The translations under genes were made by a program, and so were the position numbers. The notes beneath the pieces were generated by a model, which worked only from the letters and a program-made list of their open reading frames with translations, did not search any database and was not told where the DNA came from. Shown here one piece after another: positions 1 to 51,467 of a stretch of DNA of 51,467 nt. Each line of letters starts with the position of its first letter. Position 1 is the stretch's first letter. Source of the stretch: Terribacillus halophilus (GTDB lineage: Bacteria; Bacillota; Bacilli; Bacillales; Amphibacillaceae); NCBI RefSeq assembly GCF_900162685.1, contig NZ_LT727828.1:471356-522822 (forward strand), written 5' to 3'.

Positions 1-2
1 TG

Positions 3-1124
3 GCGGGTATTCTGATGCTTGTTAATGTGTTTCTAGGCATTGGGATGTCTTTGCTAGGCGGGTACTTCAGTGACGTATTTGGACGGCGCAAAATCATGCT
101 GCTGGCAGAGTCACTTCGACTGGTGGCCTTTTTTATGATGATGCTAAGCAATTCGCCGTGGTTTGAATCACCAGCTATTACATATAGCATGGTGATGCTG
201 AACAGTCTTTGCTGGGGATTAGCCGGACCAGCTAACGATGCCATGCTGATTGACGTCAGTGCACCTGATCAGCGTCGCTTAATTTATTCAATCGGATACT
301 GGGCTAGCAACTTATCGGTTGCTTTAGGCGGTATTGCCGGTGCCTTTATGTTTGAGAACTATTTATTTGAATTATTCATGGCACTGACAATCGCTGCTGG
401 TGCGACGTTATTCATTGTTTACTTTTTCATTTCAGAAACGCATTTCCCGGGGAAAACCGAGGTTAGACCACTGCAGCATATCACGCAAATCTTTGGTACT
501 TACCGAAATGTTATGCAGGATCGGCTGTTCGTTTGGTTCATAGCAGGAGGCATACTTGTTTTAAGTATGGAGTTTCAGCTGACAAGCTATATCGGCATTC
601 GCCTGTCTGAAGAGATGCCGACGCAGCAGTTCCTGTTCTGGGAAGTAGACGGCGTAAAGATGATGGGCTTCTTACGAAGTGAAAATACCATTCTTGTCGT
701 CCTGCTTGCGCTGTTTACTGCCAAATTGATCACAGGGATGAAGGATCGGTTCGTACTCGTTACTAGCTGCCTTGTGTTTACAATGGGTTATGCAGCGCTT
801 ACGTTCTCGACAAATATTTGGGTGTTATTCATTATGATGGCCGTGCTAACGATTGGCGAGGTATTTCGGGTACCTGTTGAGCAGTCTTATATGGCTGCCA
901 TTCCGCCGGATGATAAGCGCAGTGCCTATATGGCTTTTGGAGGCTTGCAGTATAACCTATCTATGCTGATTGTTTCCTTAACCGTAACACTTAGCGGCTA
1001 TCTGTCTTCCGTTATCATGGGTATATTACTCACTTTGATTGGTTTGGCTGGAACCTTTATCTTATTCAGAATTACACCTAACCTAGATATAAGAAAACTG
1101 GAAGCCGAACAAAAAGCGGGTTAA
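3..1124 (+). CDS. MFS transporter, 5'-truncated by the window edge
   Basis: Major facilitator superfamily secondary transporter in the cytoplasmic membrane. The reading frame is open from base 3, so the N-terminus (TM1 and part of TM2) lies outside the window; the internal ATG at 15 is not a credible start. The visible protein opens with the MFS motif-A loop (residues GGYFSDVFGRRK), followed by about ten hydrophobic segments with a long central loop, as expected for the DHA1 drug-efflux type. The substrate cannot be read from sequence. It ends about 90 bases before the next gene with no clear terminator between them. Confidence 0.8.
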   Translation, partial: AGILMLVNVFLGIGMSLLGGYFSDVFGRRKIMLLAESLRLVAFFMMMLSNSPWFESPAITYSMVMLNSLCWGLAGPANDAMLIDVSAPDQRRLIYSIGYWASNLSVALGGIAGAFMFENYLFELFMALTIAAGATLFIVYFFISETHFPGKTEVRPLQHITQIFGTYRNVMQDRLFVWFIAGGILVLSMEFQLTSYIGIRLSEEMPTQQFLFWEVDGVKMMGFLRSENTILVVLLALFTAKLITGMKDRFVLVTSCLVFTMGYAALTFSTNIWVLFIMMAVLTIGEVFRVPVEQSYMAAIPPDDKRSAYMAFGGLQYNLSMLIVSLTVTLSGYLSSVIMGILLTLIGLAGTFILFRITPNLDIRKLEAEQKAG

Positions 1125-1213
1125 TTTCGGCAGGTACGTACACAATCGGACAAAAAGGTACACGCATAAAATAAAGCAGAAAGGAGCAGAACGTAAAGAG
1201 AGGGGTAGGCACA

Positions 1214-1624
1214 TTGATACCCGGAGGAAAAAACAATGATCAAATTTCACGTGTCGAGCTCTTGGAAATGCAATTGAAGGTTCGGGAAGATTTCCAAGGG
1301 GAAATTGATAGCATCAAAGAGGACTTGGTTAGTATCAATGAACGATTGCTGCCGCTGGGGAAATGGCTGGAAAACATCGAAAATCATACAGCAAAGATGG
1401 CAGAGACGCTGGAAAAGCAAAATGACACCCAGGATCAAATTATGGGGAAGCTATATGAACAAGAGATGAAAATACAGGAAATTCAATCGAATAATAGCTT
1501 TAAAAAAGAAAAGCTGCGCGTCAAAGGTGCTGTGTTGATAAGTATCATTTCTTTATTTGGTGCAGGTTCCGGCATTGGCATGATAGTTGGCAAACGCCTG
1601 ACAGAACTTTTATTTGGCAATTAG
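1214..1624 (+). CDS. Coiled-coil protein with C-terminal membrane anchor, unknown function
   Basis: 136 residues from a TTG start preceded by a purine-rich GAGAGGGG site; no better ATG exists. Residues 10-100 are charged and heptad-like, so a coiled coil is likely. Residues 108-130 form one hydrophobic, glycine-rich segment, giving a tail-anchored layout with the coiled coil in the cytoplasm. The architecture recalls small phage XhlA-type or YtxH-like proteins, but no holin partner or lysin is nearby and I do not recognise the family. A strong bidirectional terminator follows directly. Confidence 0.55.
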   Translation: MIPGGKNNDQISRVELLEMQLKVREDFQGEIDSIKEDLVSINERLLPLGKWLENIENHTAKMAETLEKQNDTQDQIMGKLYEQEMKIQEIQSNNSFKKEKLRVKGAVLISIISLFGAGSGIGMIVGKRLTELLFGN

Positions 1625-1652
1625 ATAGACGTTTTGCTCCTTTCTGCAAGAA

Positions 1653-1680
1653 AAAAGACGAGGAGAAATCCTCGTCTTTT
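1653..1680. terminator. Bidirectional intrinsic terminator
   Basis: A perfect 12-bp stem (1653-1664 with 1669-1680) around a GAAA tetraloop, with A-tract and T-tract on the two sides. It sits between convergent genes and can serve both. Confidence 0.9.
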
Positions 1681-2640
1681 CTAATGGGCATGTGTATGAG
1701 GATGAGATTCAGCATCATGCAGACACATGAGGGATTCCTCGTGCGTATGGGTTGCTGTTTCCATTTGAATTGTTACGTGTCCAATACCTAGATGCTCCAA
1801 ATCGTGCTCAATGTTTCGGAGCATATGCTGGCTTTCTTCGACTAGTAAATTTCCTTGAACGACGGCATGGCAGGAAAGAGCATTCTGTCCGCTAGTTATG
1901 CTCCATACATGCAAGTCATGAATGGAAATAATACCAGGCGTCTTTTCCATACAATCAATGATTTTAGACATTTCCACATTACGTGGCGTGCCTTCCATTA
2001 ACACGTGAATGCTATCCTTCGTTACGCGCCACCCGCTTGTGATGACGAGAGCAGCAACAATGACACTAGCGACTGGATCAGCCCAGCTCCAGCCGAAAAA
2101 GAGTACAAGCAAAGCTGCAACGATTGCGCCGACTGAACCGAGCAAATCGCCTAGTACATGAAGGAAAGCTGCTCGGATATTCAAGTTTTCGCTTGTATCG
2201 CCGCGCATGAGAATCCAAGCAACGACTATGTTTACAAAAAAACCAATAGTGGCAATCGTCAGCATACCGCTTGAAGCAATATCAGCAGGCTCTTGGAACC
2301 GTTGAATCGCTTCATAAAATATATATAGTGAAACAAGAATCAAAGTAACACCATTGAATAGTGCTGCTAAAATCTCAAATCGCTTATACCCGTATGTTTT
2401 GCTGTAATTCGCAACTCGCTCTCCGACTACGAATGCAAATAAACCAACGCCTAGTGATACAGCATCACTCAGCATATGGCCGGCATCTGATAGTAATGCA
2501 AGGCTGTTCGTTAGAAAACCTCCAACTGCTTCTAGGAGCATGAATCCAGCTGTCAGGATAAAACTAATCAATAAAGCTTTTTTATTGGCATTATGTCCGT
2601 GATGGTGATGACCGTGCGCGTGATCGTGTCCGTGTCCCAT
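1681..2640 (-). CDS. czcD: Zinc/cobalt/cadmium CDF-family efflux protein
   Basis: Cation diffusion facilitator, 319 residues, exporting divalent metals such as Zn(II) from the cytoplasm by proton or potassium antiport (family knowledge). A His-rich stretch covers residues 3-16 and a second ends the protein. Six hydrophobic segments follow the His-rich head. The two metal-site HxxxD motifs are visible, H55/D59 in TM2 and H161/D165 in TM5, followed by the cytoplasmic C-terminal domain. It lies 18 bases downstream of an ArsR-type sensor whose zinc ligands are intact, so the two form a metal-inducible operon. Whether the preferred metal is zinc, cobalt or cadmium cannot be decided here. Confidence 0.93.
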   Translation of the reverse strand: MGHGHDHAHGHHHHGHNANKKALLISFILTAGFMLLEAVGGFLTNSLALLSDAGHMLSDAVSLGVGLFAFVVGERVANYSKTYGYKRFEILAALFNGVTLILVSLYIFYEAIQRFQEPADIASSGMLTIATIGFFVNIVVAWILMRGDTSENLNIRAAFLHVLGDLLGSVGAIVAALLVLFFGWSWADPVASVIVAALVITSGWRVTKDSIHVLMEGTPRNVEMSKIIDCMEKTPGIISIHDLHVWSITSGQNALSCHAVVQGNLLVEESQHMLRNIEHDLEHLGIGHVTIQMETATHTHEESLMCLHDAESHPHTHAH

Positions 2641-2658
2641 ACATATTCCTCCAATAGA

Positions 2659-2967
2659 TTAATTATGGCAGGCGTGATTAATAGCTTCCGTTAGTAAATC
2701 GATGACGTGCTTGTCATCATGTGAATAATAAATCGTTGTACCTTCCCGTCTGGACTTTACAAGGCGGATTTTTTTCATGGTGCTCAGCTGATGCGAAACA
2801 GTAGATTGATGAAGTTCCAGTTTCTCTGCGATTTCATTGACGCTGTATTCTTGATCAAGAAGAAAGTGTAAAATTCGAATTCTAGTTGGATCGCCTAGTG
2901 CTTTAAATATTTGTGAAACATGCGTTAATTGCTCTTCTGTCAATTCCGGCTCCGTATCGTACTTCAT
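2659..2967 (-). CDS. czrA: ArsR/SmtB-family zinc-responsive repressor
   Basis: 102-residue winged-helix repressor of the CzrA/SmtB type that leaves DNA when it binds zinc or cobalt. The recognition helix is around residues 52-66 (HQSTVSHQL). The alpha-5 metal site is complete: D85, H87, H98 and H101 reproduce the D-x-H-x10-H-x2-H spacing known for CzrA. The N-terminal CxC motif of the cadmium/lead sensor CadC is absent, which supports Zn/Co sensing. First gene of the operon with czcD, behind its own promoter and an overlapping palindrome. Confidence 0.93.
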
Positions 2968-2990
2968 GGACAGTCGCTCCTCTTATTTGT

Positions 2991-3029
2991 TTATATGCAT
3001 ATATTAGCATATATAAATATTCTAAGCAA
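2991..3029 (-). promoter_or_regulatory. czrA-czcD promoter with overlapping CzrA operator
   Basis: On the minus strand TTGCTT (3029-3024), a 17-base spacer and TAATAT (3006-3001) make a good sigma-A promoter. An imperfect palindrome, TATATGC (2992-2998) facing GCATATA (3007-3013), covers the -10 region and resembles the 12-2-12 sites of SmtB/CzrA repressors. This predicts autoregulated metal-induced transcription. Confidence 0.8.
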
Positions 3030-3441
3030 ATTCTAATCTTATTCTTACCTATAAAATTATTACTAAATCAACGAGGTAATTAGTCGGATTGCGACAGGAA
3101 TAGTAAACGTAAACGCACAGGCGGAAAGAGGTGGGAAGAAAGAACCGGAAATAAAAGAAATTACATTTTTTTTACGAGAAGTATGTAAATGCTTATGTTT
3201 TAGAAGGATTCTTAAAGCGCAGCTTCTATAGAGGCAGGAGAATAGTTTGTTTTAAAAAACTAAAGTAAATGGTGTTTGTTTATGAGAATAATAGAATCTA
3301 TAGACAATGGTATGATATACATTTTTTTAATTTTCACGAATACTTAGGTTTACCAGATAAGTGAGAGGAGGCTGCAGTCAGCTGTTCTGCAATTTATGCC
3401 AACGAAAAGACAAGGTGACAAAAAAGAAAGGTAGTGATGAA
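3030..3441. other. Intergenic region without a recognisable gene
   Basis: About 410 AT-rich bases between the divergent czrA and SulP genes. I see no convincing ORF, stable hairpin or canonical promoter for the SulP gene; a short GAGAGGAGG at 3364-3372 is too far from any usable start. Confidence 0.5.
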
Positions 3442-5031
3442 ATGAAAAGACTTGGAAGATACAGCGGTTATAATTTGCAAGCGCTTCGTCGGGATGTTAT
3501 CGCCGGAGTCGTTGTCGGTATCGTTGCTATTCCACTTGGCATGTCCTTCGCCATTGCATCGGGAGTCAATCCAGAATATGGTCTGTATACTGTCATTATT
3601 GGTGGTCTGCTTATTTCATTACTAGGTGGATCAAGATTCCAGATTGGAGGGCCGACAGGAGCTTTTGTTCCGATTCTTCTGGGGGTTGTTATCCAATTTG
3701 GTTATCAAGATCTTTTACTGGCAGGTATGCTGGCAGGAATATTGCTGGTTATATTCGGTTTGCTGAAGCTCGGAAGTTTAATTAAGTTCATTCCGCGCCC
3801 CGTTGTTATAGGATTTACTGCGGGAATTGCTGTCATTATTTTCACAGGACAGATTGGGAATTTCACAGGCATCCAAGCAGAACAGGAAGAGGGCTTTTTA
3901 TTAAAGATGCAGGCTCTTGCAGCAGCTGCAGACACAATTAATATATATAGTTTAATTGTTGCAAGTGTATCATTAGCAGCAATATTACTTACTCCGAGAA
4001 TTCTCCCTAAAGTTCCGGGAGCACTAGTGGGGCTAATTCTTTCAACGCTCGCAGCAGTCTTATTTTTCCCTGGAAATGTTGCAACAATCGGCAGTGTATA
4101 CGGAGATATACCAAGTCAGCTGCCACAGCTGCAATTCCCAGCTGTTACACTGGACAAGATTATTTACTTGCTGCCATCGGCCATTGCGATTGCTTTATTA
4201 GGCGGAGTGGAATCACTTTTGTCGGCCACAGTGGCGGATAATATGGCTAAAACGAAGCATCACAGCAACCGAGAGCTCGTCGGTCAAGGTATAGCAAATA
4301 TTGCTGTCCCGCTTTTTGGCGGTATTCCAGCAACAGGTGCAATTGCACGGACGGCAACAAATATACGAAATAAAGCCTTCTCACCTGTGTCTGGTGTCGT
4401 GCATTGTATTTTTGTATTGCTCATATTGCTTCTGCTAGCACCTTATGCTTCCGCCATTCCGTTGGCCAGTATGGCACCGATTCTTATGGTTGTTGCATGG
4501 AATATGAGCGAACGGAAAGAGGTAGTTCATATCATACGCATGCGAACGTTTGATTCGTTTATTCTTGCAGTTACCTTTGTGCTGACTGTTCTGGCTGATT
4601 TGACAGTTGGAGTGGGTTGCGGTCTGCTGCTAGCCTTCGTTGTTTTTGTTAAACGAATGAGTGCAGTCCTCTTTGTAAAAGACGAACAAATCCTCGTGAA
4701 AGAAACAGATGGTTTACGGATATGCCAGTTTGAAGGGCCGTTGTTCTTCGGGTCTACCGATATTCTAGAAAAAGTGGTGGAAAAGGCGATGCGCGAAGAA
4801 CCGGACTCGCTCGTTCTTGATTTGCAGAAAGTTTCCTACATGGACACATCCGCCGAAGCTGCACTGCACAAACTTGTAGAACACTATAAAAAAGCCAGCA
4901 AACAGCTGCTTCTCCTTGGTGTCCATGGACAGCCAGAACGGCTGCTGAAGAAGACTGGATTGCTCGCTAAGATTGGAAAAGAGCACACAGTAAATAAACG
5001 AGAGGAAGCTGTCCGCATATGCACTTCCTAA
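3442..5031 (+). CDS. SulP-family anion transporter with STAS domain
   Basis: 529 residues from the ATG at 3442. SulP transporters (SLC26 relatives) move sulfate, bicarbonate or other anions across the cytoplasmic membrane. The N-terminal part contains the SulP signature (IPLGMSFAIASG, then GGPTGAF) and 10-14 hydrophobic segments; the last ~110 residues are a cytoplasmic STAS domain with the DLQKVSYMDTSA core. The reading frame is open back to a GTG at 3361, but that start has no ribosome site and would add a soluble Cys/Lys-rich stretch unlike the family. Substrate unknown. A strong terminator follows, so it is monocistronic. Confidence 0.9.
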   Translation: MKRLGRYSGYNLQALRRDVIAGVVVGIVAIPLGMSFAIASGVNPEYGLYTVIIGGLLISLLGGSRFQIGGPTGAFVPILLGVVIQFGYQDLLLAGMLAGILLVIFGLLKLGSLIKFIPRPVVIGFTAGIAVIIFTGQIGNFTGIQAEQEEGFLLKMQALAAAADTINIYSLIVASVSLAAILLTPRILPKVPGALVGLILSTLAAVLFFPGNVATIGSVYGDIPSQLPQLQFPAVTLDKIIYLLPSAIAIALLGGVESLLSATVADNMAKTKHHSNRELVGQGIANIAVPLFGGIPATGAIARTATNIRNKAFSPVSGVVHCIFVLLILLLLAPYASAIPLASMAPILMVVAWNMSERKEVVHIIRMRTFDSFILAVTFVLTVLADLTVGVGCGLLLAFVVFVKRMSAVLFVKDEQILVKETDGLRICQFEGPLFFGSTDILEKVVEKAMREEPDSLVLDLQKVSYMDTSAEAALHKLVEHYKKASKQLLLLGVHGQPERLLKKTGLLAKIGKEHTVNKREEAVRICTS

Positions 5032-5038
5032 ACAAAAA

Positions 5039-5074
5039 ACGAGCAACTCTTGGGGGGAGAGTTGCTCGTTTTTT
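5039..5074 (+). terminator. Intrinsic terminator after the SulP gene
   Basis: A 12-bp perfect stem (5039-5050 with 5058-5069), a G-rich loop and a six-T run. Confidence 0.9.
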
Positions 5075-5220
5075 GGTAGAAGAATGCTTCTCCAAGTAAT
5101 ATTCAGCGAAATTGTATCAAGTAAAAATGATAGATACATTTGCAGAATTTCTGGTTCAACCTTTGTCAATATATGCCGATATAAAAAGCATGACTTTATT
5201 GGGGAAAGGGATTTTTACAA

Positions 5221-7128
5221 ATGAGAAAGCAATTAGCGAAGCAATTGGTGTTCGCTTCTTTAGTAATGGGTTCGATATTTCTGCTGCCGGTGGACAAGGC
5301 AGATGCTCAAGGAGAAGATCAAGTAATTGTCGTCTATGAAAATAAGCAAGGAGAACAGGATGTAAAAGATAGCGGTGCCGTTATAAAAGAGCAATATGAT
5401 CAGCTTTCTGCAGCAACGGTATCAGCTGATACAGACTCCATTGATAAATTAAAGCGTGATCCAGATATTAAATATGTAGAGAATGACGTTACATTCCGAA
5501 TCGCAGACAATGGTGAGACAACATCCCAAATCGTAGAACAATGGAATCTTGCTCCTATCCAGGCTGCTTCGGCCTGGGAAGCAGGTTTAACAGGAGATGG
5601 TGTAAAAATAGCAGTTATGGATAGCGGAATCTCTCCACATCCCGAACTTACGATTGCTGGGGGATATGCAGCTGTTGATTATACAACTTCTTATGCAGAT
5701 GATAAAGGACATGGTACGCATGTAGCCGGTATTATTGGTGCAAAACGTGACCAGCAGGGGATTGATGGAATTGCCCCAGGTGCGGAATTATTTGCGGTCA
5801 AAGTTCTTAATGAAAAAGGGGAAGGGACACTCTCTGATTTGTTGGAGGGTATCGATTGGGCGATCACCAATCAAATGGACATTATTAATTTAAGCATGGG
5901 CTCTGCTGATTCCAGCCAAGCCATGCAAGACGCAATGGAGAAAGCTTATCACGCTGGTGTTTTGCTAGTAGGCGCGAGTGGAAATGAAGGTGCTGGGCAT
6001 CCGGTCGATTATCCAGCAGCTTATGATTCTGTAATTGCAGTATCCGCAACCGATGCGAGTAACAACCTTGCAGCTTTTTCCTCCGTTGGCAGTGAGGTGG
6101 AGTTTGCAGCTCCGGGGAAAGATATTGCCAGTACCTATCCTGGTGCTGATTATCGGCTGATGAGTGGCACATCTCAGGCTACATCCCATGTAACTGCTAT
6201 GCTTGCTCTTTTGAAACAGCAGTATCCTAGTGATACAAATGTGCAGCTGCGGCAACGTTTGCAGCAGTATACCAGGGATTTGGGACAAGCAGGACGAGAC
6301 GCGCTTTATGGGTACGGATTAATTCAATATCCGGAACCTGAACCGCAAGAAGTAATTAAGCAAGATGAAGCAGAAACAGAAGTAACGAAGCAAGATGAAG
6401 CAGAAACAGAACCAGAACCAGATTCCGTTAAACAAGAAGTACAAGGTGATGCAATAGAGGATACCAATAAAGAAGAAATGCAAAAAGAGGATCAGAAAGA
6501 AGAGAAAAAAGAAGAGAAAAATGAAAAGGCAAAAGAAGCAGCGTTACAGCAACTTGTGAATGATCTCAACATGACAGAGAAACAATTAGCGGAACTATTC
6601 GCAACTAATGGTTTTGACTTGTACAGTTATCCGAATCTGGAAGCTATAAAAGACAAGATCTATCAACATGTAAATGGTGTATCTGTTCATTTCTTTTTGA
6701 AAGAAACAGGCTTGCGTCGTGAGGAGTTTAATGAGTTGCTGGCAGCCAATGATCAGACACTTGCTGACTTTACAAGTTTGCAAGAACTAAGGGATTATAT
6801 TTCTGCAGAAACAGAAAAGCGCGAAGAAGAAGCCGTGGCACCTTTGCCAGCAGTAAAACAGGAAGAAAAAGAATTGCTTACTATGCCAGTACCTGGCGAG
6901 CCCAAGCTGAAGGCAGAGCCCGTTATAACGAAAGTAACACCTGAAAAAGAGGACGAAGAGATTGTACTTTCCTCTAATGCAGCTGAGAATGACAAGATAG
7001 AGGATAGATCAAAAGGTCAGCAATTGCCTGACACTGCTTCCTCGTTCGGTAATGTCATAGCTGCAGGGATTACTGTAGCTTTCGTCGGGGCGTTTCTTTA
7101 TGTAATCGGGCGAAGAAAGAGATATTAA
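5221..7128 (+). CDS. Sortase-anchored subtilisin-like serine protease with duplicated C-terminal helical module
   Basis: 635-residue exported S8 protease. The signal peptide is residues 1-29 (cleavage near DAQG) and an I9-type propeptide runs to about 105. The catalytic set is D134 (AVMDSG), H164 (GHGTHVAG), oxyanion N255 (SGNEG) and S318. The serine motif reads GTSQATSHV rather than the usual GTSMASPHV. Residues 370-437 are an acidic/lysine linker with a KQDEAETE duplication. Two copies of a ~36-residue helical unit follow (about 444-480 and 490-527), then LPDTA (602-606), a hydrophobic segment and an RRKRY tail. LPDTA is the type used by class D sortases; no sortase gene is in the window. 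The ribosome site GGGGAAAGGG supports the start. A fossil of a paralogue follows. Confidence 0.92.
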   Translation: MRKQLAKQLVFASLVMGSIFLLPVDKADAQGEDQVIVVYENKQGEQDVKDSGAVIKEQYDQLSAATVSADTDSIDKLKRDPDIKYVENDVTFRIADNGETTSQIVEQWNLAPIQAASAWEAGLTGDGVKIAVMDSGISPHPELTIAGGYAAVDYTTSYADDKGHGTHVAGIIGAKRDQQGIDGIAPGAELFAVKVLNEKGEGTLSDLLEGIDWAITNQMDIINLSMGSADSSQAMQDAMEKAYHAGVLLVGASGNEGAGHPVDYPAAYDSVIAVSATDASNNLAAFSSVGSEVEFAAPGKDIASTYPGADYRLMSGTSQATSHVTAMLALLKQQYPSDTNVQLRQRLQQYTRDLGQAGRDALYGYGLIQYPEPEPQEVIKQDEAETEVTKQDEAETEPEPDSVKQEVQGDAIEDTNKEEMQKEDQKEEKKEEKNEKAKEAALQQLVNDLNMTEKQLAELFATNGFDLYSYPNLEAIKDKIYQHVNGVSVHFFLKETGLRREEFNELLAANDQTLADFTSLQELRDYISAETEKREEEAVAPLPAVKQEEKELLTMPVPGEPKLKAEPVITKVTPEKEDEEIVLSSNAAENDKIEDRSKGQQLPDTASSFGNVIAAGITVAFVGAFLYVIGRRKRY

Positions 7129-7136
7129 AAGATAAA

Positions 7137-7211
7137 CAGATAATCGTCGTGTATGGAAACAAAGAGGGAGAAGAGGCCGTTTGTGAAAGTAATGCGGCAA
7201 TTGACGAATAC
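7137..7211 (+). pseudogene. Fossil fragment of a second subtilisin gene (propeptide piece)
   Basis: Read from 7137 in the CAG frame, these 25 codons encode QIIVVYGNKEGEE and onward. They match 14 of 24 positions of the propeptide start of the upstream protease (QVIVVYENKQGEQ). There is no signal peptide before it and no protease domain after it: the frame runs straight into a GC-rich repeat. The simplest reading is a tandem protease paralogue that was almost wholly deleted. Confidence 0.75.
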
Positions 7212-7212
7212 A

Positions 7213-7313
7213 CGGAGACTCCCGCGGGAAAAAGGGCTCGGTTAGGCCCCGCAGTGCTTTAGCACGAGGAGGCTGACCCGCCCGCAGGAAAGCGGAGTGT
7301 ATTTCCGAAGCGG
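7213..7313. repeat. GC-rich dispersed intergenic element, full-length copy
   Basis: About 100 bases of GC-rich sequence unlike its neighbours, opening CGGAGACTCCCGCGGG and closing TATTTCCGAAGCGG. The final 36 bases (7278-7313) match 33 of 36 with 51121-51156. Elements of this look occur many times in Bacillaceae genomes (recollection, not checked). Function unknown; there is no ORF. Confidence 0.75.
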
Positions 7314-7341
7314 TGCACTCATCTTCGTTTCCAATGCAAAA

Positions 7342-7385
7342 CCAAACAATACTGCTGTTAATTGCAGTACTGTTTGGATTTTTAT
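7342..7385 (+). terminator. Intrinsic terminator
   Basis: A 14-bp stem with one mismatch (7342-7355 with 7364-7377) and a T-rich tail on the plus strand, between the protease region and the convergent uvsE. Confidence 0.75.
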
Positions 7386-7420
7386 ATAGCTTAAACAGTT
7401 TTGTCCCAGCTTCACTTGCT

Positions 7421-8377
7421 TTATAATTCCACCGTTGCTTCGCCGATTCGTTTTACCCCTCGTATACGGGACACATCTTCAGCTAGCTGTAAGGCTGCTT
7501 TATCTTTTTGCTTCGCCTCGATCATAAAATCTACATCTTGTCCAATCGTTTTTAATTGCTTAATCAATGGCATTAGAAATTCCACATCTACATAGTCGGC
7601 ATGACTTCGGTACGCTTTCTCTGATTTAGGGGAGGAGGTATGAATCTTCGGTACATGCTTTCGACCTTTCCATGTATCCATGAAGCGTGGGAGAATCTCT
7701 TCTAACGGTTCCTCGTCTGTATGGTTAGCCATATAGTGATGGATATCAAACATCATTGGAATCTGATGTCTTTCGCATACTTCCAATGTTTCAGTGGTCG
7801 TATAGGTTTTATCATCATTCTCTAATGTCATTTGGGCTTTTATTGGCTCGGGAAGCTGCTTAATGTTCTCGTGAAACCGTTCTAATGCAAGCTCCTTATT
7901 GCCATACGCACCGCCGACATGAATATTAATATATGCTTCATCTTCTAATCCCATCGCTGTCAGCATATTGTAATGGTACTGCATATCTTTGACTGCATTT
8001 CGGGTGATGTGGGGTTTATCACTGGTAAACAGGGTAAACTGATTCGGATGAAAGCTTGAGCGTATGCCGTATTCCCGAACGAGCCGGCCGATTTCTTCAT
8101 ATAAATCCGTGAACGGTGAAATATAGTCCCACTCTACTTCCTCATGCGTTGCCAATGGTACCAGTGAGGAAGAAAAGCGGTAAAGCTTAATTTGATGGGC
8201 GATATTATAGTGAAGTATGCGGATGGTTCTTGCTAGGTTCTCTCTCGTAATAGCATGCAGCTGAGCCGACCTTTCTTCTTCTTCCAGTTTGGACCAACGA
8301 GCATAGGTCATGGTTTTTGCTGGTGATGCTTCATATAAATTCAAGGCTGTTGATACGTAGCCAAAACGGATGTTCAT
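7421..8377 (-). CDS. uvsE: UV DNA damage endonuclease
   Basis: 318-residue TIM-barrel, metal-dependent endonuclease that nicks DNA 5' to UV photoproducts and starts the alternative excision repair pathway. Family motifs are clear: NIRFGYVS at the start, [34 protein letters not shown] and KIHTSSPK. The start is the ATG at 8377, seven bases after AAAGGAG; a longer reading to 8398 has no ribosome site. It is divergent from the sigma-W stress operon. A photolyase gene elsewhere in the window is destroyed, so this may be a main remaining direct route for UV lesions (inference). Confidence 0.94.
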
Positions 8378-8509
8378 ACATCTTCTCCTTTGTGACAATC
8401 TGATGTTATTTTCCCCTTCTTTCGGTCTTGGTAATCCTGTTTTACGATAGCTAGTCCATGCAACTGTTCTTGCAGACCTGTATAATTAGAGAAGAACAAG
8501 AAAAAAGTT

Positions 8510-8535
8510 TGAAACTTTTTGTATCCTGATGCGTA
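8510..8535 (+). promoter_or_regulatory. Sigma-W promoter of the pspA operon
   Basis: TGAAAC (8510-8515), exactly 16 bases, then CGTA (8532-8535): a full match to the Bacillus subtilis sigma-W consensus. It lies about 35 bases before the first gene, and B. subtilis pspA (ydjF) is itself a sigma-W target. Confidence 0.9.
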
Positions 8536-8569
8536 TAGAAGGTACAAGATATAAGGATGGTGAAAGGTT

Positions 8570-9082
8570 TTGGGTATTCTTTCCCGCTTATTTAAGAAAA
8601 AAGCTCCAGATCGCCCTGCTGTGAGAGAACGTAATGCACTCTCCATTCAAGTGGGTGACGTTGTCGAATATGATTTGGTCACTTACGAAGTAGTCGGTAA
8701 GATCACTTCCAGACAAGGGAATTATGAGTGGTTCGACTACCAGCTGGTGGAAGGAGACACGATATTATGGCTCTCGGCGGAAATGGATGATGAATTGGAG
8801 CTGGGTATATACAAAAAAATTCCGCTTTCTGTTTCAAAACCATATCCAAAGGAGCTAACGTACGAAGGCAGAAAATACTTCCTTGATGAACAAGGAGAAG
8901 CCAGAGTTGTTGGCGAAGGAAGAAGCCGGAATGTAAATGGCTCAACCGTCCATTTTGCAGATTATTACGATGAAGAGGAAGAGCATTTCCTTGGGCTTGA
9001 AGGCTGGGGAAGTGAGATTGAAGTTAGTTATGGTTACGAAATTAATACGCGTGAAATCAAAATCATTGCGGGTTCCAATTAA
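8570..9082 (+). CDS. DUF4178 domain protein, first gene of the pspA operon
   Basis: 170 residues from a TTG start; AAGGATGG nine bases upstream supports it and no ATG is available. The sequence after a basic N-terminus (GILSRLFKKK) is a beta-rich, acidic domain of the DUF4178 type (VGDVVEYDLVTYEVVGKI; YEWFDYQLVEGDTILWLS). No signal peptide or membrane segment, so cytoplasmic. DUF4178 proteins are regularly encoded next to PspA and the DUF350/aminopropyltransferase genes; the biochemical role is unknown. Directly under the sigma-W promoter and 23 bases before pspA. Confidence 0.8.
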   Translation: MGILSRLFKKKAPDRPAVRERNALSIQVGDVVEYDLVTYEVVGKITSRQGNYEWFDYQLVEGDTILWLSAEMDDELELGIYKKIPLSVSKPYPKELTYEGRKYFLDEQGEARVVGEGRSRNVNGSTVHFADYYDEEEEHFLGLEGWGSEIEVSYGYEINTREIKIIAGSN

Positions 9083-9105
9083 AACTACTAAAGGAGAGAT
9101 TTTGT

Positions 9106-9774
9106 ATGTTTAAATTTTTTAACAGAATGAAGACAGTTGTGAGTTCAGAATTGAATGCGATGTTAGATAAAGCGGAAGATCCGGTGAAAATGCTAGATCA
9201 ATTCATGCGTGACATGGAAGCGGATATCCGAGAGGCAGAAACAGCAGTAGCGAAACAGATTGCTAACGAAAAAATGCTAAAACGAAAATATGATGATGCC
9301 AAAGCGATGGCTGATAAACGCCAGCAGCAAGCAGAGACAGCAATTGAAGCTGGTAATGATGATCTTGCACGTCGTGCTCTAGAGGATAAAAAGACACATC
9401 AAGAAACAGCTGATACACTTCATGCTTCTTGGGAACGTGCAGCAAGTGATGTAGCATCCATCCGCCAGAAACTGGATGAGATGAAGAAAGAATATGCTGA
9501 AATGAAACTGAAAAAAGATTCCTTGAAAGCTCGAGCAGAATCTGCGAAAACACGTACGAAGATGAATCGTACGATGTCTGGTATTGGCAGTGATGAATCA
9601 CGCGGCGGCTTTGAGCGCATGGAAGAAAAAGTGCTGCAGTATGAAGCAGAAGCAGAAACAAGTGAGGATATGTCCAAATCCAATCGTTCACTTGATGATG
9701 AATTCGCTGCGTTGGATAAAGACGGAGTGGACGATGAGCTTGCTGCGTTGAAAAAGAAAATGGGCAAAGAATAA
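9106..9774 (+). CDS. pspA: PspA/IM30 envelope-stress protein
   Basis: 222 residues, almost wholly alpha-helical coiled coil, with the family start MFKFFNRMKTVVSSELN and the conserved EDPVKMLDQFMRDME segment (residues 25-40). PspA proteins are ESCRT-III relatives that polymerise on the inner face of damaged membranes and limit proton leakage. AAAGGAGAG lies at good spacing. B. subtilis has two members, PspA and LiaH; the sigma-W promoter and the DUF4178 neighbour favour PspA over LiaH, since no LiaRS genes are near. A short hairpin follows, which may reduce expression of the distal genes. Confidence 0.93.
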   Translation: MFKFFNRMKTVVSSELNAMLDKAEDPVKMLDQFMRDMEADIREAETAVAKQIANEKMLKRKYDDAKAMADKRQQQAETAIEAGNDDLARRALEDKKTHQETADTLHASWERAASDVASIRQKLDEMKKEYAEMKLKKDSLKARAESAKTRTKMNRTMSGIGSDESRGGFERMEEKVLQYEAEAETSEDMSKSNRSLDDEFAALDKDGVDDELAALKKKMGKE

Positions 9775-9798
9775 GCAGCCAGCACGTTCGGCAGGCTG

Positions 9799-9822
9799 AC
9801 CCTTGCATGATGCAAGGGTTTT
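9799..9822 (+). terminator. Weak internal terminator/attenuator in the pspA operon
   Basis: A 9-bp perfect stem (9799-9807 with 9811-9819), a 3-base loop and only four Ts. It sits between pspA and the lipoprotein gene and would allow partial read-through, keeping PspA in excess. Confidence 0.65.
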
Positions 9823-9868
9823 CGTCTGTCCGCTTTTCATACGGACTATAAAGAAGGGAGGAGCCTTC

Positions 9869-10513
9869 ATGAAATATTGGCTGGCGGGTATTTGCTTGGT
9901 TTTTGTCCTTGTTTTGGCTGGATGTGGTGATTCGAATAATAACGACACTGCTTCACTTAGTGACATTCCAGACGAGCCGGAAAAAGAGACAGTGACTTCA
10001 AAATTTGAAAACAGTGCAGGAGAATCAATTGAAACATTAATTGATAACAACTTCTACTTACTGGATGTTGTCTCTGGAGAAAGAAGCGGAAACGCAAATG
10101 TTTACGCGACACGTTTGTATACAGTTGAAGAATTAATCGAGTTATTCAAGCAGACAGAAGGGCCGGATGAAATAAGCGAAAAAAAGAATGGACAGCAAAT
10201 TATCATTTATGATGATGTATTCATAACAGTGAAGCCGAGTGAAGAAGATAGCGATGTTACCTTAATTGAAGTGGCAGACAGGACATTTGTCCGTGAAAAC
10301 TACTCACCGAACTACTTGAATACTTTCTTTACATTTGCTTTGTTAAATTCTCTTTTCGGTAATAACTGGAGCCAAAGCAGAATGAATACATGTCAGAATG
10401 GCGGCTGTTATGGCGGTTACACATCTACATATCGCGATAACAATGGCGGCTCAGGCGGCATTAGCCGCGGAAATTCAAGCTATCGCGGCGGCGGTCCGAG
10501 TGCGGGTAAATAA
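9869..10513 (+). CDS. DUF4247 lipoprotein
   Basis: 214 residues from the ATG at 9869, behind AAGAAGGGAGGAG; the in-frame ATG at 9803 lies in the preceding hairpin and has no ribosome site. Signal peptide with lipobox LVLAGC, so a lipoprotein on the outer face of the membrane. The middle is an acidic alpha/beta domain (DUF4247). The last ~40 residues are low complexity, rich in Gly, Ser, Asn and Arg (RGNSS, YRGGG), and include two Cys in a CQNGGC motif. Recurrent companion of PspA, DUF350 and the membrane aminopropyltransferase; function unknown. Confidence 0.8.
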   Translation: MKYWLAGICLVFVLVLAGCGDSNNNDTASLSDIPDEPEKETVTSKFENSAGESIETLIDNNFYLLDVVSGERSGNANVYATRLYTVEELIELFKQTEGPDEISEKKNGQQIIIYDDVFITVKPSEEDSDVTLIEVADRTFVRENYSPNYLNTFFTFALLNSLFGNNWSQSRMNTCQNGGCYGGYTSTYRDNNGGSGGISRGNSSYRGGGPSAGK

Positions 10514-10539
10514 AATAAAAACTAAGGAGGCAATGTCTT

Positions 10540-10935
10540 ATGAACCCATTTTTATCGACTTTTCTGTACTTTATTATCGCAGTTGTGATCGTTATTATTG
10601 GTCTTATTATTTTTGAAATGATCACACACAAATACAGGGATTGGGAAGAGATTGAAAAAGGCAATACAGCAGTAGCACTATCAATTGGCGGTAAGGTGAT
10701 TGGTATTTGCTTGGTGCTGTCATTTTCTATTTATCACAGCAGTGAACTTTGGGAAACACTCATTTGGGGGGCTTATGGTGTCGTCTTGCAAATGATTGCT
10801 TACTTTGTATTTGAAGGCGTAACACGACGATTTTCCGTTCAAGCCAAACTAAAAGAAAATAACATCGCTGTCGGGATTGTCTCGCTGGCTGTTTCGGTAG
10901 GACTTGGATTTGTCATCGGTGCGTCTATTACGTAA
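10540..10935 (+). CDS. DUF350 (YjfL-type) four-helix membrane protein
   Basis: 131 residues with four hydrophobic segments (about 5-27, 45-62, 70-92, 105-128) arranged as two repeats, each with a polar tract (GNTAVALSIGG; ENNIAVGIVS). This internal duplication is typical of DUF350/UPF0719. CTAAGGAGG precedes the ATG at 10540. E. coli YjfL is found with PspA-like YjfJ and a polyamine-modifying enzyme relative, so the association with PspA and spermidine-synthase-like genes is wide. Function unknown; a membrane channel or partner for the following enzyme is only a guess. Confidence 0.85.
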   Translation: MNPFLSTFLYFIIAVVIVIIGLIIFEMITHKYRDWEEIEKGNTAVALSIGGKVIGICLVLSFSIYHSSELWETLIWGAYGVVLQMIAYFVFEGVTRRFSVQAKLKENNIAVGIVSLAVSVGLGFVIGASIT

Positions 10936-10963
10936 GCTTAAAGCGGTTCGGAGATGAAAAAAG

Positions 10964-12514
10964 ATGCGGCAGAAAGTAATGAATAAAACCTCGCTCATTT
11001 ACTGGGCTTCCGGTATTGTATCGATTTGTGGTATCGTGTTCGAAGTTTTGTTTGGGGCATTGGGGTCTTATATTCTCGGAGATGGTGTGAAGCAATATAC
11101 GCTCACCATCTCTTTGTTTTTGACTGGTATGGGAATTGGTGCGAGTGTCAGTGAACGAGTAACGAAGAATTTAATATTGGCATTTATCTACATAGAATTT
11201 CTTGTGGCTTTGATCGGCGGTTTCTCAAGCTTCACGATGTTTGGGATAACGGCTTACACGCCAGAAGGAACAGACGCCTTTTATTTATATTTCGTTACGT
11301 TAATTGTCGGCACGCTGACAGGTGTGGAACTGCCGATTCTAATTCGCAAGGCGAACGAAATTGGAGAGACGCTCAATCGCAGTACGGCACGTGTGCTGTT
11401 CAGTGACTATGCAGGAGGACTAATTGGAGGATTACTGTTTGCTTTCCTGCTTCGCCCGCAATTCGGTATCGTTAAGTCTGCCTTTTTAGTAGGGCTGATT
11501 AACTTAGCAGTAGCATTGGTTGTCCTCTGGCTGTTCCGGTCAGAAATAAAACGCGTAGCGATGCATGGCCTAGTTGGCTCTGTTATCGGTATATTGCTTC
11601 TATTAGGTGTCTTTTTCGGGGAAGAAACTGCTTTTTCATTTGAGCAGAAACTGTACCAAGATCCAATTATCCATATGGAACAAAGTCAGTACCAAAAAGT
11701 TATCCTCACACGAGATGATGATGATGTGCGTCTCTACTTGAATGGAGGTCTGCAGTTCAGTTCCATTGATCAGCATCGCTATCATGATGCGCTCATCCAT
11801 CCTGTCATGTCCCAAGCGAAGCAGCATGATCATGTGCTGATTTTAGGCGGAGGAGATGGTCTGGCTGCGAATGAGATTTTAAAATATGAAGATGTGCGAG
11901 ACATCACCTTGGTTGATCTTGATCCTGCTGTAACGGATTTGGCTAAGACAGAGCCAAAGCTGCTTGATTTGAATAATCGGTCTTTGCACAATGATAAAGT
12001 GACAATCAAGAACGAAGATGCTTTTAATTATCTGAAAGGATCAGATCAGATATATGATGTTATCATTGTTGATCTGCCCGATCCGAATGATGAGAGTTTA
12101 AACAAGTTATATACGGAAGAGTTTTACTCTTTAGTCCGTAATCATATGCACCCGGAAGGAGCGATGATTGTCCAAGCTACCAGTCCGGTTTTCGCTACAC
12201 AATCGTATTGGACAATCGATGAAACAATCCGTGCAACCGGCTTAGAAACAGAGAACTTCCACTTAGATGTTCCAAGCTTTGGCAACTGGGGTTTTGTCAT
12301 GGCTAGCAGAAATCCGATTGACGCCAATGAGTTGGAGGTGACAGTGCCGACACAGTATTTGAAATCATCTATGATTCCGGGAATGACGGAATTTGGCAAA
12401 GATGAAGATGAAGACATCACCAATGCCGACGGAGATAAGATTGAACTTCGGCCGAATACGCTCGTCGATCCGCATTTAATTGAGATTTATCAGTCTGAAT
12501 GGAAGCATTATTAA
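10964..12514 (+). CDS. Membrane-embedded spermidine-synthase-like (aminopropyltransferase-fold) protein
   Basis: 516 residues. The first ~220 hold about seven hydrophobic segments; the rest is a Rossmann methyltransferase-like domain of the spermidine synthase family. Visible motifs: SQYQKVILTRD, LNGGLQFSSIDQHRYHDALIHP, the nucleoside-binding ILGGGDGLAANEIL, the acidic VDLDP, and DLPDP at the position of the catalytic Asp loop (DSTDP in soluble enzymes). The canonical YHE glutamate is Asp (YHD) and DSTDP is DLPDP, so true aminopropyl transfer to putrescine is not certain. Last gene of the sigma-W operon; its stop overlaps the convergent Lrp gene by four bases. A start at 10979 is also possible. 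Confidence 0.85.
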   Translation: MRQKVMNKTSLIYWASGIVSICGIVFEVLFGALGSYILGDGVKQYTLTISLFLTGMGIGASVSERVTKNLILAFIYIEFLVALIGGFSSFTMFGITAYTPEGTDAFYLYFVTLIVGTLTGVELPILIRKANEIGETLNRSTARVLFSDYAGGLIGGLLFAFLLRPQFGIVKSAFLVGLINLAVALVVLWLFRSEIKRVAMHGLVGSVIGILLLLGVFFGEETAFSFEQKLYQDPIIHMEQSQYQKVILTRDDDDVRLYLNGGLQFSSIDQHRYHDALIHPVMSQAKQHDHVLILGGGDGLAANEILKYEDVRDITLVDLDPAVTDLAKTEPKLLDLNNRSLHNDKVTIKNEDAFNYLKGSDQIYDVIIVDLPDPNDESLNKLYTEEFYSLVRNHMHPEGAMIVQATSPVFATQSYWTIDETIRATGLETENFHLDVPSFGNWGFVMASRNPIDANELEVTVPTQYLKSSMIPGMTEFGKDEDEDITNADGDKIELRPNTLVDPHLIEIYQSEWKHY

Positions 12515-12951
12515 TCTTCTCTAGGAAGCAAGGCCCGATAAGCAACCGGGGAAGTGAGTACAGTAGAGGTATTGAATGTCCCGTAAGGTATGAGCCGATC
12601 AATCAGTTCCCGCATTCCGTTCATGTCAGGCACAGCTGCTTTCAGCAGGTAATTGATTGGCCCCGTCACACGGTGGCATTCCAATACCCCTTCTTCTTTT
12701 GCAATCAGATTCTCAAATTCCAAATGAGGAATCTTCAATTCACTCACCTGAATAAACAACATAATATCCAGTCCTACTTTTGCATGTGCCACACGAGCAG
12801 TATAATGCTCAATTACACCTCGCTCTTCTAATCTTGCCATACGTTCAGATACACTCGGTCTGCTTAAGGCAAGTTGCTTCGACAATTCACTAATGGTAAT
12901 GCGTCCATTGTGCTGCAATAATTCCAGCATTGTTCGGTCAATATGATCCAT
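12511..12951 (-). CDS. Lrp/AsnC-family transcriptional regulator
   Basis: 146 residues: N-terminal helix-turn-helix (residues 5-55, ISELSKQLALSRPSVSERMARLEERGVI) and C-terminal RAM effector domain (65-140, ECHRVTGPINYLLKAAV). Feast/famine proteins form octamers on DNA and usually sense an amino acid or metabolite. Divergently placed from a YitT-family membrane gene; the shared 135-base intergenic region holds TGCAGG repeats suited to an Lrp site. Regulation of itself and the neighbour is the likely job; the ligand cannot be inferred. Confidence 0.9.
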   Translation of the reverse strand: MDHIDRTMLELLQHNGRITISELSKQLALSRPSVSERMARLEERGVIEHYTARVAHAKVGLDIMLFIQVSELKIPHLEFENLIAKEEGVLECHRVTGPINYLLKAAVPDMNGMRELIDRLIPYGTFNTSTVLTSPVAYRALLPRED

Positions 12952-12972
12952 CTTATACGCTCCCTTTCACAT

Positions 12973-13031
12973 TGCAGGTGATTCCTGCATATTATTTTCA
13001 ATATGAACCTCAATTCAAGGTATTGCCTGCA
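12973..13031. promoter_or_regulatory. Candidate Lrp operator
   Basis: A 17-bp inverted repeat, TGCAGG (12973-12978) and CCTGCA (12984-12989), plus a third CCTGCA at 13026-13031, all in the gap between the Lrp gene and the divergent YitT-type gene. The assignment is inferred from position and symmetry. Confidence 0.5.
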
Positions 13032-13086
13032 AATATCTATTCATTTCTGATGTTATTTATTCTAACATAGAAAGTGAGTAAAAAGG

Positions 13087-13773
13087 ATGTCGGCCATACT
13101 TACTGCACCAAAGTTAATTCAACGTGGATTTATAATTAGAGAGGAGCATGTCGTTTTGCTGCAAAAATATCTCAAAATTGTACTTGGCTGTTTCCTGGCC
13201 AGCATTGGTCTGTATATGCTGAAGAGCACAGAGCTGGTGACAGGCGGAACAGCAGGACTTTCATTAGGATTTTCTTATTTGCTTTCCCTCCCATTCGGAG
13301 TTGTATTCTTCCTTGTTAATATTCCATTTTATATCTTCTCTTTCGTCAGAATGGGATGGCGTTTTACCGTCACTACGATTGCTGCTGTATCCATCCTGAG
13401 CCTTTTTACATTTCTCCACCCGCTATATCCAGCCATTGCACTTCCAGGCATCGTTGCCAGCGTTGCTGGAGGATTAATCATTGGTTTCGGTTTGATTCTT
13501 TTGTTCGCGAACCAAGCCTCTTTAGGAGGAGCAAACATTCTTGCGTTGTTTTTGCAGAAGCGCTTCAATACGAACCCTGGAACGGTCAACTTTATCTTTG
13601 ACTTCTGTGTCGTTATGCTAAGTCTTTATTCGGTAGGTCTTGTGAAAGGTATTTATTCGATTGTATCTATAGCAGTGACTTCTTTTGTTATTAGTTATTT
13701 CAAAGAGAAGTTCGCCAAACCAACGCCAAAGCCACAACCGAATCCAGCACCAGCAGCCCAAGCGGCCAAGTAG
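13087..13773 (+). CDS. YitT-family membrane protein without DUF2179 domain
   Basis: Up to 228 residues, with five to six hydrophobic segments and YitT signatures (ELVTGGTAGLSLGFSYLL; LPFGVVFFLVNIPFY). Most Bacillus YitT proteins carry a C-terminal DUF2179 domain; here it is replaced by a short Lys/Pro/Ala tail (KPTPKPQPNPAPAAQ). The start is uncertain: the ATG at 13087 has a purine tract with almost no spacing, while an in-frame TTG at 13156 follows AGAGGAG at nine bases and begins just before TM1, giving 205 residues. Transported substrate unknown. Divergent from, and probably controlled by, the adjacent Lrp protein. Confidence 0.8.
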   Translation: MSAILTAPKLIQRGFIIREEHVVLLQKYLKIVLGCFLASIGLYMLKSTELVTGGTAGLSLGFSYLLSLPFGVVFFLVNIPFYIFSFVRMGWRFTVTTIAAVSILSLFTFLHPLYPAIALPGIVASVAGGLIIGFGLILLFANQASLGGANILALFLQKRFNTNPGTVNFIFDFCVVMLSLYSVGLVKGIYSIVSIAVTSFVISYFKEKFAKPTPKPQPNPAPAAQAAK

Positions 13774-13798
13774 ACGAAGGAGAAATCCTTCGTTTTTT
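13774..13798 (+). terminator. Intrinsic terminator
   Basis: An 8-bp perfect stem (13774-13781 with 13786-13793), a GAAA loop and six Ts, directly after the YitT-type gene. Confidence 0.85.
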
Positions 13799-13799
13799 G

Positions 13800-13975
13800 A
13801 TGGTATAATTTGGCTGGAGAGGAGGCGGAGAATGGAGAGAGATGTTTTGAAACGGTCAATGCCTGGAATCATTTTTGAAACACCCATCTTATTTAGTAAA
13901 AAGAGAAATGTACTAAATTTCTTTACAAGATATTACTACTGTAGTAAGAGTATCAAAGGATGGAGAAACAATTAG
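13800..13975 (+). pseudogene. Probable truncated host gene at the left edge of the AT-rich island
   Basis: An extended -10 (TGGTATAAT at 13800-13808) and a very strong ribosome region (GGAGAGGAGGCGGAG) precede an ATG at 13832. The 47-codon frame begins MERDVLKRSMPGIIFETPI and then turns into AT-rich sequence with a Tyr/Asn/Lys-rich tail. Such strong expression signals for so odd a product suggest that the gene's 3' part was replaced by island DNA near 13880-13900. I do not recognise the N-terminus. A genuine small protein cannot be excluded. Confidence 0.4.
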
Positions 13976-14025
13976 AAAAATCGAACTTAGAGTTGGTGAT
14001 TATTACAAATGAACTATAGGAATTG

Positions 14026-14059
14026 AAAAGGTGTACGTAAACATTTACGTACACCTTTT
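14026..14059. repeat. Large palindrome/hairpin, possibly island end and terminator
   Basis: A perfect 16-bp inverted repeat (14026-14041 with 14044-14059) with A- and T-tracts outside, so it could act as a bidirectional terminator. Its core, 14034-14048 (TACGTAAACATTTAC), recurs in inverted orientation at 20233-20247. The segment 13976-14161 holds nothing else recognisable. Confidence 0.75.
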
Positions 14060-14161
14060 CATAGTATTTGTATTGTAGCTGCATTGAATCTAGTTCCTGA
14101 CTAACTCTTTTATGATAAATAAAGGTATTTTGACGGACACACTGGTGTTAAAAATCGTGGA

Positions 14162-15112
14162 TTAAACTGCATCTTGTGAATGTAAAGGAACAGCTTCTTC
14201 TTTTCCTGTATTTAAGAATATCTCTTCTAGTGATGGTTCATATACTTGAATTCGATATACATCTATATCCAAGCCAGTGAATAGACGATTCATAGAGGGA
14301 ATCTTCTTCTCTTCAGATACAACTAAACGTACATTTTCTTCTCCCCATTCTACGTTTGATGCTATGGAGTCGAGTTTATGCTTTAATTGCTCCTTGTGTT
14401 GGGAAGGTATGGGACCATGTTTAACAGTAACAATAAGGTTTTTTTGGAACTCTTTCTTTAATGACTCAATACTTCCTTGGAGCTTTATGATACCTTTATC
14501 CATTATAGATATCTCATCACATAATTTCTCTACCTCGTCTAAATTATGTGATGTTAAGAATACCGTAGTACCATCACCTGAAATATCTTTAATAAGGGAA
14601 TGTATAGTTAGAACAGAATTAGCATCAACACCGGATGTTGGTTCATCTAAGAAGATAATATCGGGATTATTCAATAAAGTCTGTGCAATCCCCAGCTTTT
14701 TCTTCATACCAAAAGAGAACTTTTTAACCTTTAGGTTAGTGTCGTTTTCTAAACCAACCTTTTGAAGCAGCTTTATAAATTCTTCCTTCTTCATTTTCAA
14801 CCCCAGAATCTTACTGAAATATTTTAGATGTTCTAATGCAGATAAATCATCATAAAAAGATGAATAATCGGGCATTACTCCAACCTTAGTTTGTACTTTC
14901 CTTTTCGACTCTGTGTCTTTTAAGTTCAATTTGAAGGATCCTGAACTAGGAATTGCTAAACCCGTTAACATATTAATCAGTGTTGATTTACCAGCACCAT
15001 TCTTTCCTAGAAAACCAAATATCGAGCCCTTTTTGACTTTCAGATTAACTTTGTTCACCACTGTTTTTTCACCATACTTTTTTGTAAGGCTATTAGTTTC
15101 TATAGCGTACAT
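14162..15112 (-). CDS. ABC exporter ATP-binding protein (bacteriocin export/immunity type)
   Basis: 316 residues. Walker A GKNGAGKS (about 36-43), Q-loop region, signature FSFGMKKK (a degenerate LSGGQ common in CcmA/BcrA-type exporters), Walker B IIFLDEP and H-loop (SHNLDEVE) are all present, followed by a ~90-residue C-terminal domain. Partner of the overlapping permease gene. ABC-2 exporters of this kind act as secretion or self-protection pumps in lantibiotic and leaderless bacteriocin loci (LnqEF-type in lacticin Q). The island context makes export of, or immunity to, the nearby peptide the best guess; the substrate is not proven. Confidence 0.88.
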   Translation of the reverse strand: MYAIETNSLTKKYGEKTVVNKVNLKVKKGSIFGFLGKNGAGKSTLINMLTGLAIPSSGSFKLNLKDTESKRKVQTKVGVMPDYSSFYDDLSALEHLKYFSKILGLKMKKEEFIKLLQKVGLENDTNLKVKKFSFGMKKKLGIAQTLLNNPDIIFLDEPTSGVDANSVLTIHSLIKDISGDGTTVFLTSHNLDEVEKLCDEISIMDKGIIKLQGSIESLKKEFQKNLIVTVKHGPIPSQHKEQLKHKLDSIASNVEWGEENVRLVVSEEKKIPSMNRLFTGLDIDVYRIQVYEPSLEEIFLNTGKEEAVPLHSQDAV

Positions 15113-15801
15113 TATAAATCCCTCTTTCTAATTGTAATTAGGCTTATAGCTAAGAAGATAATAGGGTAAATCAAGACTATGTAGATGTAAAAATCATTGT
15201 CGTGACTAAAGAAATAGTATGGAGTAATGTAGCTATATATCTTAAGGAATATATTTTCAGATGCTATACTCCAAAGGCCTACAATAGGTACGATTACCGC
15301 AATAGCCATTCCTAGAAAACCAGTTACTCCGGGTTTAGGGATAAGGGTAGATAACAATAGGGACAATCCTACAAAGTAAGATACAAAAACTATTCCTTCC
15401 ATTAATTCTGATACGTGAAAGGCTTTAGAGAAGGGGGTAATCAATAATAAGGCGATGAATAAGCAAACAATCCAGAAAAACAAATTCCCTAGAAACTTTC
15501 CAAATACAATGTTTTCTCTAGAGGTTTTGGTCGCTATAAATCTAATGGTTCTGGATTTAACTTCTTCATTTATCGTACTATGCGTTAGAGTGGATACAAA
15601 TAAGGGGCTAGCAATGAGAATTAAGATTAATAAGCCTGTTGCATATGCGCTGTCACCCAAGCCAAATTCTTGAAGTTGACTTTGGAATGAACTGACAAGT
15701 TTCGCTGCTCCAAGGGTTACACCCAAGATGACACCTATAATAATCAATGAACGGATACTTTTGAACAAGCTTTTAAACTCTCTAAAACAAATAGCGAACA
15801 T
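15112..15801 (-). CDS. ABC-2 type exporter permease
   Basis: 229 residues with six hydrophobic segments and a cytoplasmic N-terminus (FAICFREFKSLFKSIRS) typical of ABC-2 permeases. A TAATG junction joins it to the ATPase gene (stop and start share one base), so the two are translationally coupled. AGGAGGAAAC precedes the ATG. AT-rich codon use like the rest of the island. It points away from the DUF2089 gene across a 199-base AT-rich promoter region. Confidence 0.85.
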   Translation of the reverse strand: MFAICFREFKSLFKSIRSLIIIGVILGVTLGAAKLVSSFQSQLQEFGLGDSAYATGLLILILIASPLFVSTLTHSTINEEVKSRTIRFIATKTSRENIVFGKFLGNLFFWIVCLFIALLLITPFSKAFHVSELMEGIVFVSYFVGLSLLLSTLIPKPGVTGFLGMAIAVIVPIVGLWSIASENIFLKIYSYITPYYFFSHDNDFYIYIVLIYPIIFLAISLITIRKRDL

Positions 15802-16000
15802 AGTTAGTTTCCTCCTTCAATCACTTTTTTATTTGAACACCAAGTCGATCCTCACAAGGACATGGTACCAAATTATTCAAGTTACTTCCACCATTATTTT
15901 AATAAAATTAAACACTCTTTTATTAATATTTAAAAAGTTATTCAAAAAGGGTTTAATTTTATTTAATTAGTGTTATTCTTATGGCTAAGGGGGGAAAGAG

Positions 16001-16300
16001 ATGAACAAGAAGGATATTCCTTCATGGATCTTATCGTTGGATTCCGAAGACCTTGAGTTTATACGTAAGTTCATCCTTAATTCTGGTTCATTAAAGGATA
16101 TAGCTAAAGCGTATGAAGTATCTTATCCAACTGTGCGTTTAAGGTTGAATCGACTTATACAAAAGATAGAATTAGTGGAAGACAGTGAATCTGAACAGTT
16201 AGTTGGTTTTATAAAGAAATTAGCAATAGAAGAGCGTATAACACTTGAAGATGCTCGACAAATTATCGAAAAATACAATAACGAAAAGGAAGGGATATAA
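16001..16300 (+). CDS. DUF2089-type small DNA-binding regulator
   Basis: 99 residues behind AAGGGGGGAAAG. The sequence ILSLDSEDLEFIRKFIL, then SGSLKDIAKAYEVSYPTVRLRLNRLI, is the helix-turn-helix core of DUF2089 proteins; the zinc-ribbon N-terminus of longer members is absent. These regulators are commonly followed by a small membrane protein and lie near ABC transporters. Here it is divergent from the exporter genes and one base-step upstream of the next gene (TAA then ATG). Likely regulator of the exporter, of itself, or both (inference). Confidence 0.8.
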   Translation: MNKKDIPSWILSLDSEDLEFIRKFILNSGSLKDIAKAYEVSYPTVRLRLNRLIQKIELVEDSESEQLVGFIKKLAIEERITLEDARQIIEKYNNEKEGI

Positions 16301-16582
16301 ATGCCTGAGTTATCCGTATTCTTAATAATCTTTGTTATGTCAGCGATTCAATATTTTATGGCAACTAGAAGCAGCTTTATCTTTGGTTTTATCATACCTA
16401 TAGTATTTATTGCTGTGATGTCTTGGATGTTTACCTCAAACAGAATTGAAAGTGTCGCTATGTTCGTTGTACTTCTCATCATTGGATTAATCCTATTGAT
16501 AGAAGAGTGGGTAAGAGGTAGAAAATCTCTTCAAAAACGACGTAAAAAGGAAATGGATATCATGAAAACAAAAGACCTTTAA
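16301..16582 (+). CDS. Small membrane protein paired with the DUF2089 regulator
   Basis: 93 residues with three hydrophobic segments (about 4-20, 25-43, 50-68) and a strongly basic C-terminal tail (RGRKSLQKRRKKE), predicted inside. It starts immediately after the preceding stop, so the pair is co-translated. Family not recognised. It might be a membrane sensor or anti-regulator for the DUF2089 protein, or a small immunity protein; sequence alone does not decide. Confidence 0.7.
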   Translation: MPELSVFLIIFVMSAIQYFMATRSSFIFGFIIPIVFIAVMSWMFTSNRIESVAMFVVLLIIGLILLIEEWVRGRKSLQKRRKKEMDIMKTKDL

Positions 16583-16749
16583 AGTCATATTAGATGTTTT
16601 GAAGAATATACATGGTGGTACAGTTATAGTATAATGTATGCACCCATGCTACAATTTTCATTCTTCTATACAATATATTCTCTAAAGCGAAAGCTATTGA
16701 AACAAACCCTATTCTGGTCGTGGGGACCTTAATAAGCTATGTATGGAAG

Positions 16750-16822
16750 GTAATAAACAGCGCCCACTGTTTATTACAAAAAAAGACAGGGATAGAGGTT
16801 ACGACTCTATCCCTGTTTTTTT
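16750..16822. terminator. Two consecutive hairpins, the second a bidirectional terminator
   Basis: First an 11-bp perfect inverted repeat (16750-16760 with 16767-16777), then a 12-bp perfect stem (16786-16797 with 16805-16816) flanked by an A-run and a seven-T run. The second can end the peptide gene on the minus strand and any plus-strand transcript. Between 16583 and 16749 I see no gene with a start codon. Confidence 0.8.
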
Positions 16823-16829
16823 ATAAGTA

Positions 16830-16976
16830 TTAGTTAATGATAGAGTCAATTTTATCGCTAATCCACTCGAAAGTTGCACCATTTTTAATCCAGTTCCAAA
16901 CTGTACCGATGTTTCTAGCTGCCCAGCTATATGCTGCCCCTGATAGTCTTGCGATTAGCGCCCATGCTGCTGCCAT
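16830..16976 (-). CDS. Putative leaderless class II bacteriocin, aureocin A53/lacticin Q-like
   Basis: A 48-residue peptide starting MAAAWALIARLSG, chosen because its ATG lies ten bases after AAAAGGAG; an ATG nine bases upstream (MKIM) is only one base from GGAG. No leader, no cysteine, five tryptophans (W5, W18, W27, W29, W38) and an amphipathic helical pattern. The segment NIGTVWNWIKNGATFEWI followed by DKI fits the conserved N-x-G...W-x-x-x-G...EW motif of aureocin A53, lacticin Q and epidermicin NI01. Such peptides are made without a leader and permeabilise membranes. Net charge is only about +1, low for the family. Own promoter, palindrome and terminator; flanked by an ABC exporter and two PH-domain proteins as in known loci. 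Confidence 0.75.
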   Translation of the reverse strand: MAAAWALIARLSGAAYSWAARNIGTVWNWIKNGATFEWISDKIDSIIN

Positions 16977-17006
16977 AATTTTCATTCTCCTTTTATTTAA
17001 GTATTT

Positions 17007-17049
17007 TGCAAGCTTGCACAATCAATATAAAACAGCAAAATACATTATA
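17007..17049 (-). promoter_or_regulatory. Promoter and candidate operator of the bacteriocin gene
   Basis: On the minus strand a perfect TATAAT (17049-17044) lies ~70 bases before the start codon; the -35 is poor (TTTTTC-like). A 12-bp perfect palindrome TGCAAGCTTGCA (17007-17018) sits in the transcribed leader, where a repressor could block transcription. Confidence 0.55.
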
Positions 17050-17188
17050 CAACCACTTTTTCCAGAAAAATCTAAATTCGTACTTTCATAATGGTGCTAA
17101 ATTCCTCTTTTTGGAAGTTTATTGACTAAATGTAAAAAACGGGTTGTATATCTTCATATTTTCTCTATCATTATTAGGAGAAATATGG

Positions 17189-17197
17189 TGATATAAT
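17189..17197 (+). promoter_or_regulatory. Extended -10 promoter for the PH-domain operon
   Basis: TGATATAAT is an extended -10 motif 45 bases upstream of the first PH-domain gene, with no strong -35. An alternative TTGACT at 17122-17127 with a TATA-like -10 lies further upstream. Confidence 0.45.
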
Positions 17198-17241
17198 TGC
17201 AGTATATTCAAATAATCATGACTTATTAAGGGAGATTTCTA

Positions 17242-17769
17242 ATGCATATAACTCTTAAAGAACCTTCCAAGAAAATATCTCCGCTTGCAATTAAGTATTG
17301 GAGATTAGTCGACGTTATAGTTTATTCGGTCCTGTTTGGCGCACTGGGAATAATTTACTTTCTAAGCTCTAGATATAACTGGTCAGATTGGTGGGATACT
17401 GTCTTTATTTTAGGAGCTGTCTTTTTAGTACTTTCCTTCATAATTGAGTTCTTCTATGTACCAAAATACAAGCAAAAAACATGGAGATATGAAATAACAG
17501 AAAATAGCATCCAACTCAAATATGGACGTCTCCTTAAGAAGTCTTATAAAATTATCCCTATGAATAAGGTCTACTATGTAAATACATATCAGCACCCTCT
17601 GCTAAAACGATATAATTTATCCACTCTAAAGATTGGTACTATAGCTTACGTACATGAAATTCCAGCGCTACCTGAACAAGAAGCCCAACACATTCGTCAA
17701 TTGATATCTGACTTATCCGGAATTAGCTTATCCAATTCCACTGGAGAAGAGAGGAATATCGATGGATAG
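17242..17769 (+). CDS. YdbS-like membrane protein with one bacterial PH domain (bPH2)
   Basis: 175 residues: two hydrophobic segments (about 28-45 and 52-72) followed by a bPH2 domain (YEITENSIQLKYGRLLKKSYKIIPMNKVYYV). AAGGGAGATT precedes the ATG. In Bacillus YdbS/YdbT pairs and in leaderless bacteriocin loci (LnqC/LnqD type), a short and a long PH-domain protein are made together and contribute to immunity or secretion. Its stop overlaps the next gene by eight bases. Divergent from the peptide gene, with which it shares a 265-base control region. Confidence 0.82.
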   Translation: MHITLKEPSKKISPLAIKYWRLVDVIVYSVLFGALGIIYFLSSRYNWSDWWDTVFILGAVFLVLSFIIEFFYVPKYKQKTWRYEITENSIQLKYGRLLKKSYKIIPMNKVYYVNTYQHPLLKRYNLSTLKIGTIAYVHEIPALPEQEAQHIRQLISDLSGISLSNSTGEERNIDG

Positions 17770-19264
17770 TCTAAAAAATCCAGAAACAGTCTATAAAAGA
17801 CTCCCTCCGTTATGGATAGGTTTAAAAGCCCTCCGGTCACTCAAAGAAATAATCTTCTTCACAATCTTTTTATCAGTTGTGACAACCACTAGATTTTCAC
17901 CTTTTTCTTTTGGTTATGTCAAATGGATAATCGCAACCTATGGCATCTATAAAGTTATTTCAATAGTTTTAGAGTGGAAGAATTTTGGCTACTTATTTGA
18001 TAATGAAGGGCTACATATTAAGAGTGGTCGATTTATCAAGATGAATCGACATATTCCATACCAGCGAATACAAGGAATAAATGAATATACTCCCTTCTTT
18101 CATCGCTTGCTAGGACTGACAATTCTTTTATTAGATTTAGGAGCAAATGATAAAAAAAGCTCAGTAAAATTAGACATGTTAACTAAGAATAGTTCTAAAG
18201 AGATTAAGCATAGTCTAATAAAGTACGGTTCTATACCAAAGGACAATGTAAATATAGAAGAGAATGAACAAGAAGTAATTCTAAAAGAGCATCCATTAAG
18301 GAAAACCATCTATCATATCTCTAATAAAGAGATTGTTATTGGATCAGTTACATCCTTAAAGCTTATTTTGTTCTTCACGTTACTTTATTCAGTTTATGAA
18401 AATATAGAGAGGTTTTTTTCCGTCGAACTAGATGTGGAACGAGTAGTAAACTACTTTACAAGTAGTTGGTGGCTTATGTCTTTAGGAGTAGTAACGTTGA
18501 TTATCCTATCGACAGCGTACGGTGTCCTTAAGACTTACCTTAGATATGGAGGCTTTTCCGTAGCTCTTGATCAACATAGAATTTACATTAGCAAGGGGAG
18601 AGTAAATAAGACAGACTTTTCCATTCCAAAAAACAATATACAAGCTGTTAGTATCAAGTATTCTCTATTATATAGACTTACTGGTCTAGTTAAGGTGCGA
18701 ATTATCAGTACTAATGATAGTGATAATCAAGAAGTCCAGACCTCCAACGTTTTGTTTCCTTTTATTAACGAAAAGAAGGCAAGGTCTCTTATTGGAGGAA
18801 TGTTGCCTGAATTTCGAGTGCATGACTCTATAACTACAGTTCCCAAAAAGTCGACAATTCCAAAGCTTATGCGAACTTGTTACTTATGGTTAGCTGCAAT
18901 AGTAGCAATATATCTCTACCTGCCTTCCTTTTGGTACATAGCCTTTGTATTAGTATCCTATACCTTGATTAGTCAAATACGAAGTGGATTATTCAGTGGA
19001 TACTCTTTTGAGGGAGATAGTATTCAGTTAAAGAAGTGTAGAATATCAAGCAGTGTTATTATCACCTCTAGGTCTAGATTGGAGGAATTAAGATTTTCAC
19101 AGACATTAATTCAAAGGATATTGGGTTTATCTTCTTTTGCTATGGTATTGCGCTCCAATCCTGCAAAAACCACAAGAATGTTGGACGTTCCTTTTAAAGT
19201 ATCCATGGAGTTATACACTATGTTTGAAAAGGATGCTGTTAGAAAAGGGGAACTGTCTGCATGA
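17762..19264 (+). CDS. YdbT-like membrane protein with three bacterial PH domains
   Basis: 500 residues made of repeating units, each a pair of hydrophobic segments followed by a bPH2 domain (starting near 80, 255 and 415; e.g. FDNEGLHIKSGRFIKMNRHIPYQRIQGI and HRIYISKGRVNKTDFSIPKNNIQAV). This layout matches YdbT and the long PH-domain partner in leaderless bacteriocin clusters. It overlaps its short partner by eight bases, so the products probably form one complex. Likely immunity or export accessory for the adjacent Trp-rich peptide; a general membrane-protection role like chromosomal YdbST is the alternative. Confidence 0.82.
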   Translation: MDSLKNPETVYKRLPPLWIGLKALRSLKEIIFFTIFLSVVTTTRFSPFSFGYVKWIIATYGIYKVISIVLEWKNFGYLFDNEGLHIKSGRFIKMNRHIPYQRIQGINEYTPFFHRLLGLTILLLDLGANDKKSSVKLDMLTKNSSKEIKHSLIKYGSIPKDNVNIEENEQEVILKEHPLRKTIYHISNKEIVIGSVTSLKLILFFTLLYSVYENIERFFSVELDVERVVNYFTSSWWLMSLGVVTLIILSTAYGVLKTYLRYGGFSVALDQHRIYISKGRVNKTDFSIPKNNIQAVSIKYSLLYRLTGLVKVRIISTNDSDNQEVQTSNVLFPFINEKKARSLIGGMLPEFRVHDSITTVPKKSTIPKLMRTCYLWLAAIVAIYLYLPSFWYIAFVLVSYTLISQIRSGLFSGYSFEGDSIQLKKCRISSSVIITSRSRLEELRFSQTLIQRILGLSSFAMVLRSNPAKTTRMLDVPFKVSMELYTMFEKDAVRKGELSA

Positions 19265-19302
19265 GATGAGATAATCAAAGCAAGTTTCTAAGGTATCAGG
19301 GA

Positions 19303-19655
19303 GTGATCAAGATATCTGTATATAAAGAAGTAGCAGAAGATATTAAGAGGAAGATCATCAGTTGAAAGTATGACCCAGGTCAACAACTACAAAGTATCTT
19401 ATCTCTAGCAGAACTATACAATGTAAATAAGAACATTGTCCAAAGGCTATTGCTAATCTTAGAGAAGAGGAACTAGTAATCACAGTCCGAGAAAAAGGAA
19501 ACTTTATAACTGGTAGTATAGAGAAAACAGCATTAGTTATAGAGTGTGAAAAAAGAGGAAGATATGAAGAGTTCATTAGGGCAATGAGAGAACTAGCTTA
19601 CAATGATAAATCTATACAAGCTGAAATTGAGGTACATCTAAAAAGACTTGGTTAA
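19303..19655 (+). pseudogene. Inactivated GntR-family (YtrA-like) regulator
   Basis: Starting at a GTG at 19303 the frame reads IKISVYKEVAEDIKRKIIS, then a TGA, then KYDPGQQLQSILSLAELYNV and NKNIVQ. A frameshift near 19440 is needed to continue AIANLREEELVITVREKGNFITG through to the stop at 19655. These are the winged-helix parts of short GntR regulators, which normally control ABC transporter operons. One in-frame stop plus one frameshift make it a clear pseudogene. It may once have regulated the island. Confidence 0.85.
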
Positions 19656-19812
19656 GTTCATTTTAATTAAGGGTAAATATAAACAGAAGCGTTACTTGTA
19701 CCCTTTTAAGTATCCTCAAATGCTTCATAAAGTTTTACTATTGATACTATTACATTTGGCAATAATCTAAAGAGGACCAGTATTCAAAAATAAGAAAAAG
19801 AGGTATAGTTTG

Positions 19813-20046
19813 ATGTTATGGTTAATCACACAAGGTAAACAGAGCTTAGTAAATGTAAGAGAGGTCACTGTAAAGGGAAAAACAATAGAAGGTATTGTTG
19901 ACAGTTCGTCTCTTGATCAGTGGAGTAAAACTTTAGGAAAGTATGAATCAAAAGAAAGGGCCATGGAAATCATTATAGATTTGAGTGGAAAACTCGAAGA
20001 AGAAAGCAATGGGATTTCTACGCTTTTTCATATGCCAGATAAATAA
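19813..20046 (+). CDS. Small conserved-looking hypothetical protein
   Basis: 77 residues from the ATG at 19813, eight bases after AAGAGG. Begins MLWLITQGKQSLVNVREVTVKG and continues with an amphipathic SLDQWSKTLGKYESKERAMEIII segment. No membrane segment or signal peptide. Small proteins with this LGKYxSxERAxE pattern recur in Bacillus genomes, often in accessory regions (recollection); function unknown. A good terminator follows directly. Confidence 0.65.
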   Translation: MLWLITQGKQSLVNVREVTVKGKTIEGIVDSSSLDQWSKTLGKYESKERAMEIIIDLSGKLEEESNGISTLFHMPDK

Positions 20047-20056
20047 TGTCTTGAAG

Positions 20057-20082
20057 AAAGAGCATCCAATGGGATGCTCTTT
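20057..20082 (+). terminator. Intrinsic terminator
   Basis: An 11-bp perfect stem (20057-20067 with 20072-20082), AATG loop and a short T-run, ten bases after the preceding stop. Confidence 0.85.
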
Positions 20083-20113
20083 TAAATTGTCACAAATCAA
20101 AAATATATTACAC

Positions 20114-20135
20114 CCGTAAAAGTACACTTTTACGG
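20114..20135. repeat. CCGTAAAAGT/ACTTTTACGG palindrome
   Basis: A perfect 10-bp inverted repeat around a 2-base centre. It belongs to a group of CGTAAA/TTTACG palindromes in this window (14034, 20233, 37182), each beside broken genes. Confidence 0.6.
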
Positions 20136-20232
20136 ACGAGCTATATCAATTGATTAAGAACTAAGAGAACATTCAAAAACTAGCGAAAATAGTCTAAACG
20201 TATACGAACACTTAAGTTATCTTTCATTGTAG

Positions 20233-20247
20233 GTAAATGTTTACGTA
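20233..20247. repeat. Right-hand copy of a 15-bp inverted repeat
   Basis: GTAAATGTTTACGTA is the exact reverse complement of 14034-14048. The two copies bracket 6.2 kb that contain the ABC exporter, regulator, peptide and PH-domain genes. Part of the identity reflects the palindromic core TTTACGTAAA. Confidence 0.6.
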
Positions 20248-20289
20248 AACGGATTCCTAAAATAGTTTAGAGAGCCTGTTATATTAGTA

Positions 20290-20615
20290 TCTCACCAACT
20301 TCACTCCATTTTGTAATTGGACTAAATTGTCTATAGCAACTATGTTGTCCTTTGAATTTACTTAAGGCAAGGACGCATCAAATGTTGGATTTTAGATAGA
20401 TGTAAGAGAAGACAGGATAAATGTTAATGCAAATAAAAACCATGTTGTTACAGAAATAACAATACGTGTATACAATAAGATAAGGTAACTAATCCCGCTA
20501 ATAAATCAACTATAATTAATATTACTTCTATTAAATCTATCTGCTAATACTCCCCCATAAAGCCAAATATTAATCCAGGGATTAAATGCAATGAGAAATT
20601 AATAGCCATTAGTGC
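20290..20615 (-). pseudogene. Degraded MFS efflux transporter fragment
   Basis: Reading the minus strand across several frames gives LIPGLIFGFMG, then GVLADRFNRS, then IIIVDLLAGLVTLSYCIHVLLF, FALTFILSSLTSI, NPTFDASLP and finally NSKDNIVAIDNLVQLQNG. Together they match TM2, motif A, TM3-TM4 and the following loop of Mef-type MFS efflux proteins. Several stops and frameshifts interrupt it, and both the 5' and 3' parts are missing. Confidence 0.8.
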
Positions 20616-20639
20616 TCTCCATAGTAGGAGATAATATGA

Positions 20640-21122
20640 AGGAAATGTGCCGCACTATTGCGTTATATCCAGCAAGAGTCCAATGGAGAAGGCTATGATG
20701 AGGCGCATGGATGGATCCATACATTAGCTCATGCAGCCGACGCTTTGGATGAACTGATTGTTCTGCCAGAAGTAACAGCGAATCAACGCTTGCAGCTTGT
20801 AAAGGAAATCGTTAATAAAATGGCATTTCCCTTTCGTTCTTTAGCTTATGAAGAGGACGAAAGGATGGCTGTAGCTGTTCATTCTTCTCTGCAAGCTGGA
20901 GTTGATCCAAAGGAACTTGCTGATATTGTAGAGGAGAAAGCGGAACAAGTGCTTGCGCTATGGCCGGAAAGTACAACAGCTAATCTGCTAACGAGATCAA
21001 ATTTTAAACAATTTATTAGAAGTCTCTATTTCTGCTTAACAGCTTATCCTTCTTTACAAGCAAGGCTGTATGAATACGAACAGTTATTTTCTGGAATCTA
21101 TCATAAAAACCAGCCTTCCTGA
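20640..21122 (+). pseudogene. N-terminally truncated DUF2785 gene
   Basis: From about 20649 the frame reads ALLRYIQQESNGEGYDEAHGWIHTLAHAADALDELI, the conserved C-terminal half of DUF2785 proteins (normally ~270 residues). Only ~154-160 codons remain, and directly upstream is a TGA and dead MFS sequence. A TTG at 20658 has no ribosome site. The gene was probably cut when the island was inserted or rearranged, so this point marks the island's right border. The remaining codons are intact. Confidence 0.75.
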
Positions 21123-21198
21123 TTGTTGTAGTGGTGCATTTTGTTATATGATATTCCAGAAAGTCCGTTTTAAATCTAATATAAAAGAGTGATGCTAA

Positions 21199-22239
21199 AT
21201 GGAACAACAATTCACATATACAATGCCTCCCGAGTGGGAGGAGCATGAGCGCACGCTGATTAGCTGGCCTGTAAAGGAATCTCTCATATATCCAGAGGAT
21301 TGGGAATCTGTATGTGCCGGGTATGCCGAACTGATTCTAGCGATTGCAGAGTTCGAACCAATCACTGTCTTGGTGAATGGGAAAGATCAAGGTACAGCTG
21401 CTTCCTTTGTAGGAAAAAATGATAATGTCAGTTTACTTGAGATTTCTCATAATGATGCGTGGCTGCGCGACAATGGTCCAACGTTTGTCCGTGACGACGC
21501 AGGTAACTTAGCAGGTGTAAACTGGCGGTTTAATGCATGGGGAGAGAAATATTTCCCTTGGGACTTAGATAATGCAGTAGCTGCAGCTGTCCTAGAACAT
21601 TTAGATGTAAAGAGATTGGATGTACCAATTGTGATGGAGGGCGGCTCTATACATGTGGACGGTGAAGGAACACTGATTACGACAGAAGAGTGTCTTCTGA
21701 ATTCGAACCGTAATCCAGATCTTGCTAAAGAGGAGATTGAGGTGTACTTGCGTCAATACCTTGGTATTGAGAAAGTGATCTGGCTGAAGCGCGGAGTGGC
21801 TGGTGATGAAACAGATGGGCATGTTGATAATATTGCCAGCTTCTTGGCACCGGGCAAATTACTACTGCAGGTGACAAATGATCCCGACGATGAAAACTAT
21901 GAAATTACACAAGAGAATCTGCGAATTCTTGATGAAACAAAGGATGCGAAAGGCCGCCAAATCGAAGTTGTCGCTGTCCAGCAGCCTCCAAAGATTAGCT
22001 GGAATGATACACGTTTAACACTTAGTTATATCAACTTTTACTTTGTGAACGGTGGCATCATACTGCCGGTATTCGGTAATACTGCTGCAGGCACAGATGA
22101 GCGGGCAATAAGGCTTCTGCAAGCACAGTTCCCGGAACGTCGTATTCGGACAATCGATGGGTTGGCGATCATTAAAGAGGGCGGCAATGTACATTGTACA
22201 ACCCAGCAGATGCCAGCGGTAAAAGGAGGAAGACAGTGA
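21199..22239 (+). CDS. aguA: Agmatine deiminase
   Basis: 346-residue cytoplasmic enzyme of the peptidyl-arginine-deiminase fold that converts agmatine to N-carbamoylputrescine and ammonia. Family motifs: MPPEWEEHERTLISWP at the start, LRDNGPTFV, MEGGSIHVDGEGTLITTEECLLNS in two parts, GDETDGHVDN, and the C-terminal GGNVHCTTQQ with nucleophile C333. The ribosome site before the ATG is modest (AGAGTGATGCTAA). It overlaps aguB by four bases and so forms the two-gene route agmatine to putrescine. Arginine decarboxylase is not in the window. Confidence 0.95.
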   Translation: MEQQFTYTMPPEWEEHERTLISWPVKESLIYPEDWESVCAGYAELILAIAEFEPITVLVNGKDQGTAASFVGKNDNVSLLEISHNDAWLRDNGPTFVRDDAGNLAGVNWRFNAWGEKYFPWDLDNAVAAAVLEHLDVKRLDVPIVMEGGSIHVDGEGTLITTEECLLNSNRNPDLAKEEIEVYLRQYLGIEKVIWLKRGVAGDETDGHVDNIASFLAPGKLLLQVTNDPDDENYEITQENLRILDETKDAKGRQIEVVAVQQPPKISWNDTRLTLSYINFYFVNGGIILPVFGNTAAGTDERAIRLLQAQFPERRIRTIDGLAIIKEGGNVHCTTQQMPAVKGGRQ

Positions 22240-23111
22240 GAAAAGTAACCGTAGCAGCTACGCAAATGGCTTGCACTGGTGATGTGGAAGAAAACATCGC
22301 CAACGCAGAGAAGCTCGTTCGAAGGGCAGCAAACCAAGGTGCACAGGTCATTCTGTTGCAGGAGTTATTTGAAACACCTTATTTCTGTCAAAAAGAAAAG
22401 CCTGCATATTACACGTACGCAACTGAGCTGGATCGGAACAAAGCTGTGCAGCATTTCAGGGGAGTTGCCAAAGAGCTTGGCGTTGTTCTGCCGATAAGTT
22501 TCTATGAAAAGAAGAATAATGCGAATTATAATACGGTAGCCATGATTGATGCAGATGGCACCGTACTCGGCATATACCGTAAATCGCATATTCCAGATGG
22601 ACCAGGTTATGAAGAGAAATACTACTTCTCACCTGGTGATACAGGATTTAAAGTGTGGGAAACAGCATATGGGAAGATAGGCGTAGGAATATGCTGGGAT
22701 CAATGGTTCCCTGAAGCAGCCCGCAGTATGGCACTTCAAGGTGCTGAGATATTGCTGTATCCGACTGCAATTGGATCGGAACCAGAGGACCCTAGCATCG
22801 ATTCCAAAGATCATTGGCAAATGTGTATGCGAGGACATGCGGCTGCTAATCTGATGCCTGTGTTAGCATCCAATCGAATTGGTGTGGAAGTGGATGACGA
22901 ATCGTCTATTACCTTTTATGGTTCTTCTTTCATTGCAGGTCCGCAGGGGAACTTGCTGACAGAAGCAGGCCGTATGGATGAAGAAATTTTGACAGCTACA
23001 TTTGATTTGGACGAGCTGGCGATGCAGCGTACCGAATGGGGATTATTCCGCGATCGTCGTCCATCCATGTACCGTAATATATTAAGCTCTGACGGTTCAA
23101 CAATTGTATAA
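22236..23111 (+). CDS. aguB: N-carbamoylputrescine amidase
   Basis: 291-residue nitrilase-superfamily hydrolase that releases putrescine, CO2 and ammonia from N-carbamoylputrescine. The catalytic triad is visible: E43 (QELFE), K116 (YRKSHIPDG) and C153 (GICWDQW). Start: the GTG at 22236, overlapping the aguA stop as GTGA and behind AAAAGGAGGAAGACA; the longer frame from 22194 lies inside aguA and lacks a ribosome site. A terminator follows. The putrescine made could feed polyamine synthesis; the membrane aminopropyltransferase at 10964 is a possible but unproven consumer. Confidence 0.95.
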   Translation: MRKVTVAATQMACTGDVEENIANAEKLVRRAANQGAQVILLQELFETPYFCQKEKPAYYTYATELDRNKAVQHFRGVAKELGVVLPISFYEKKNNANYNTVAMIDADGTVLGIYRKSHIPDGPGYEEKYYFSPGDTGFKVWETAYGKIGVGICWDQWFPEAARSMALQGAEILLYPTAIGSEPEDPSIDSKDHWQMCMRGHAAANLMPVLASNRIGVEVDDESSITFYGSSFIAGPQGNLLTEAGRMDEEILTATFDLDELAMQRTEWGLFRDRRPSMYRNILSSDGSTIV

Positions 23112-23117
23112 AATGAC

Positions 23118-23152
23118 AAATAGCTGCCCAGCTTTGCTTGGCAGCTATTTTA
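23118..23152 (+). terminator. Terminator of aguAB
   Basis: An 11-bp perfect stem (23118-23128 with 23140-23150) and a T-run. Confidence 0.85.
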
Positions 23153-23306
23153 ATGTCTTGGTGCTAAAAAGCATAATGGCAACTTCAGCTATGCATAAAG
23201 AGGCTCCGATCGACTCGTGTAATTCAGGCATCTTTATCTTTCTATGAAGCATACGGTTTCTTCTTCGTATGAAATACAAACTTATGATCTCGTTCGTAAG
23301 CTAAAC

Positions 23307-23335
23307 GAAAAAACGACCCTAAGAAGGGTCGTTTT
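23307..23335 (-). terminator. Terminator of the osmoprotectant operon
   Basis: An 11-bp perfect stem (23310-23320 with 23325-23335) with a T-run on the minus strand, immediately after the substrate-binding gene. The 150 bases before it (23153-23306) show no gene with a start and ribosome site. Confidence 0.85.
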
Positions 23336-23337
23336 AA

Positions 23338-24237
23338 TCAGTCTTTGAGCAGGTTATTCTCCTCAAGAAAATCTTTTGCTACGCGTTCTACACTTTTTTG
23401 TTCGATATCTACCTGATAATTGAGTTCCTGCAGCGTGTCTTTCGTTAGTGCCTTCTGCAGTGGTGCCAGTAATTCCGGTAACTCAGGATATTTATCTAAT
23501 GTTTCTTGGTTGATAGAGGCAGCTAAGTTATAAGACGGGAAGAAATTCCGATCATCTTCGAGAATTCGCAAGTCGAGTTCTTTAATCTGAGGATCAAAAG
23601 CAAACCCTTGCGTCACTTCAATTTCTCCATTATCTATAGCAGTATAGAAGAGTCCGAATTCCATTTCGCTAATATTAGAGTCAGGTACGTTAAAATCATA
23701 GTATTCTTCTAAACCAGGCATTCCATCATCGCGGTTTGCAAATTCTGTTTCCATACCGAAACGAAGCTCATTTGGGTTCTCGTTTTCATATGCTGCTAAA
23801 TCACTTAACGTTTCAATGCCAAGTTCAGCAGCCTGTTCTTCTTTCATCGCAAGGACATACGTATTATTGGCTTCCAATAGGTTTGTCCATGCTACACCAT
23901 TCTTTTTATCTTCTCTTTGAAGTGTCTCCATTGCTTTATCTTTATCAACAATAGGTTCTTCTCCTAGATAAGTCACCAAAGCAGTTCCAACGTATTCCCA
24001 CGTCATATCTACTTGCTGTGTTTCGATTGCTTGGCGAATTGCTGATGAACCTAAGTTCTGAATCTCTTCTACATTGTACCCATTATCTTCTAAGATAAAG
24101 GTTGTCATCTTGGCAAAAACCAGCTGTTCAGTAAAGGTTTTGGCTCCAACAGTTATATTCTTTCCGCCAGGGCCGCACGAACTAAGAACAAGCAGCATTG
24201 CTGTTAGTAATGCAAATAGGGATAATCGTCTTTTCAT
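23338..24237 (-). CDS. Osmoprotectant (betaine/choline/carnitine-type) binding lipoprotein
   Basis: 299 residues; signal peptide with lipobox VLSSC, then an OpuAC/QAT-type binding domain (TVGAKTFTEQLVFAKM; GSSAIRQAIETQQVDMTWEYVG). Captures quaternary ammonium osmoprotectants outside the membrane and delivers them to the permeases. Closest named types are OpuCC/OpuBC and OsmF (YehZ). Last gene of a four-gene operon ordered permease, ATPase, permease, binding protein, the order of E. coli yehWXYZ rather than B. subtilis opuCABCD. Preferred ligand not determinable. Confidence 0.88.
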   Translation of the reverse strand: MKRRLSLFALLTAMLLVLSSCGPGGKNITVGAKTFTEQLVFAKMTTFILEDNGYNVEEIQNLGSSAIRQAIETQQVDMTWEYVGTALVTYLGEEPIVDKDKAMETLQREDKKNGVAWTNLLEANNTYVLAMKEEQAAELGIETLSDLAAYENENPNELRFGMETEFANRDDGMPGLEEYYDFNVPDSNISEMEFGLFYTAIDNGEIEVTQGFAFDPQIKELDLRILEDDRNFFPSYNLAASINQETLDKYPELPELLAPLQKALTKDTLQELNYQVDIEQKSVERVAKDFLEENNLLKD

Positions 24238-24255
24238 GTTATTGGTATCCTTTCA

Positions 24256-25005
24256 TTACGAGTTTTGTGCTTTTCTGGCTAATCGGAGTCCTTTAGGTAC
24301 CAAGGCAAACTGCAGCCATTTGAACAAGTAGTCGATTAGGATGGCTAACAGAGTAACAGGGACAGCTCCGGACATCAGGAAGGCATTATCAAATAGACGG
24401 ATACCAGTGAAAATCCATACTCCTAAACCGCCTGCACCAACAAGGTAAGCAAGTGCAGCAGTACCAATATTGATAACTAGTGCTGTTCTTACTCCTGCTA
24501 TAATCGAAGTGAGTGCATTCGGTAATTCTATTTTCCAAAGGATTTGAGAATTCGTCAGTCCCATTCCTTTGGCAGCATCAATCATGTCATCGTCAACAGA
24601 ATCGATACCGGCAATCGTATTTTGGATGATCGGCAGCAAAGAGTAGACGAAAAGAGCAACAATTGCCGCGCTGATTCCAATCCCCAGAAATCCCATAGCA
24701 AGTGCAAGTACAGCTAAACTTGGGACAGTTTGACCAAGGTTTGCTATACCGATAATCAGCCATTCTGACTTACGGAACTTGGGGCGTGTAACGAAAATAC
24801 CAAGTGGTACAGCGAGCAAGACAGCGGCTGCACCGGAAAGTAAGACAATCGTGACATGTTCACCTAGCAATCGAAAGAACGTGTCCGGCTGTTCAACGAT
24901 GGTACTGAACATATCGTTTGTAAAGGCCCATACAAAGAAGGCAACGAGAAGTCCCCAAAAGACGAGCTTAATGATTAGGGCGATGATTTTATTTGTCCGT
25001 TCCAT
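24256..25005 (-). CDS. Osmoprotectant ABC transporter permease
   Basis: 249 residues, about six hydrophobic segments with the BPD permease EAA-like loop (DAAKGMGLTNSQILWKIELP). The ATG at 25005 follows AGGGGGG at eight bases; a TTG at 25023 overlapping the ATPase stop (TTGA) is the alternative but would add polar LRGAGD residues. Compared with the 217-residue partner permease it carries an extra N-terminal helix and a basic C-terminal tail. Confidence 0.87.
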   Translation of the reverse strand: MERTNKIIALIIKLVFWGLLVAFFVWAFTNDMFSTIVEQPDTFFRLLGEHVTIVLLSGAAAVLLAVPLGIFVTRPKFRKSEWLIIGIANLGQTVPSLAVLALAMGFLGIGISAAIVALFVYSLLPIIQNTIAGIDSVDDDMIDAAKGMGLTNSQILWKIELPNALTSIIAGVRTALVINIGTAALAYLVGAGGLGVWIFTGIRLFDNAFLMSGAVPVTLLAILIDYLFKWLQFALVPKGLRLARKAQNS

Positions 25006-25019
25006 ATCTCCAGCCCCCC

Positions 25020-25991
25020 TCAAACGCTCTCCTTGATCTCACGATGAAGGAACTGCTCGATCAAGTCTAAAGTGATGCTGCCTTTATTCGTACCGTTGTT
25101 ATTTTCTACGATTAACTGATCCGCTTCTTGGTTTAACAGCTTAGAGATAGCTACGCGCAAGGAAAGGTTCTCGTTAATGTTTTGAGCTTCGAGAGATTCA
25201 GAGACAGGCTTTAATGTGAGCGCAGTTGCTAAATCTTTCACAGTGTAGAGACTCATACTTTTCAGGACGCGATCTTGCCCAACAAATTCAGCTACAAAGC
25301 TGTTTGCGGGCTTGTTTAACATCTTAGCTGGCTCAGCGAATTGCATCATTTGTCCGCCTTTAAGAAGAGCGATTTTATCTGCCATTTTTACTGCTTCATC
25401 TATATCGTGGCTGACGAAAAGGATCGTCTTCTTAAGTTCTTTCTGAATTTGCAGGAATTCCTCTTGAAGATGTGTACGGATAATTGGATCCAACGCACCA
25501 AACGGCTCATCCATTAGCATTACAGGCGGATCAGCAGCCAAAGCACGGGCAACACCGACACGCTGCTGCTGACCTCCGGAAAGCTCATGCGGGAATCGTT
25601 TACGGTATTGATCAGGATTTAAGCCGACTAATTCCATCAGTGTGTTAAAGCGATCGCGCATTTTCTTTCGGTCCCAGCCAAGCAAGTTCGGGACAATCAT
25701 TGCATTATCCTCAATATTCATATTTGGGAAGAGACCATTTGATTGAATAACATAGCCGATATTTCGGCGCATTTCAATTTTATTAGATTGTTTAACACTT
25801 TTCCCATTTAGCATAATATCGCCATCTGTAATACTTTCCAGTTGGTTTACCATGCGCAGCAAGGTTGTTTTTCCGCAGCCGGATGGACCGAGCATAATTA
25901 CTAATTCGCCATCCTCAACATTAAAGTTCATATTTTCAATGGCTTTTACATTGCCATTATATACTTTGGTTACATCATTAAAATGAATCAT
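25020..25991 (-). CDS. Osmoprotectant ABC transporter ATPase
   Basis: 323 residues, OpuCA-like. Walker A GPSGCGKTT, signature LSGGQQQR, Walker B VMLMDEP and H-loop SHDIDEA are present, followed by a ~90-residue C-terminal region (VKDLATALTLKPVSES onwards) in the place where OpuCA carries CBS domains, here shorter than two full CBS repeats. In OpuCA-type proteins this region couples transport to ionic strength. Fourteen bases separate it from the upstream permease gene. Confidence 0.9.
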   Translation of the reverse strand: MIHFNDVTKVYNGNVKAIENMNFNVEDGELVIMLGPSGCGKTTLLRMVNQLESITDGDIMLNGKSVKQSNKIEMRRNIGYVIQSNGLFPNMNIEDNAMIVPNLLGWDRKKMRDRFNTLMELVGLNPDQYRKRFPHELSGGQQQRVGVARALAADPPVMLMDEPFGALDPIIRTHLQEEFLQIQKELKKTILFVSHDIDEAVKMADKIALLKGGQMMQFAEPAKMLNKPANSFVAEFVGQDRVLKSMSLYTVKDLATALTLKPVSESLEAQNINENLSLRVAISKLLNQEADQLIVENNNGTNKGSITLDLIEQFLHREIKESV

Positions 25992-26004
25992 ATTGTCACC
26001 CTTG

Positions 26005-26658
26005 TCATTTTTTTACACCTTTTGGTGTGAATAGATTTTCGATTAGGCGTAAGAACAAATCGGCAATTAATGCTAAAACAGCCACAGAAAGAGCACCTGC
26101 GAGTATCATCGTCGTATTGTTGCGAAGAATACCTTGATAGATAATCCCGCCCAGTCCGCCTGCTCCAATTAAGGTAGCAATGGCGCCTACACCGATATTA
26201 AGTACAGTCGCTGTGCGTACACCGGCCATAATTAATGGTATTGCATTTGGAAGTTCTACTTTATATAGTCGTTGGAATGTAGTCAGACCAATTCCATTTG
26301 CAGCATCCCGTATGTCAGGATCGACGTTACTGATAGCTGTGTACGTATTCCGAATAATCGGCAGCTGTGAATAGAGTACAAGTGCGATTATTGCAGGTAA
26401 CGTACCAATTCCTTCATTTATAAGAGAAAGAATAGGAATCATGATTCCAAATAGAGCAAGACTTGGGATAGTCATCATGATCGAAGCAATTTGGAGAATA
26501 GTTGAGGCAGCGTATTTATTAACGGAGCAATAAATACCTAATGGGACACCAATTACGATAGCGATAATAATAGCTGAACCGACAAGCTTGATGTGATCCC
26601 AGGTATATCCGAGTACAAACGTAAAATTACTGGTGAAATAGTCAATTAAATCCGAAAT
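26005..26658 (-). CDS. Osmoprotectant ABC transporter permease with probable ATT start codon
   Basis: 217 residues if translation starts at the ATT at 26658. The sequence then reads [I/M]SDLIDYFTSNFTFVLG, aligning with the usual start (MSDLI-) and usual length (217) of OpuCB-type permeases. CAGGAGGTG lies seven bases before it. The only ATG upstream in frame (26766) would add 36 residues that include the promoter and ribosome-site sequence (MIWLLFHVKILPYLG... EKFRRCPP), which is not credible. There is no in-frame ATG, GTG or TTG between. BPD permease loop DAANGIGLTTFQRLYKVELP is present. First gene of the operon. Confidence 0.82.
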   Translation of the reverse strand: MSDLIDYFTSNFTFVLGYTWDHIKLVGSAIIIAIVIGVPLGIYCSVNKYAASTILQIASIMMTIPSLALFGIMIPILSLINEGIGTLPAIIALVLYSQLPIIRNTYTAISNVDPDIRDAANGIGLTTFQRLYKVELPNAIPLIMAGVRTATVLNIGVGAIATLIGAGGLGGIIYQGILRNNTTMILAGALSVAVLALIADLFLRLIENLFTPKGVKK

Positions 26659-26737
26659 GGGTGGGCACCTCCTGAATTTTTCCTGCAAAGGTCCTAGATA
26701 GACTTCTACTTTTTTTGTTATACCCAAATAAGGCAAT

Positions 26738-26766
26738 ATTTTAACATGAAATAATAACCATATCAA
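26738..26766 (-). promoter_or_regulatory. Sigma-A promoter of the osmoprotectant operon
   Basis: On the minus strand TTGATA (26766-26761), a 17-base spacer and TAAAAT (26743-26738), about 80 bases upstream of the first gene. The ~330-base gap 26770-27100 otherwise holds only a 44-codon ORF without a ribosome site and AT-rich sequence that probably contains the promoter of the next gene. Confidence 0.65.
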
Positions 26767-27100
26767 ATGTCAGGATGATTTACTATGCTGAGTATGTTGG
26801 AGTATATAGAAGCATTGGTATCCTTAGACAGAGCTCAATACCTGATATAGAGGGATATCCGACTCGACAAGCTAGTGCAGATAAGCTTCTGAAAGAGAAA
26901 GTAAACTGAAAAATTCACATAATTGCAAAAAAATATTTACTTTAATCTAAAAATGATGGTAGTATATCTAAATACTATTATGCACTTATTAAATATTTAC
27001 TATCCGATATGGAGTCACGCCCATTACAGGAAGAAGAGAGATAGAGAAAGCTTAATAGTCAGAATTAAATAACTATTGAAGTGGAGAGGGAGCGAGAATA

Positions 27101-28120
27101 ATGAAGGAATACGTAATCGAGCGAATGTACAAAGCATCACAAGGAATGGCTAATGCAGTCCTCGTGACCCTCGGTATTGGTTTGTTAATGGAAACCTTTG
27201 GTGAATTTTTAAATTGGCCTACGTTAGTTGCGGTTGGTACTGTGGCAAAGGCATTATTAGCCCCGGCTTTAGGGGCAGGAATTGCTGTCCAGCTAGGCGG
27301 GAATACGTTAGTTATTTTTAGTGCCATGATTAGTGCGACAGTCGGCGGAGCAGCCATGACAGTGGGAGACGATGGATTGTTAACCTCTATGGTATCAGGT
27401 CAGCCGATTAGTGCAGTATTGGCGGCCTTGGTTGCAACGTTTGTAGGGAAACGAGTGGCAGGAAAGACGCCGCTCGATATGATGGCAATACCATTTGCCG
27501 CTGTATTTGTAGGCGGAATAGCCGGAGCAGGTCTTGCTGCAGTTACGACACCATTACTAACTTGGATCAGCGCGCAGATTGCTAATTCCGTTACAGGTTC
27601 GCCGCTGCTTGCATCGATTGTAATTTCATTAGTATTTAGTGTTTTATTGATGACACCAGCATCTTCGGCGGCACTGGCGATTGCTTTACAGCTGGATCCA
27701 GTATCCAGCGCAGCAGCTTTAATTGGCTGCACAGCTCAGTTTGTTGGCTTCACATTTATGAGTATTCGTCAAAATGATATGGGTGGTTTTCTGGCACAGT
27801 TTGTTGTGACGCCAAAAGTCCAATTCCCTAACTTAATCAAGAATCCGGCACTTGTGATTCCGCCATTTGTAGCAGCAGTTGTGTGTGCGCCGATTGCAAC
27901 AGTGCTGTTTAACTTTACTACAAGCTACGAGCTTGCAGGCTTAGGGTTAAATTCATTCATTGCACCACTTAACATTCTTGCAAGCCAAGGAGTGAATGCA
28001 TTCATCATTTATGTGGCAATCGGTGTAGTGCTTCCTTTAATCATTTCACTAGGCCTTTATCATGTCATTAAATCAATCGGCTGGGCAAAAGTCGGCGATT
28101 TGCGAATGGAAATTCAGTAA
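27101..28120 (+). CDS. PTS EIIC-like (PTS_EIIC_2 type) membrane permease, stand-alone
   Basis: 339 residues, about nine hydrophobic segments, rich in Gly and Ala. Features such as GIGLLMETFGEFLNWPTL, SATVGGAAMT, GKTPLDMMAIPFAA and SIRQNDMGGFLAQFVVTPKVQFPN fit the PTS_EIIC_2 family of Bacillaceae and Lactobacillales. No EIIA/EIIB gene is nearby, so it either borrows general components or is not a phosphotransferase. The start ATG follows GTGGAGAGGGAGCG. Its own terminator makes it monocistronic. Substrate unknown. Confidence 0.8.
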   Translation: MKEYVIERMYKASQGMANAVLVTLGIGLLMETFGEFLNWPTLVAVGTVAKALLAPALGAGIAVQLGGNTLVIFSAMISATVGGAAMTVGDDGLLTSMVSGQPISAVLAALVATFVGKRVAGKTPLDMMAIPFAAVFVGGIAGAGLAAVTTPLLTWISAQIANSVTGSPLLASIVISLVFSVLLMTPASSAALAIALQLDPVSSAAALIGCTAQFVGFTFMSIRQNDMGGFLAQFVVTPKVQFPNLIKNPALVIPPFVAAVVCAPIATVLFNFTTSYELAGLGLNSFIAPLNILASQGVNAFIIYVAIGVVLPLIISLGLYHVIKSIGWAKVGDLRMEIQ

Positions 28121-28127
28121 ACGAGAG

Positions 28128-28154
28128 ACGCTGCGATATGTGCAGCGTTTTTTT
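28128..28154 (+). terminator. Intrinsic terminator
   Basis: A 7-bp GC-rich stem (28128-28134 with 28142-28148) and a seven-T run. Confidence 0.8.
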
Positions 28155-28224
28155 ATTCATATCTATATAAAATTTATTGATATACTGAAAGGAGAAACAA
28201 AAAAGAAAGGGACGGATACCTTTC

Positions 28225-29172
28225 ATGAAACAGCTTAATCAGGTACTTACGAAATACATGCCATTTTTGACTCCGACTAGTGTGCTGTTAGGCTTTTTGC
28301 TAGCAGACATCCTGCACCATGGGGAAGCGCTAGTACCTTGGATTTTTGCTTGTATGACATTTGCAGGAAGTTTGTCAGCAAGTTTTAAGAGCTTGCTGCA
28401 CGCTGTTAGAAATCCGGGTCCTATGCTGCTTTCATTAGCCATTCTGCACGTGGTGATGCCTTTAATCGCACTAGGCTTAGGTCATTTGTTCTTTCCGGGA
28501 GATCTTTTCACGATAACGGGACTTGTTCTGCTGACTGCTATACCAACTGGTATTACTGCCTTTGTTTGGGTTGCCATGCAGGAGGGAGATATCGGGCTTA
28601 CTTTATCGACCATTCTGGTAGGTACGCTGCTGTCACCCATTTTAGTTCCCTTCATTCTGCATCTGCTAGTAGGCGGAGAAGTTCAGATGGAAGTACTTCC
28701 GATGATGGAAGGGTTGTTATGGATGATTGTCGTTCCATCACTGGCTGGGATGTTTGTTCACCAACTCTGCAGTAAGGATTTTACCGGTAAACTAAGCGCC
28801 AATTTGGCTCCATTTTCTAAACTAGGTCTAATCTGTGTTGTTTCCATTAATAGCTCTTTAGTAGCTCCGCATTTGAAGGACTTTGACGTATCTATTCTTG
28901 TTAAAGTCGTCCTTGTATTTTGCTTATCTTTTTCCGGTTATCTCCTAAGCTGGCTGCTTGGAAAACTATTCCGCTACGAAAGAAAAGAAATCGTCAGCAT
29001 AACTTTCATCGGAGGGATGCGGAACATCAGTGCTGGAGTCGTGCTTGCAGTCAGTTTCTTTCCTGCTCCCGTCGCTATACCTGTTGTCATCGGGATGCTC
29101 TTTCAGCAAGTTCTTGCTGCTGTGTTCTCCAATCTGCTAAAGAGAATAGAAGTGAGGAAAGCTGCTGCATGA
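28225..29172 (+). CDS. Bile acid:sodium symporter family (BASS/SBF) transporter
   Basis: 315 residues, nine to ten hydrophobic segments. The BASS fold shows in PTGITAFVWVAMQEGDIGLTLSTILVGTLLSPILVP (read in two parts) and in the crossover IGGMRNISAGVVLAVSFFP. Bacterial members take up organic acids such as pantoate or 2-keto acids with sodium; the substrate here is unknown. AAGAAAGGGACGG precedes the ATG. Own terminator. Confidence 0.85.
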   Translation: MKQLNQVLTKYMPFLTPTSVLLGFLLADILHHGEALVPWIFACMTFAGSLSASFKSLLHAVRNPGPMLLSLAILHVVMPLIALGLGHLFFPGDLFTITGLVLLTAIPTGITAFVWVAMQEGDIGLTLSTILVGTLLSPILVPFILHLLVGGEVQMEVLPMMEGLLWMIVVPSLAGMFVHQLCSKDFTGKLSANLAPFSKLGLICVVSINSSLVAPHLKDFDVSILVKVVLVFCLSFSGYLLSWLLGKLFRYERKEIVSITFIGGMRNISAGVVLAVSFFPAPVAIPVVIGMLFQQVLAAVFSNLLKRIEVRKAAA

Positions 29173-29182
29173 AAAGGACAGG

Positions 29183-29208
29183 AGACCGTCATTGGACGGT
29201 CTTTTTTT
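29183..29208 (+). terminator. Intrinsic terminator
   Basis: An 8-bp stem (29183-29190 with 29195-29202), an ATTG loop and a seven-T run, ten bases after the preceding stop. Confidence 0.85.
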
Positions 29209-29284
29209 ATGTGAAAGCTTCACCTAGGTTTAATTTCTATTTATTATGGCAATGGCTCTACATGATAGAGAAAGGAAGATGTAT

Positions 29285-30034
29285 ATGTGGGAAGCGATAT
29301 TGTGGGGGGCAGTGGCTGGTTCGGCTAGTTTGATTGGCGCTGCATTACTTATGCTAGTACCGGTCAAGAAACGGATTATTGGTCTCATTATGGCATTAGG
29401 GACAGGTGCCTTAATCGGCTCAACATCTTTTGAATTATTAGAAGAAGCATATGAGATTAGCGGTGGTATACAAGAAGTGGCAATGGGATTCCTTGGAGGA
29501 GCAATAGTCTTTACTGTTTTGAATGCTGTTATTTCTCGTAATGGCGGTAAACATCGTAAAAGAACCGACCTCCATGAGATACATAAAAATCAGAAGGAAG
29601 GTTCAAGTTCAGGATTGGCTATCTTTGCCGGAACAGTCATGGATGCTATACCAGAATCTGCAATGATTGGCTTAAGCCTAGCAACCGGGGGAGGTGCCAG
29701 TACAGCTTTAATTGTTTCTATATTTATTAGTAACTTCCCAGAAGGGCTGTCTAGTACAGCTGGCCTTCAAAGCAGTGGCTATTCCCGGAAAAAAATCCTC
29801 TTCATGTGGGTTGCAGTTTTGCTTATCTCCGCTCTAAGCGCTTTGGCAGGAGCAGTACTATTGCAGGATACGAGTGCTAGTACGAAGGCTATTCTAAATT
29901 CGTTTGCCGGAGGAGCGATAATTGCGATGGTCGCCTCCACAATGGCCCCAGAAGCATATGAAGAGGGCGGGCCTATTGTAGGCATCGTGACAGCACTTGG
30001 CATGTTCATCGCTTTCACTTTAGCGCATGTTTGA
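29285..30034 (+). CDS. ZIP-family metal transporter
   Basis: 249 residues from the ATG at 29285, eight bases after AAAGGA; ATG codons at 29279 and 29246 are less well spaced. Eight hydrophobic segments with a short charged loop after TM3 (NGGKHRKRTDLHEIHKNQKEG). The two metal-site motifs of ZIP proteins read DAIPES and NFPEGLSS, so the usual first His of each HN-PEG motif is replaced by Asp and Asn. The cargo may therefore differ from that of the ZupT protein at 49228, which has both His residues. Confidence 0.85.
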   Translation: MWEAILWGAVAGSASLIGAALLMLVPVKKRIIGLIMALGTGALIGSTSFELLEEAYEISGGIQEVAMGFLGGAIVFTVLNAVISRNGGKHRKRTDLHEIHKNQKEGSSSGLAIFAGTVMDAIPESAMIGLSLATGGGASTALIVSIFISNFPEGLSSTAGLQSSGYSRKKILFMWVAVLLISALSALAGAVLLQDTSASTKAILNSFAGGAIIAMVASTMAPEAYEEGGPIVGIVTALGMFIAFTLAHV

Positions 30035-30084
30035 ATCGAGGAAGAGCAGGGGATATACAACTAAAAGAGTGGAGGCGATTCAAT

Positions 30085-30195
30085 ATGAAAAACCTTATTC
30101 GAAAAGCGATTAAATACGGTCCTGTAGTCTATCCTATTGTAAAAAAATTTATGAATAAACGAAAACAGAAACAATCCGGCAAGGCGAGCTATTAA
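30085..30195 (+). CDS. Tiny highly basic protein (36 residues)
   Basis: The ATG at 30085 lies behind AGTGGAGGCGATT, a good ribosome site. The peptide MKNLIRKAIKYGPVVYPIVK continues KFMNKRKQKQSGKASY. It has about twelve Lys/Arg residues and no acidic residue, with a short YGPVVYPIV hydrophobic core. A strong terminator begins at its stop codon. The coding signals are better than expected by chance and similar short basic proteins exist in Bacillus (recollection). Function unknown. Confidence 0.6.
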   Translation: MKNLIRKAIKYGPVVYPIVKKFMNKRKQKQSGKASY

Positions 30196-30226
30196 AAAAC
30201 GTGAGAGCGATTGCTCTCACGTTTTT
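30195..30226. terminator. Bidirectional terminator
   Basis: A 14-bp perfect stem (30195-30208 with 30213-30226) with A- and T-tracts, between the tiny gene and the convergent ugpB. Confidence 0.9.
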
Positions 30227-30228
30227 CG

Positions 30229-31557
30229 TTATCTGCTACGGCTGCCTTTTTCAAGTACAGTGTCGACTTCTGCAGCTGCTTTATCCAACGCTTCTTTTGG
30301 ATCGGCACCTTGGTAAAGGCTTTCCATACCAGTTACGATTTGCTGTCGTGCTTCTGGGAAGATGGAGATGAGCGCACCTTGCGTAGCTGGGCTGGATACT
30401 GTGTCATGAAGCTGGTCAACAGTTACTTTCAATTGCGGGTATTTCTCCCATTCTTGCTTTACAATATCTTCTTCATAAGCAGCAGGGTTGATAGCGAAGT
30501 ATCCAGACTCAACATGCCATTTTGCTTGTACTTCAGGTGTAGAAAGATACTTCATGAAATCCCAAGAAGCCTGCTCTTGCTTTTCGTTGATATCTTTCGC
30601 CATCCAAAGCGATGCTCCTCCGATGACAACACCTTGCGGGTCCACACCATCTGGATGCGGCAGATAAGCAACGCCAACTTCAAAATCAGCGTTATCCACA
30701 AGTCCTTTTACACCCGCAGATGAATCGAGCATCATTGTAATCGTTTTGGACTGGAAGGCCGCTCGCATATCATCCCAAGTCTGACCAACGTTGTAGAAAG
30801 TGCCGGCTTCATGCATGTCACTGATCAACTCAAACACTCTTTGACCTTTTTCATCGTTGAACGCAGCTTTGGTTGCTTCCCCGTCACGTCCATTTTCATT
30901 ATCTACGTACATGCCGCCTTGTGTAGCAAGCAATTCTTCGAAGAACCAGCCATAGTTCAGAATAGACAAACCATATTGTGAGGTTTGATCGCCTTCTTTA
31001 ATCGTCAGCTTCTCTGCCGCATCTTTCAGCTCACTGTAAGTACGAGGCGCATTCTCTGGATCCAATCCTGCTTTTTCAAATGCATCTTTATTATAAACAA
31101 GCACCGGAGTAGAGGAGTTGAACGGCATGGAGTACTGCTCGCTGTCTACTTGATAATAGGAAGAAATATTCTCTTCCCATTGAGACGTATCGTAATTTTC
31201 TTCATCAATAAACTTCTGTACAGGCTGTACATTTCCGCTGTCAATCATCTGCTTTGTACCAGCTTCAAAAATCTGCGTTACTGCCGGCGCATCTTCTGTA
31301 CCAGCGACAGTTTTTAATTTTGTCAGTGATTCTTCATACGAACCTTGGTAAACCGGTTTAACTGTATATTTATCCTGTGAGTTATTGTAATTATCCACAA
31401 TATCGTTGACACTTGCTTCTAGTTCTCCACCCATGGCATGCCAGAAGATGATTTCCGTTTTGCCATCCTCTGTTGTCCCGCTTGCAGATTCTGTGCCCGA
31501 ACAAGCTGTTAGAAAAAGTACAAATAAAACAGATAGACCAACTAGTAGTTTTTTCAT
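30229..31557 (-). CDS. ugpB: Glycerol-3-phosphate-type ABC binding lipoprotein
   Basis: 442 residues from the ATG at 31557 (GAGGTTGGATC upstream); the longer frame to 31689 runs into the preceding gene. Signal peptide with lipobox FLTAC, then an extracellular solute-binding family 1 domain beginning EIIFWHAMGGELEASVNDIV and containing AFQSKTITMMLDSSAGV and GVVIGGASLWM. This pattern fits UgpB, which binds sn-glycerol-3-phosphate or glycerophosphocholine. Last gene of ugpC-A-E-B. A diesterase at 35137 supplies the likely substrate. Confidence 0.88.
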   Translation of the reverse strand: MKKLLVGLSVLFVLFLTACSGTESASGTTEDGKTEIIFWHAMGGELEASVNDIVDNYNNSQDKYTVKPVYQGSYEESLTKLKTVAGTEDAPAVTQIFEAGTKQMIDSGNVQPVQKFIDEENYDTSQWEENISSYYQVDSEQYSMPFNSSTPVLVYNKDAFEKAGLDPENAPRTYSELKDAAEKLTIKEGDQTSQYGLSILNYGWFFEELLATQGGMYVDNENGRDGEATKAAFNDEKGQRVFELISDMHEAGTFYNVGQTWDDMRAAFQSKTITMMLDSSAGVKGLVDNADFEVGVAYLPHPDGVDPQGVVIGGASLWMAKDINEKQEQASWDFMKYLSTPEVQAKWHVESGYFAINPAAYEEDIVKQEWEKYPQLKVTVDQLHDTVSSPATQGALISIFPEARQQIVTGMESLYQGADPKEALDKAAAEVDTVLEKGSRSR

Positions 31558-31577
31558 GATCCAACCTCTTTCGTTTT

Positions 31578-32390
31578 TTATTTGAGTGCACCTTGCGTAA
31601 GTCCTTTTTGCAATTTTTTCTGCCCGGCGAATAATAGTATCAAAGTAGGCAGTATGACAATAACAACACCAGCCATTACGACGCCCCAATCAGATGCAAT
31701 CTCCTGTGTTTGCAGTTGTTTAAGCCCAATTTGGACTGTTCGCGCTGATTCTGTGTTGGTGACGAGGAGCGGCCACAAATACATGTTCCAGTTTGTCAAA
31801 AAACTATAAATACCCAAAGTGACTAAGCTTGACCTGCTTATTGGCAGGATAACGGTCCAAAAGAAACGGAACCTGGAAATACCAGCGACTTGAGAAGCTT
31901 CATAAAGCTCCTTAGGTATTGTTTTAAAGTGCTGGCGCAGCAGGAATGTACCAAATGCCAGTGCAAAGAATGGAATGGTTAAGCCGACATAGTTATTTGT
32001 CCATCCGAGACTTTGGATTGTCATGAAGTTCGGAACCATTGTTGCTTCCCAAGGGATCATCATCGTCGAGATGAACAGGAAAAATACAAAATCCCTGCCC
32101 TTGAATTTCATAAAAACGAAAGCAAACGCTGCTAAACTGCTGACGAGCAGCTGGCCGATCATAACGATTGCTGAAGTAGCAAAACTGTTAATCAAATAAG
32201 TGAGCAGCGGAACCTTCTCAAATACCTCCACATAGTTCGTTAATGAAAAGCCGCTAGGCAGCAGCTGCCCATCCAATACTTCCTTGCCATCCATGAAAGA
32301 GATACTGACAGCATAGAAAATTGGAAACATCATAATAGCAGTGCAAATAATCAGTACAGCATACAGGCTGATGCGTTTTGTGCTGGTCAT
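31578..32390 (-). CDS. ugpE: Glycerol-3-phosphate ABC permease
   Basis: 270 residues, six hydrophobic segments, MalG-type. EAA loop: ELYEASQVAGISRFRFFWTVILP. It begins four bases inside the ugpA gene end (ATGA overlap). Characteristic MMIPWEATMVPNFMTI supports UgpE rather than a maltose-type permease. Confidence 0.9.
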   Translation of the reverse strand: MTSTKRISLYAVLIICTAIMMFPIFYAVSISFMDGKEVLDGQLLPSGFSLTNYVEVFEKVPLLTYLINSFATSAIVMIGQLLVSSLAAFAFVFMKFKGRDFVFFLFISTMMIPWEATMVPNFMTIQSLGWTNNYVGLTIPFFALAFGTFLLRQHFKTIPKELYEASQVAGISRFRFFWTVILPISRSSLVTLGIYSFLTNWNMYLWPLLVTNTESARTVQIGLKQLQTQEIASDWGVVMAGVVIVILPTLILLFAGQKKLQKGLTQGALK

Positions 32391-33310
32391 CGATAGTGCA
32401 CCTTCTTTTCGCCTAACTTGAACTGAAGCACTGTTAGCACTAGAACACAGAAGAACAGGATAACAGCCTGTGCGCTCGCAGATCCGACATCATTATTGAT
32501 GAAGGCATCCTTATAGATGGAATAGACAATCACGTTCGTTGATTCCACAGGTCCGCCTTTCGTTAGGATGTCAATTTGACCGAACGTCTGAAAAGCATTA
32601 ATGAATGAAACGGTTATAATAAAGAATAGAGTTGGTGACAACATGGGCAGCGTTATGCGGCGCAGCTGATAAAAATAACTAACTCCTGCGACTCTTGCAT
32701 TCTCATAAAGATGAGGATCAATATTTTGCAGACCGCCCAATAGGATTAGATAGGCGAAGCCAGTGCTCATCCAAATGGTGGAAAGAGAGACTGCCAGTAA
32801 AGCGTAATCTGGGTTTTGCAGCCATTGGATAACTGGTAAGCCAAGCCACTCAGCAATCTTACTGAACACCCCGATAGAAGGATTGTACATGAACATCCAA
32901 ATAACACTGGATGCTGCAACACTCATTCCCATTGTCGAAGAAAAGAAAGTCCGGAAAATTCCGATTCCCATAATCTTCTCGCTGGTCAGCAACGCTAAGA
33001 AAAGGGCCAATATGATGGTTGCTGGAACTGTGAATAATACAAACAGTACGGTAGCTTTGATGCTGCTTTGAAAACTATCAGAACGAAGAATATAGTGATA
33101 ATTTTCGAGACCGGCAAATTCAAATGGACCAATCTGATCTGCTAGAAAAAAGCTTAAATATATGGTACGAAACATCGGATAAAAAACGAAAACGCTGAAC
33201 AATATGATGGAAGGCAGCAAATAGAGCCAGCCTTCAAGAAATGCAAATCGACTCTTACGTGGCTGCTGTTCCTCTGTTTGAACAGGCTGCAGTTCACGAG
33301 CGGCATTCAT
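32387..33310 (-). CDS. ugpA: Glycerol-3-phosphate ABC permease
   Basis: 307 residues, MalF-type permease with a cytoplasmic N-terminal tail (to ~25), six hydrophobic segments and the EAA-like loop ENARVAGVSYFYQLRRITLP. Contains the UgpA-like NAFQTFGQIDILTKGGP segment. Overlaps ugpC by four bases. Confidence 0.9.
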   Translation of the reverse strand: MNAARELQPVQTEEQQPRKSRFAFLEGWLYLLPSIILFSVFVFYPMFRTIYLSFFLADQIGPFEFAGLENYHYILRSDSFQSSIKATVLFVLFTVPATIILALFLALLTSEKIMGIGIFRTFFSSTMGMSVAASSVIWMFMYNPSIGVFSKIAEWLGLPVIQWLQNPDYALLAVSLSTIWMSTGFAYLILLGGLQNIDPHLYENARVAGVSYFYQLRRITLPMLSPTLFFIITVSFINAFQTFGQIDILTKGGPVESTNVIVYSIYKDAFINNDVGSASAQAVILFFCVLVLTVLQFKLGEKKVHYR

Positions 33311-34431
33311 CTGAGCACCTCTCTGGCTGTCTGATTCGACTGATCTTCATTAGATGTCCAAAGCAATCGTCCATTGTCTTTGGAAAAGAGATGGATTGAG
33401 TCCATATCAAAACGAATCGGAATCTGATCTCCAACTGAAAATTGCCATTGCCCGTTCCATCTGGCAATCCATTGTTTCTTCGGGTCGTTCATTATAAATG
33501 TGATCAGCGTCTCTGTACCGAGAATCTCCGTATTGACAACTTCTACAACTGCATTCGCTTGCTCTGGTGCAGAGAAAAGAATATGCTCAGGCCGAATGCC
33601 GAACAATACTTGCTTGCTGGCTTCTTTAACACTGCTTTTCATTGGATTAGGCAGTGCGCACTGCTGTGATAGATGGATGCTGGCTGGATTTATACCCGCA
33701 TCCATTACATTCATGGCAGGAGATCCAATAAAGGTTGCTGTAAAAGCATTGGCAGGGTGATTATAAATATCAAGCGGTTTGCCGATTTGCATGGCCTGCC
33801 CCTCATGGAGAATCATCATGCGATCTGCCATCGTCATTGCTTCTGTTTGATCGTGTGTAACGTAAATCATTGTGATTCCTAACTTACGCTGGATTTGTCT
33901 TATTTCCGAACGCATTCGAGCGCGAAGCTTGGCATCCAGATTAGACAGCGGTTCGTCCATCAGGCAAAGAGGAGATTGCGTCACAATCGCTCTTGCCAAG
34001 GCGACACGCTGTCTCTGACCGCCTGACAGCTCGCGGGGCTTTCGTTCTAAATAGTCAGCCAATCCGAGCATTTCGGCTGCATCTGCGCATCGACGTTGTT
34101 GTTCTTCCCGCGATATTTTCTTTGTATGTAAGCCGAACATAATGTTCTGTTCTACATTCAGATGTGGGTAAAGTGCATAATTTTGAAAGACCATGGAAAG
34201 ATTTCGTTTATTTGGAGGCGTATGATTCATTCGTATTCCATTGACGAATAAGCTGCCATCTGTGATTGGTTCCAGTCCAGCTATCATACGGAGAATGGTG
34301 CTCTTTCCGCAGCCAGAAGGTCCAACCAATACGAAAAATTCACCTTGCTCCAGTTTTAGATCGACTTGCTCAATGACGTTTTTCTTCCCATCATAGGATT
34401 TCTTTAATCCAGCCAGCTCTACATGTACCAT
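33307..34431 (-). CDS. ugpC: Sugar/glycerol-3-phosphate ABC ATPase
   Basis: 374 residues from the ATG at 34431, behind AAGGAGCAGATT; the frame to 34578 crosses the promoter region. Walker A GPSGCGKST, signature LSGGQRQR, Walker B LCLMDEP, H-loop THDQTEA and a C-terminal MalK-type regulatory domain (FGIRPEHI). Being the first gene of its own operon makes it the dedicated ATPase, distinct from the MsmX-like gene at the window end. Confidence 0.9.
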   Translation of the reverse strand: MVHVELAGLKKSYDGKKNVIEQVDLKLEQGEFFVLVGPSGCGKSTILRMIAGLEPITDGSLFVNGIRMNHTPPNKRNLSMVFQNYALYPHLNVEQNIMFGLHTKKISREEQQRRCADAAEMLGLADYLERKPRELSGGQRQRVALARAIVTQSPLCLMDEPLSNLDAKLRARMRSEIRQIQRKLGITMIYVTHDQTEAMTMADRMMILHEGQAMQIGKPLDIYNHPANAFTATFIGSPAMNVMDAGINPASIHLSQQCALPNPMKSSVKEASKQVLFGIRPEHILFSAPEQANAVVEVVNTEILGTETLITFIMNDPKKQWIARWNGQWQFSVGDQIPIRFDMDSIHLFSKDNGRLLWTSNEDQSNQTAREVLR

Positions 34432-34470
34432 AATCTGCTCCTTCCTGAAGTCATTATTTAGAACAATTAC

Positions 34471-34513
34471 ACTATAACTGGTGAAAGTTGAGCACTCGTG
34501 AAGGATTCGTGAA
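34471..34513 (-). promoter_or_regulatory. PhoP-box-like repeats and promoter of the ugp operon
   Basis: On the minus strand TTCACG (34513-34508), TTCACG (34502-34497) and TCAACT (34491-34486) are spaced exactly 11 bases apart, as in tandem PhoP boxes (TTAACA/TTCACA-like with 5-base gaps). TATAGT (34476-34471) follows as a -10. This predicts phosphate-starvation control. Confidence 0.55.
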
Positions 34514-34576
34514 AAATGGTTTACACATGGGAGGAGAAGGTGGATTAATTTTACATATCTTGAACAATTCCGACAC

Positions 34577-34616
34577 AAAAAAGTCTTGCAGGCACTAGTG
34601 CCTGCAAGACTTTTTT
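34577..34616. terminator. Large palindromic terminator
   Basis: A perfect 40-base palindrome with A6 and T6 ends. It lies upstream of the ugp promoter and ends the GlsB-like gene read on the minus strand. Confidence 0.85.
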
Positions 34617-34623
34617 ACTTTTT

Positions 34624-34875
34624 TTACTTTTTACGTATCGCTCTTAAGATTAAACTTAGAACAAAGACGAAGATTATAGCTCCGATTAATGCTGGGATAA
34701 TGGCAATGCCAGCTAAGTCTGGGCCGAAATCTCCGAAAATCAAACCGCCGAGCCAAGCACCAATGATACCAGCGATAATATTACCAATAATTCCGCCTGG
34801 TACGTCGCGGCCAAGAATTAACCCGGCGAGCCAGCCAATGATACCTCCAACGATAAGGTATAAGATAAAACTCAT
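34624..34875 (-). CDS. GlsB/YeaQ/YmgE-family stress-response membrane protein
   Basis: 83 residues with three hydrophobic, glycine-rich segments (IVGGIIGWLAGLILGRDVPGG, then GNIIAGIIGAWLGGLIFGD, then a C-terminal helix ending RAIRKK). This is the transglycosylase-associated or GlsB-type family; Bacillus members such as YdaS and YwzA belong to the general stress regulon. A good ribosome site (GGAGGTAGTTATA) precedes the ATG. A sigma-B-like promoter lies about 60 bases upstream, in agreement. Molecular role unknown. Confidence 0.9.
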   Translation of the reverse strand: MSFILYLIVGGIIGWLAGLILGRDVPGGIIGNIIAGIIGAWLGGLIFGDFGPDLAGIAIIPALIGAIIFVFVLSLILRAIRKK

Positions 34876-34927
34876 TATAACTACCTCCAGTTCAAGTAAC
34901 TAATTTTCTTCTGTAACTAGTAATAGC

Positions 34928-34953
34928 TTTCCCGACGAAAAAGATTCGCAAAC
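34928..34953 (-). promoter_or_regulatory. Sigma-B-like promoter of the GlsB-type gene
   Basis: On the minus strand GTTTGC (34953-34948), 14 bases, then GGGAAA (34933-34928), close to the sigma-B consensus GTTTAA-N12-14-GGGTAT. Confidence 0.6.
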
Positions 34954-35136
34954 CTATTATGTTTCTGTTACCAAGGGAAATACCTTGATGATTTACAAGT
35001 TTTTAAAAATAGCTCCATCATTCTACACAGCAACTCAACATCGCCTTAATAATAAGCCGCTATAGTAAAGGTACAAGAAATAATTCTATTCGAAGGCAAT
35101 GATTACAATCCAGATACCTACAGGGAGATGATCTGA

Positions 35137-35949
35137 ATGACGAATCAGTTTAATCCGCCGTATGAGTCAGTAGCTACAAGGTCGTTTGCTAATCAGTCGT
35201 TACAAAAGGGTATCCTGCCAGTCATCGCACATCGGGGAGCTTCCGGATTTTCACCAGAGAATACGATTGCTGCCTTTGACTTGGCTGTCGAGATGCATGC
35301 TGATTATATTGAGTTGGATGTGCAGATGACAAAAGATGGTCAACTCGTTGTCATTCACGATACTTCTATTAATCGTACTAGCGCAAATGCGCCGGATGAG
35401 ACTATATATGTGAAAGATTTGACGCTTGCTTCGCTGCAGCGTTACGATGTCGGTGCTGCTTATGATTCCGTGTATGAAGGAGAGCGTGTCCCACTGCTGG
35501 AGGATGTAATTAAAAGATATAAAGGGAAAACAAAGTTTCTGATTGAGCTAAAGTCTCCGGAACTGTACGATGGAGTTGAAGAAGCAATAGCGGAGATGCT
35601 GGAAAAGAATGAACTAGCTAATATTCTGCATGCAGAAGTAATCTTGCAATCTTTTAATTTCGGGTCAGTCGCTTACTTGTCACAGCTCCTGCCGCATGTC
35701 CCGCTAGGTGTGCTGACTTCACGAAGTGCGGATCTAACAAATCGAAAACTAGATAAGATATGTACGTACGCTGATTATGTAAATACACATTTTACTAACG
35801 TGACACAGGACGATACACTGGTTGGCAGAATTCATGCGCGTGGCATGCGTATCATGCCGTGGACTGTCAGAGCACCTGGTGAAGTGCAGCCGCTCATACG
35901 GGCTGGTGTAGATGGCATTATTACAGATTATCCCAACTATGTAAAATAA
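35137..35949 (+). CDS. Glycerophosphodiester phosphodiesterase, cytoplasmic
   Basis: 270 residues without a signal peptide. GDPD TIM-barrel motifs: IAHRGASGFSPENTIAAF with the catalytic H and R, ELDVQMTKDGQLVVIHD with metal-binding E, D and the second catalytic H, FLIELKSP and a C-terminal ITDYP. Hydrolyses glycerophosphodiesters to sn-glycerol-3-phosphate and an alcohol. CAGGGAGATGATCTGA precedes the ATG. As in E. coli ugpQ, it is encoded close to the Ugp importer, although here on the opposite strand and separately transcribed. Confidence 0.93.
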   Translation: MTNQFNPPYESVATRSFANQSLQKGILPVIAHRGASGFSPENTIAAFDLAVEMHADYIELDVQMTKDGQLVVIHDTSINRTSANAPDETIYVKDLTLASLQRYDVGAAYDSVYEGERVPLLEDVIKRYKGKTKFLIELKSPELYDGVEEAIAEMLEKNELANILHAEVILQSFNFGSVAYLSQLLPHVPLGVLTSRSADLTNRKLDKICTYADYVNTHFTNVTQDDTLVGRIHARGMRIMPWTVRAPGEVQPLIRAGVDGIITDYPNYVK

Positions 35950-35952
35950 ATG

Positions 35953-35981
35953 AAGGAGACCTAAGAAGGTCTCCTTTTTCT
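35953..35981 (+). terminator. Intrinsic terminator
   Basis: A 10-bp perfect stem (35953-35962 with 35967-35976), a 4-base loop and a T-run, directly after the diesterase gene. Confidence 0.85.
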
Positions 35982-35984
35982 TTA

Positions 35985-36206
35985 TTATCTATTTTGAACG
36001 AGTCGAAGCAAATCAAATGCTCTGTCTCCAGCCAATGCTGCAAGATCTTCCCAGTACTCGTCGCGTTTCAAGTCGAGTTCGACAATCTGTTTGGCTAAAT
36101 CAAGGGCTTCCTGATCATTTGCCACCTGTAATATGCTCCCTTCTGTGAGTTCCTTTTTCTTCATAAATTCAGTATATAAATAACCGGACCCTGCTGCATT
36201 AAACAT
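35985..36206 (-). CDS. Small acidic protein of unknown function
   Basis: 73 residues, no membrane segment. The C-terminal 45 residues form a charged amphipathic helix pair (NDQEALDLAKQIVELDLKR; EYWEDLAALAGDRAFDLLRLV). I see no good ribosome site at the ATG at 36206 or at the internal ATG at 36164, which weakens the call; base composition and codon use look coding. The TnrA box lies just upstream on this side too, so it could share nitrogen control. Not recognised. Confidence 0.45.
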   Translation of the reverse strand: MFNAAGSGYLYTEFMKKKELTEGSILQVANDQEALDLAKQIVELDLKRDEYWEDLAALAGDRAFDLLRLVQNR

Positions 36207-36237
36207 GTCAGTGATATTGACGAAGTATTTTGTTGTT

Positions 36238-36288
36238 TGTTAGGTTTCCTTACACAACACTAGGAGTATTTACAAATTACGGTATAAT
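36238..36288 (+). promoter_or_regulatory. TnrA box and promoter of tnrA
   Basis: TGTTAGGTTTCCTTACA (36238-36254) fits the TnrA/GlnR consensus TGTNA-N7-TNACA exactly. TATAAT lies at 36283-36288. The box centre falls about 49 bases upstream of the expected transcription start, the position used for TnrA activation in B. subtilis. Positive autoregulation is predicted. Confidence 0.85.
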
Positions 36289-36322
36289 GAGCTGTAACAG
36301 CACATGATGATGAGGTGAACAG

Positions 36323-36649
36323 ATGAGTAACGAGCCTTCTTATAAGAACAGGAAAGTAATCACAATAGGTATTGTGAGCGAGCTGACTGGTCTTACAGAG
36401 CGTAAGATTCGTTATTATGAAGAACGCAAGCTCATTTTTCCAGAACGTTCAGCGAAGGGAAACCGCAAGTACTCTTTTTCAGATGTAGAGCAGCTGATTG
36501 ATATCGCCAACAAAAGAGAAGAGGGTGTGCAAACTTTCGAAATTCGTCAGCAGATGCTAAGAGATAAGAGGAAAGAAGCGGAAAGAGAAAGCCGCCAGCA
36601 AATGCTGCGCGGACAAATCAATGCCCGCTTTGGTATACAAAGAGAATAG
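36323..36649 (+). CDS. tnrA: Nitrogen-limitation transcription factor TnrA
   Basis: 108 residues, MerR-family winged helix: VITIGIVSELTGLTERKIRYYEERKL (in two parts), then FPERSAKGNRKYSFSDVEQLIDIANKREEGVQT. The C-terminal ERESRQQMLRGQINARFG resembles the segment by which feedback-inhibited glutamine synthetase captures TnrA. GlnR is the close alternative, but no glnA follows, the gene stands alone and a TnrA box precedes it, so TnrA fits better. Confidence 0.93.
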   Translation: MSNEPSYKNRKVITIGIVSELTGLTERKIRYYEERKLIFPERSAKGNRKYSFSDVEQLIDIANKREEGVQTFEIRQQMLRDKRKEAERESRQQMLRGQINARFGIQRE

Positions 36650-36684
36650 ACGTGTACGTATGTGTTGGGAGGCCTTGTACACAG

Positions 36685-36713
36685 AAAAGCCGGATGATGT
36701 TCATCCGGCTTTT
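36685..36713 (+). terminator. Terminator of tnrA
   Basis: A 13-bp perfect stem (36685-36697 with 36701-36713), a TGT loop, T-tail at the 3' side. Confidence 0.85.
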
Positions 36714-37182
36714 ATTGCTGTTTAAACAGAGTCAGAGCCCGTTCTCTTTGTGGTTTATGGTCCACAATTGTCGCTGCTATCAAAGCGTTCCAATTGTCCC
36801 TCTGAATTAAAAATCCGAAAATATGGTACAGCATCTGTACCGGTAGAAGATACCCACTGACAGCCGCCGATATTAGATGCTTCATCGTAATCAATCAGCA
36901 TCTCCTCAAAGTATCTTTCACCTTCTCGCCAGTCAATTAACAAATCTGTATGTATTTATCAACGTTTCCCAAGTCCGTTTTGATTAGATTGGTGATGGAA
37001 TGTACAGGATGTCTTATATTCTCACAGCTGACGACAAATTCCTTTAAGGTCTGATAATAATAGTCGTACCGATGCGAAAAATCTGTATTTAAGTGGGGGT
37101 TTACATGGAATAGTAATAGAATTCTGTCGCCTTCTGCAGCTTGATCAATCGCTTGTTTTAAAGCGGTGTTATCATGTGAAAC
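36712..37182 (-). pseudogene. Internally deleted DNA photolyase gene
   Basis: Read 5' to 3' on the minus strand: HDNTALKQAIDQAAEGDRI and LLLFHVNPHLNTDFSHRYD, then YYYQTLKEFVVSCENIRHPV (the N-terminal antenna-domain start); then, in another frame, DLLIDWREGERYFEEMLIDY with GCQWVSSTGTDAVPYFRIFN (the FAD-domain core); then, in a third frame, IVDHKPQRERALTLFKQQ (the usual C-terminus). About 300 of ~480 residues are missing, together with the first ~10 codons. Clearly dead. The 5' break falls on a palindrome at 37182-37197. Confidence 0.9.
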
Positions 37183-37197
37183 CGTAAATCTTTACGG
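37182..37197. repeat. CCGTAAA-TC-TTTACGG palindrome at the photolyase breakpoint
   Basis: A perfect 7-bp inverted repeat with a 2-base centre, exactly where photolyase homology stops. Same CGTAAA/TTTACG type as the palindromes at 14034, 20114 and 20233. Confidence 0.55.
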
Positions 37198-37310
37198 AAC
37201 CATAGAGCCAGTGTTGTCAAAAGTCTCCCTGCTTTCCTATTTTTCTAGCAATCATCCATTCTGAAATTTTATCAAACGTGTGCGATTTTTCGCTAAATTG
37301 TAAATTCTTA

Positions 37311-37339
37311 TTGACAATCTATTGTTTGGAAGGTAAAGT
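37311..37339 (+). promoter_or_regulatory. Sigma-A promoter of the SAM-riboswitch metQNP operon
   Basis: TTGACA (37311-37316), 17 bases, TAAAGT (37334-37339), about 30 bases upstream of the riboswitch. Confidence 0.85.
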
Positions 37340-37371
37340 AACAAACAGATCAACACAAAAGTATAATGAAA

Positions 37372-37485
37372 TTCTTATCAAGAGTGGCGGAGGAACAGGT
37401 CCTATGAAGCCCAGCAACCAGGTCAGATGATCTAGGTGCTAATTCCTGCAGCCGGTAGGCAATACCGGACTGAGAGATAAGAGAA
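37372..37485 (+). promoter_or_regulatory. SAM-I (S-box) riboswitch aptamer
   Basis: The P1 strands CTTATC (37374-37379) and GATAAG (37476-37481) close a classic S-box: AAGAGTGGCGGAGG, then CCTATGAAGCCCAGCAACC with the kink-turn, a P3 hairpin with GGTGCTAATTCCTGC, and a P4 hairpin CCGGTAGGCAATACCGG. With SAM bound, the downstream terminator forms and the methionine importer is switched off. Confidence 0.96.
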
Positions 37486-37504
37486 TCGCTGCATACATAT
37501 ACGG

Positions 37505-37535
37505 AGCGCCTCTCTTATTCTAGAGAGGCGCTTTT
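37505..37535 (+). terminator. Riboswitch-controlled terminator
   Basis: A 10-bp perfect GC-rich stem (37505-37514 with 37523-37532) and a short T-run between the aptamer and metQ. Confidence 0.9.
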
Positions 37536-37574
37536 CGATGTAGTTGATAACAGCTAAGAAAAGGGGAGAAAAAC

Positions 37575-38384
37575 ATGAAAAAAATCTTAAGCTTCGGACT
37601 TATTGGACTATTAGCATTATTTTTAGCGGCTTGCGGCAATGACACTTCTGGTGCTTTAGCAGAAGATAAAATACTAGTTGGTGCTACTGGCGGACCGCAT
37701 GAGCAAGTGATGGAAAAGGTGAAAGAACTTGCTGCCGATGAAGGAATTGAAGTAGAAATCAAAACGTTTAACGATTACAATACACCAAACAGTGCTTTGG
37801 ATGAAGGAAGCCTGGATGCCAGCAGTTACCAAACATTGTCCTTCCTAGAAGATCAGAAAGAAAATAAAGGTTATGAACTAACAGAAGTATTCAAAACATT
37901 AACGTTTCCAATGGGTATCTACTCTGAAAAGATTGCAGATATTTCAGAACTAAAAGAAGGTGACAAGATCGCTGTACCAAATGATCCAGCGAACGAATAC
38001 CGCGCGTTGAAGTTGTTTGAACAAGCTGGTGTGTTAAAAGTTGATCCAGAGGCAAATAATACGGCAACTGCAAAAGATGTAGTTGAGAATCCGCTTAATC
38101 TTGAAATCGTTGAATTGGATGCTGCGCAATTGCCAGCACAACTGGAAGAAGTTCAAGCAGCAACGATCAATACAAACTTTGCGATGGGTGCAGGATTGAC
38201 AATTAAAGATGATGCGATCTTTGCTGAAGATACAGAAAATAATCCATGGTCTAACTACTTTGTCGTTCGAACAGCTAATAAGGATGATGCGATTGTAGGC
38301 AAGCTGAAAGATATCTATCAATCTGATGAAATGAAACAATTTGTAGAAGACGAATTCAACGGATCTGTTGTTCCAAGCTGGTAA
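37575..38384 (+). CDS. metQ: Methionine-binding lipoprotein
   Basis: 269 residues; signal peptide with lipobox LFLAAC, then a NLPA/MetQ domain (LVGATGGPHEQVMEKVKELA; GSLDASSYQTLSFLEDQ; the loop KIAVPNDPANEYRAL; NTNFAMGAGL). Binds methionine outside the membrane. AAAAGGGGAGAAAAAC precedes the ATG. The SAM riboswitch upstream confirms the sulfur/methionine role. First gene of metQ-N-P; B. subtilis has the order N-P-Q. Confidence 0.94.
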   Translation: MKKILSFGLIGLLALFLAACGNDTSGALAEDKILVGATGGPHEQVMEKVKELAADEGIEVEIKTFNDYNTPNSALDEGSLDASSYQTLSFLEDQKENKGYELTEVFKTLTFPMGIYSEKIADISELKEGDKIAVPNDPANEYRALKLFEQAGVLKVDPEANNTATAKDVVENPLNLEIVELDAAQLPAQLEEVQAATINTNFAMGAGLTIKDDAIFAEDTENNPWSNYFVVRTANKDDAIVGKLKDIYQSDEMKQFVEDEFNGSVVPSW

Positions 38385-38396
38385 GGGGGAAGTAAA

Positions 38397-39410
38397 TTGA
38401 TTGAACTGAAAAATGTGACCAAAACCTTTACCACTGGCAAGAAAACGGTGGAGGCGTTGAAAGATGTCTCTTTGAAGATTAAAAAAGGTGAAATCTATGG
38501 CGTGATCGGATTCAGCGGAGCAGGGAAAAGTACCCTGATCCGCTGTACTAACTTATTGGAGCGTCCGACTGAAGGAGAAGTACTGATTAATGGAGTGGAT
38601 CTTACGAAGCTGAAAAAAGGGCAGCTGCGTAAGGAGAGAAACAAAATTGGTATGATTTTTCAACATTTTAATTTGCTTACGACTGCTACTGTATACGAAA
38701 ACGTAGCTCGGCCGCTGAAGCTTAGTAACGTGCCGAAACACGAAATCAACGAGCGTGTGAAAAAATATTTGAAAATCGTAGGACTGGAAGAAAAACAAAA
38801 CGTTTATCCGGCTCAATTATCGGGTGGACAGAAGCAGCGAGTAGCAATTGCTAGAGCTCTTGCTCAGGAACCAGAGGTCTTGTTAAGTGACGAAGCAACT
38901 AGTGCGCTGGATCCGAATACGACTTCCTCGATTTTGGAACTGCTGCTGCGTGTGAATAAAGAATTGGGAATCACGATTTTCTTGATTACACATGAATTGG
39001 ATGTTATACAGCGCATATGTGATCGTGTTGGTGTAATGCATCAAGGAGAGTTAGTGGAAGAAGGCTCTGTGATTGATGTCTTTACGAAGCCGCAGCACCC
39101 GCAGACAAGAGATTTTGTCTTTGACGATGCTAACTTCAAGGTTCCAGACAGCGTCAAGAAAGGTCTTAGCGCAACAGGACGGATTATCTCGCTTACCTTC
39201 ATTGGAAGTTCTTCCAGTGAGCCTTTCCTTGCAGCGATCACGAAAAAATATGAAGTCGTTCCAAGTATATTAGCAGGCGGGATTGATCAGCTGAAAACAA
39301 ACTCTGTTGGGAAACTGCTCATTCATCTGCAAGGGGAAACTGCTGAAGTTGAGAAGGCTATCTCTTATTTAGAAGAACGTCAGATAACGGTTGAGGAGGT
39401 GGCGTCATGA
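38397..39410 (+). CDS. metN: Methionine importer ATPase
   Basis: 337 residues from a TTG at 38397 behind AAGGGGGAAG; the next residues IELKNVTKTF match the family start. Walker A GFSGAGKST, signature LSGGQKQR, Walker B VLLSDEATSALDP, H-loop THELDV, plus the C-terminal NIL ligand-sensing domain (about 265-335) typical of MetN, which allows inhibition by cytoplasmic methionine. Confidence 0.95.
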   Translation: MIELKNVTKTFTTGKKTVEALKDVSLKIKKGEIYGVIGFSGAGKSTLIRCTNLLERPTEGEVLINGVDLTKLKKGQLRKERNKIGMIFQHFNLLTTATVYENVARPLKLSNVPKHEINERVKKYLKIVGLEEKQNVYPAQLSGGQKQRVAIARALAQEPEVLLSDEATSALDPNTTSSILELLLRVNKELGITIFLITHELDVIQRICDRVGVMHQGELVEEGSVIDVFTKPQHPQTRDFVFDDANFKVPDSVKKGLSATGRIISLTFIGSSSSEPFLAAITKKYEVVPSILAGGIDQLKTNSVGKLLIHLQGETAEVEKAISYLEERQITVEEVAS

Positions 39411-40072
39411 TGGCGGAATTTTGGACAGAATGGGGTGCTGATATTACGCAAGCACTTTGGGAAACCATTTTGATGACAGCCATCCCTTTGGCGATATCAA
39501 TCGTTATTGGACTTCCATTAGGTATTTTGCTAGTAATGACACGTAAGGGCGGCCAGGCAGAGAATCGGGTATTTTATTCGATAGCGAATGCAATTATAAA
39601 TGTTATTCGTTCCATTCCATTCATTATTCTTCTGTTCTTATTGATTCCGGTAACTCGAATTGTAGCTGGAACAACAATTGGAGTCGAGGGAGTTATTCTG
39701 CCTCTTGTAGTTTACACAGCACCTTATATTGCACGTTTAATGGAATCCGCACTGCTGGAAGTGAACAAAGGCGTCATAGAAGCTTATGAATCGATGGGAA
39801 TCCCTACGATGAAAATAATCTGGAGTGTTATTGTCAGAGAAGCGCGCTCTACCATTATCCTTGGTCTGACAATTGCTACGATTGGTTTGATTGGAGCTAC
39901 AGCAATGGCAGGGCTAGTCGGTGCAGGAGGACTAGGTGACTTGGCTTATCAATATGGGCATCTGCGATTTGAGCCTGTCGTGATGTATGTAGTTATTATT
40001 GTCCTGATTGTACTCGTACAAGTGATGCAAACACTCGGTAACATTTGGGCAAGAAACTTGCGGAAAGATTGA
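39407..40072 (+). CDS. metP: Methionine importer permease
   Basis: 221 residues, five hydrophobic segments, BPD-permease loop EAYESMGIPTMKIIWSVIVREA and typical GATAMAGLVGAGGLGDLAYQYG. Its ATG overlaps the metN stop (ATGA) and follows GAGGAGGTGG. Also called metI in other genomes. Confidence 0.94.
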   Translation: MMAEFWTEWGADITQALWETILMTAIPLAISIVIGLPLGILLVMTRKGGQAENRVFYSIANAIINVIRSIPFIILLFLLIPVTRIVAGTTIGVEGVILPLVVYTAPYIARLMESALLEVNKGVIEAYESMGIPTMKIIWSVIVREARSTIILGLTIATIGLIGATAMAGLVGAGGLGDLAYQYGHLRFEPVVMYVVIIVLIVLVQVMQTLGNIWARNLRKD

Positions 40073-40083
40073 TAAAGAAAAAT

Positions 40084-40122
40084 AAGAGCACACTTGGCTA
40101 GTCCAAGCGTGCTCTTCGTTTT
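40084..40122. terminator. Intrinsic terminator between metP and pit
   Basis: A 14-bp stem with one A-C mismatch (40084-40097 with 40103-40116) and a T-rich tail; convergent genes on both sides. Confidence 0.75.
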
Positions 40123-41121
40123 TTAGAAGAAAATATTCAATATGGCATACATTAACGCACCTAAGCAAGCTGTAATTGGTAACGTGATAACCCACGTGAT
40201 TACCATGCGCTTGGCAGTTCCCCAGTTAACTCCCTTACGACGGTGTGCAGATCCTACTCCCATGATTGAAGAGGAAATAACATGCGTCGTACTTACTGGC
40301 AAGTGGATGAAGGTTGCGCCAAAGATAATAAATGCTCCGGTTAAATCGGCAGCGACACCGTTTACGGGACGAATCTTCATGATTTTGCCGCCGACTGTTT
40401 TAATAATCTTCCAGCCGCCGATAGAAGTACCAAGCCCCATTGCAGTCGCACAGGATGCTTGTACCCAAAGCGGAATATCGCTGGACGTATGAAGTCCGGC
40501 AGTAATTAAGGCCATCGTGATAATTCCCATTGCTTTCTGCGCGTCATTGGTTCCGTGGGTAAAAGACTGTATCGCAGCTGTTAAAATCTGTACCCGGCGG
40601 AAGTTCTTATTCGTCTTCGGCAGGTTTTTCTCTCGGAAGATGAGTTTGATAATGCTATATAAAATAAAACCTACAACAAAAGCAAGGATCGGTGAAAGAA
40701 TCAATGCTTCCAAAATCTTAATAAACCCGCTTCCATTTAAAGTGGCAAATCCGCTGGAAGCAATGACTGCCCCAGCCAAAGCGCCAATGATAGCATGAGA
40801 GGAACTGCTCGGTATGCCGTAATACCAAGTAATTAAGTTCCAAGCAATCCCGGCAATTAGAGCTGCTAAGATCACCACAGACCCATTTACAATATTATCA
40901 GGGTTGGCGATATCACTCGTAATTGTTTTTGCAACGCCAGTAAAAGTCATTGCACCAACGAAGTTCATGATAGCTGCCATGATAATCGCGTGTTTTGGCT
41001 TTAAGGCCTTGGTAGAAACAGATGTTGCGATTGCATTGGCTGTATCATGAAATCCGTTGATAAAGTCGAAAGCAAGAGCAAATATGACGGTTAGAATGGT
41101 GATTAATAATAAAACATCCAT
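40123..41121 (-). CDS. pit: Low-affinity inorganic phosphate transporter
   Basis: 332 residues, PiT family. Two inverted signature repeats are seen: FDFINGFHDTANAIATSVST near the N-terminus and FTHGTNDAQKAMGIITMAL in the middle, with GIPSSSSHAIIGALAG and PVSTTHVISSSIMGVGS. Transports metal-phosphate with protons. Ten bases after the PhoU-like gene, as in B. subtilis ykaA-pit. Confidence 0.95.
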   Translation of the reverse strand: MDVLLLITILTVIFALAFDFINGFHDTANAIATSVSTKALKPKHAIIMAAIMNFVGAMTFTGVAKTITSDIANPDNIVNGSVVILAALIAGIAWNLITWYYGIPSSSSHAIIGALAGAVIASSGFATLNGSGFIKILEALILSPILAFVVGFILYSIIKLIFREKNLPKTNKNFRRVQILTAAIQSFTHGTNDAQKAMGIITMALITAGLHTSSDIPLWVQASCATAMGLGTSIGGWKIIKTVGGKIMKIRPVNGVAADLTGAFIIFGATFIHLPVSTTHVISSSIMGVGSAHRRKGVNWGTAKRMVITWVITLPITACLGALMYAILNIFF

Positions 41122-41131
41122 TAGTTACTCC

Positions 41132-41749
41132 TCACGCATTCTTCATAATTATTGTTTCAAGATTGTTTGCGACAGATTGGCAGCTATCCGCGATTTCTTC
41201 CAGGATATAATAAAGCTCTTTGTATTGAATAACCTTAATAGGGTCCTTTTCATTTTGGAAGAGCTGCTTTAAAGACTTACGGAAAATTGTATCGCAATTT
41301 TGCTCATGCTCTTTAATCTTAATGGCATGGGCTTGAATGTCTTTCAGTTTATTTTGTGAAAGCAATTCAATTGTCGTCATAATTTCTTTAGAACAAGAAC
41401 GAATTTCACTAGAGAATTGATCAATATAGCTGTCAGAAGTATAAATACTATATGTATCCATCATCCCAGAGAATTCTTCCATCCCATCAAGGACATCATC
41501 TAAGCTGTTTGTCAGCTGCAGGATATCTTCTCTCTCTATAGGTGTAATGAAAGCATGGTTCAGTTCTTTAATGATTGTATGTACAAGCTGATCACCTTTT
41601 GTTTCAAATTCCTTCAGCTTATTCGAGAACTCAGTTAACGTAGCTTCGTCTTTTACTTTATACGTAACAAAGTAATCTGCAGTATTATCAATATTCTTTG
41701 CAATGTCGGTAAGCAGCAAAGAAAATTTGTCTTGTTTCTTCTTGAACAT
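41132..41749 (-). CDS. DUF47 (PhoU-like) partner of the phosphate transporter
   Basis: 205 residues, all helical, similar to B. subtilis YkaA. DUF47 proteins are PhoU relatives that bind metal clusters and are thought to control Pit activity. Motifs: FKKKQDKFSLLLTDIAKNI at the start, FETKGDQLVHTIIKELN and FITPIEREDILQLTNSLDD with the acidic residues of the metal sites. First gene of the pair. Confidence 0.92.
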   Translation of the reverse strand: MFKKKQDKFSLLLTDIAKNIDNTADYFVTYKVKDEATLTEFSNKLKEFETKGDQLVHTIIKELNHAFITPIEREDILQLTNSLDDVLDGMEEFSGMMDTYSIYTSDSYIDQFSSEIRSCSKEIMTTIELLSQNKLKDIQAHAIKIKEHEQNCDTIFRKSLKQLFQNEKDPIKVIQYKELYYILEEIADSCQSVANNLETIIMKNA

Positions 41750-41781
41750 TACTTAACCTCCGAATGGTGTTTGAATGAGTT

Positions 41782-41838
41782 TTCTTTAGGGAATAGAGAA
41801 TATTATTTTTTTGTAAACTATCCCTAAAGAATTGTAAA
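41782..41838 (-). promoter_or_regulatory. Inverted repeat and TTTACA repeats upstream of the pit operon
   Basis: TTCTTTAGGGAATAG (41782-41796) faces CTATCCCTAAAGAA (41818-41831) with one bulged base. On the minus strand two TTTACA copies (41838-41833 and 41817-41812) stand 21 bases apart. Could be a phosphate-related operator or promoter elements; the assignment is tentative. Confidence 0.4.
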
Positions 41839-41934
41839 CTTTTTATTAATAATTATCAACGACTTCGTGTGATTTTTGTCGAATGAGGTACATACTGCCA
41901 CTATTTGTTATAGTTGTATAGAAGGGGTGAAATT

Positions 41935-42231
41935 ATGCAAATATCTATTACTAAACCAGCTTCAAACTGGTTTATTCAGGAAATGGACCTTGAACCCGGC
42001 AGTGCGGTACGTTTTTATGTGCGTTATGGCGGATTTGGGGGCATTAAAGAAGGTTTTTCACTTGGCATATCTGCTGAGCAGCCGAATGATCCGATTTCAA
42101 GTGTGGAAGTACAAGGTATTACATACTTTGTTGAACGGTCGGATGCATGGTATTTTGAAGGTGTAGACTTGAGTGTTAAATATTCACGTAAGTGGGACGA
42201 TATCCAGTACGATTATCCTGCGCATAACTAA
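41935..42231 (+). CDS. YneR-like HesB/IscA-fold protein lacking cysteines
   Basis: 98 residues from the ATG at 41935 behind AGAAGGGGTGAAATT. The A-type Fe-S carrier fold is recognisable (ITKPASNWFIQEMDLEPGSAVRFYVRYGG in two parts), but the protein has no cysteine at all, so the three Fe-S ligands of IscA are missing. B. subtilis YneR and relatives show the same loss and have no known function. Monocistronic with a strong palindromic terminator. Confidence 0.85.
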   Translation: MQISITKPASNWFIQEMDLEPGSAVRFYVRYGGFGGIKEGFSLGISAEQPNDPISSVEVQGITYFVERSDAWYFEGVDLSVKYSRKWDDIQYDYPAHN

Positions 42232-42236
42232 AAGTT

Positions 42237-42264
42237 AAGCAAAAGCCAGCGCTGGCTTTTGCTT
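42237..42264. terminator. Bidirectional terminator
   Basis: A perfect 28-base palindrome with GCCAGC/GCTGGC core; it ends both the YneR-like gene and the convergent peptidase gene. Confidence 0.85.
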
Positions 42265-43513
42265 ATTTTTTTTCGCGCATTGGAAGTAAAGGATGCACGT
42301 TATCTTTTATACCGGTCATACCTAGCAAAGCTAACAGGATTCGCTGCGGACCATAAAAAGCGTCTGTCGGATCAAAAAACTCGTCTAACGTATGATGTCC
42401 GCCGCTATCTCCGCCACCGCCGAGTGTGAGAGCAGGGATTCCTAGGCTGATTGGCACGTTCGCATCTGTACTGAGCGGTTCCTCCATTGTAACTTCTATT
42501 CCAAGAACGTCGGCTGCGCGCAGTGCAATTTGACGGATGGGAGCATCAGTTGACTGACTGCCAGCTGGTCTGTCCCCGACAAGTTCTGCTGAAACAGTGA
42601 TGCTGCCTGGCTGCCCGCATGCTTCACTTTCTTTTTGGGCTGCTTCGTGAATAAGTGCTAATGCATTTTCCTCCAATTCAGTAAGTGCTTGACTGGAGAC
42701 AGAACGTAAATCAAGCTGGAAGCCTGCATCCAGGGCAATTGTATTGATAGATGTGCCGCCATAGATTGTTCCGACATTATAAGTTGTCTTCGGGTTTTGA
42801 GGTACAGTCATGTCTGCCAATGCGGCAATTGCGCGTCCTGCCGCATGGATGGCACTTGAGGTACCATAATCACCAAAACTATGCCCGCCTTTTCCTTTGA
42901 ACGTAACGTTATAACGTTTGCTGCCGACTCCGCAATAAATCAAGTCACCAGGAGCTCCAGGCTCTACAGAGATAAACCCATCTATATTTGTATTTTCGCT
43001 GAAGAATGCCTTCATTCCGCGTAAATTGCCTAAACCTTCTTCTCCAACATCTGCAAGAAAGATAATATCTCCTTCCGTCTCAATCTTATTTTCGTCCAGT
43101 GATCGCAGTAAGGTAAGAAGTACAGCCAAGCCGCGGCCGTCATCTCCAATTCCTGGTGCATAGACGATACTATTTTCTATGCGAGCCGATACATTTGTTC
43201 CGGCAGGGAAGACAGTATCCAGGTGAGCAGCAATAACAACAGACGGACCATTTCCTTTGCCTTTACGAATACCGTATACATTTCCTTCACTATCTATTTT
43301 CAAGTCTTCCAAGCTGAATACCTCTAGTTTGTCTTTGAAAAAAGCAGCTCGATTCGTTTCATGAAAAGGAGGAGCTTCCACTTCAGTTATCTCAATCTGA
43401 TCTTTCGTTGTCTGCTCATTATCCTCTTTAAGGTAGAAAAGTGCGTCTCGAACTTGCTGTAAATCTAAGAGCTGTTCAAATTCTTTAGCGAATATCGTAC
43501 GAGTAGGGTGCAT
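42263..43513 (-). CDS. M20-family metallopeptidase/carboxypeptidase
   Basis: 416 residues from the ATG at 43513 (GCGAGGTACACCT upstream); the frame to 43726 crosses the promoter region. Cytoplasmic. Zinc-site motifs of M20 enzymes: AAHLDTVFPAG (His, Asp), GIGDDGRGLA, LADVGEEGLGN (catalytic and metal Glu), SVEPGAP, and near the end a late metal-binding His (GGHHTLDEFFDP). A dimerisation domain (VTFKGKGGHSFGDYGTSSAI) is in the middle. Related to tripeptidase-like and acetylornithine-deacetylase-like proteins; the exact substrate is unclear. Divergent from an amino-acid importer, so peptide or amino-acid salvage is likely. Confidence 0.87.
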   Translation of the reverse strand: MHPTRTIFAKEFEQLLDLQQVRDALFYLKEDNEQTTKDQIEITEVEAPPFHETNRAAFFKDKLEVFSLEDLKIDSEGNVYGIRKGKGNGPSVVIAAHLDTVFPAGTNVSARIENSIVYAPGIGDDGRGLAVLLTLLRSLDENKIETEGDIIFLADVGEEGLGNLRGMKAFFSENTNIDGFISVEPGAPGDLIYCGVGSKRYNVTFKGKGGHSFGDYGTSSAIHAAGRAIAALADMTVPQNPKTTYNVGTIYGGTSINTIALDAGFQLDLRSVSSQALTELEENALALIHEAAQKESEACGQPGSITVSAELVGDRPAGSQSTDAPIRQIALRAADVLGIEVTMEEPLSTDANVPISLGIPALTLGGGGDSGGHHTLDEFFDPTDAFYGPQRILLALLGMTGIKDNVHPLLPMREKK

Positions 43514-43625
43514 AGGTGTACCTCGCTTTCCTTTATATACATGCACTGTAACACAAAAACTTAATTTACTGACAATTGGAGTTGTATAAAATAGTCGAAA
43601 ATAAGCGATTAGTTCTAATTTTATA

Positions 43626-43654
43626 TTTACAAGGCATAAGATGTTATGTAAAAT
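43626..43654 (+). promoter_or_regulatory. Promoter of the amino-acid ABC operon
   Basis: TTTACA (43626-43631), 17 bases, TAAAAT (43649-43654), about 70 bases before the start codon. Confidence 0.65.
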
Positions 43655-43725
43655 AAATGCACGGAAATGAATAATTATAGATTTTAATGCAAGTTTACTA
43701 AATAGATAGAAAAGGGAGATAGACA

Positions 43726-44532
43726 ATGAAAACAGTTAAAAAGCTTATCGCAGTCACTGGACTTTTTAGTGTTTTATTTTTAAGTGCATGTGTATCCAAT
43801 AATGAATCGAGCGGTTCAGGAGAGGAGACACTTACTTTCGGTACCGAAGCAACGTTTGCTCCTTTTGAGTCAATGAAAGGTGACGAGGTTGTCGGATTTG
43901 ATGCAGATTTACTTGATGCTATCATGAAAGAAGCAGGACTGAATTATGAATTCGATAATACAGGCTGGGATCCAATGCTTGTTGGTGTAAAAGATGAATC
44001 ACTCGCTGGAGGCGCAGCTGGTATCACAATTACGGATGAGCGCAAAGAAACCTATGATTTCTCTGCCCCTTATTTTGAAGCAATGCAAACTATTGCAACG
44101 ACAGAAGGCACAGATATTCAATCAGCTGAAGATATTAAAGGCATGAAAATCGGCGTACAGAATGGTACAACAGGTGACATAGCCGCACAGCAGATCGTCG
44201 GCGATAACAGCACAGACATTTCTAAATATGAGTCTTCGGCAGCTACAATGATGGCATTGCAAAATGGCGACGTGGAAGTGGTTATAACGGATAACGGTGT
44301 TGCACAGCATTATGTGAAAAATAACCCAGATGCCAATATTACGTTAATAGATGATAAAGATAGCTTTGAGCAGGAATATTACGGCATCTTGCTTCCAAAG
44401 GGCAGTGAACATAAAGAGGCAATAGATGAAGCAATTCAAACGATTATGGAAAACGGGACGTACGAAGAAATATATCAAGAATGGTTTGAAGGTACACCTG
44501 ATATCGAGGCGTTAGAAAGTGCACAGCCATAA
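43726..44532 (+). CDS. Polar amino-acid ABC binding lipoprotein (family 3)
   Basis: 268 residues; lipobox FLSAC, then a family 3 solute-binding domain: LTFGTEATFAPFE, VVGFDADLLDAIMKEAGL, AGITITDERKETYDFSAPYF, KIGVQNGTTGD. Such proteins bind glutamine, arginine, cystine and similar amino acids; the conserved TDERK arginine contacts the ligand carboxylate. First gene of a binding-permease-ATPase operon. AAAAGGGAGATAGACA precedes the ATG. Confidence 0.92.
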   Translation: MKTVKKLIAVTGLFSVLFLSACVSNNESSGSGEETLTFGTEATFAPFESMKGDEVVGFDADLLDAIMKEAGLNYEFDNTGWDPMLVGVKDESLAGGAAGITITDERKETYDFSAPYFEAMQTIATTEGTDIQSAEDIKGMKIGVQNGTTGDIAAQQIVGDNSTDISKYESSAATMMALQNGDVEVVITDNGVAQHYVKNNPDANITLIDDKDSFEQEYYGILLPKGSEHKEAIDEAIQTIMENGTYEEIYQEWFEGTPDIEALESAQP

Positions 44533-44541
44533 CTCGATTCC

Positions 44542-44573
44542 TATAGCGTAACGATGATATCCGTTACGCTATA
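44542..44573 (+). terminator. Internal hairpin between binding-protein and permease genes
   Basis: A 12-bp perfect stem (44542-44553 with 44562-44573) with only scattered Ts after it. Partial terminator or mRNA-stabilising hairpin that would raise binding-protein output relative to the membrane parts. Confidence 0.65.
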
Positions 44574-44612
44574 TTTACGTTTTGTTTTATAAGCTATACT
44601 GAGGTGAGAGAA

Positions 44613-45326
44613 ATGGATTTTAGATGGGAAATTGTTATTGAATATTTACCTTTCTTTATGAGAGGACTCGGATATACAATCCTTGCATCGTTGATAGGAT
44701 TCGTCGTTGGAGCTATCATCGGTTTAGTCATTGGAATGGGGAAAAGTTTATCCAATCCGATACTTAAATTGCCGTTTATTTGGTATGTAAATATTTTCAG
44801 AGGTACACCGCTGCTCGTACAAATCTTTTTAATTCATTTTGCAGTGATGCCGATTTTCATTAAGCCGCCAGAGCCGTTGATATCACTTATTGTTGCATTG
44901 GCGCTTAATTCGGCTGCATATATTGCAGAAATTTTCCGTGCCGGTATCAATTCCATTGATAAAGGACAGCGTGAGGCTGCCTACAGTTTAGGTATGAGTC
45001 ATGCACAAGTACTGCGTCATGTGGTACTGCCGCAGGCGTTTAAACGAATGATTCCGCCGCTTGGGAACGAATTTATTGTACTTGTGAAAGATTCTTCACT
45101 AGGAGCCGTTATTGCAGCTCCTGAATTGTTCTATTGGGGGAAAGTAGCAGTCGGATCCTATTCCAGAGTCTGGGAGCCATACTTGTCAGTTGCTGTTTTA
45201 TATTTCGTTGTTTGTTTAGTATTATCATATGTACAGAGCTTTTTAGAAAGGAAGTATGCAACAGATGATCAGCGTAAAAAATTTAAAAAAGTCGTTCGGC
45301 GAGCTCGAGGTGCTGAAGGACATTAA
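44613..45326 (+). CDS. Amino-acid ABC permease (HisMQ type)
   Basis: 237 residues from the ATG at 44613 behind GAGGTGAGAG; five hydrophobic segments and motifs [20 protein letters not shown] and [26 protein letters not shown]. The last ~20 residues ([20 protein letters not shown]) are translated from sequence that is also the start of the ATPase gene, an unusually long overlap, so the C-terminus may be extended relative to relatives. Confidence 0.9.
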
Positions 45327-45987
45327 CGTCGAAATACAAGAAAAAGAAGTTGTCGTCGTAATTGGGCCATCCGGTTCCGGCAAATCTACTTTCATTCGCT
45401 GTCTCAATCGCATCGAAGATATAACGGATGGTCATGTTTATATAGAAGGAACAGATATATCAAACAAAAAAGTGAACATCAACAAAGTGCGGACAGATGT
45501 CGGCATGGTATTCCAACAGTTTAATTTGTTCCCGCATAAAACGGTATTGCAGAATATTATGCTGTCACCAATGGTTGTTCGTAAATGGAAGAAGAAAGAT
45601 GCAGAGAACAAAGCGCTGGCACTGTTGCGTAAGGTTGGATTGGAAGACAAAGCAGATGTATATCCGGACTCTCTTTCCGGCGGACAGAAGCAGCGTGTCG
45701 CAATTGCCCGTGCATTGTGCATGGAACCAAAAGTCATGTTGTTTGATGAACCTACCTCTGCACTCGATCCGGAGATGGTCGGGGAAGTCTTGGAAGTGAT
45801 GAAGCAGCTAGCACAAGAGGGAATGACGATGATTGTCGTCACACATGAAATGGGCTTCGCGCGTGAAGTGGGAGACCGCGTCCTGTTCATGGACGGCGGC
45901 TATATTGTAGAAGAAGCCAAACCGGAAGAAATTTTTAGCAATCCTAAAGAAGAACGGACACAGGCATTCTTAAGTAAAGTGTTGTGA
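45256..45987 (+). CDS. Amino-acid ABC ATPase (GlnQ type)
   Basis: 243 residues. Walker [10 protein letters not shown], signature LSGGQKQR, Walker [15 protein letters not shown]-loop THEMGFA. AAAGGAAGT precedes the ATG at 45256; an ATG at 45265 is possible. It overlaps the permease gene by 71 (or 62) bases in another frame. A long terminator follows. Confidence 0.93.
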
Positions 45988-46018
45988 TTGTAGAATCAAC
46001 TGTGAAAGAACAAGAGTT

Positions 46019-46067
46019 ATCCGGACTTACACATTAACGAAGAGTAATGTGTAAGTCCGGATTTTTC
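46019..46067 (+). terminator. Strong terminator of the amino-acid ABC operon
   Basis: An 18-bp perfect stem (46019-46036 with 46045-46062) followed by a T-run. Confidence 0.9.
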
Positions 46068-46189
46068 TATGGCAAAGGAAACTGCCGGGACAGTCATTCT
46101 AGTTGAATTTTCTCTTTTATAAAAAAGGTCGTCACATAATCTTACAAGTTTGCTGTTATGCAAAGTTCTCTATGCTAAAGTTACATTAA

Positions 46190-46345
46190 GATTTTCGGGT
46201 AACAACGATTGTAACCAATAGGCAGCATTCGTCATGTTCTCGGTTAATCCCTCTCATTTGCAAGCAGGATGCATTGTTCGGCTTGTTCTATAGCTTGTAC
46301 AGGTGATATGTTGCGTGGCATATCGGACTGTGCAGGCTTTTTTTT
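46190..46345 (+). promoter_or_regulatory. Unclassified leader with intrinsic terminator before an ABC operon
   Basis: An extended -10 (TGCTAAAGT, 46173-46181) precedes a ~160-base stretch ending in a two-part hairpin: outer stem 46292-46302 with 46328-46338, inner stem 46305-46310 with 46319-46324, then eight Ts. The next gene starts about 110 bases later. CAAGC and GCTTG repeats upstream could form a competing structure. I do not recognise an S-box, T-box, TPP, guanidine or other common aptamer. No gene is present in 46068-46453. Confidence 0.45.
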
Positions 46346-46453
46346 ATGCATTTTGCAGAAAATAAGAAATTTGTGCTGGACATGCTGTGAATTTGTCATC
46401 ATTTATCGGGCTTCTGCGTATGATGGGTTTATAGAAATGACAGGAGTGGCGCT

Positions 46454-47230
46454 ATGTATAAATTAAAAGTCGTAGAAGCTAGCAAGATATTCAGACGTGA
46501 CGGCCAGGAAGTAGTGGCTTTGCAGGAGACAACAATGCAAATCCCAGCGGGGCGTTTTGTCAGTATTATTGGCCCGAGTGGCTGCGGCAAATCGACACTC
46601 TTCAATATGATTGCTGGGCTTATCAAACCAACTACTGGTGAGATTCTCTTAGATGAAAAAAATATTGTCGGTAAGAGCGGGTATGTCGGTTATATGCTGC
46701 AAAAAGACTTGTTGCTGCCGTGGCGGACAATATTGGATAATATCATCCTTGGTCTTGAAATTAAAGGAGTAGCAAAGCGAGAGGCGAGGCAAAGAGCGTT
46801 GCCGCTTCTAAAAAGATATGGTTTGCAAGGGTTTGAGGATAATTATCCCCCGGAGTTGTCCGGAGGAATGCGTCAGCGGGCGGCTTTGCTTAGGACGCTG
46901 TTGTACGACCAAGATATTATTCTGCTGGATGAACCATTCGGAGCACTCGATGCGCAGACAAGGCTGCAGATGCAAAGCTGGCTGCTGAAGATTTGGGAAG
47001 ATTTTCAGAAAACGATCTTGTTTGTGACACATGACATCGATGAAGCGATCTTTTTATCAGATGATATTTATGTGCTTTCCCAGCGCCCTGGTAAGCTGAA
47101 GGCAAAGGTTCACGTGGAGCTAGAGAGGCCGCGAGGAGAGGGAACACTGCTGTCGAATGAATTTATAACACTAAAGCAAACATTGCTGGATTTGCTTAGA
47201 GAGGAACCAGATGAGAATGACACAGCCTGA
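46454..47230 (+). CDS. ABC ATPase, nitrate/sulfonate/taurine/thiamine-precursor type
   Basis: 258 residues. Walker A GPSGCGKST, Q-loop MLQKDLLLPWRTILDN (LLPWRT is typical for SsuB/TauB/ThiZ), signature LSGGMRQR, Walker B IILLDEPFGALDAQTR, H-loop THDIDEA. CAGGAGTGGCGCT precedes the ATG. First gene of an ATPase-permease-binding operon; overlaps the permease by 20 bases. Confidence 0.9.
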   Translation: MYKLKVVEASKIFRRDGQEVVALQETTMQIPAGRFVSIIGPSGCGKSTLFNMIAGLIKPTTGEILLDEKNIVGKSGYVGYMLQKDLLLPWRTILDNIILGLEIKGVAKREARQRALPLLKRYGLQGFEDNYPPELSGGMRQRAALLRTLLYDQDIILLDEPFGALDAQTRLQMQSWLLKIWEDFQKTILFVTHDIDEAIFLSDDIYVLSQRPGKLKAKVHVELERPRGEGTLLSNEFITLKQTLLDLLREEPDENDTA

Positions 47231-48032
47231 GAAGAATCGGTATATCGAGGATGAGAAAAAACGCCGGCAGCGGATGAAACGCATTGTAATAGCGGGGCAG
47301 CTCGGTCTGGGTATTCTAGTGATTGTTTTATGGGAAGTTCTTACTCGTTTAGGAGTCATGGATTCCTATTATTGGAGCAGTCCGAGCACAATCTATGAAA
47401 CTGCTAAAGTTGCTCTCCTGGAAGGAACCCTTTGGAGTGATTTAGTTTATACATCACTTGCAACACTGGCGGGCTTTGCTTCGGGTACTTTTTTCGGTTC
47501 GCTGATTGGATTGTCCTTTTGGTGGTCTGCCTACTATTCTAGAATCTCAGAACCTTACTTAATTGCGTTCAATGCCATACCCAAAATAGCACTTGGACCT
47601 GTTATCGTCATTTTATTCGGCATCGGCTTCTTTTCAAAAGTGATGCTAGCCTTTCTGATGACAGTAATCGTTACCGCACTTGCAGCACACAGTGGTATTA
47701 AAGCGGTAGATGAGGATTTGGAGAAGCTGCTTTATTCCTTGGGAGCAAAGCGCAGACATGTATTTACCAAAGTAGTTGTGCCGACTGCGATGCCGTGGAT
47801 TGTAAGCAGTCTGCGAATCAATATCGCATTGGCACTTGCTGGTACGATTGTCGGAGAGTTTATTAGTTCCCGCCAAGGAATTGGAAGAATGATTTTGTAT
47901 GCTGGACAGATATTGGATATTGACCTTGTTTGGGTCGGTGTTTGTGTTTTATCTATTTTGTCGCTGCTTATGTACGCCGGGACAGTTAGTCTTGAGAAGC
48001 TGCTGCTTCGCGGTCAGGAACCAAAACAATAG
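47211..48032 (+). CDS. ABC permease, SsuC/TauC type
   Basis: 273 residues: a charged N-terminal tail (to ~24), six hydrophobic segments and the BPD loop EDLEKLLYSLGAKRRHVFTKVVVP. GAGAGGAACCAG precedes the ATG at 47211. Conserved YLIAFNAIPKIALGPVIVILFG and GTIVGEFISSRQGIGRMI fit nitrate/sulfonate/ThiX-type permeases. Confidence 0.9.
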   Translation: MRMTQPEKNRYIEDEKKRRQRMKRIVIAGQLGLGILVIVLWEVLTRLGVMDSYYWSSPSTIYETAKVALLEGTLWSDLVYTSLATLAGFASGTFFGSLIGLSFWWSAYYSRISEPYLIAFNAIPKIALGPVIVILFGIGFFSKVMLAFLMTVIVTALAAHSGIKAVDEDLEKLLYSLGAKRRHVFTKVVVPTAMPWIVSSLRINIALALAGTIVGEFISSRQGIGRMILYAGQILDIDLVWVGVCVLSILSLLMYAGTVSLEKLLLRGQEPKQ

Positions 48033-48043
48033 GGGGTGTTTGC

Positions 48044-49051
48044 ATGAAAAAGATCCGGTTATTAGGTATTTTGTGTTTGGCTGTTTTGCTAGGTATCCTT
48101 GCTGGGTGTACGGGGGGAGAGAAAGAAGAGAAGCTGAAAAAGCTGACGATTGCAGAACCGGTGCATTTGACTGGTTACCTGCCTCTGTACGCGGCAATAC
48201 ATGAAGGATATTTTGAGGAAGAAGGACTGGATGTGGAAGTTGTTACGGCAACTGGGGGAGCACATGTAACAACTGTTGTGAGCGGGGATGCCTGGGGCAA
48301 TATAGCTGGTCCGGATTCGAATGCTTTAGCGAATATAGATAGCAAGGATCCAATCGTTTCTGTTGTCAATGTTGTCAATCGGGCAAATGTCTATTTGATG
48401 GCTGGCGGTGAAGCACCTCCTGCAGGCGCATCGGATGGGGAGCTGGCTGCTTTTCTGGAAGGAAAAACGATTGCTGCAGGCCGCTTTGGAGGCAGCCCGA
48501 ACCTGCTAACACGTTATTTGATTATGGAACTTGGCTTGGAGCCTGGGAAGGATGTTCTGCTTGAGGAACCAGCGGATGCAAGTGCTGTTGTTTCCTTAGT
48601 GGAAAACGGGCAAGCAGATATTGCAAATGGTGCTGAGCCGCAAATCTATGATGGTATTGAAAAAGGTGTTTGGGGGGAACCTTTCTATGGATTCCCTAGT
48701 TTGGGTGATTACCCTTATTCGGTTATTAGTGTGAAGCAGTCTACTATTGATGAAGATCCAGAAACAGTACAGAAATTTGTTAAAGCGATAACGAAAGCTT
48801 TAAAAGCTGTTAACGAGGATGAAGAAATCGGAATGCGGGTATTAAAGAAAGAATTTCCCACAACAGATGAAGCAAGTCTTCAAGCATCCTTGGATCGGGC
48901 ATACGCGGATAAGCTTTGGAGTGAGGACGGTTATATTACCGAAGAAGCTACCGATAAAACGATGGATGTTGTAACAAAGACAGGGGTTTATAAGGGAGAC
49001 TATAAGTACGATGAGCTAGTCAATATGGAGTTTGTCGAAGCACTGGAATGA
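48044..49051 (+). CDS. ABC binding lipoprotein, NMT1/THI5-like
   Basis: 335 residues; lipobox ILAGC, then an NMT1/THI5-SsuA-like domain: GYLPLYAAIHEGYFEEEGLDVEVV, the GGAHVTTVVSGDAWGNI region and the LAAFLEGKTIAAGRFGGSP hinge. Members bind aliphatic sulfonates, nitrate, taurine or thiamine pyrimidine precursors. No thiamine (TPP) riboswitch or sulfonate mono-oxygenase genes are adjacent, so the ligand is open. AGGGGGTGTTTGC precedes the ATG. Confidence 0.88.
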   Translation: MKKIRLLGILCLAVLLGILAGCTGGEKEEKLKKLTIAEPVHLTGYLPLYAAIHEGYFEEEGLDVEVVTATGGAHVTTVVSGDAWGNIAGPDSNALANIDSKDPIVSVVNVVNRANVYLMAGGEAPPAGASDGELAAFLEGKTIAAGRFGGSPNLLTRYLIMELGLEPGKDVLLEEPADASAVVSLVENGQADIANGAEPQIYDGIEKGVWGEPFYGFPSLGDYPYSVISVKQSTIDEDPETVQKFVKAITKALKAVNEDEEIGMRVLKKEFPTTDEASLQASLDRAYADKLWSEDGYITEEATDKTMDVVTKTGVYKGDYKYDELVNMEFVEALE

Positions 49052-49056
49052 CAAAG

Positions 49057-49087
49057 GCTGGCAACGAGATTGCCAGCTATTTTTTTG
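49057..49087 (+). terminator. Intrinsic terminator
   Basis: An 8-bp perfect stem (49057-49064 with 49070-49077) and a seven-T run. Confidence 0.85.
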
Positions 49088-49227
49088 GCAACTTCCCAAA
49101 TGCTTCACCATATAGTAGGAAGGGAAGAAGGTTTGTAATGCTGCTCAAAAGTTTCTACTGTGAAACTTTATTGATATAGTGCATAATAAAAGAAACAGAG
49201 ATGGACAGCAGAATGAGGAGGGCAATG

Positions 49228-50028
49228 ATGGACGGAAATGTTTTACTGGCTCTAGGTTTAACACTTATGGCTGGCCTCGCCACTGGCATAGGCAGCTTGA
49301 TGGTATTTTTTACTTCTACTACAAATACGAAATTCCTATCACTCAGTCTTGGTTTTTCGGCTGGCGTGATGATTTATGTCTCGATGGTTGAAATATTCGT
49401 CAAAGCAAAAGATTCCCTAACAGGTGCAATTGGCGCACAAGCGGGCAACTGGGCTACAGTTGGTGGATTTTTCGGCGGAATGCTCCTTATTGCTCTAATT
49501 GATAAATTAATTCCCAATCAATCCAATCCGCATGAAGGCAAAAAAGTGGAAGATATGGATGATCAAACGCACAATCAGGCCTTGCTCAAAATGGGAACTT
49601 TTACGGCACTCGCAATTGCTATTCATAACTTCCCGGAAGGTATCGCTACGTTTACGTCTGCCTTACAAGACCCTTCATTGGGAGTAGCTATTGCTATAGC
49701 GATTGCTATCCATAACATACCAGAGGGGATTGCTGTTGCAGTTCCGGTATACTTCGCCACCAACAACAAAAAGAAAGCATTTGGTCTTTCTTTTTTGTCC
49801 GGCCTTTCAGAGCCTTTAGGTGCCGTTCTTGCTTTCCTTATTCTAATGCCATTCTTAAATGACGTCATGTTCGGTGTGATCTTCGCAGCGGTAGCAGGTA
49901 TTATGGTCTTTATTTCACTAGATGGCTTGCTGCCAGCGGCCAAAAAATACGATGAAGGACACACATCTATTTACGGATTAATCAGCGGTATGATGGTAAT
50001 GGCTGTGAGTTTACTTTTATTTATCTGA
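49228..50028 (+). CDS. zupT: Zinc (divalent metal) importer ZupT
   Basis: 266 residues from the ATG at 49228, six bases after AGGAGG; ATGs at 49201 and 49225 have poorer spacing. Eight hydrophobic segments with both ZIP metal-site motifs intact: IAIHNFPEG in TM4 and IAIHNIPEGIAVAVP in TM5, separated by a short loop, as in E. coli ZupT. A charged loop with NPHEGKKVEDMDDQTHNQ links TM3 and TM4. Imports Zn, Fe, Mn or Co. Third metal transporter in this window. Confidence 0.93.
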   Translation: MDGNVLLALGLTLMAGLATGIGSLMVFFTSTTNTKFLSLSLGFSAGVMIYVSMVEIFVKAKDSLTGAIGAQAGNWATVGGFFGGMLLIALIDKLIPNQSNPHEGKKVEDMDDQTHNQALLKMGTFTALAIAIHNFPEGIATFTSALQDPSLGVAIAIAIAIHNIPEGIAVAVPVYFATNNKKKAFGLSFLSGLSEPLGAVLAFLILMPFLNDVMFGVIFAAVAGIMVFISLDGLLPAAKKYDEGHTSIYGLISGMMVMAVSLLLFI

Positions 50029-50038
50029 TTTTGGGAAT

Positions 50039-50061
50039 CGTCTGCTTAAGCAGGCGGTTTT
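50039..50061 (+). terminator. Intrinsic terminator
   Basis: A 7-bp stem with one G-U pair (50039-50045 with 50050-50056) around TTAA and a short T-run. Confidence 0.65.
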
Positions 50062-50100
50062 CTTTGTGTATAATAGGAAGAAACAAGAGGAGGTGCCTTC

Positions 50101-51060
50101 ATGGGGAGTAAGCTAGTGGAAAATAGCAAGAATGTCCTGCGCAGCAGTTTGGCACTGAAAAAAGAGGAAACATTGCTTATCGTAACGGATGACAGCAAAA
50201 AAGAACTGGCAGAAGCATTGTACGCAGCTGGCAGACTGATTGGAGCAGAAACGCTCATGCTTGTGATGCAGGACAGAGAGAAGTCAGGGGAAGAGCCTCC
50301 AAGCGGCGTGGCAGAAGCAATGAAACATTGCGATGTAGCTGTCTGTATTACGGAGCATTCTTTAACACATACGATGGCCAAGAAAGATGCAGCAGCGGCA
50401 GGCGTTCGCGTCGCAACGATGCCTGGCATTACATATGATATGTTTCTGGAAGGAGCTATCAGCGCTGATTACGATACTGTAGAAAAATTGACATATAATG
50501 TCTCAGAAAAACTGGATCAAGCCCAAAAGGTTACTATATCAAAAGATGGTGAAACGTTAACCTTTTCTATTCAAGGGCGAAATGGTGTAGCTAGTACAGG
50601 CGTCTACCGTGAAAATGGCCAATCGGGTAATCTGCCTTCTGGAGAAGCTTATATTGCGCCGTTTGAGGGTACAGCTTCTGGACGTATTTGGATTGACGGC
50701 TCCATTTCTGGGCTAGGAAAAGCAGAAGAGCCAGTACTTCTTACAATCGAGGAAGGACGTTTGACAGAAGCCAGCGGACGGCAAGGAGAAAGGCTGCTTC
50801 ACATGCTCGGAGAGGGCGAAGGACGCAATGTTGCCGAGTTTGGCGTTGGCACCAATGATAAAGCACGTATCACCGGCAACGTCCTGGAAGACGAAAAAGT
50901 ATATGGAACAATTCATATCGCATTTGGCAGCAACAACACATTTGGCGGAACAATCGCAGCAGGTGTCCACATTGACTGTGTCGTGAAAGCTCCAACTGTC
51001 CATCTGGATGAGGCGATACTGCTTGAAGAAGGCAATATGGTAAAGCTGGGACATAATTAG
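50101..51060 (+). CDS. M29-like aminopeptidase (aminopeptidase T / NicX-related family)
   Basis: 319 residues, cytoplasmic. The N-terminal ~130 residues form an alpha/beta domain (LALKKEETLLIVTDDSKKELAEAL; CITEHSLTHTMAKKDAAAAGVRVATMPGI), the rest a beta-rich domain with metal-site-like residues (AEFGVGTNDKARITGNVLEDEKVYGTIHIAFGSN in two parts; GGTIAAGVHIDCVVKAPTVHLD; final EGNMVK). This is the family annotated as leucyl aminopeptidase in Bacillaceae, related to M29 peptidases and NicX-type dioxygenases. The reaction is not established. GAGGAGGTGCC precedes the ATG. Confidence 0.8.
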   Translation: MGSKLVENSKNVLRSSLALKKEETLLIVTDDSKKELAEALYAAGRLIGAETLMLVMQDREKSGEEPPSGVAEAMKHCDVAVCITEHSLTHTMAKKDAAAAGVRVATMPGITYDMFLEGAISADYDTVEKLTYNVSEKLDQAQKVTISKDGETLTFSIQGRNGVASTGVYRENGQSGNLPSGEAYIAPFEGTASGRIWIDGSISGLGKAEEPVLLTIEEGRLTEASGRQGERLLHMLGEGEGRNVAEFGVGTNDKARITGNVLEDEKVYGTIHIAFGSNNTFGGTIAAGVHIDCVVKAPTVHLDEAILLEEGNMVKLGHN

Positions 51061-51120
51061 GACGTTTAAACTTCAAGACGAATACCGAAAAATTATTAAA
51101 AAGAGTGTAGTGTTCGACTG

Positions 51121-51156
51121 CCGCCCGCGGGAAAGCGAATTGTATTTCCGAAGCGG
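51121..51156. repeat. Partial second copy of the GC-rich dispersed element
   Basis: 36 bases with 33 identities to 7278-7313 (CCGCCCGC-GGAAAGCG ... TGTATTTCCGAAGCGG). Only the 3' third of the element is present here. Confidence 0.8.
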
Positions 51157-51205
51157 CAGCCTGCCTTTTGGTAACTAAGCTTCTTTCTATTTACATACCG
51201 CACAA

Positions 51206-51219
51206 TAAAAGCGCTTACA
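51206..51219 (+). promoter_or_regulatory. Candidate CcpA cre site
   Basis: TAAAAGCGCTTACA matches the cre consensus TGWAANCGNTNWCA except for A instead of G at position 2. It lies about 75 bases before the MsmX-like gene, which would place that gene under carbon catabolite control. Confidence 0.6.
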
Positions 51220-51295
51220 TTTTGTGCAACTGCCAAATAGCAATTACGGGAGAAACAAGGTAAAGTAAGAGTATACAATAAAGGAGGCGCTTACA

Positions 51296-51467
51296 TTGGC
51301 AAAGCTACAGTTGAACGGTATCCAAAAGGTCTACGACAAGAACGTTACGGCGGTTTAAGAATTTTATTTTTAGATAAATGACAAAAAAATTATTTTGTTT
51401 GTTGGTCCCCCCCGGTGCGGGAAAAAAAACACAATACGTATTATTGCCCGTCTGGGGGGAAACTCTT
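51296..51467 (+). CDS. Start of an MsmX/UgpC-type sugar ABC ATPase, damaged by contig-end errors
   Basis: TTG start at 51296 behind AAAGGAGGCGC. The first 20 codons (AKLQLNGIQKVYDKNVTAV) are a normal MsmX-type N-terminus. A TAA then appears at 51356, but beyond it the bases still spell a shifted Walker A region (FVGPSGCGK is recognisable around 51395-51425 with changed homopolymers) and a RIIAGL-like continuation. Runs of C7, A8 and G6 suggest base-calling errors at the end of an assembly rather than real mutations. MsmX proteins energise several sugar importers. Confidence 0.7.

Follow-up and report, generated by a model that had tools for sequence, protein, structure and literature searches.

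How does a bacterium that makes a leaderless bacteriocin survive its own product? Such a peptide would be active once translated, so the producer must protect itself from inside. The question arises for a locus of Terribacillus halophilus, lying in a 51,467-nucleotide stretch of DNA that was analysed as a whole and is referred to here as the window. An earlier note, written from the sequence alone, had described the locus as a leaderless bacteriocin locus of the aureocin A53/lacticin Q type on a foreign AT-rich island, a description that profile matches, predicted structure, selection and synteny all back. The peptide is one further aureocin-type bacteriocin. The more interesting part of the locus is a pair of adjacent genes, encoding a DUF2089 protein and a small membrane protein, which addresses the question of self-protection. 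We propose that this pair constitutes a self-regulated mobile immunity module, whose immunity function and DNA binding we infer.

Every part that the earlier note had named was found where it had been placed (Table 1). The island, about 6.8 kb in size and inserted into a DUF2785 gene, has a GC content of 0.33–0.36 (14–21 kb of the window) as compared with 0.40–0.46 in the adjoining kilobases (10–14 and 21–25 kb), and is thus AT-rich, as described earlier. Homology to the two closest congeners ends at 13854 and restarts at 20648/20662, and 338 bp (L060) or 324 bp (L061) of congener DNA is missing at the insertion point. The island-free arrangement is found in 9/9 congeners, with the flanking genes 261–960 bp apart. 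A colinear cassette encoding an identical peptide is carried by plasmid pT1 of Terribacillus goriensis MP602 (NZ_CP008877), where direct repeats of 95 nt (82% alike) lie on both sides of it; a 20-kb stretch of pT1 compared with the window yielded only short repeats outside the cassette. All seven cassette genes of the window are open and of full length. The T. aidingensis copy has lost the short PH gene, its long PH gene is truncated and its ATPase gene is split over two frames; the peptide, DUF2089 and small-protein frames are open. By our reading, a GntR-like stretch past 19279 in the window contains stops.

Table 1 Features of the island and its bacteriocin cassette (positions in the window)
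Feature	Position	Strand	Basis
AT-rich island within DUF2785 gene	13855–20655 (right boundary 20648–20662)		Homology break and low GC
Bacteriocin cassette colinear with T. goriensis pT1	14027–19671		93% identity, 5661 columns
ABC ATPase (DrrA/lantibiotic-protection-like), possible immunity pump subunit	14162–15112	-	PF00005 6.7e-30
ABC-2 type permease	15112–15801	-	PF12679 2.3e-05, under cut-off
Inverted repeat with two exact AATAAWRTTAA boxes (15901 +, 15953 -), predicted DUF2089 operator	15892–15972		Box enrichment (see text)
DUF2089 HTH + SHOCT-like protein (DdC-like), predicted autoregulator	16001–16300	+	PF09862 1.9e-19, PF22746 2.3e-07
Small membrane protein, DdD-like predicted immunity protein	16301–16582	+	Hydropathy, AlphaFold2, remote DdD homology
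Terminator of peptide gene	16786–16816	-	12-bp stem and T-tract (16816–16786)
Leaderless bacteriocin structural gene, aureocin A53 family, 48 aa	16830–16976	-	NF033881 match and four-helix model
12-bp palindrome in peptide leader, candidate operator of Terribacillus copies	17007–17018	-	Exact palindrome
Short PH-domain membrane protein (YdbS/DdE-like)	17242–17769	+	bPH_2 PF03703 6.7e-11
Long PH-domain membrane protein (YdbT/DdF-like)	17762–19264	+	bPH_2 PF03703 1.5e-30, 3 stretches

The structural gene encodes the Cys-free peptide with five Trp residues that the earlier note had reported; its calculated mass is 5325.0 Da, to which a formyl group would add 28. The family membership of the peptide rests on the NCBIfam equivalog NF033881 (aureocin_A53), matched at 71.6 bits against a cut-off of 27 over positions 1–48 of 48. 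The profile that the note had suggested, Pfam PF11758 (Bacteriocin_IIi), another, narrower model for peptides of this kind, gave 19.5 bits (E 0.00087), under its cut-off of 25. Sequence-profile matches in the PDB were lacticin Q (1.7e-18), aureocin A53 (7.7e-13) and epidermicin (1.3e-11). Structure prediction, also suggested earlier, returned four helices (2–10, 14–21, 23–31 and 36–47) with a mean pLDDT of 89.4, and the top Foldseek match of this model was aureocin A53 (2n8o; TMq 0.63, but E 1.0). Since the identical pT1 peptide had already been automatically annotated as a member of the aureocin A53 family, the window peptide belongs to a known kind; its closest relatives outside Terribacillus are 75% (a B. 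coagulans MAG) and 73% (Salimicrobium) identical. The ORF follows an AGGAG and matches the profile from its first residue onwards, so that by sequence alone the peptide is leaderless; an in-frame ATG three codons upstream is an unlikely start because the AGGAG is too near. The substitution pattern indicates that the peptide is kept by selection, with 12 synonymous and 4 non-synonymous changes relative to one congener and a dS of 0.549 and dN of 0.036 relative to the G134 copy. The low net charge had been put forward as a distinguishing trait; it is indeed only +1, but the 17 family rows (one of them without its first residues) themselves range from +1 to +6. A relic-like fragment of a second peptide start is seen at 16647–16667.

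Of the predicted signals around the peptide gene, the terminator and the leader palindrome are present, whereas the claim that the gene has its own promoter was not confirmed. The 19 promoter-like sites detected by the scan were fewer than the 26.0 expected, and none near the gene was a good one; on the peptide strand, the sole site in the interval that separates the peptide gene from the PH genes (17229–17201, 9/12 match) is about 225 nt away from the start codon. The five aligned copies share a TATATT block that lies closer to the gene. About 1 in 300 mononucleotide shuffles reach the extended form of the palindrome, which 4/4 Terribacillus copies retain. By the same shuffle test, its 14-bp counterpart in Salimicrobium is at chance level (0.21) and the remaining 14 of 19 upstream regions have no palindrome above chance; we therefore rejected it as a family-wide operator. 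No Rfam element was found in 13700–20700 at gathering thresholds.

The gene set was compared across 18 aureocin-family loci (12 genomes and 6 plasmid records, with NZ_CP016917 and NC_003080 left out; locus L138, cut off within the peptide gene by the end of its contig, is uninformative). A class-wide search matched 4/398 genomes, one of them new, and a phylum-wide search 1/398, the window's own. The window shares with the aureocin A53/lacticin Q family the full-length profile match, a Cys-free, Trp-rich leaderless peptide with a four-helix model, the PH pair and the ABC genes. Among the family loci, the PH pair occurs in 15/18 and the window permease profile is matched in 11/18. The two PH-domain proteins noticed earlier both match bPH_2. 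The ABC genes had been read as an exporter. They are present, and the ATPase matches the lantibiotic protection family TIGR03740 (1.3e-55, under cut-off), but their role may differ: the enterocin DD14 report describes the PH pair as the primary exporter (PMC13262744), and by analogy the ABC genes may serve for immunity, as a pump, rather than for export.

Two features that had seemed peculiar to the window occur elsewhere as well. On Parageobacillus, Salimicrobium and pT1 plasmids the peptide gene and the PH pair are likewise divergent, and the DUF2089 gene with its small membrane protein is present in 17/18 aureocin-family loci and listed for thucin, bawcin and enterocin DD14. Plasmid pNCI001 of Parageobacillus thermoglucosidasius, which species and gene order suggest to be the geobacillin 6 locus, has a divergent peptide/PH pair and the DUF2089 and small-protein genes, like the window; for the short contig that it describes, the geobacillin 6 paper reports no regulator. 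The pNCI001 peptide is 40% identical to that of the window, an IS separates it from the DUF2089 pair, and the ABC genes lie past the PH pair and do not match the window-type permease profile. The enterocin DD14 cluster likewise runs from a DUF2089 gene (ddC) and a 90-aa membrane protein (ddD) to two PH-type genes (ddE, ddF), and differs in encoding a two-peptide, L50-type bacteriocin.

DdD was reported in 2026 as the enterocin DD14 immunity protein: its gene could be deleted only in a background without the bacteriocin genes, and its loss lowered resistance (PMC13262744). In its account of DdD, the same paper reports no homolog whose function is defined, and the strong matches that it names are all enterococcal. 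By profile comparison, the small protein of the window is a remote relative of DdD. It is encoded directly after the DUF2089 gene and has three helices, one of them long, which are DdD-type traits; AlphaFold2 placed the helices at 2–23, 27–45 and 52–92, the long C-terminal one being cationic (mean pLDDT 85.2). The DdD-like query, taken from plasmid pEFS108_1 rather than strain 14 (ORF sizes fit the ddA–J table for 9/10 ORFs), is 19% identical to the window protein. It scored 29.1 bits against a 27-member small-protein profile, compared with 10.1 for the best clearly unrelated ORF, and hhalign gave 93%, compared with at most 18.1% for 117 hydrophobic control ORFs and 2.0% for 50 shuffles. Membrane ORF L048 9856–10155, kept out of these controls by their hydrophobicity limit, reached 15.5 bits and an hhalign value of 19.5%, slightly over the best control; the DdD-like protein is separated from it by the 27-member profile only. 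With a narrow 11-member profile, the DdD-like protein scored 14.5 bits and this same ORF 14.7.

The inverted repeat that lies where the ABC and DUF2089 operons diverge has two 40-nt arms that are 78% complementary. The AATAAWRTTAA box was chosen by eye from the same upstream regions in which it was then counted; it lies upstream of 44/48 DUF2089 genes examined, or 33/37 when the near-copies among these loci are removed. By region, 45/49 DUF2089 regions and 23/78 low-GC control regions have a box with up to one mismatch, and exact boxes occur in 36/49 and 4/78, respectively (Fisher p 2e-16, the loci being non-independent). The enrichment holds against shuffles as well as against control upstream regions. 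The enterocin DD14-type region is among the 4/49 DUF2089 regions without a box. Spacing of boxes on the same strand peaks at 21 nt, with 23 pairs versus 5 for the next spacing (15 versus 5 in the 37 regions without near-copies). We predict that the DUF2089 protein binds these boxes. Such boxes occur in 7/29 peptide, 4/17 short-PH and 6/15 permease regions, so that only the DUF2089 regions stand out from the controls. In the window, the 150 nt preceding the peptide gene and those preceding the short PH gene contain no box, even with one mismatch allowed. We therefore rejected the box as a regulator of peptide production.

The pair, seen in several Bacillota genera and in Corynebacterium, is not confined to loci with a recognised leaderless-bacteriocin gene. 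A DUF2089 gene adjoins a small-protein gene in 20 of 24 neighbourhoods lacking a recognised peptide; these contain a window-type permease in 3 cases and a PH pair in 1, and ABC ATPases of a general kind lie near several of them. For nine stand-alone plasmids the whole length was checked for NF033881 and NF033384, and absence of a bacteriocin refers to these two families; the 12 DUF2089 plasmid regions were hand-picked, not drawn at random, among the matches listed (for one search, 50 of 81 records). The small-protein alignment, some rows of which originate from the matched genomes themselves, matched 41 of 397 genomes of the order: 27 firmly (E ≤1e-15), 3 as interrupted or split genes and 11 weakly, by our reading mostly within long frames. 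Both order-level searches covered 397 genomes, apparently the same draw.

The explanation that we favour, and judge likely as a whole, comprises an aureocin-family bacteriocin cassette, a DUF2089–DdD-like immunity unit, export by the PH proteins, an ABC pump and mobile insertion. The cassette would produce one leaderless, saposin-like bacteriocin that permeabilises the membranes of competing Gram-positive bacteria. Inside the producer, the DUF2089–DdD-like pair would act as a self-regulated immunity unit, with the small protein in the membrane and its long cationic helix in the cytoplasm, where it could blunt the peptide prior to its export, the mechanism put forward for DdD and enterocin DD14. 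By analogy with the same system, the PH pair would then export the peptide and the ABC pair would pump off what returns. DUF2089 would sit on the boxes in the stretch that separates its gene from the divergently transcribed ABC genes; since boxes are absent at the peptide and PH promoters, it would tune immunity rather than production. The cassette would be a mobile unit that entered the chromosome by insertion into the DUF2785 gene.

The pair might instead be a membrane-stress sensor and regulator. The small protein would then capture or free DUF2089 instead of neutralising the peptide, and the ABC pair and PH proteins would provide the protection. DUF2089 variants are described as accompanying the LiaI-LiaF-TM and PspC membrane-stress partners (PMC11237479), the adjacency of the two genes in most peptide-free neighbourhoods is what such a pair would predict, and the box pair in front of the ABC operon fits as well. 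However, the scarcity of permease and PH genes in those neighbourhoods leaves most pairs without such a target nearby, and in enterocin DD14 the ddD mutant is reported to be defective in immunity itself, growth and resistance returning when ddAB and ddD were restored together (PMC13262744). We regard this reading as unlikely, while giving it real weight.

That the cassette is a decaying passenger whose peptide this strain no longer makes would suit the stops in the GntR-like stretch, the relic-like second peptide start and the broken T. aidingensis copy, but the intact window genes and the few non-synonymous changes in the peptide make it quite improbable. A membrane-active signal or surfactant-like peptide, to which the low charge and five Trp residues could point, is more improbable still, given the full-length equivalog match and a gene set resembling those of the purified, active bacteriocins thucin and bawcin.

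A 2024 survey found leaderless bacteriocin clusters to be without a class-defining protein. Family membership, boxes and stand-alone copies tie DdD to the protein found in the aureocin-family loci, which makes cross-immunity directly testable with two small genes and offers the pair as a search handle for unknown bacteriocins and resistant non-producers. More tentatively, and with somewhat more doubt than belief, we suggest that DUF2089 and DdD-like proteins form a mobile immunity module that regulates itself through boxes spaced by 21 nt and protects generally against bacteriocins of the saposin fold, whether aureocin-like, L50-like or, in one case, circular. If so, no other gene set would come closer to marking leaderless bacteriocins as a class, and stand-alone pairs on plasmids and chromosomes would arm non-producers. 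The genes of the ABC immunity transporter Mr10EFGH are likewise described as accompanying leaderless or circular bacteriocins or standing on their own (PMC10598978); that transporter is reported there as specific to enterococci, whereas the window has a regulator and a small membrane protein that occur in a wider range of genera.

Profile comparison shows that the window's 48-residue peptide, which has five Trp, no Cys and a net charge of +1, belongs to the aureocin A53 family. It scores 71.6 bits against the NCBIfam aureocin_A53 model NF033881 (cut-off 27), with model positions 1–48 of 48 aligned, and 19.5 bits against Pfam PF11758 (Bacteriocin_IIi), under the cut-off of 25; the aureocin-like assignment proposed in the earlier note holds with the first model and not with the second. 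A 17-row profile of the peptide matches the sequences of the solved bacteriocins lacticin Q (1.7e-18), aureocin A53 (7.7e-13), epidermicin (1.3e-11) and BacSp222. The structure prediction suggested in that note also agrees: the AlphaFold2 model has four helices (mean pLDDT 89.4), and its top Foldseek match and nearest solved fold is aureocin A53 (2n8o, TMq 0.63), although the E value of 1.0 is not significant alone. The gene appears to be maintained, since it differs from the copy in a congener (G134) by 12 synonymous and 4 non-synonymous changes (dS 0.549, dN 0.036). The family assignment predates this analysis: an identical peptide on plasmid pT1 of Terribacillus goriensis MP602 is already annotated in the aureocin A53 family. 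Among the papers listed for Terribacillus together with bacteriocins, none has a Terribacillus bacteriocin locus as its subject, judged by title. A survey from 2024 counted 757 core peptides of the aureocin-like type; its main text mentions neither Terribacillus nor DUF2089.

Downstream of the peptide gene, a 21-nt near-copy of its ribosome-binding site and start region lies at 16647–16667 (minus strand), with a score reached in 0 of 300 shuffles; pT1 has one too. It may be left over from a second peptide gene in tandem, since several relatives carry 2–4 copies of the gene. In a B. coagulans MAG (locus L018), the place that the leader palindrome has in Terribacillus, some 45 nt ahead of the peptide start (2419), is taken by an imperfect dyad, GAAGGTCGACTTTC; the two sequences differ, and the dyad failed the palindrome finder.

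All the genes that the earlier note had assigned to the locus are present.

Genes of the Terribacillus halophilus cassette
Feature	Position	Strand
ABC ATPase and ABC-2 permease genes	within 14162–19264	minus
DUF2089 gene and small membrane protein gene	within 14162–19264	plus
48-aa peptide gene	within 14162–19264	minus
Short and long PH-domain genes	within 14162–19264	plus

The DUF2089 gene and the small membrane protein gene, which the earlier note had listed among the differences from the lacticin Q and aureocin A53 loci, are standard equipment of aureocin-family loci. The pair is present in 17 of the 18 loci examined (one split across two contigs), sampled from bacteria including Parageobacillus, S. 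epidermidis, Corynebacterium jeikeium and Lactiplantibacillus plantarum; the eighteenth (L138), in which no pair was seen, is cut off by a contig end and starts only within the peptide gene. Fifteen of the 18 loci have the PH pair, and 11 have the window-type permease. The DUF2089 pair is also listed in published descriptions of the thucin, bawcin and enterocin DD14 clusters. Among 397 genomes of the order, 8 encode an aureocin-family peptide, and all eight belong to the 27 genomes whose small-protein match is firm (Fisher p 1.6e-10, for genomes that are non-independent).

The pair also exists apart from recognised leaderless peptides. Nine of nine pair-bearing plasmids with no bacteriocin annotation seen nearby lack NF033881 and NF033384 matches across the whole record. 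On one plasmid the pair, its DUF2089 frame in two pieces, adjoins an annotated circular bacteriocin whose TIGR03651 score is slightly below the cut-off. The small protein was found without an aureocin peptide in 24 stretches from 21 genomes (interrupted copies in 2 stretches); none of the 24 contains a peptide matching the aureocin or L50 profiles. A DUF2089 gene adjoins the small-protein gene in 20 of them; 3 have the window-type permease and 1 has a PH pair. The stretch with the PH pair (L113, in genome G075) carries the ABC, PH, DUF2089 and small-protein genes in full, but at the expected place nothing was recognised as a peptide gene, and the genome has no NF033881 match. G075, which shares its genus with two producers (G067 and G069), is apparently an immune non-producer.

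Profile searches further show the small protein, whose three hydrophobic segments are accompanied by a cationic tail, to be a remote homologue of DdD, the enterocin DD14 immunity protein. As the DdD-like test protein we used an ORF of the E. faecalis pEFS108_1 cluster, where ORF sizes equal those of the ddA–J table for 9 of 10 ORFs. Against a 27-member small-protein profile built without it, this protein scored 29.1 bits; among 868 ORFs of 70–130 aa, the same profile gave 25.0 and 15.7 bits for other enterocin L50-type partners, 15.5 for a Priestia ORF beside PH genes and 10.1 for the best remaining ORF. The hhalign value was 93%, whereas none of 117 hydrophobic ORFs exceeded 18.1% and none of 50 shuffles exceeded 2.0%; the Priestia ORF, outside the 117 controls owing to the hydrophobicity limit, reached 19.5%. 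A narrower 11-member profile did not separate the DdD-like protein from another membrane ORF (14.5 versus 14.7 bits). According to PMC13262744, DdD is required for both intracellular and extracellular immunity, and the strong BLASTP matches named there for it are enterococcal proteins. Two extra small genes adjoin the Priestia megaterium L50-family locus (L048, 9856–10288); one, the Priestia ORF scored above, weakly matches the DdD-like profile, but Pfam does not identify the gene next to it as DUF2089.

A predicted DUF2089 operator, AATAAWRTTAA, is conserved upstream of DUF2089 genes. Allowing one mismatch within 150 nt upstream of 48 such genes, we counted 126 sites in 44 regions, versus a mean of 22.1 (maximum 42) in dinucleotide shuffles. 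Because the motif was picked by eye out of the very regions counted, the case rests on the spacing peak and the control regions: same-strand pairs are most often 21 nt apart (23 pairs versus 5 for the next spacing), and exact boxes occur in 36 of 49 DUF2089 upstream regions versus 4 of 78 control regions of low GC and 4 of the 497 control regions overall. After removal of near-copies, 33 of 37 regions still have a site, with exact sites in 25, and the 21-nt peak stands at 15 versus 5. The four regions without a site belong to C. jeikeium, an enterocin DD14-type locus, the L. plantarum aureocin locus and L134. In the window, exact boxes occur only at 15901 and 15953, within an inverted repeat common to the ABC and DUF2089 operons, and the 150 nt upstream of the peptide gene and of the short PH gene hold no box. 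Sites with up to one mismatch number 10 across the whole window versus 12.3 expected, so what counts is that the sites are exact and paired. No description of the small-protein family, the boxes or stand-alone pairs was found in the portion consulted of the DUF2089 literature with a bacteriocin or membrane-stress context.

By analogy with enterocin DD14 and lacticin Q, the PH proteins would export the peptide, the ABC pair would give immunity and the small protein would neutralise the peptide in the manner of DdD. The peptide, judging from its family, would kill via the membrane. We predict that DUF2089 binds the boxes and hypothesize that it controls immunity and not peptide production.

Genome comparison shows the cassette to be mobile. 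The segment at 14027–19671 is 93% identical to pT1, and beyond either edge the 20 kb of pT1 that were compared share only short repeats with the window. The AT-rich island noted earlier corresponds to foreign DNA at about 13855–20655 that interrupts a DUF2785 gene. At the insertion point the window lacks 338 bp present in one of the two closest congeners and 324 bp present in the other; matches to the flanking genes lie 261–960 bp apart in nine of nine other genomes of the genus, which lack the insert between them, versus 7425 bp in the window. The G134 copy (84% identical, frames open) lies at a different genomic site, as does a damaged copy in T. aidingensis with pT1-like integrase DNA nearby. 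The latter has lost the short PH gene and has an ATPase split over two frames, which may be a sequencing error; its long PH gene is a 349-codon open frame, and the peptide, DUF2089 and small membrane protein frames are still open.

On pT1 the cassette is flanked by 95-nt direct repeats, 82% alike (L022 7304–7398 and 12971–13065), one of which overlaps a GntR gene. On pT1 it is annotated as a gene; a GntR-family regulator remnant with in-frame stops lies at 19279–19671 in the window. The left edge of the cassette carries a perfect hairpin at 14024–14061 (TGAAAAGGTGTACGTAAA/TTTACGTACACCTTTTCA). A related sequence lies close to the island's right-hand end (20226–20250), and pT1 has copies of the hairpin 3′ of a gene for a lysin-like glycoside hydrolase.
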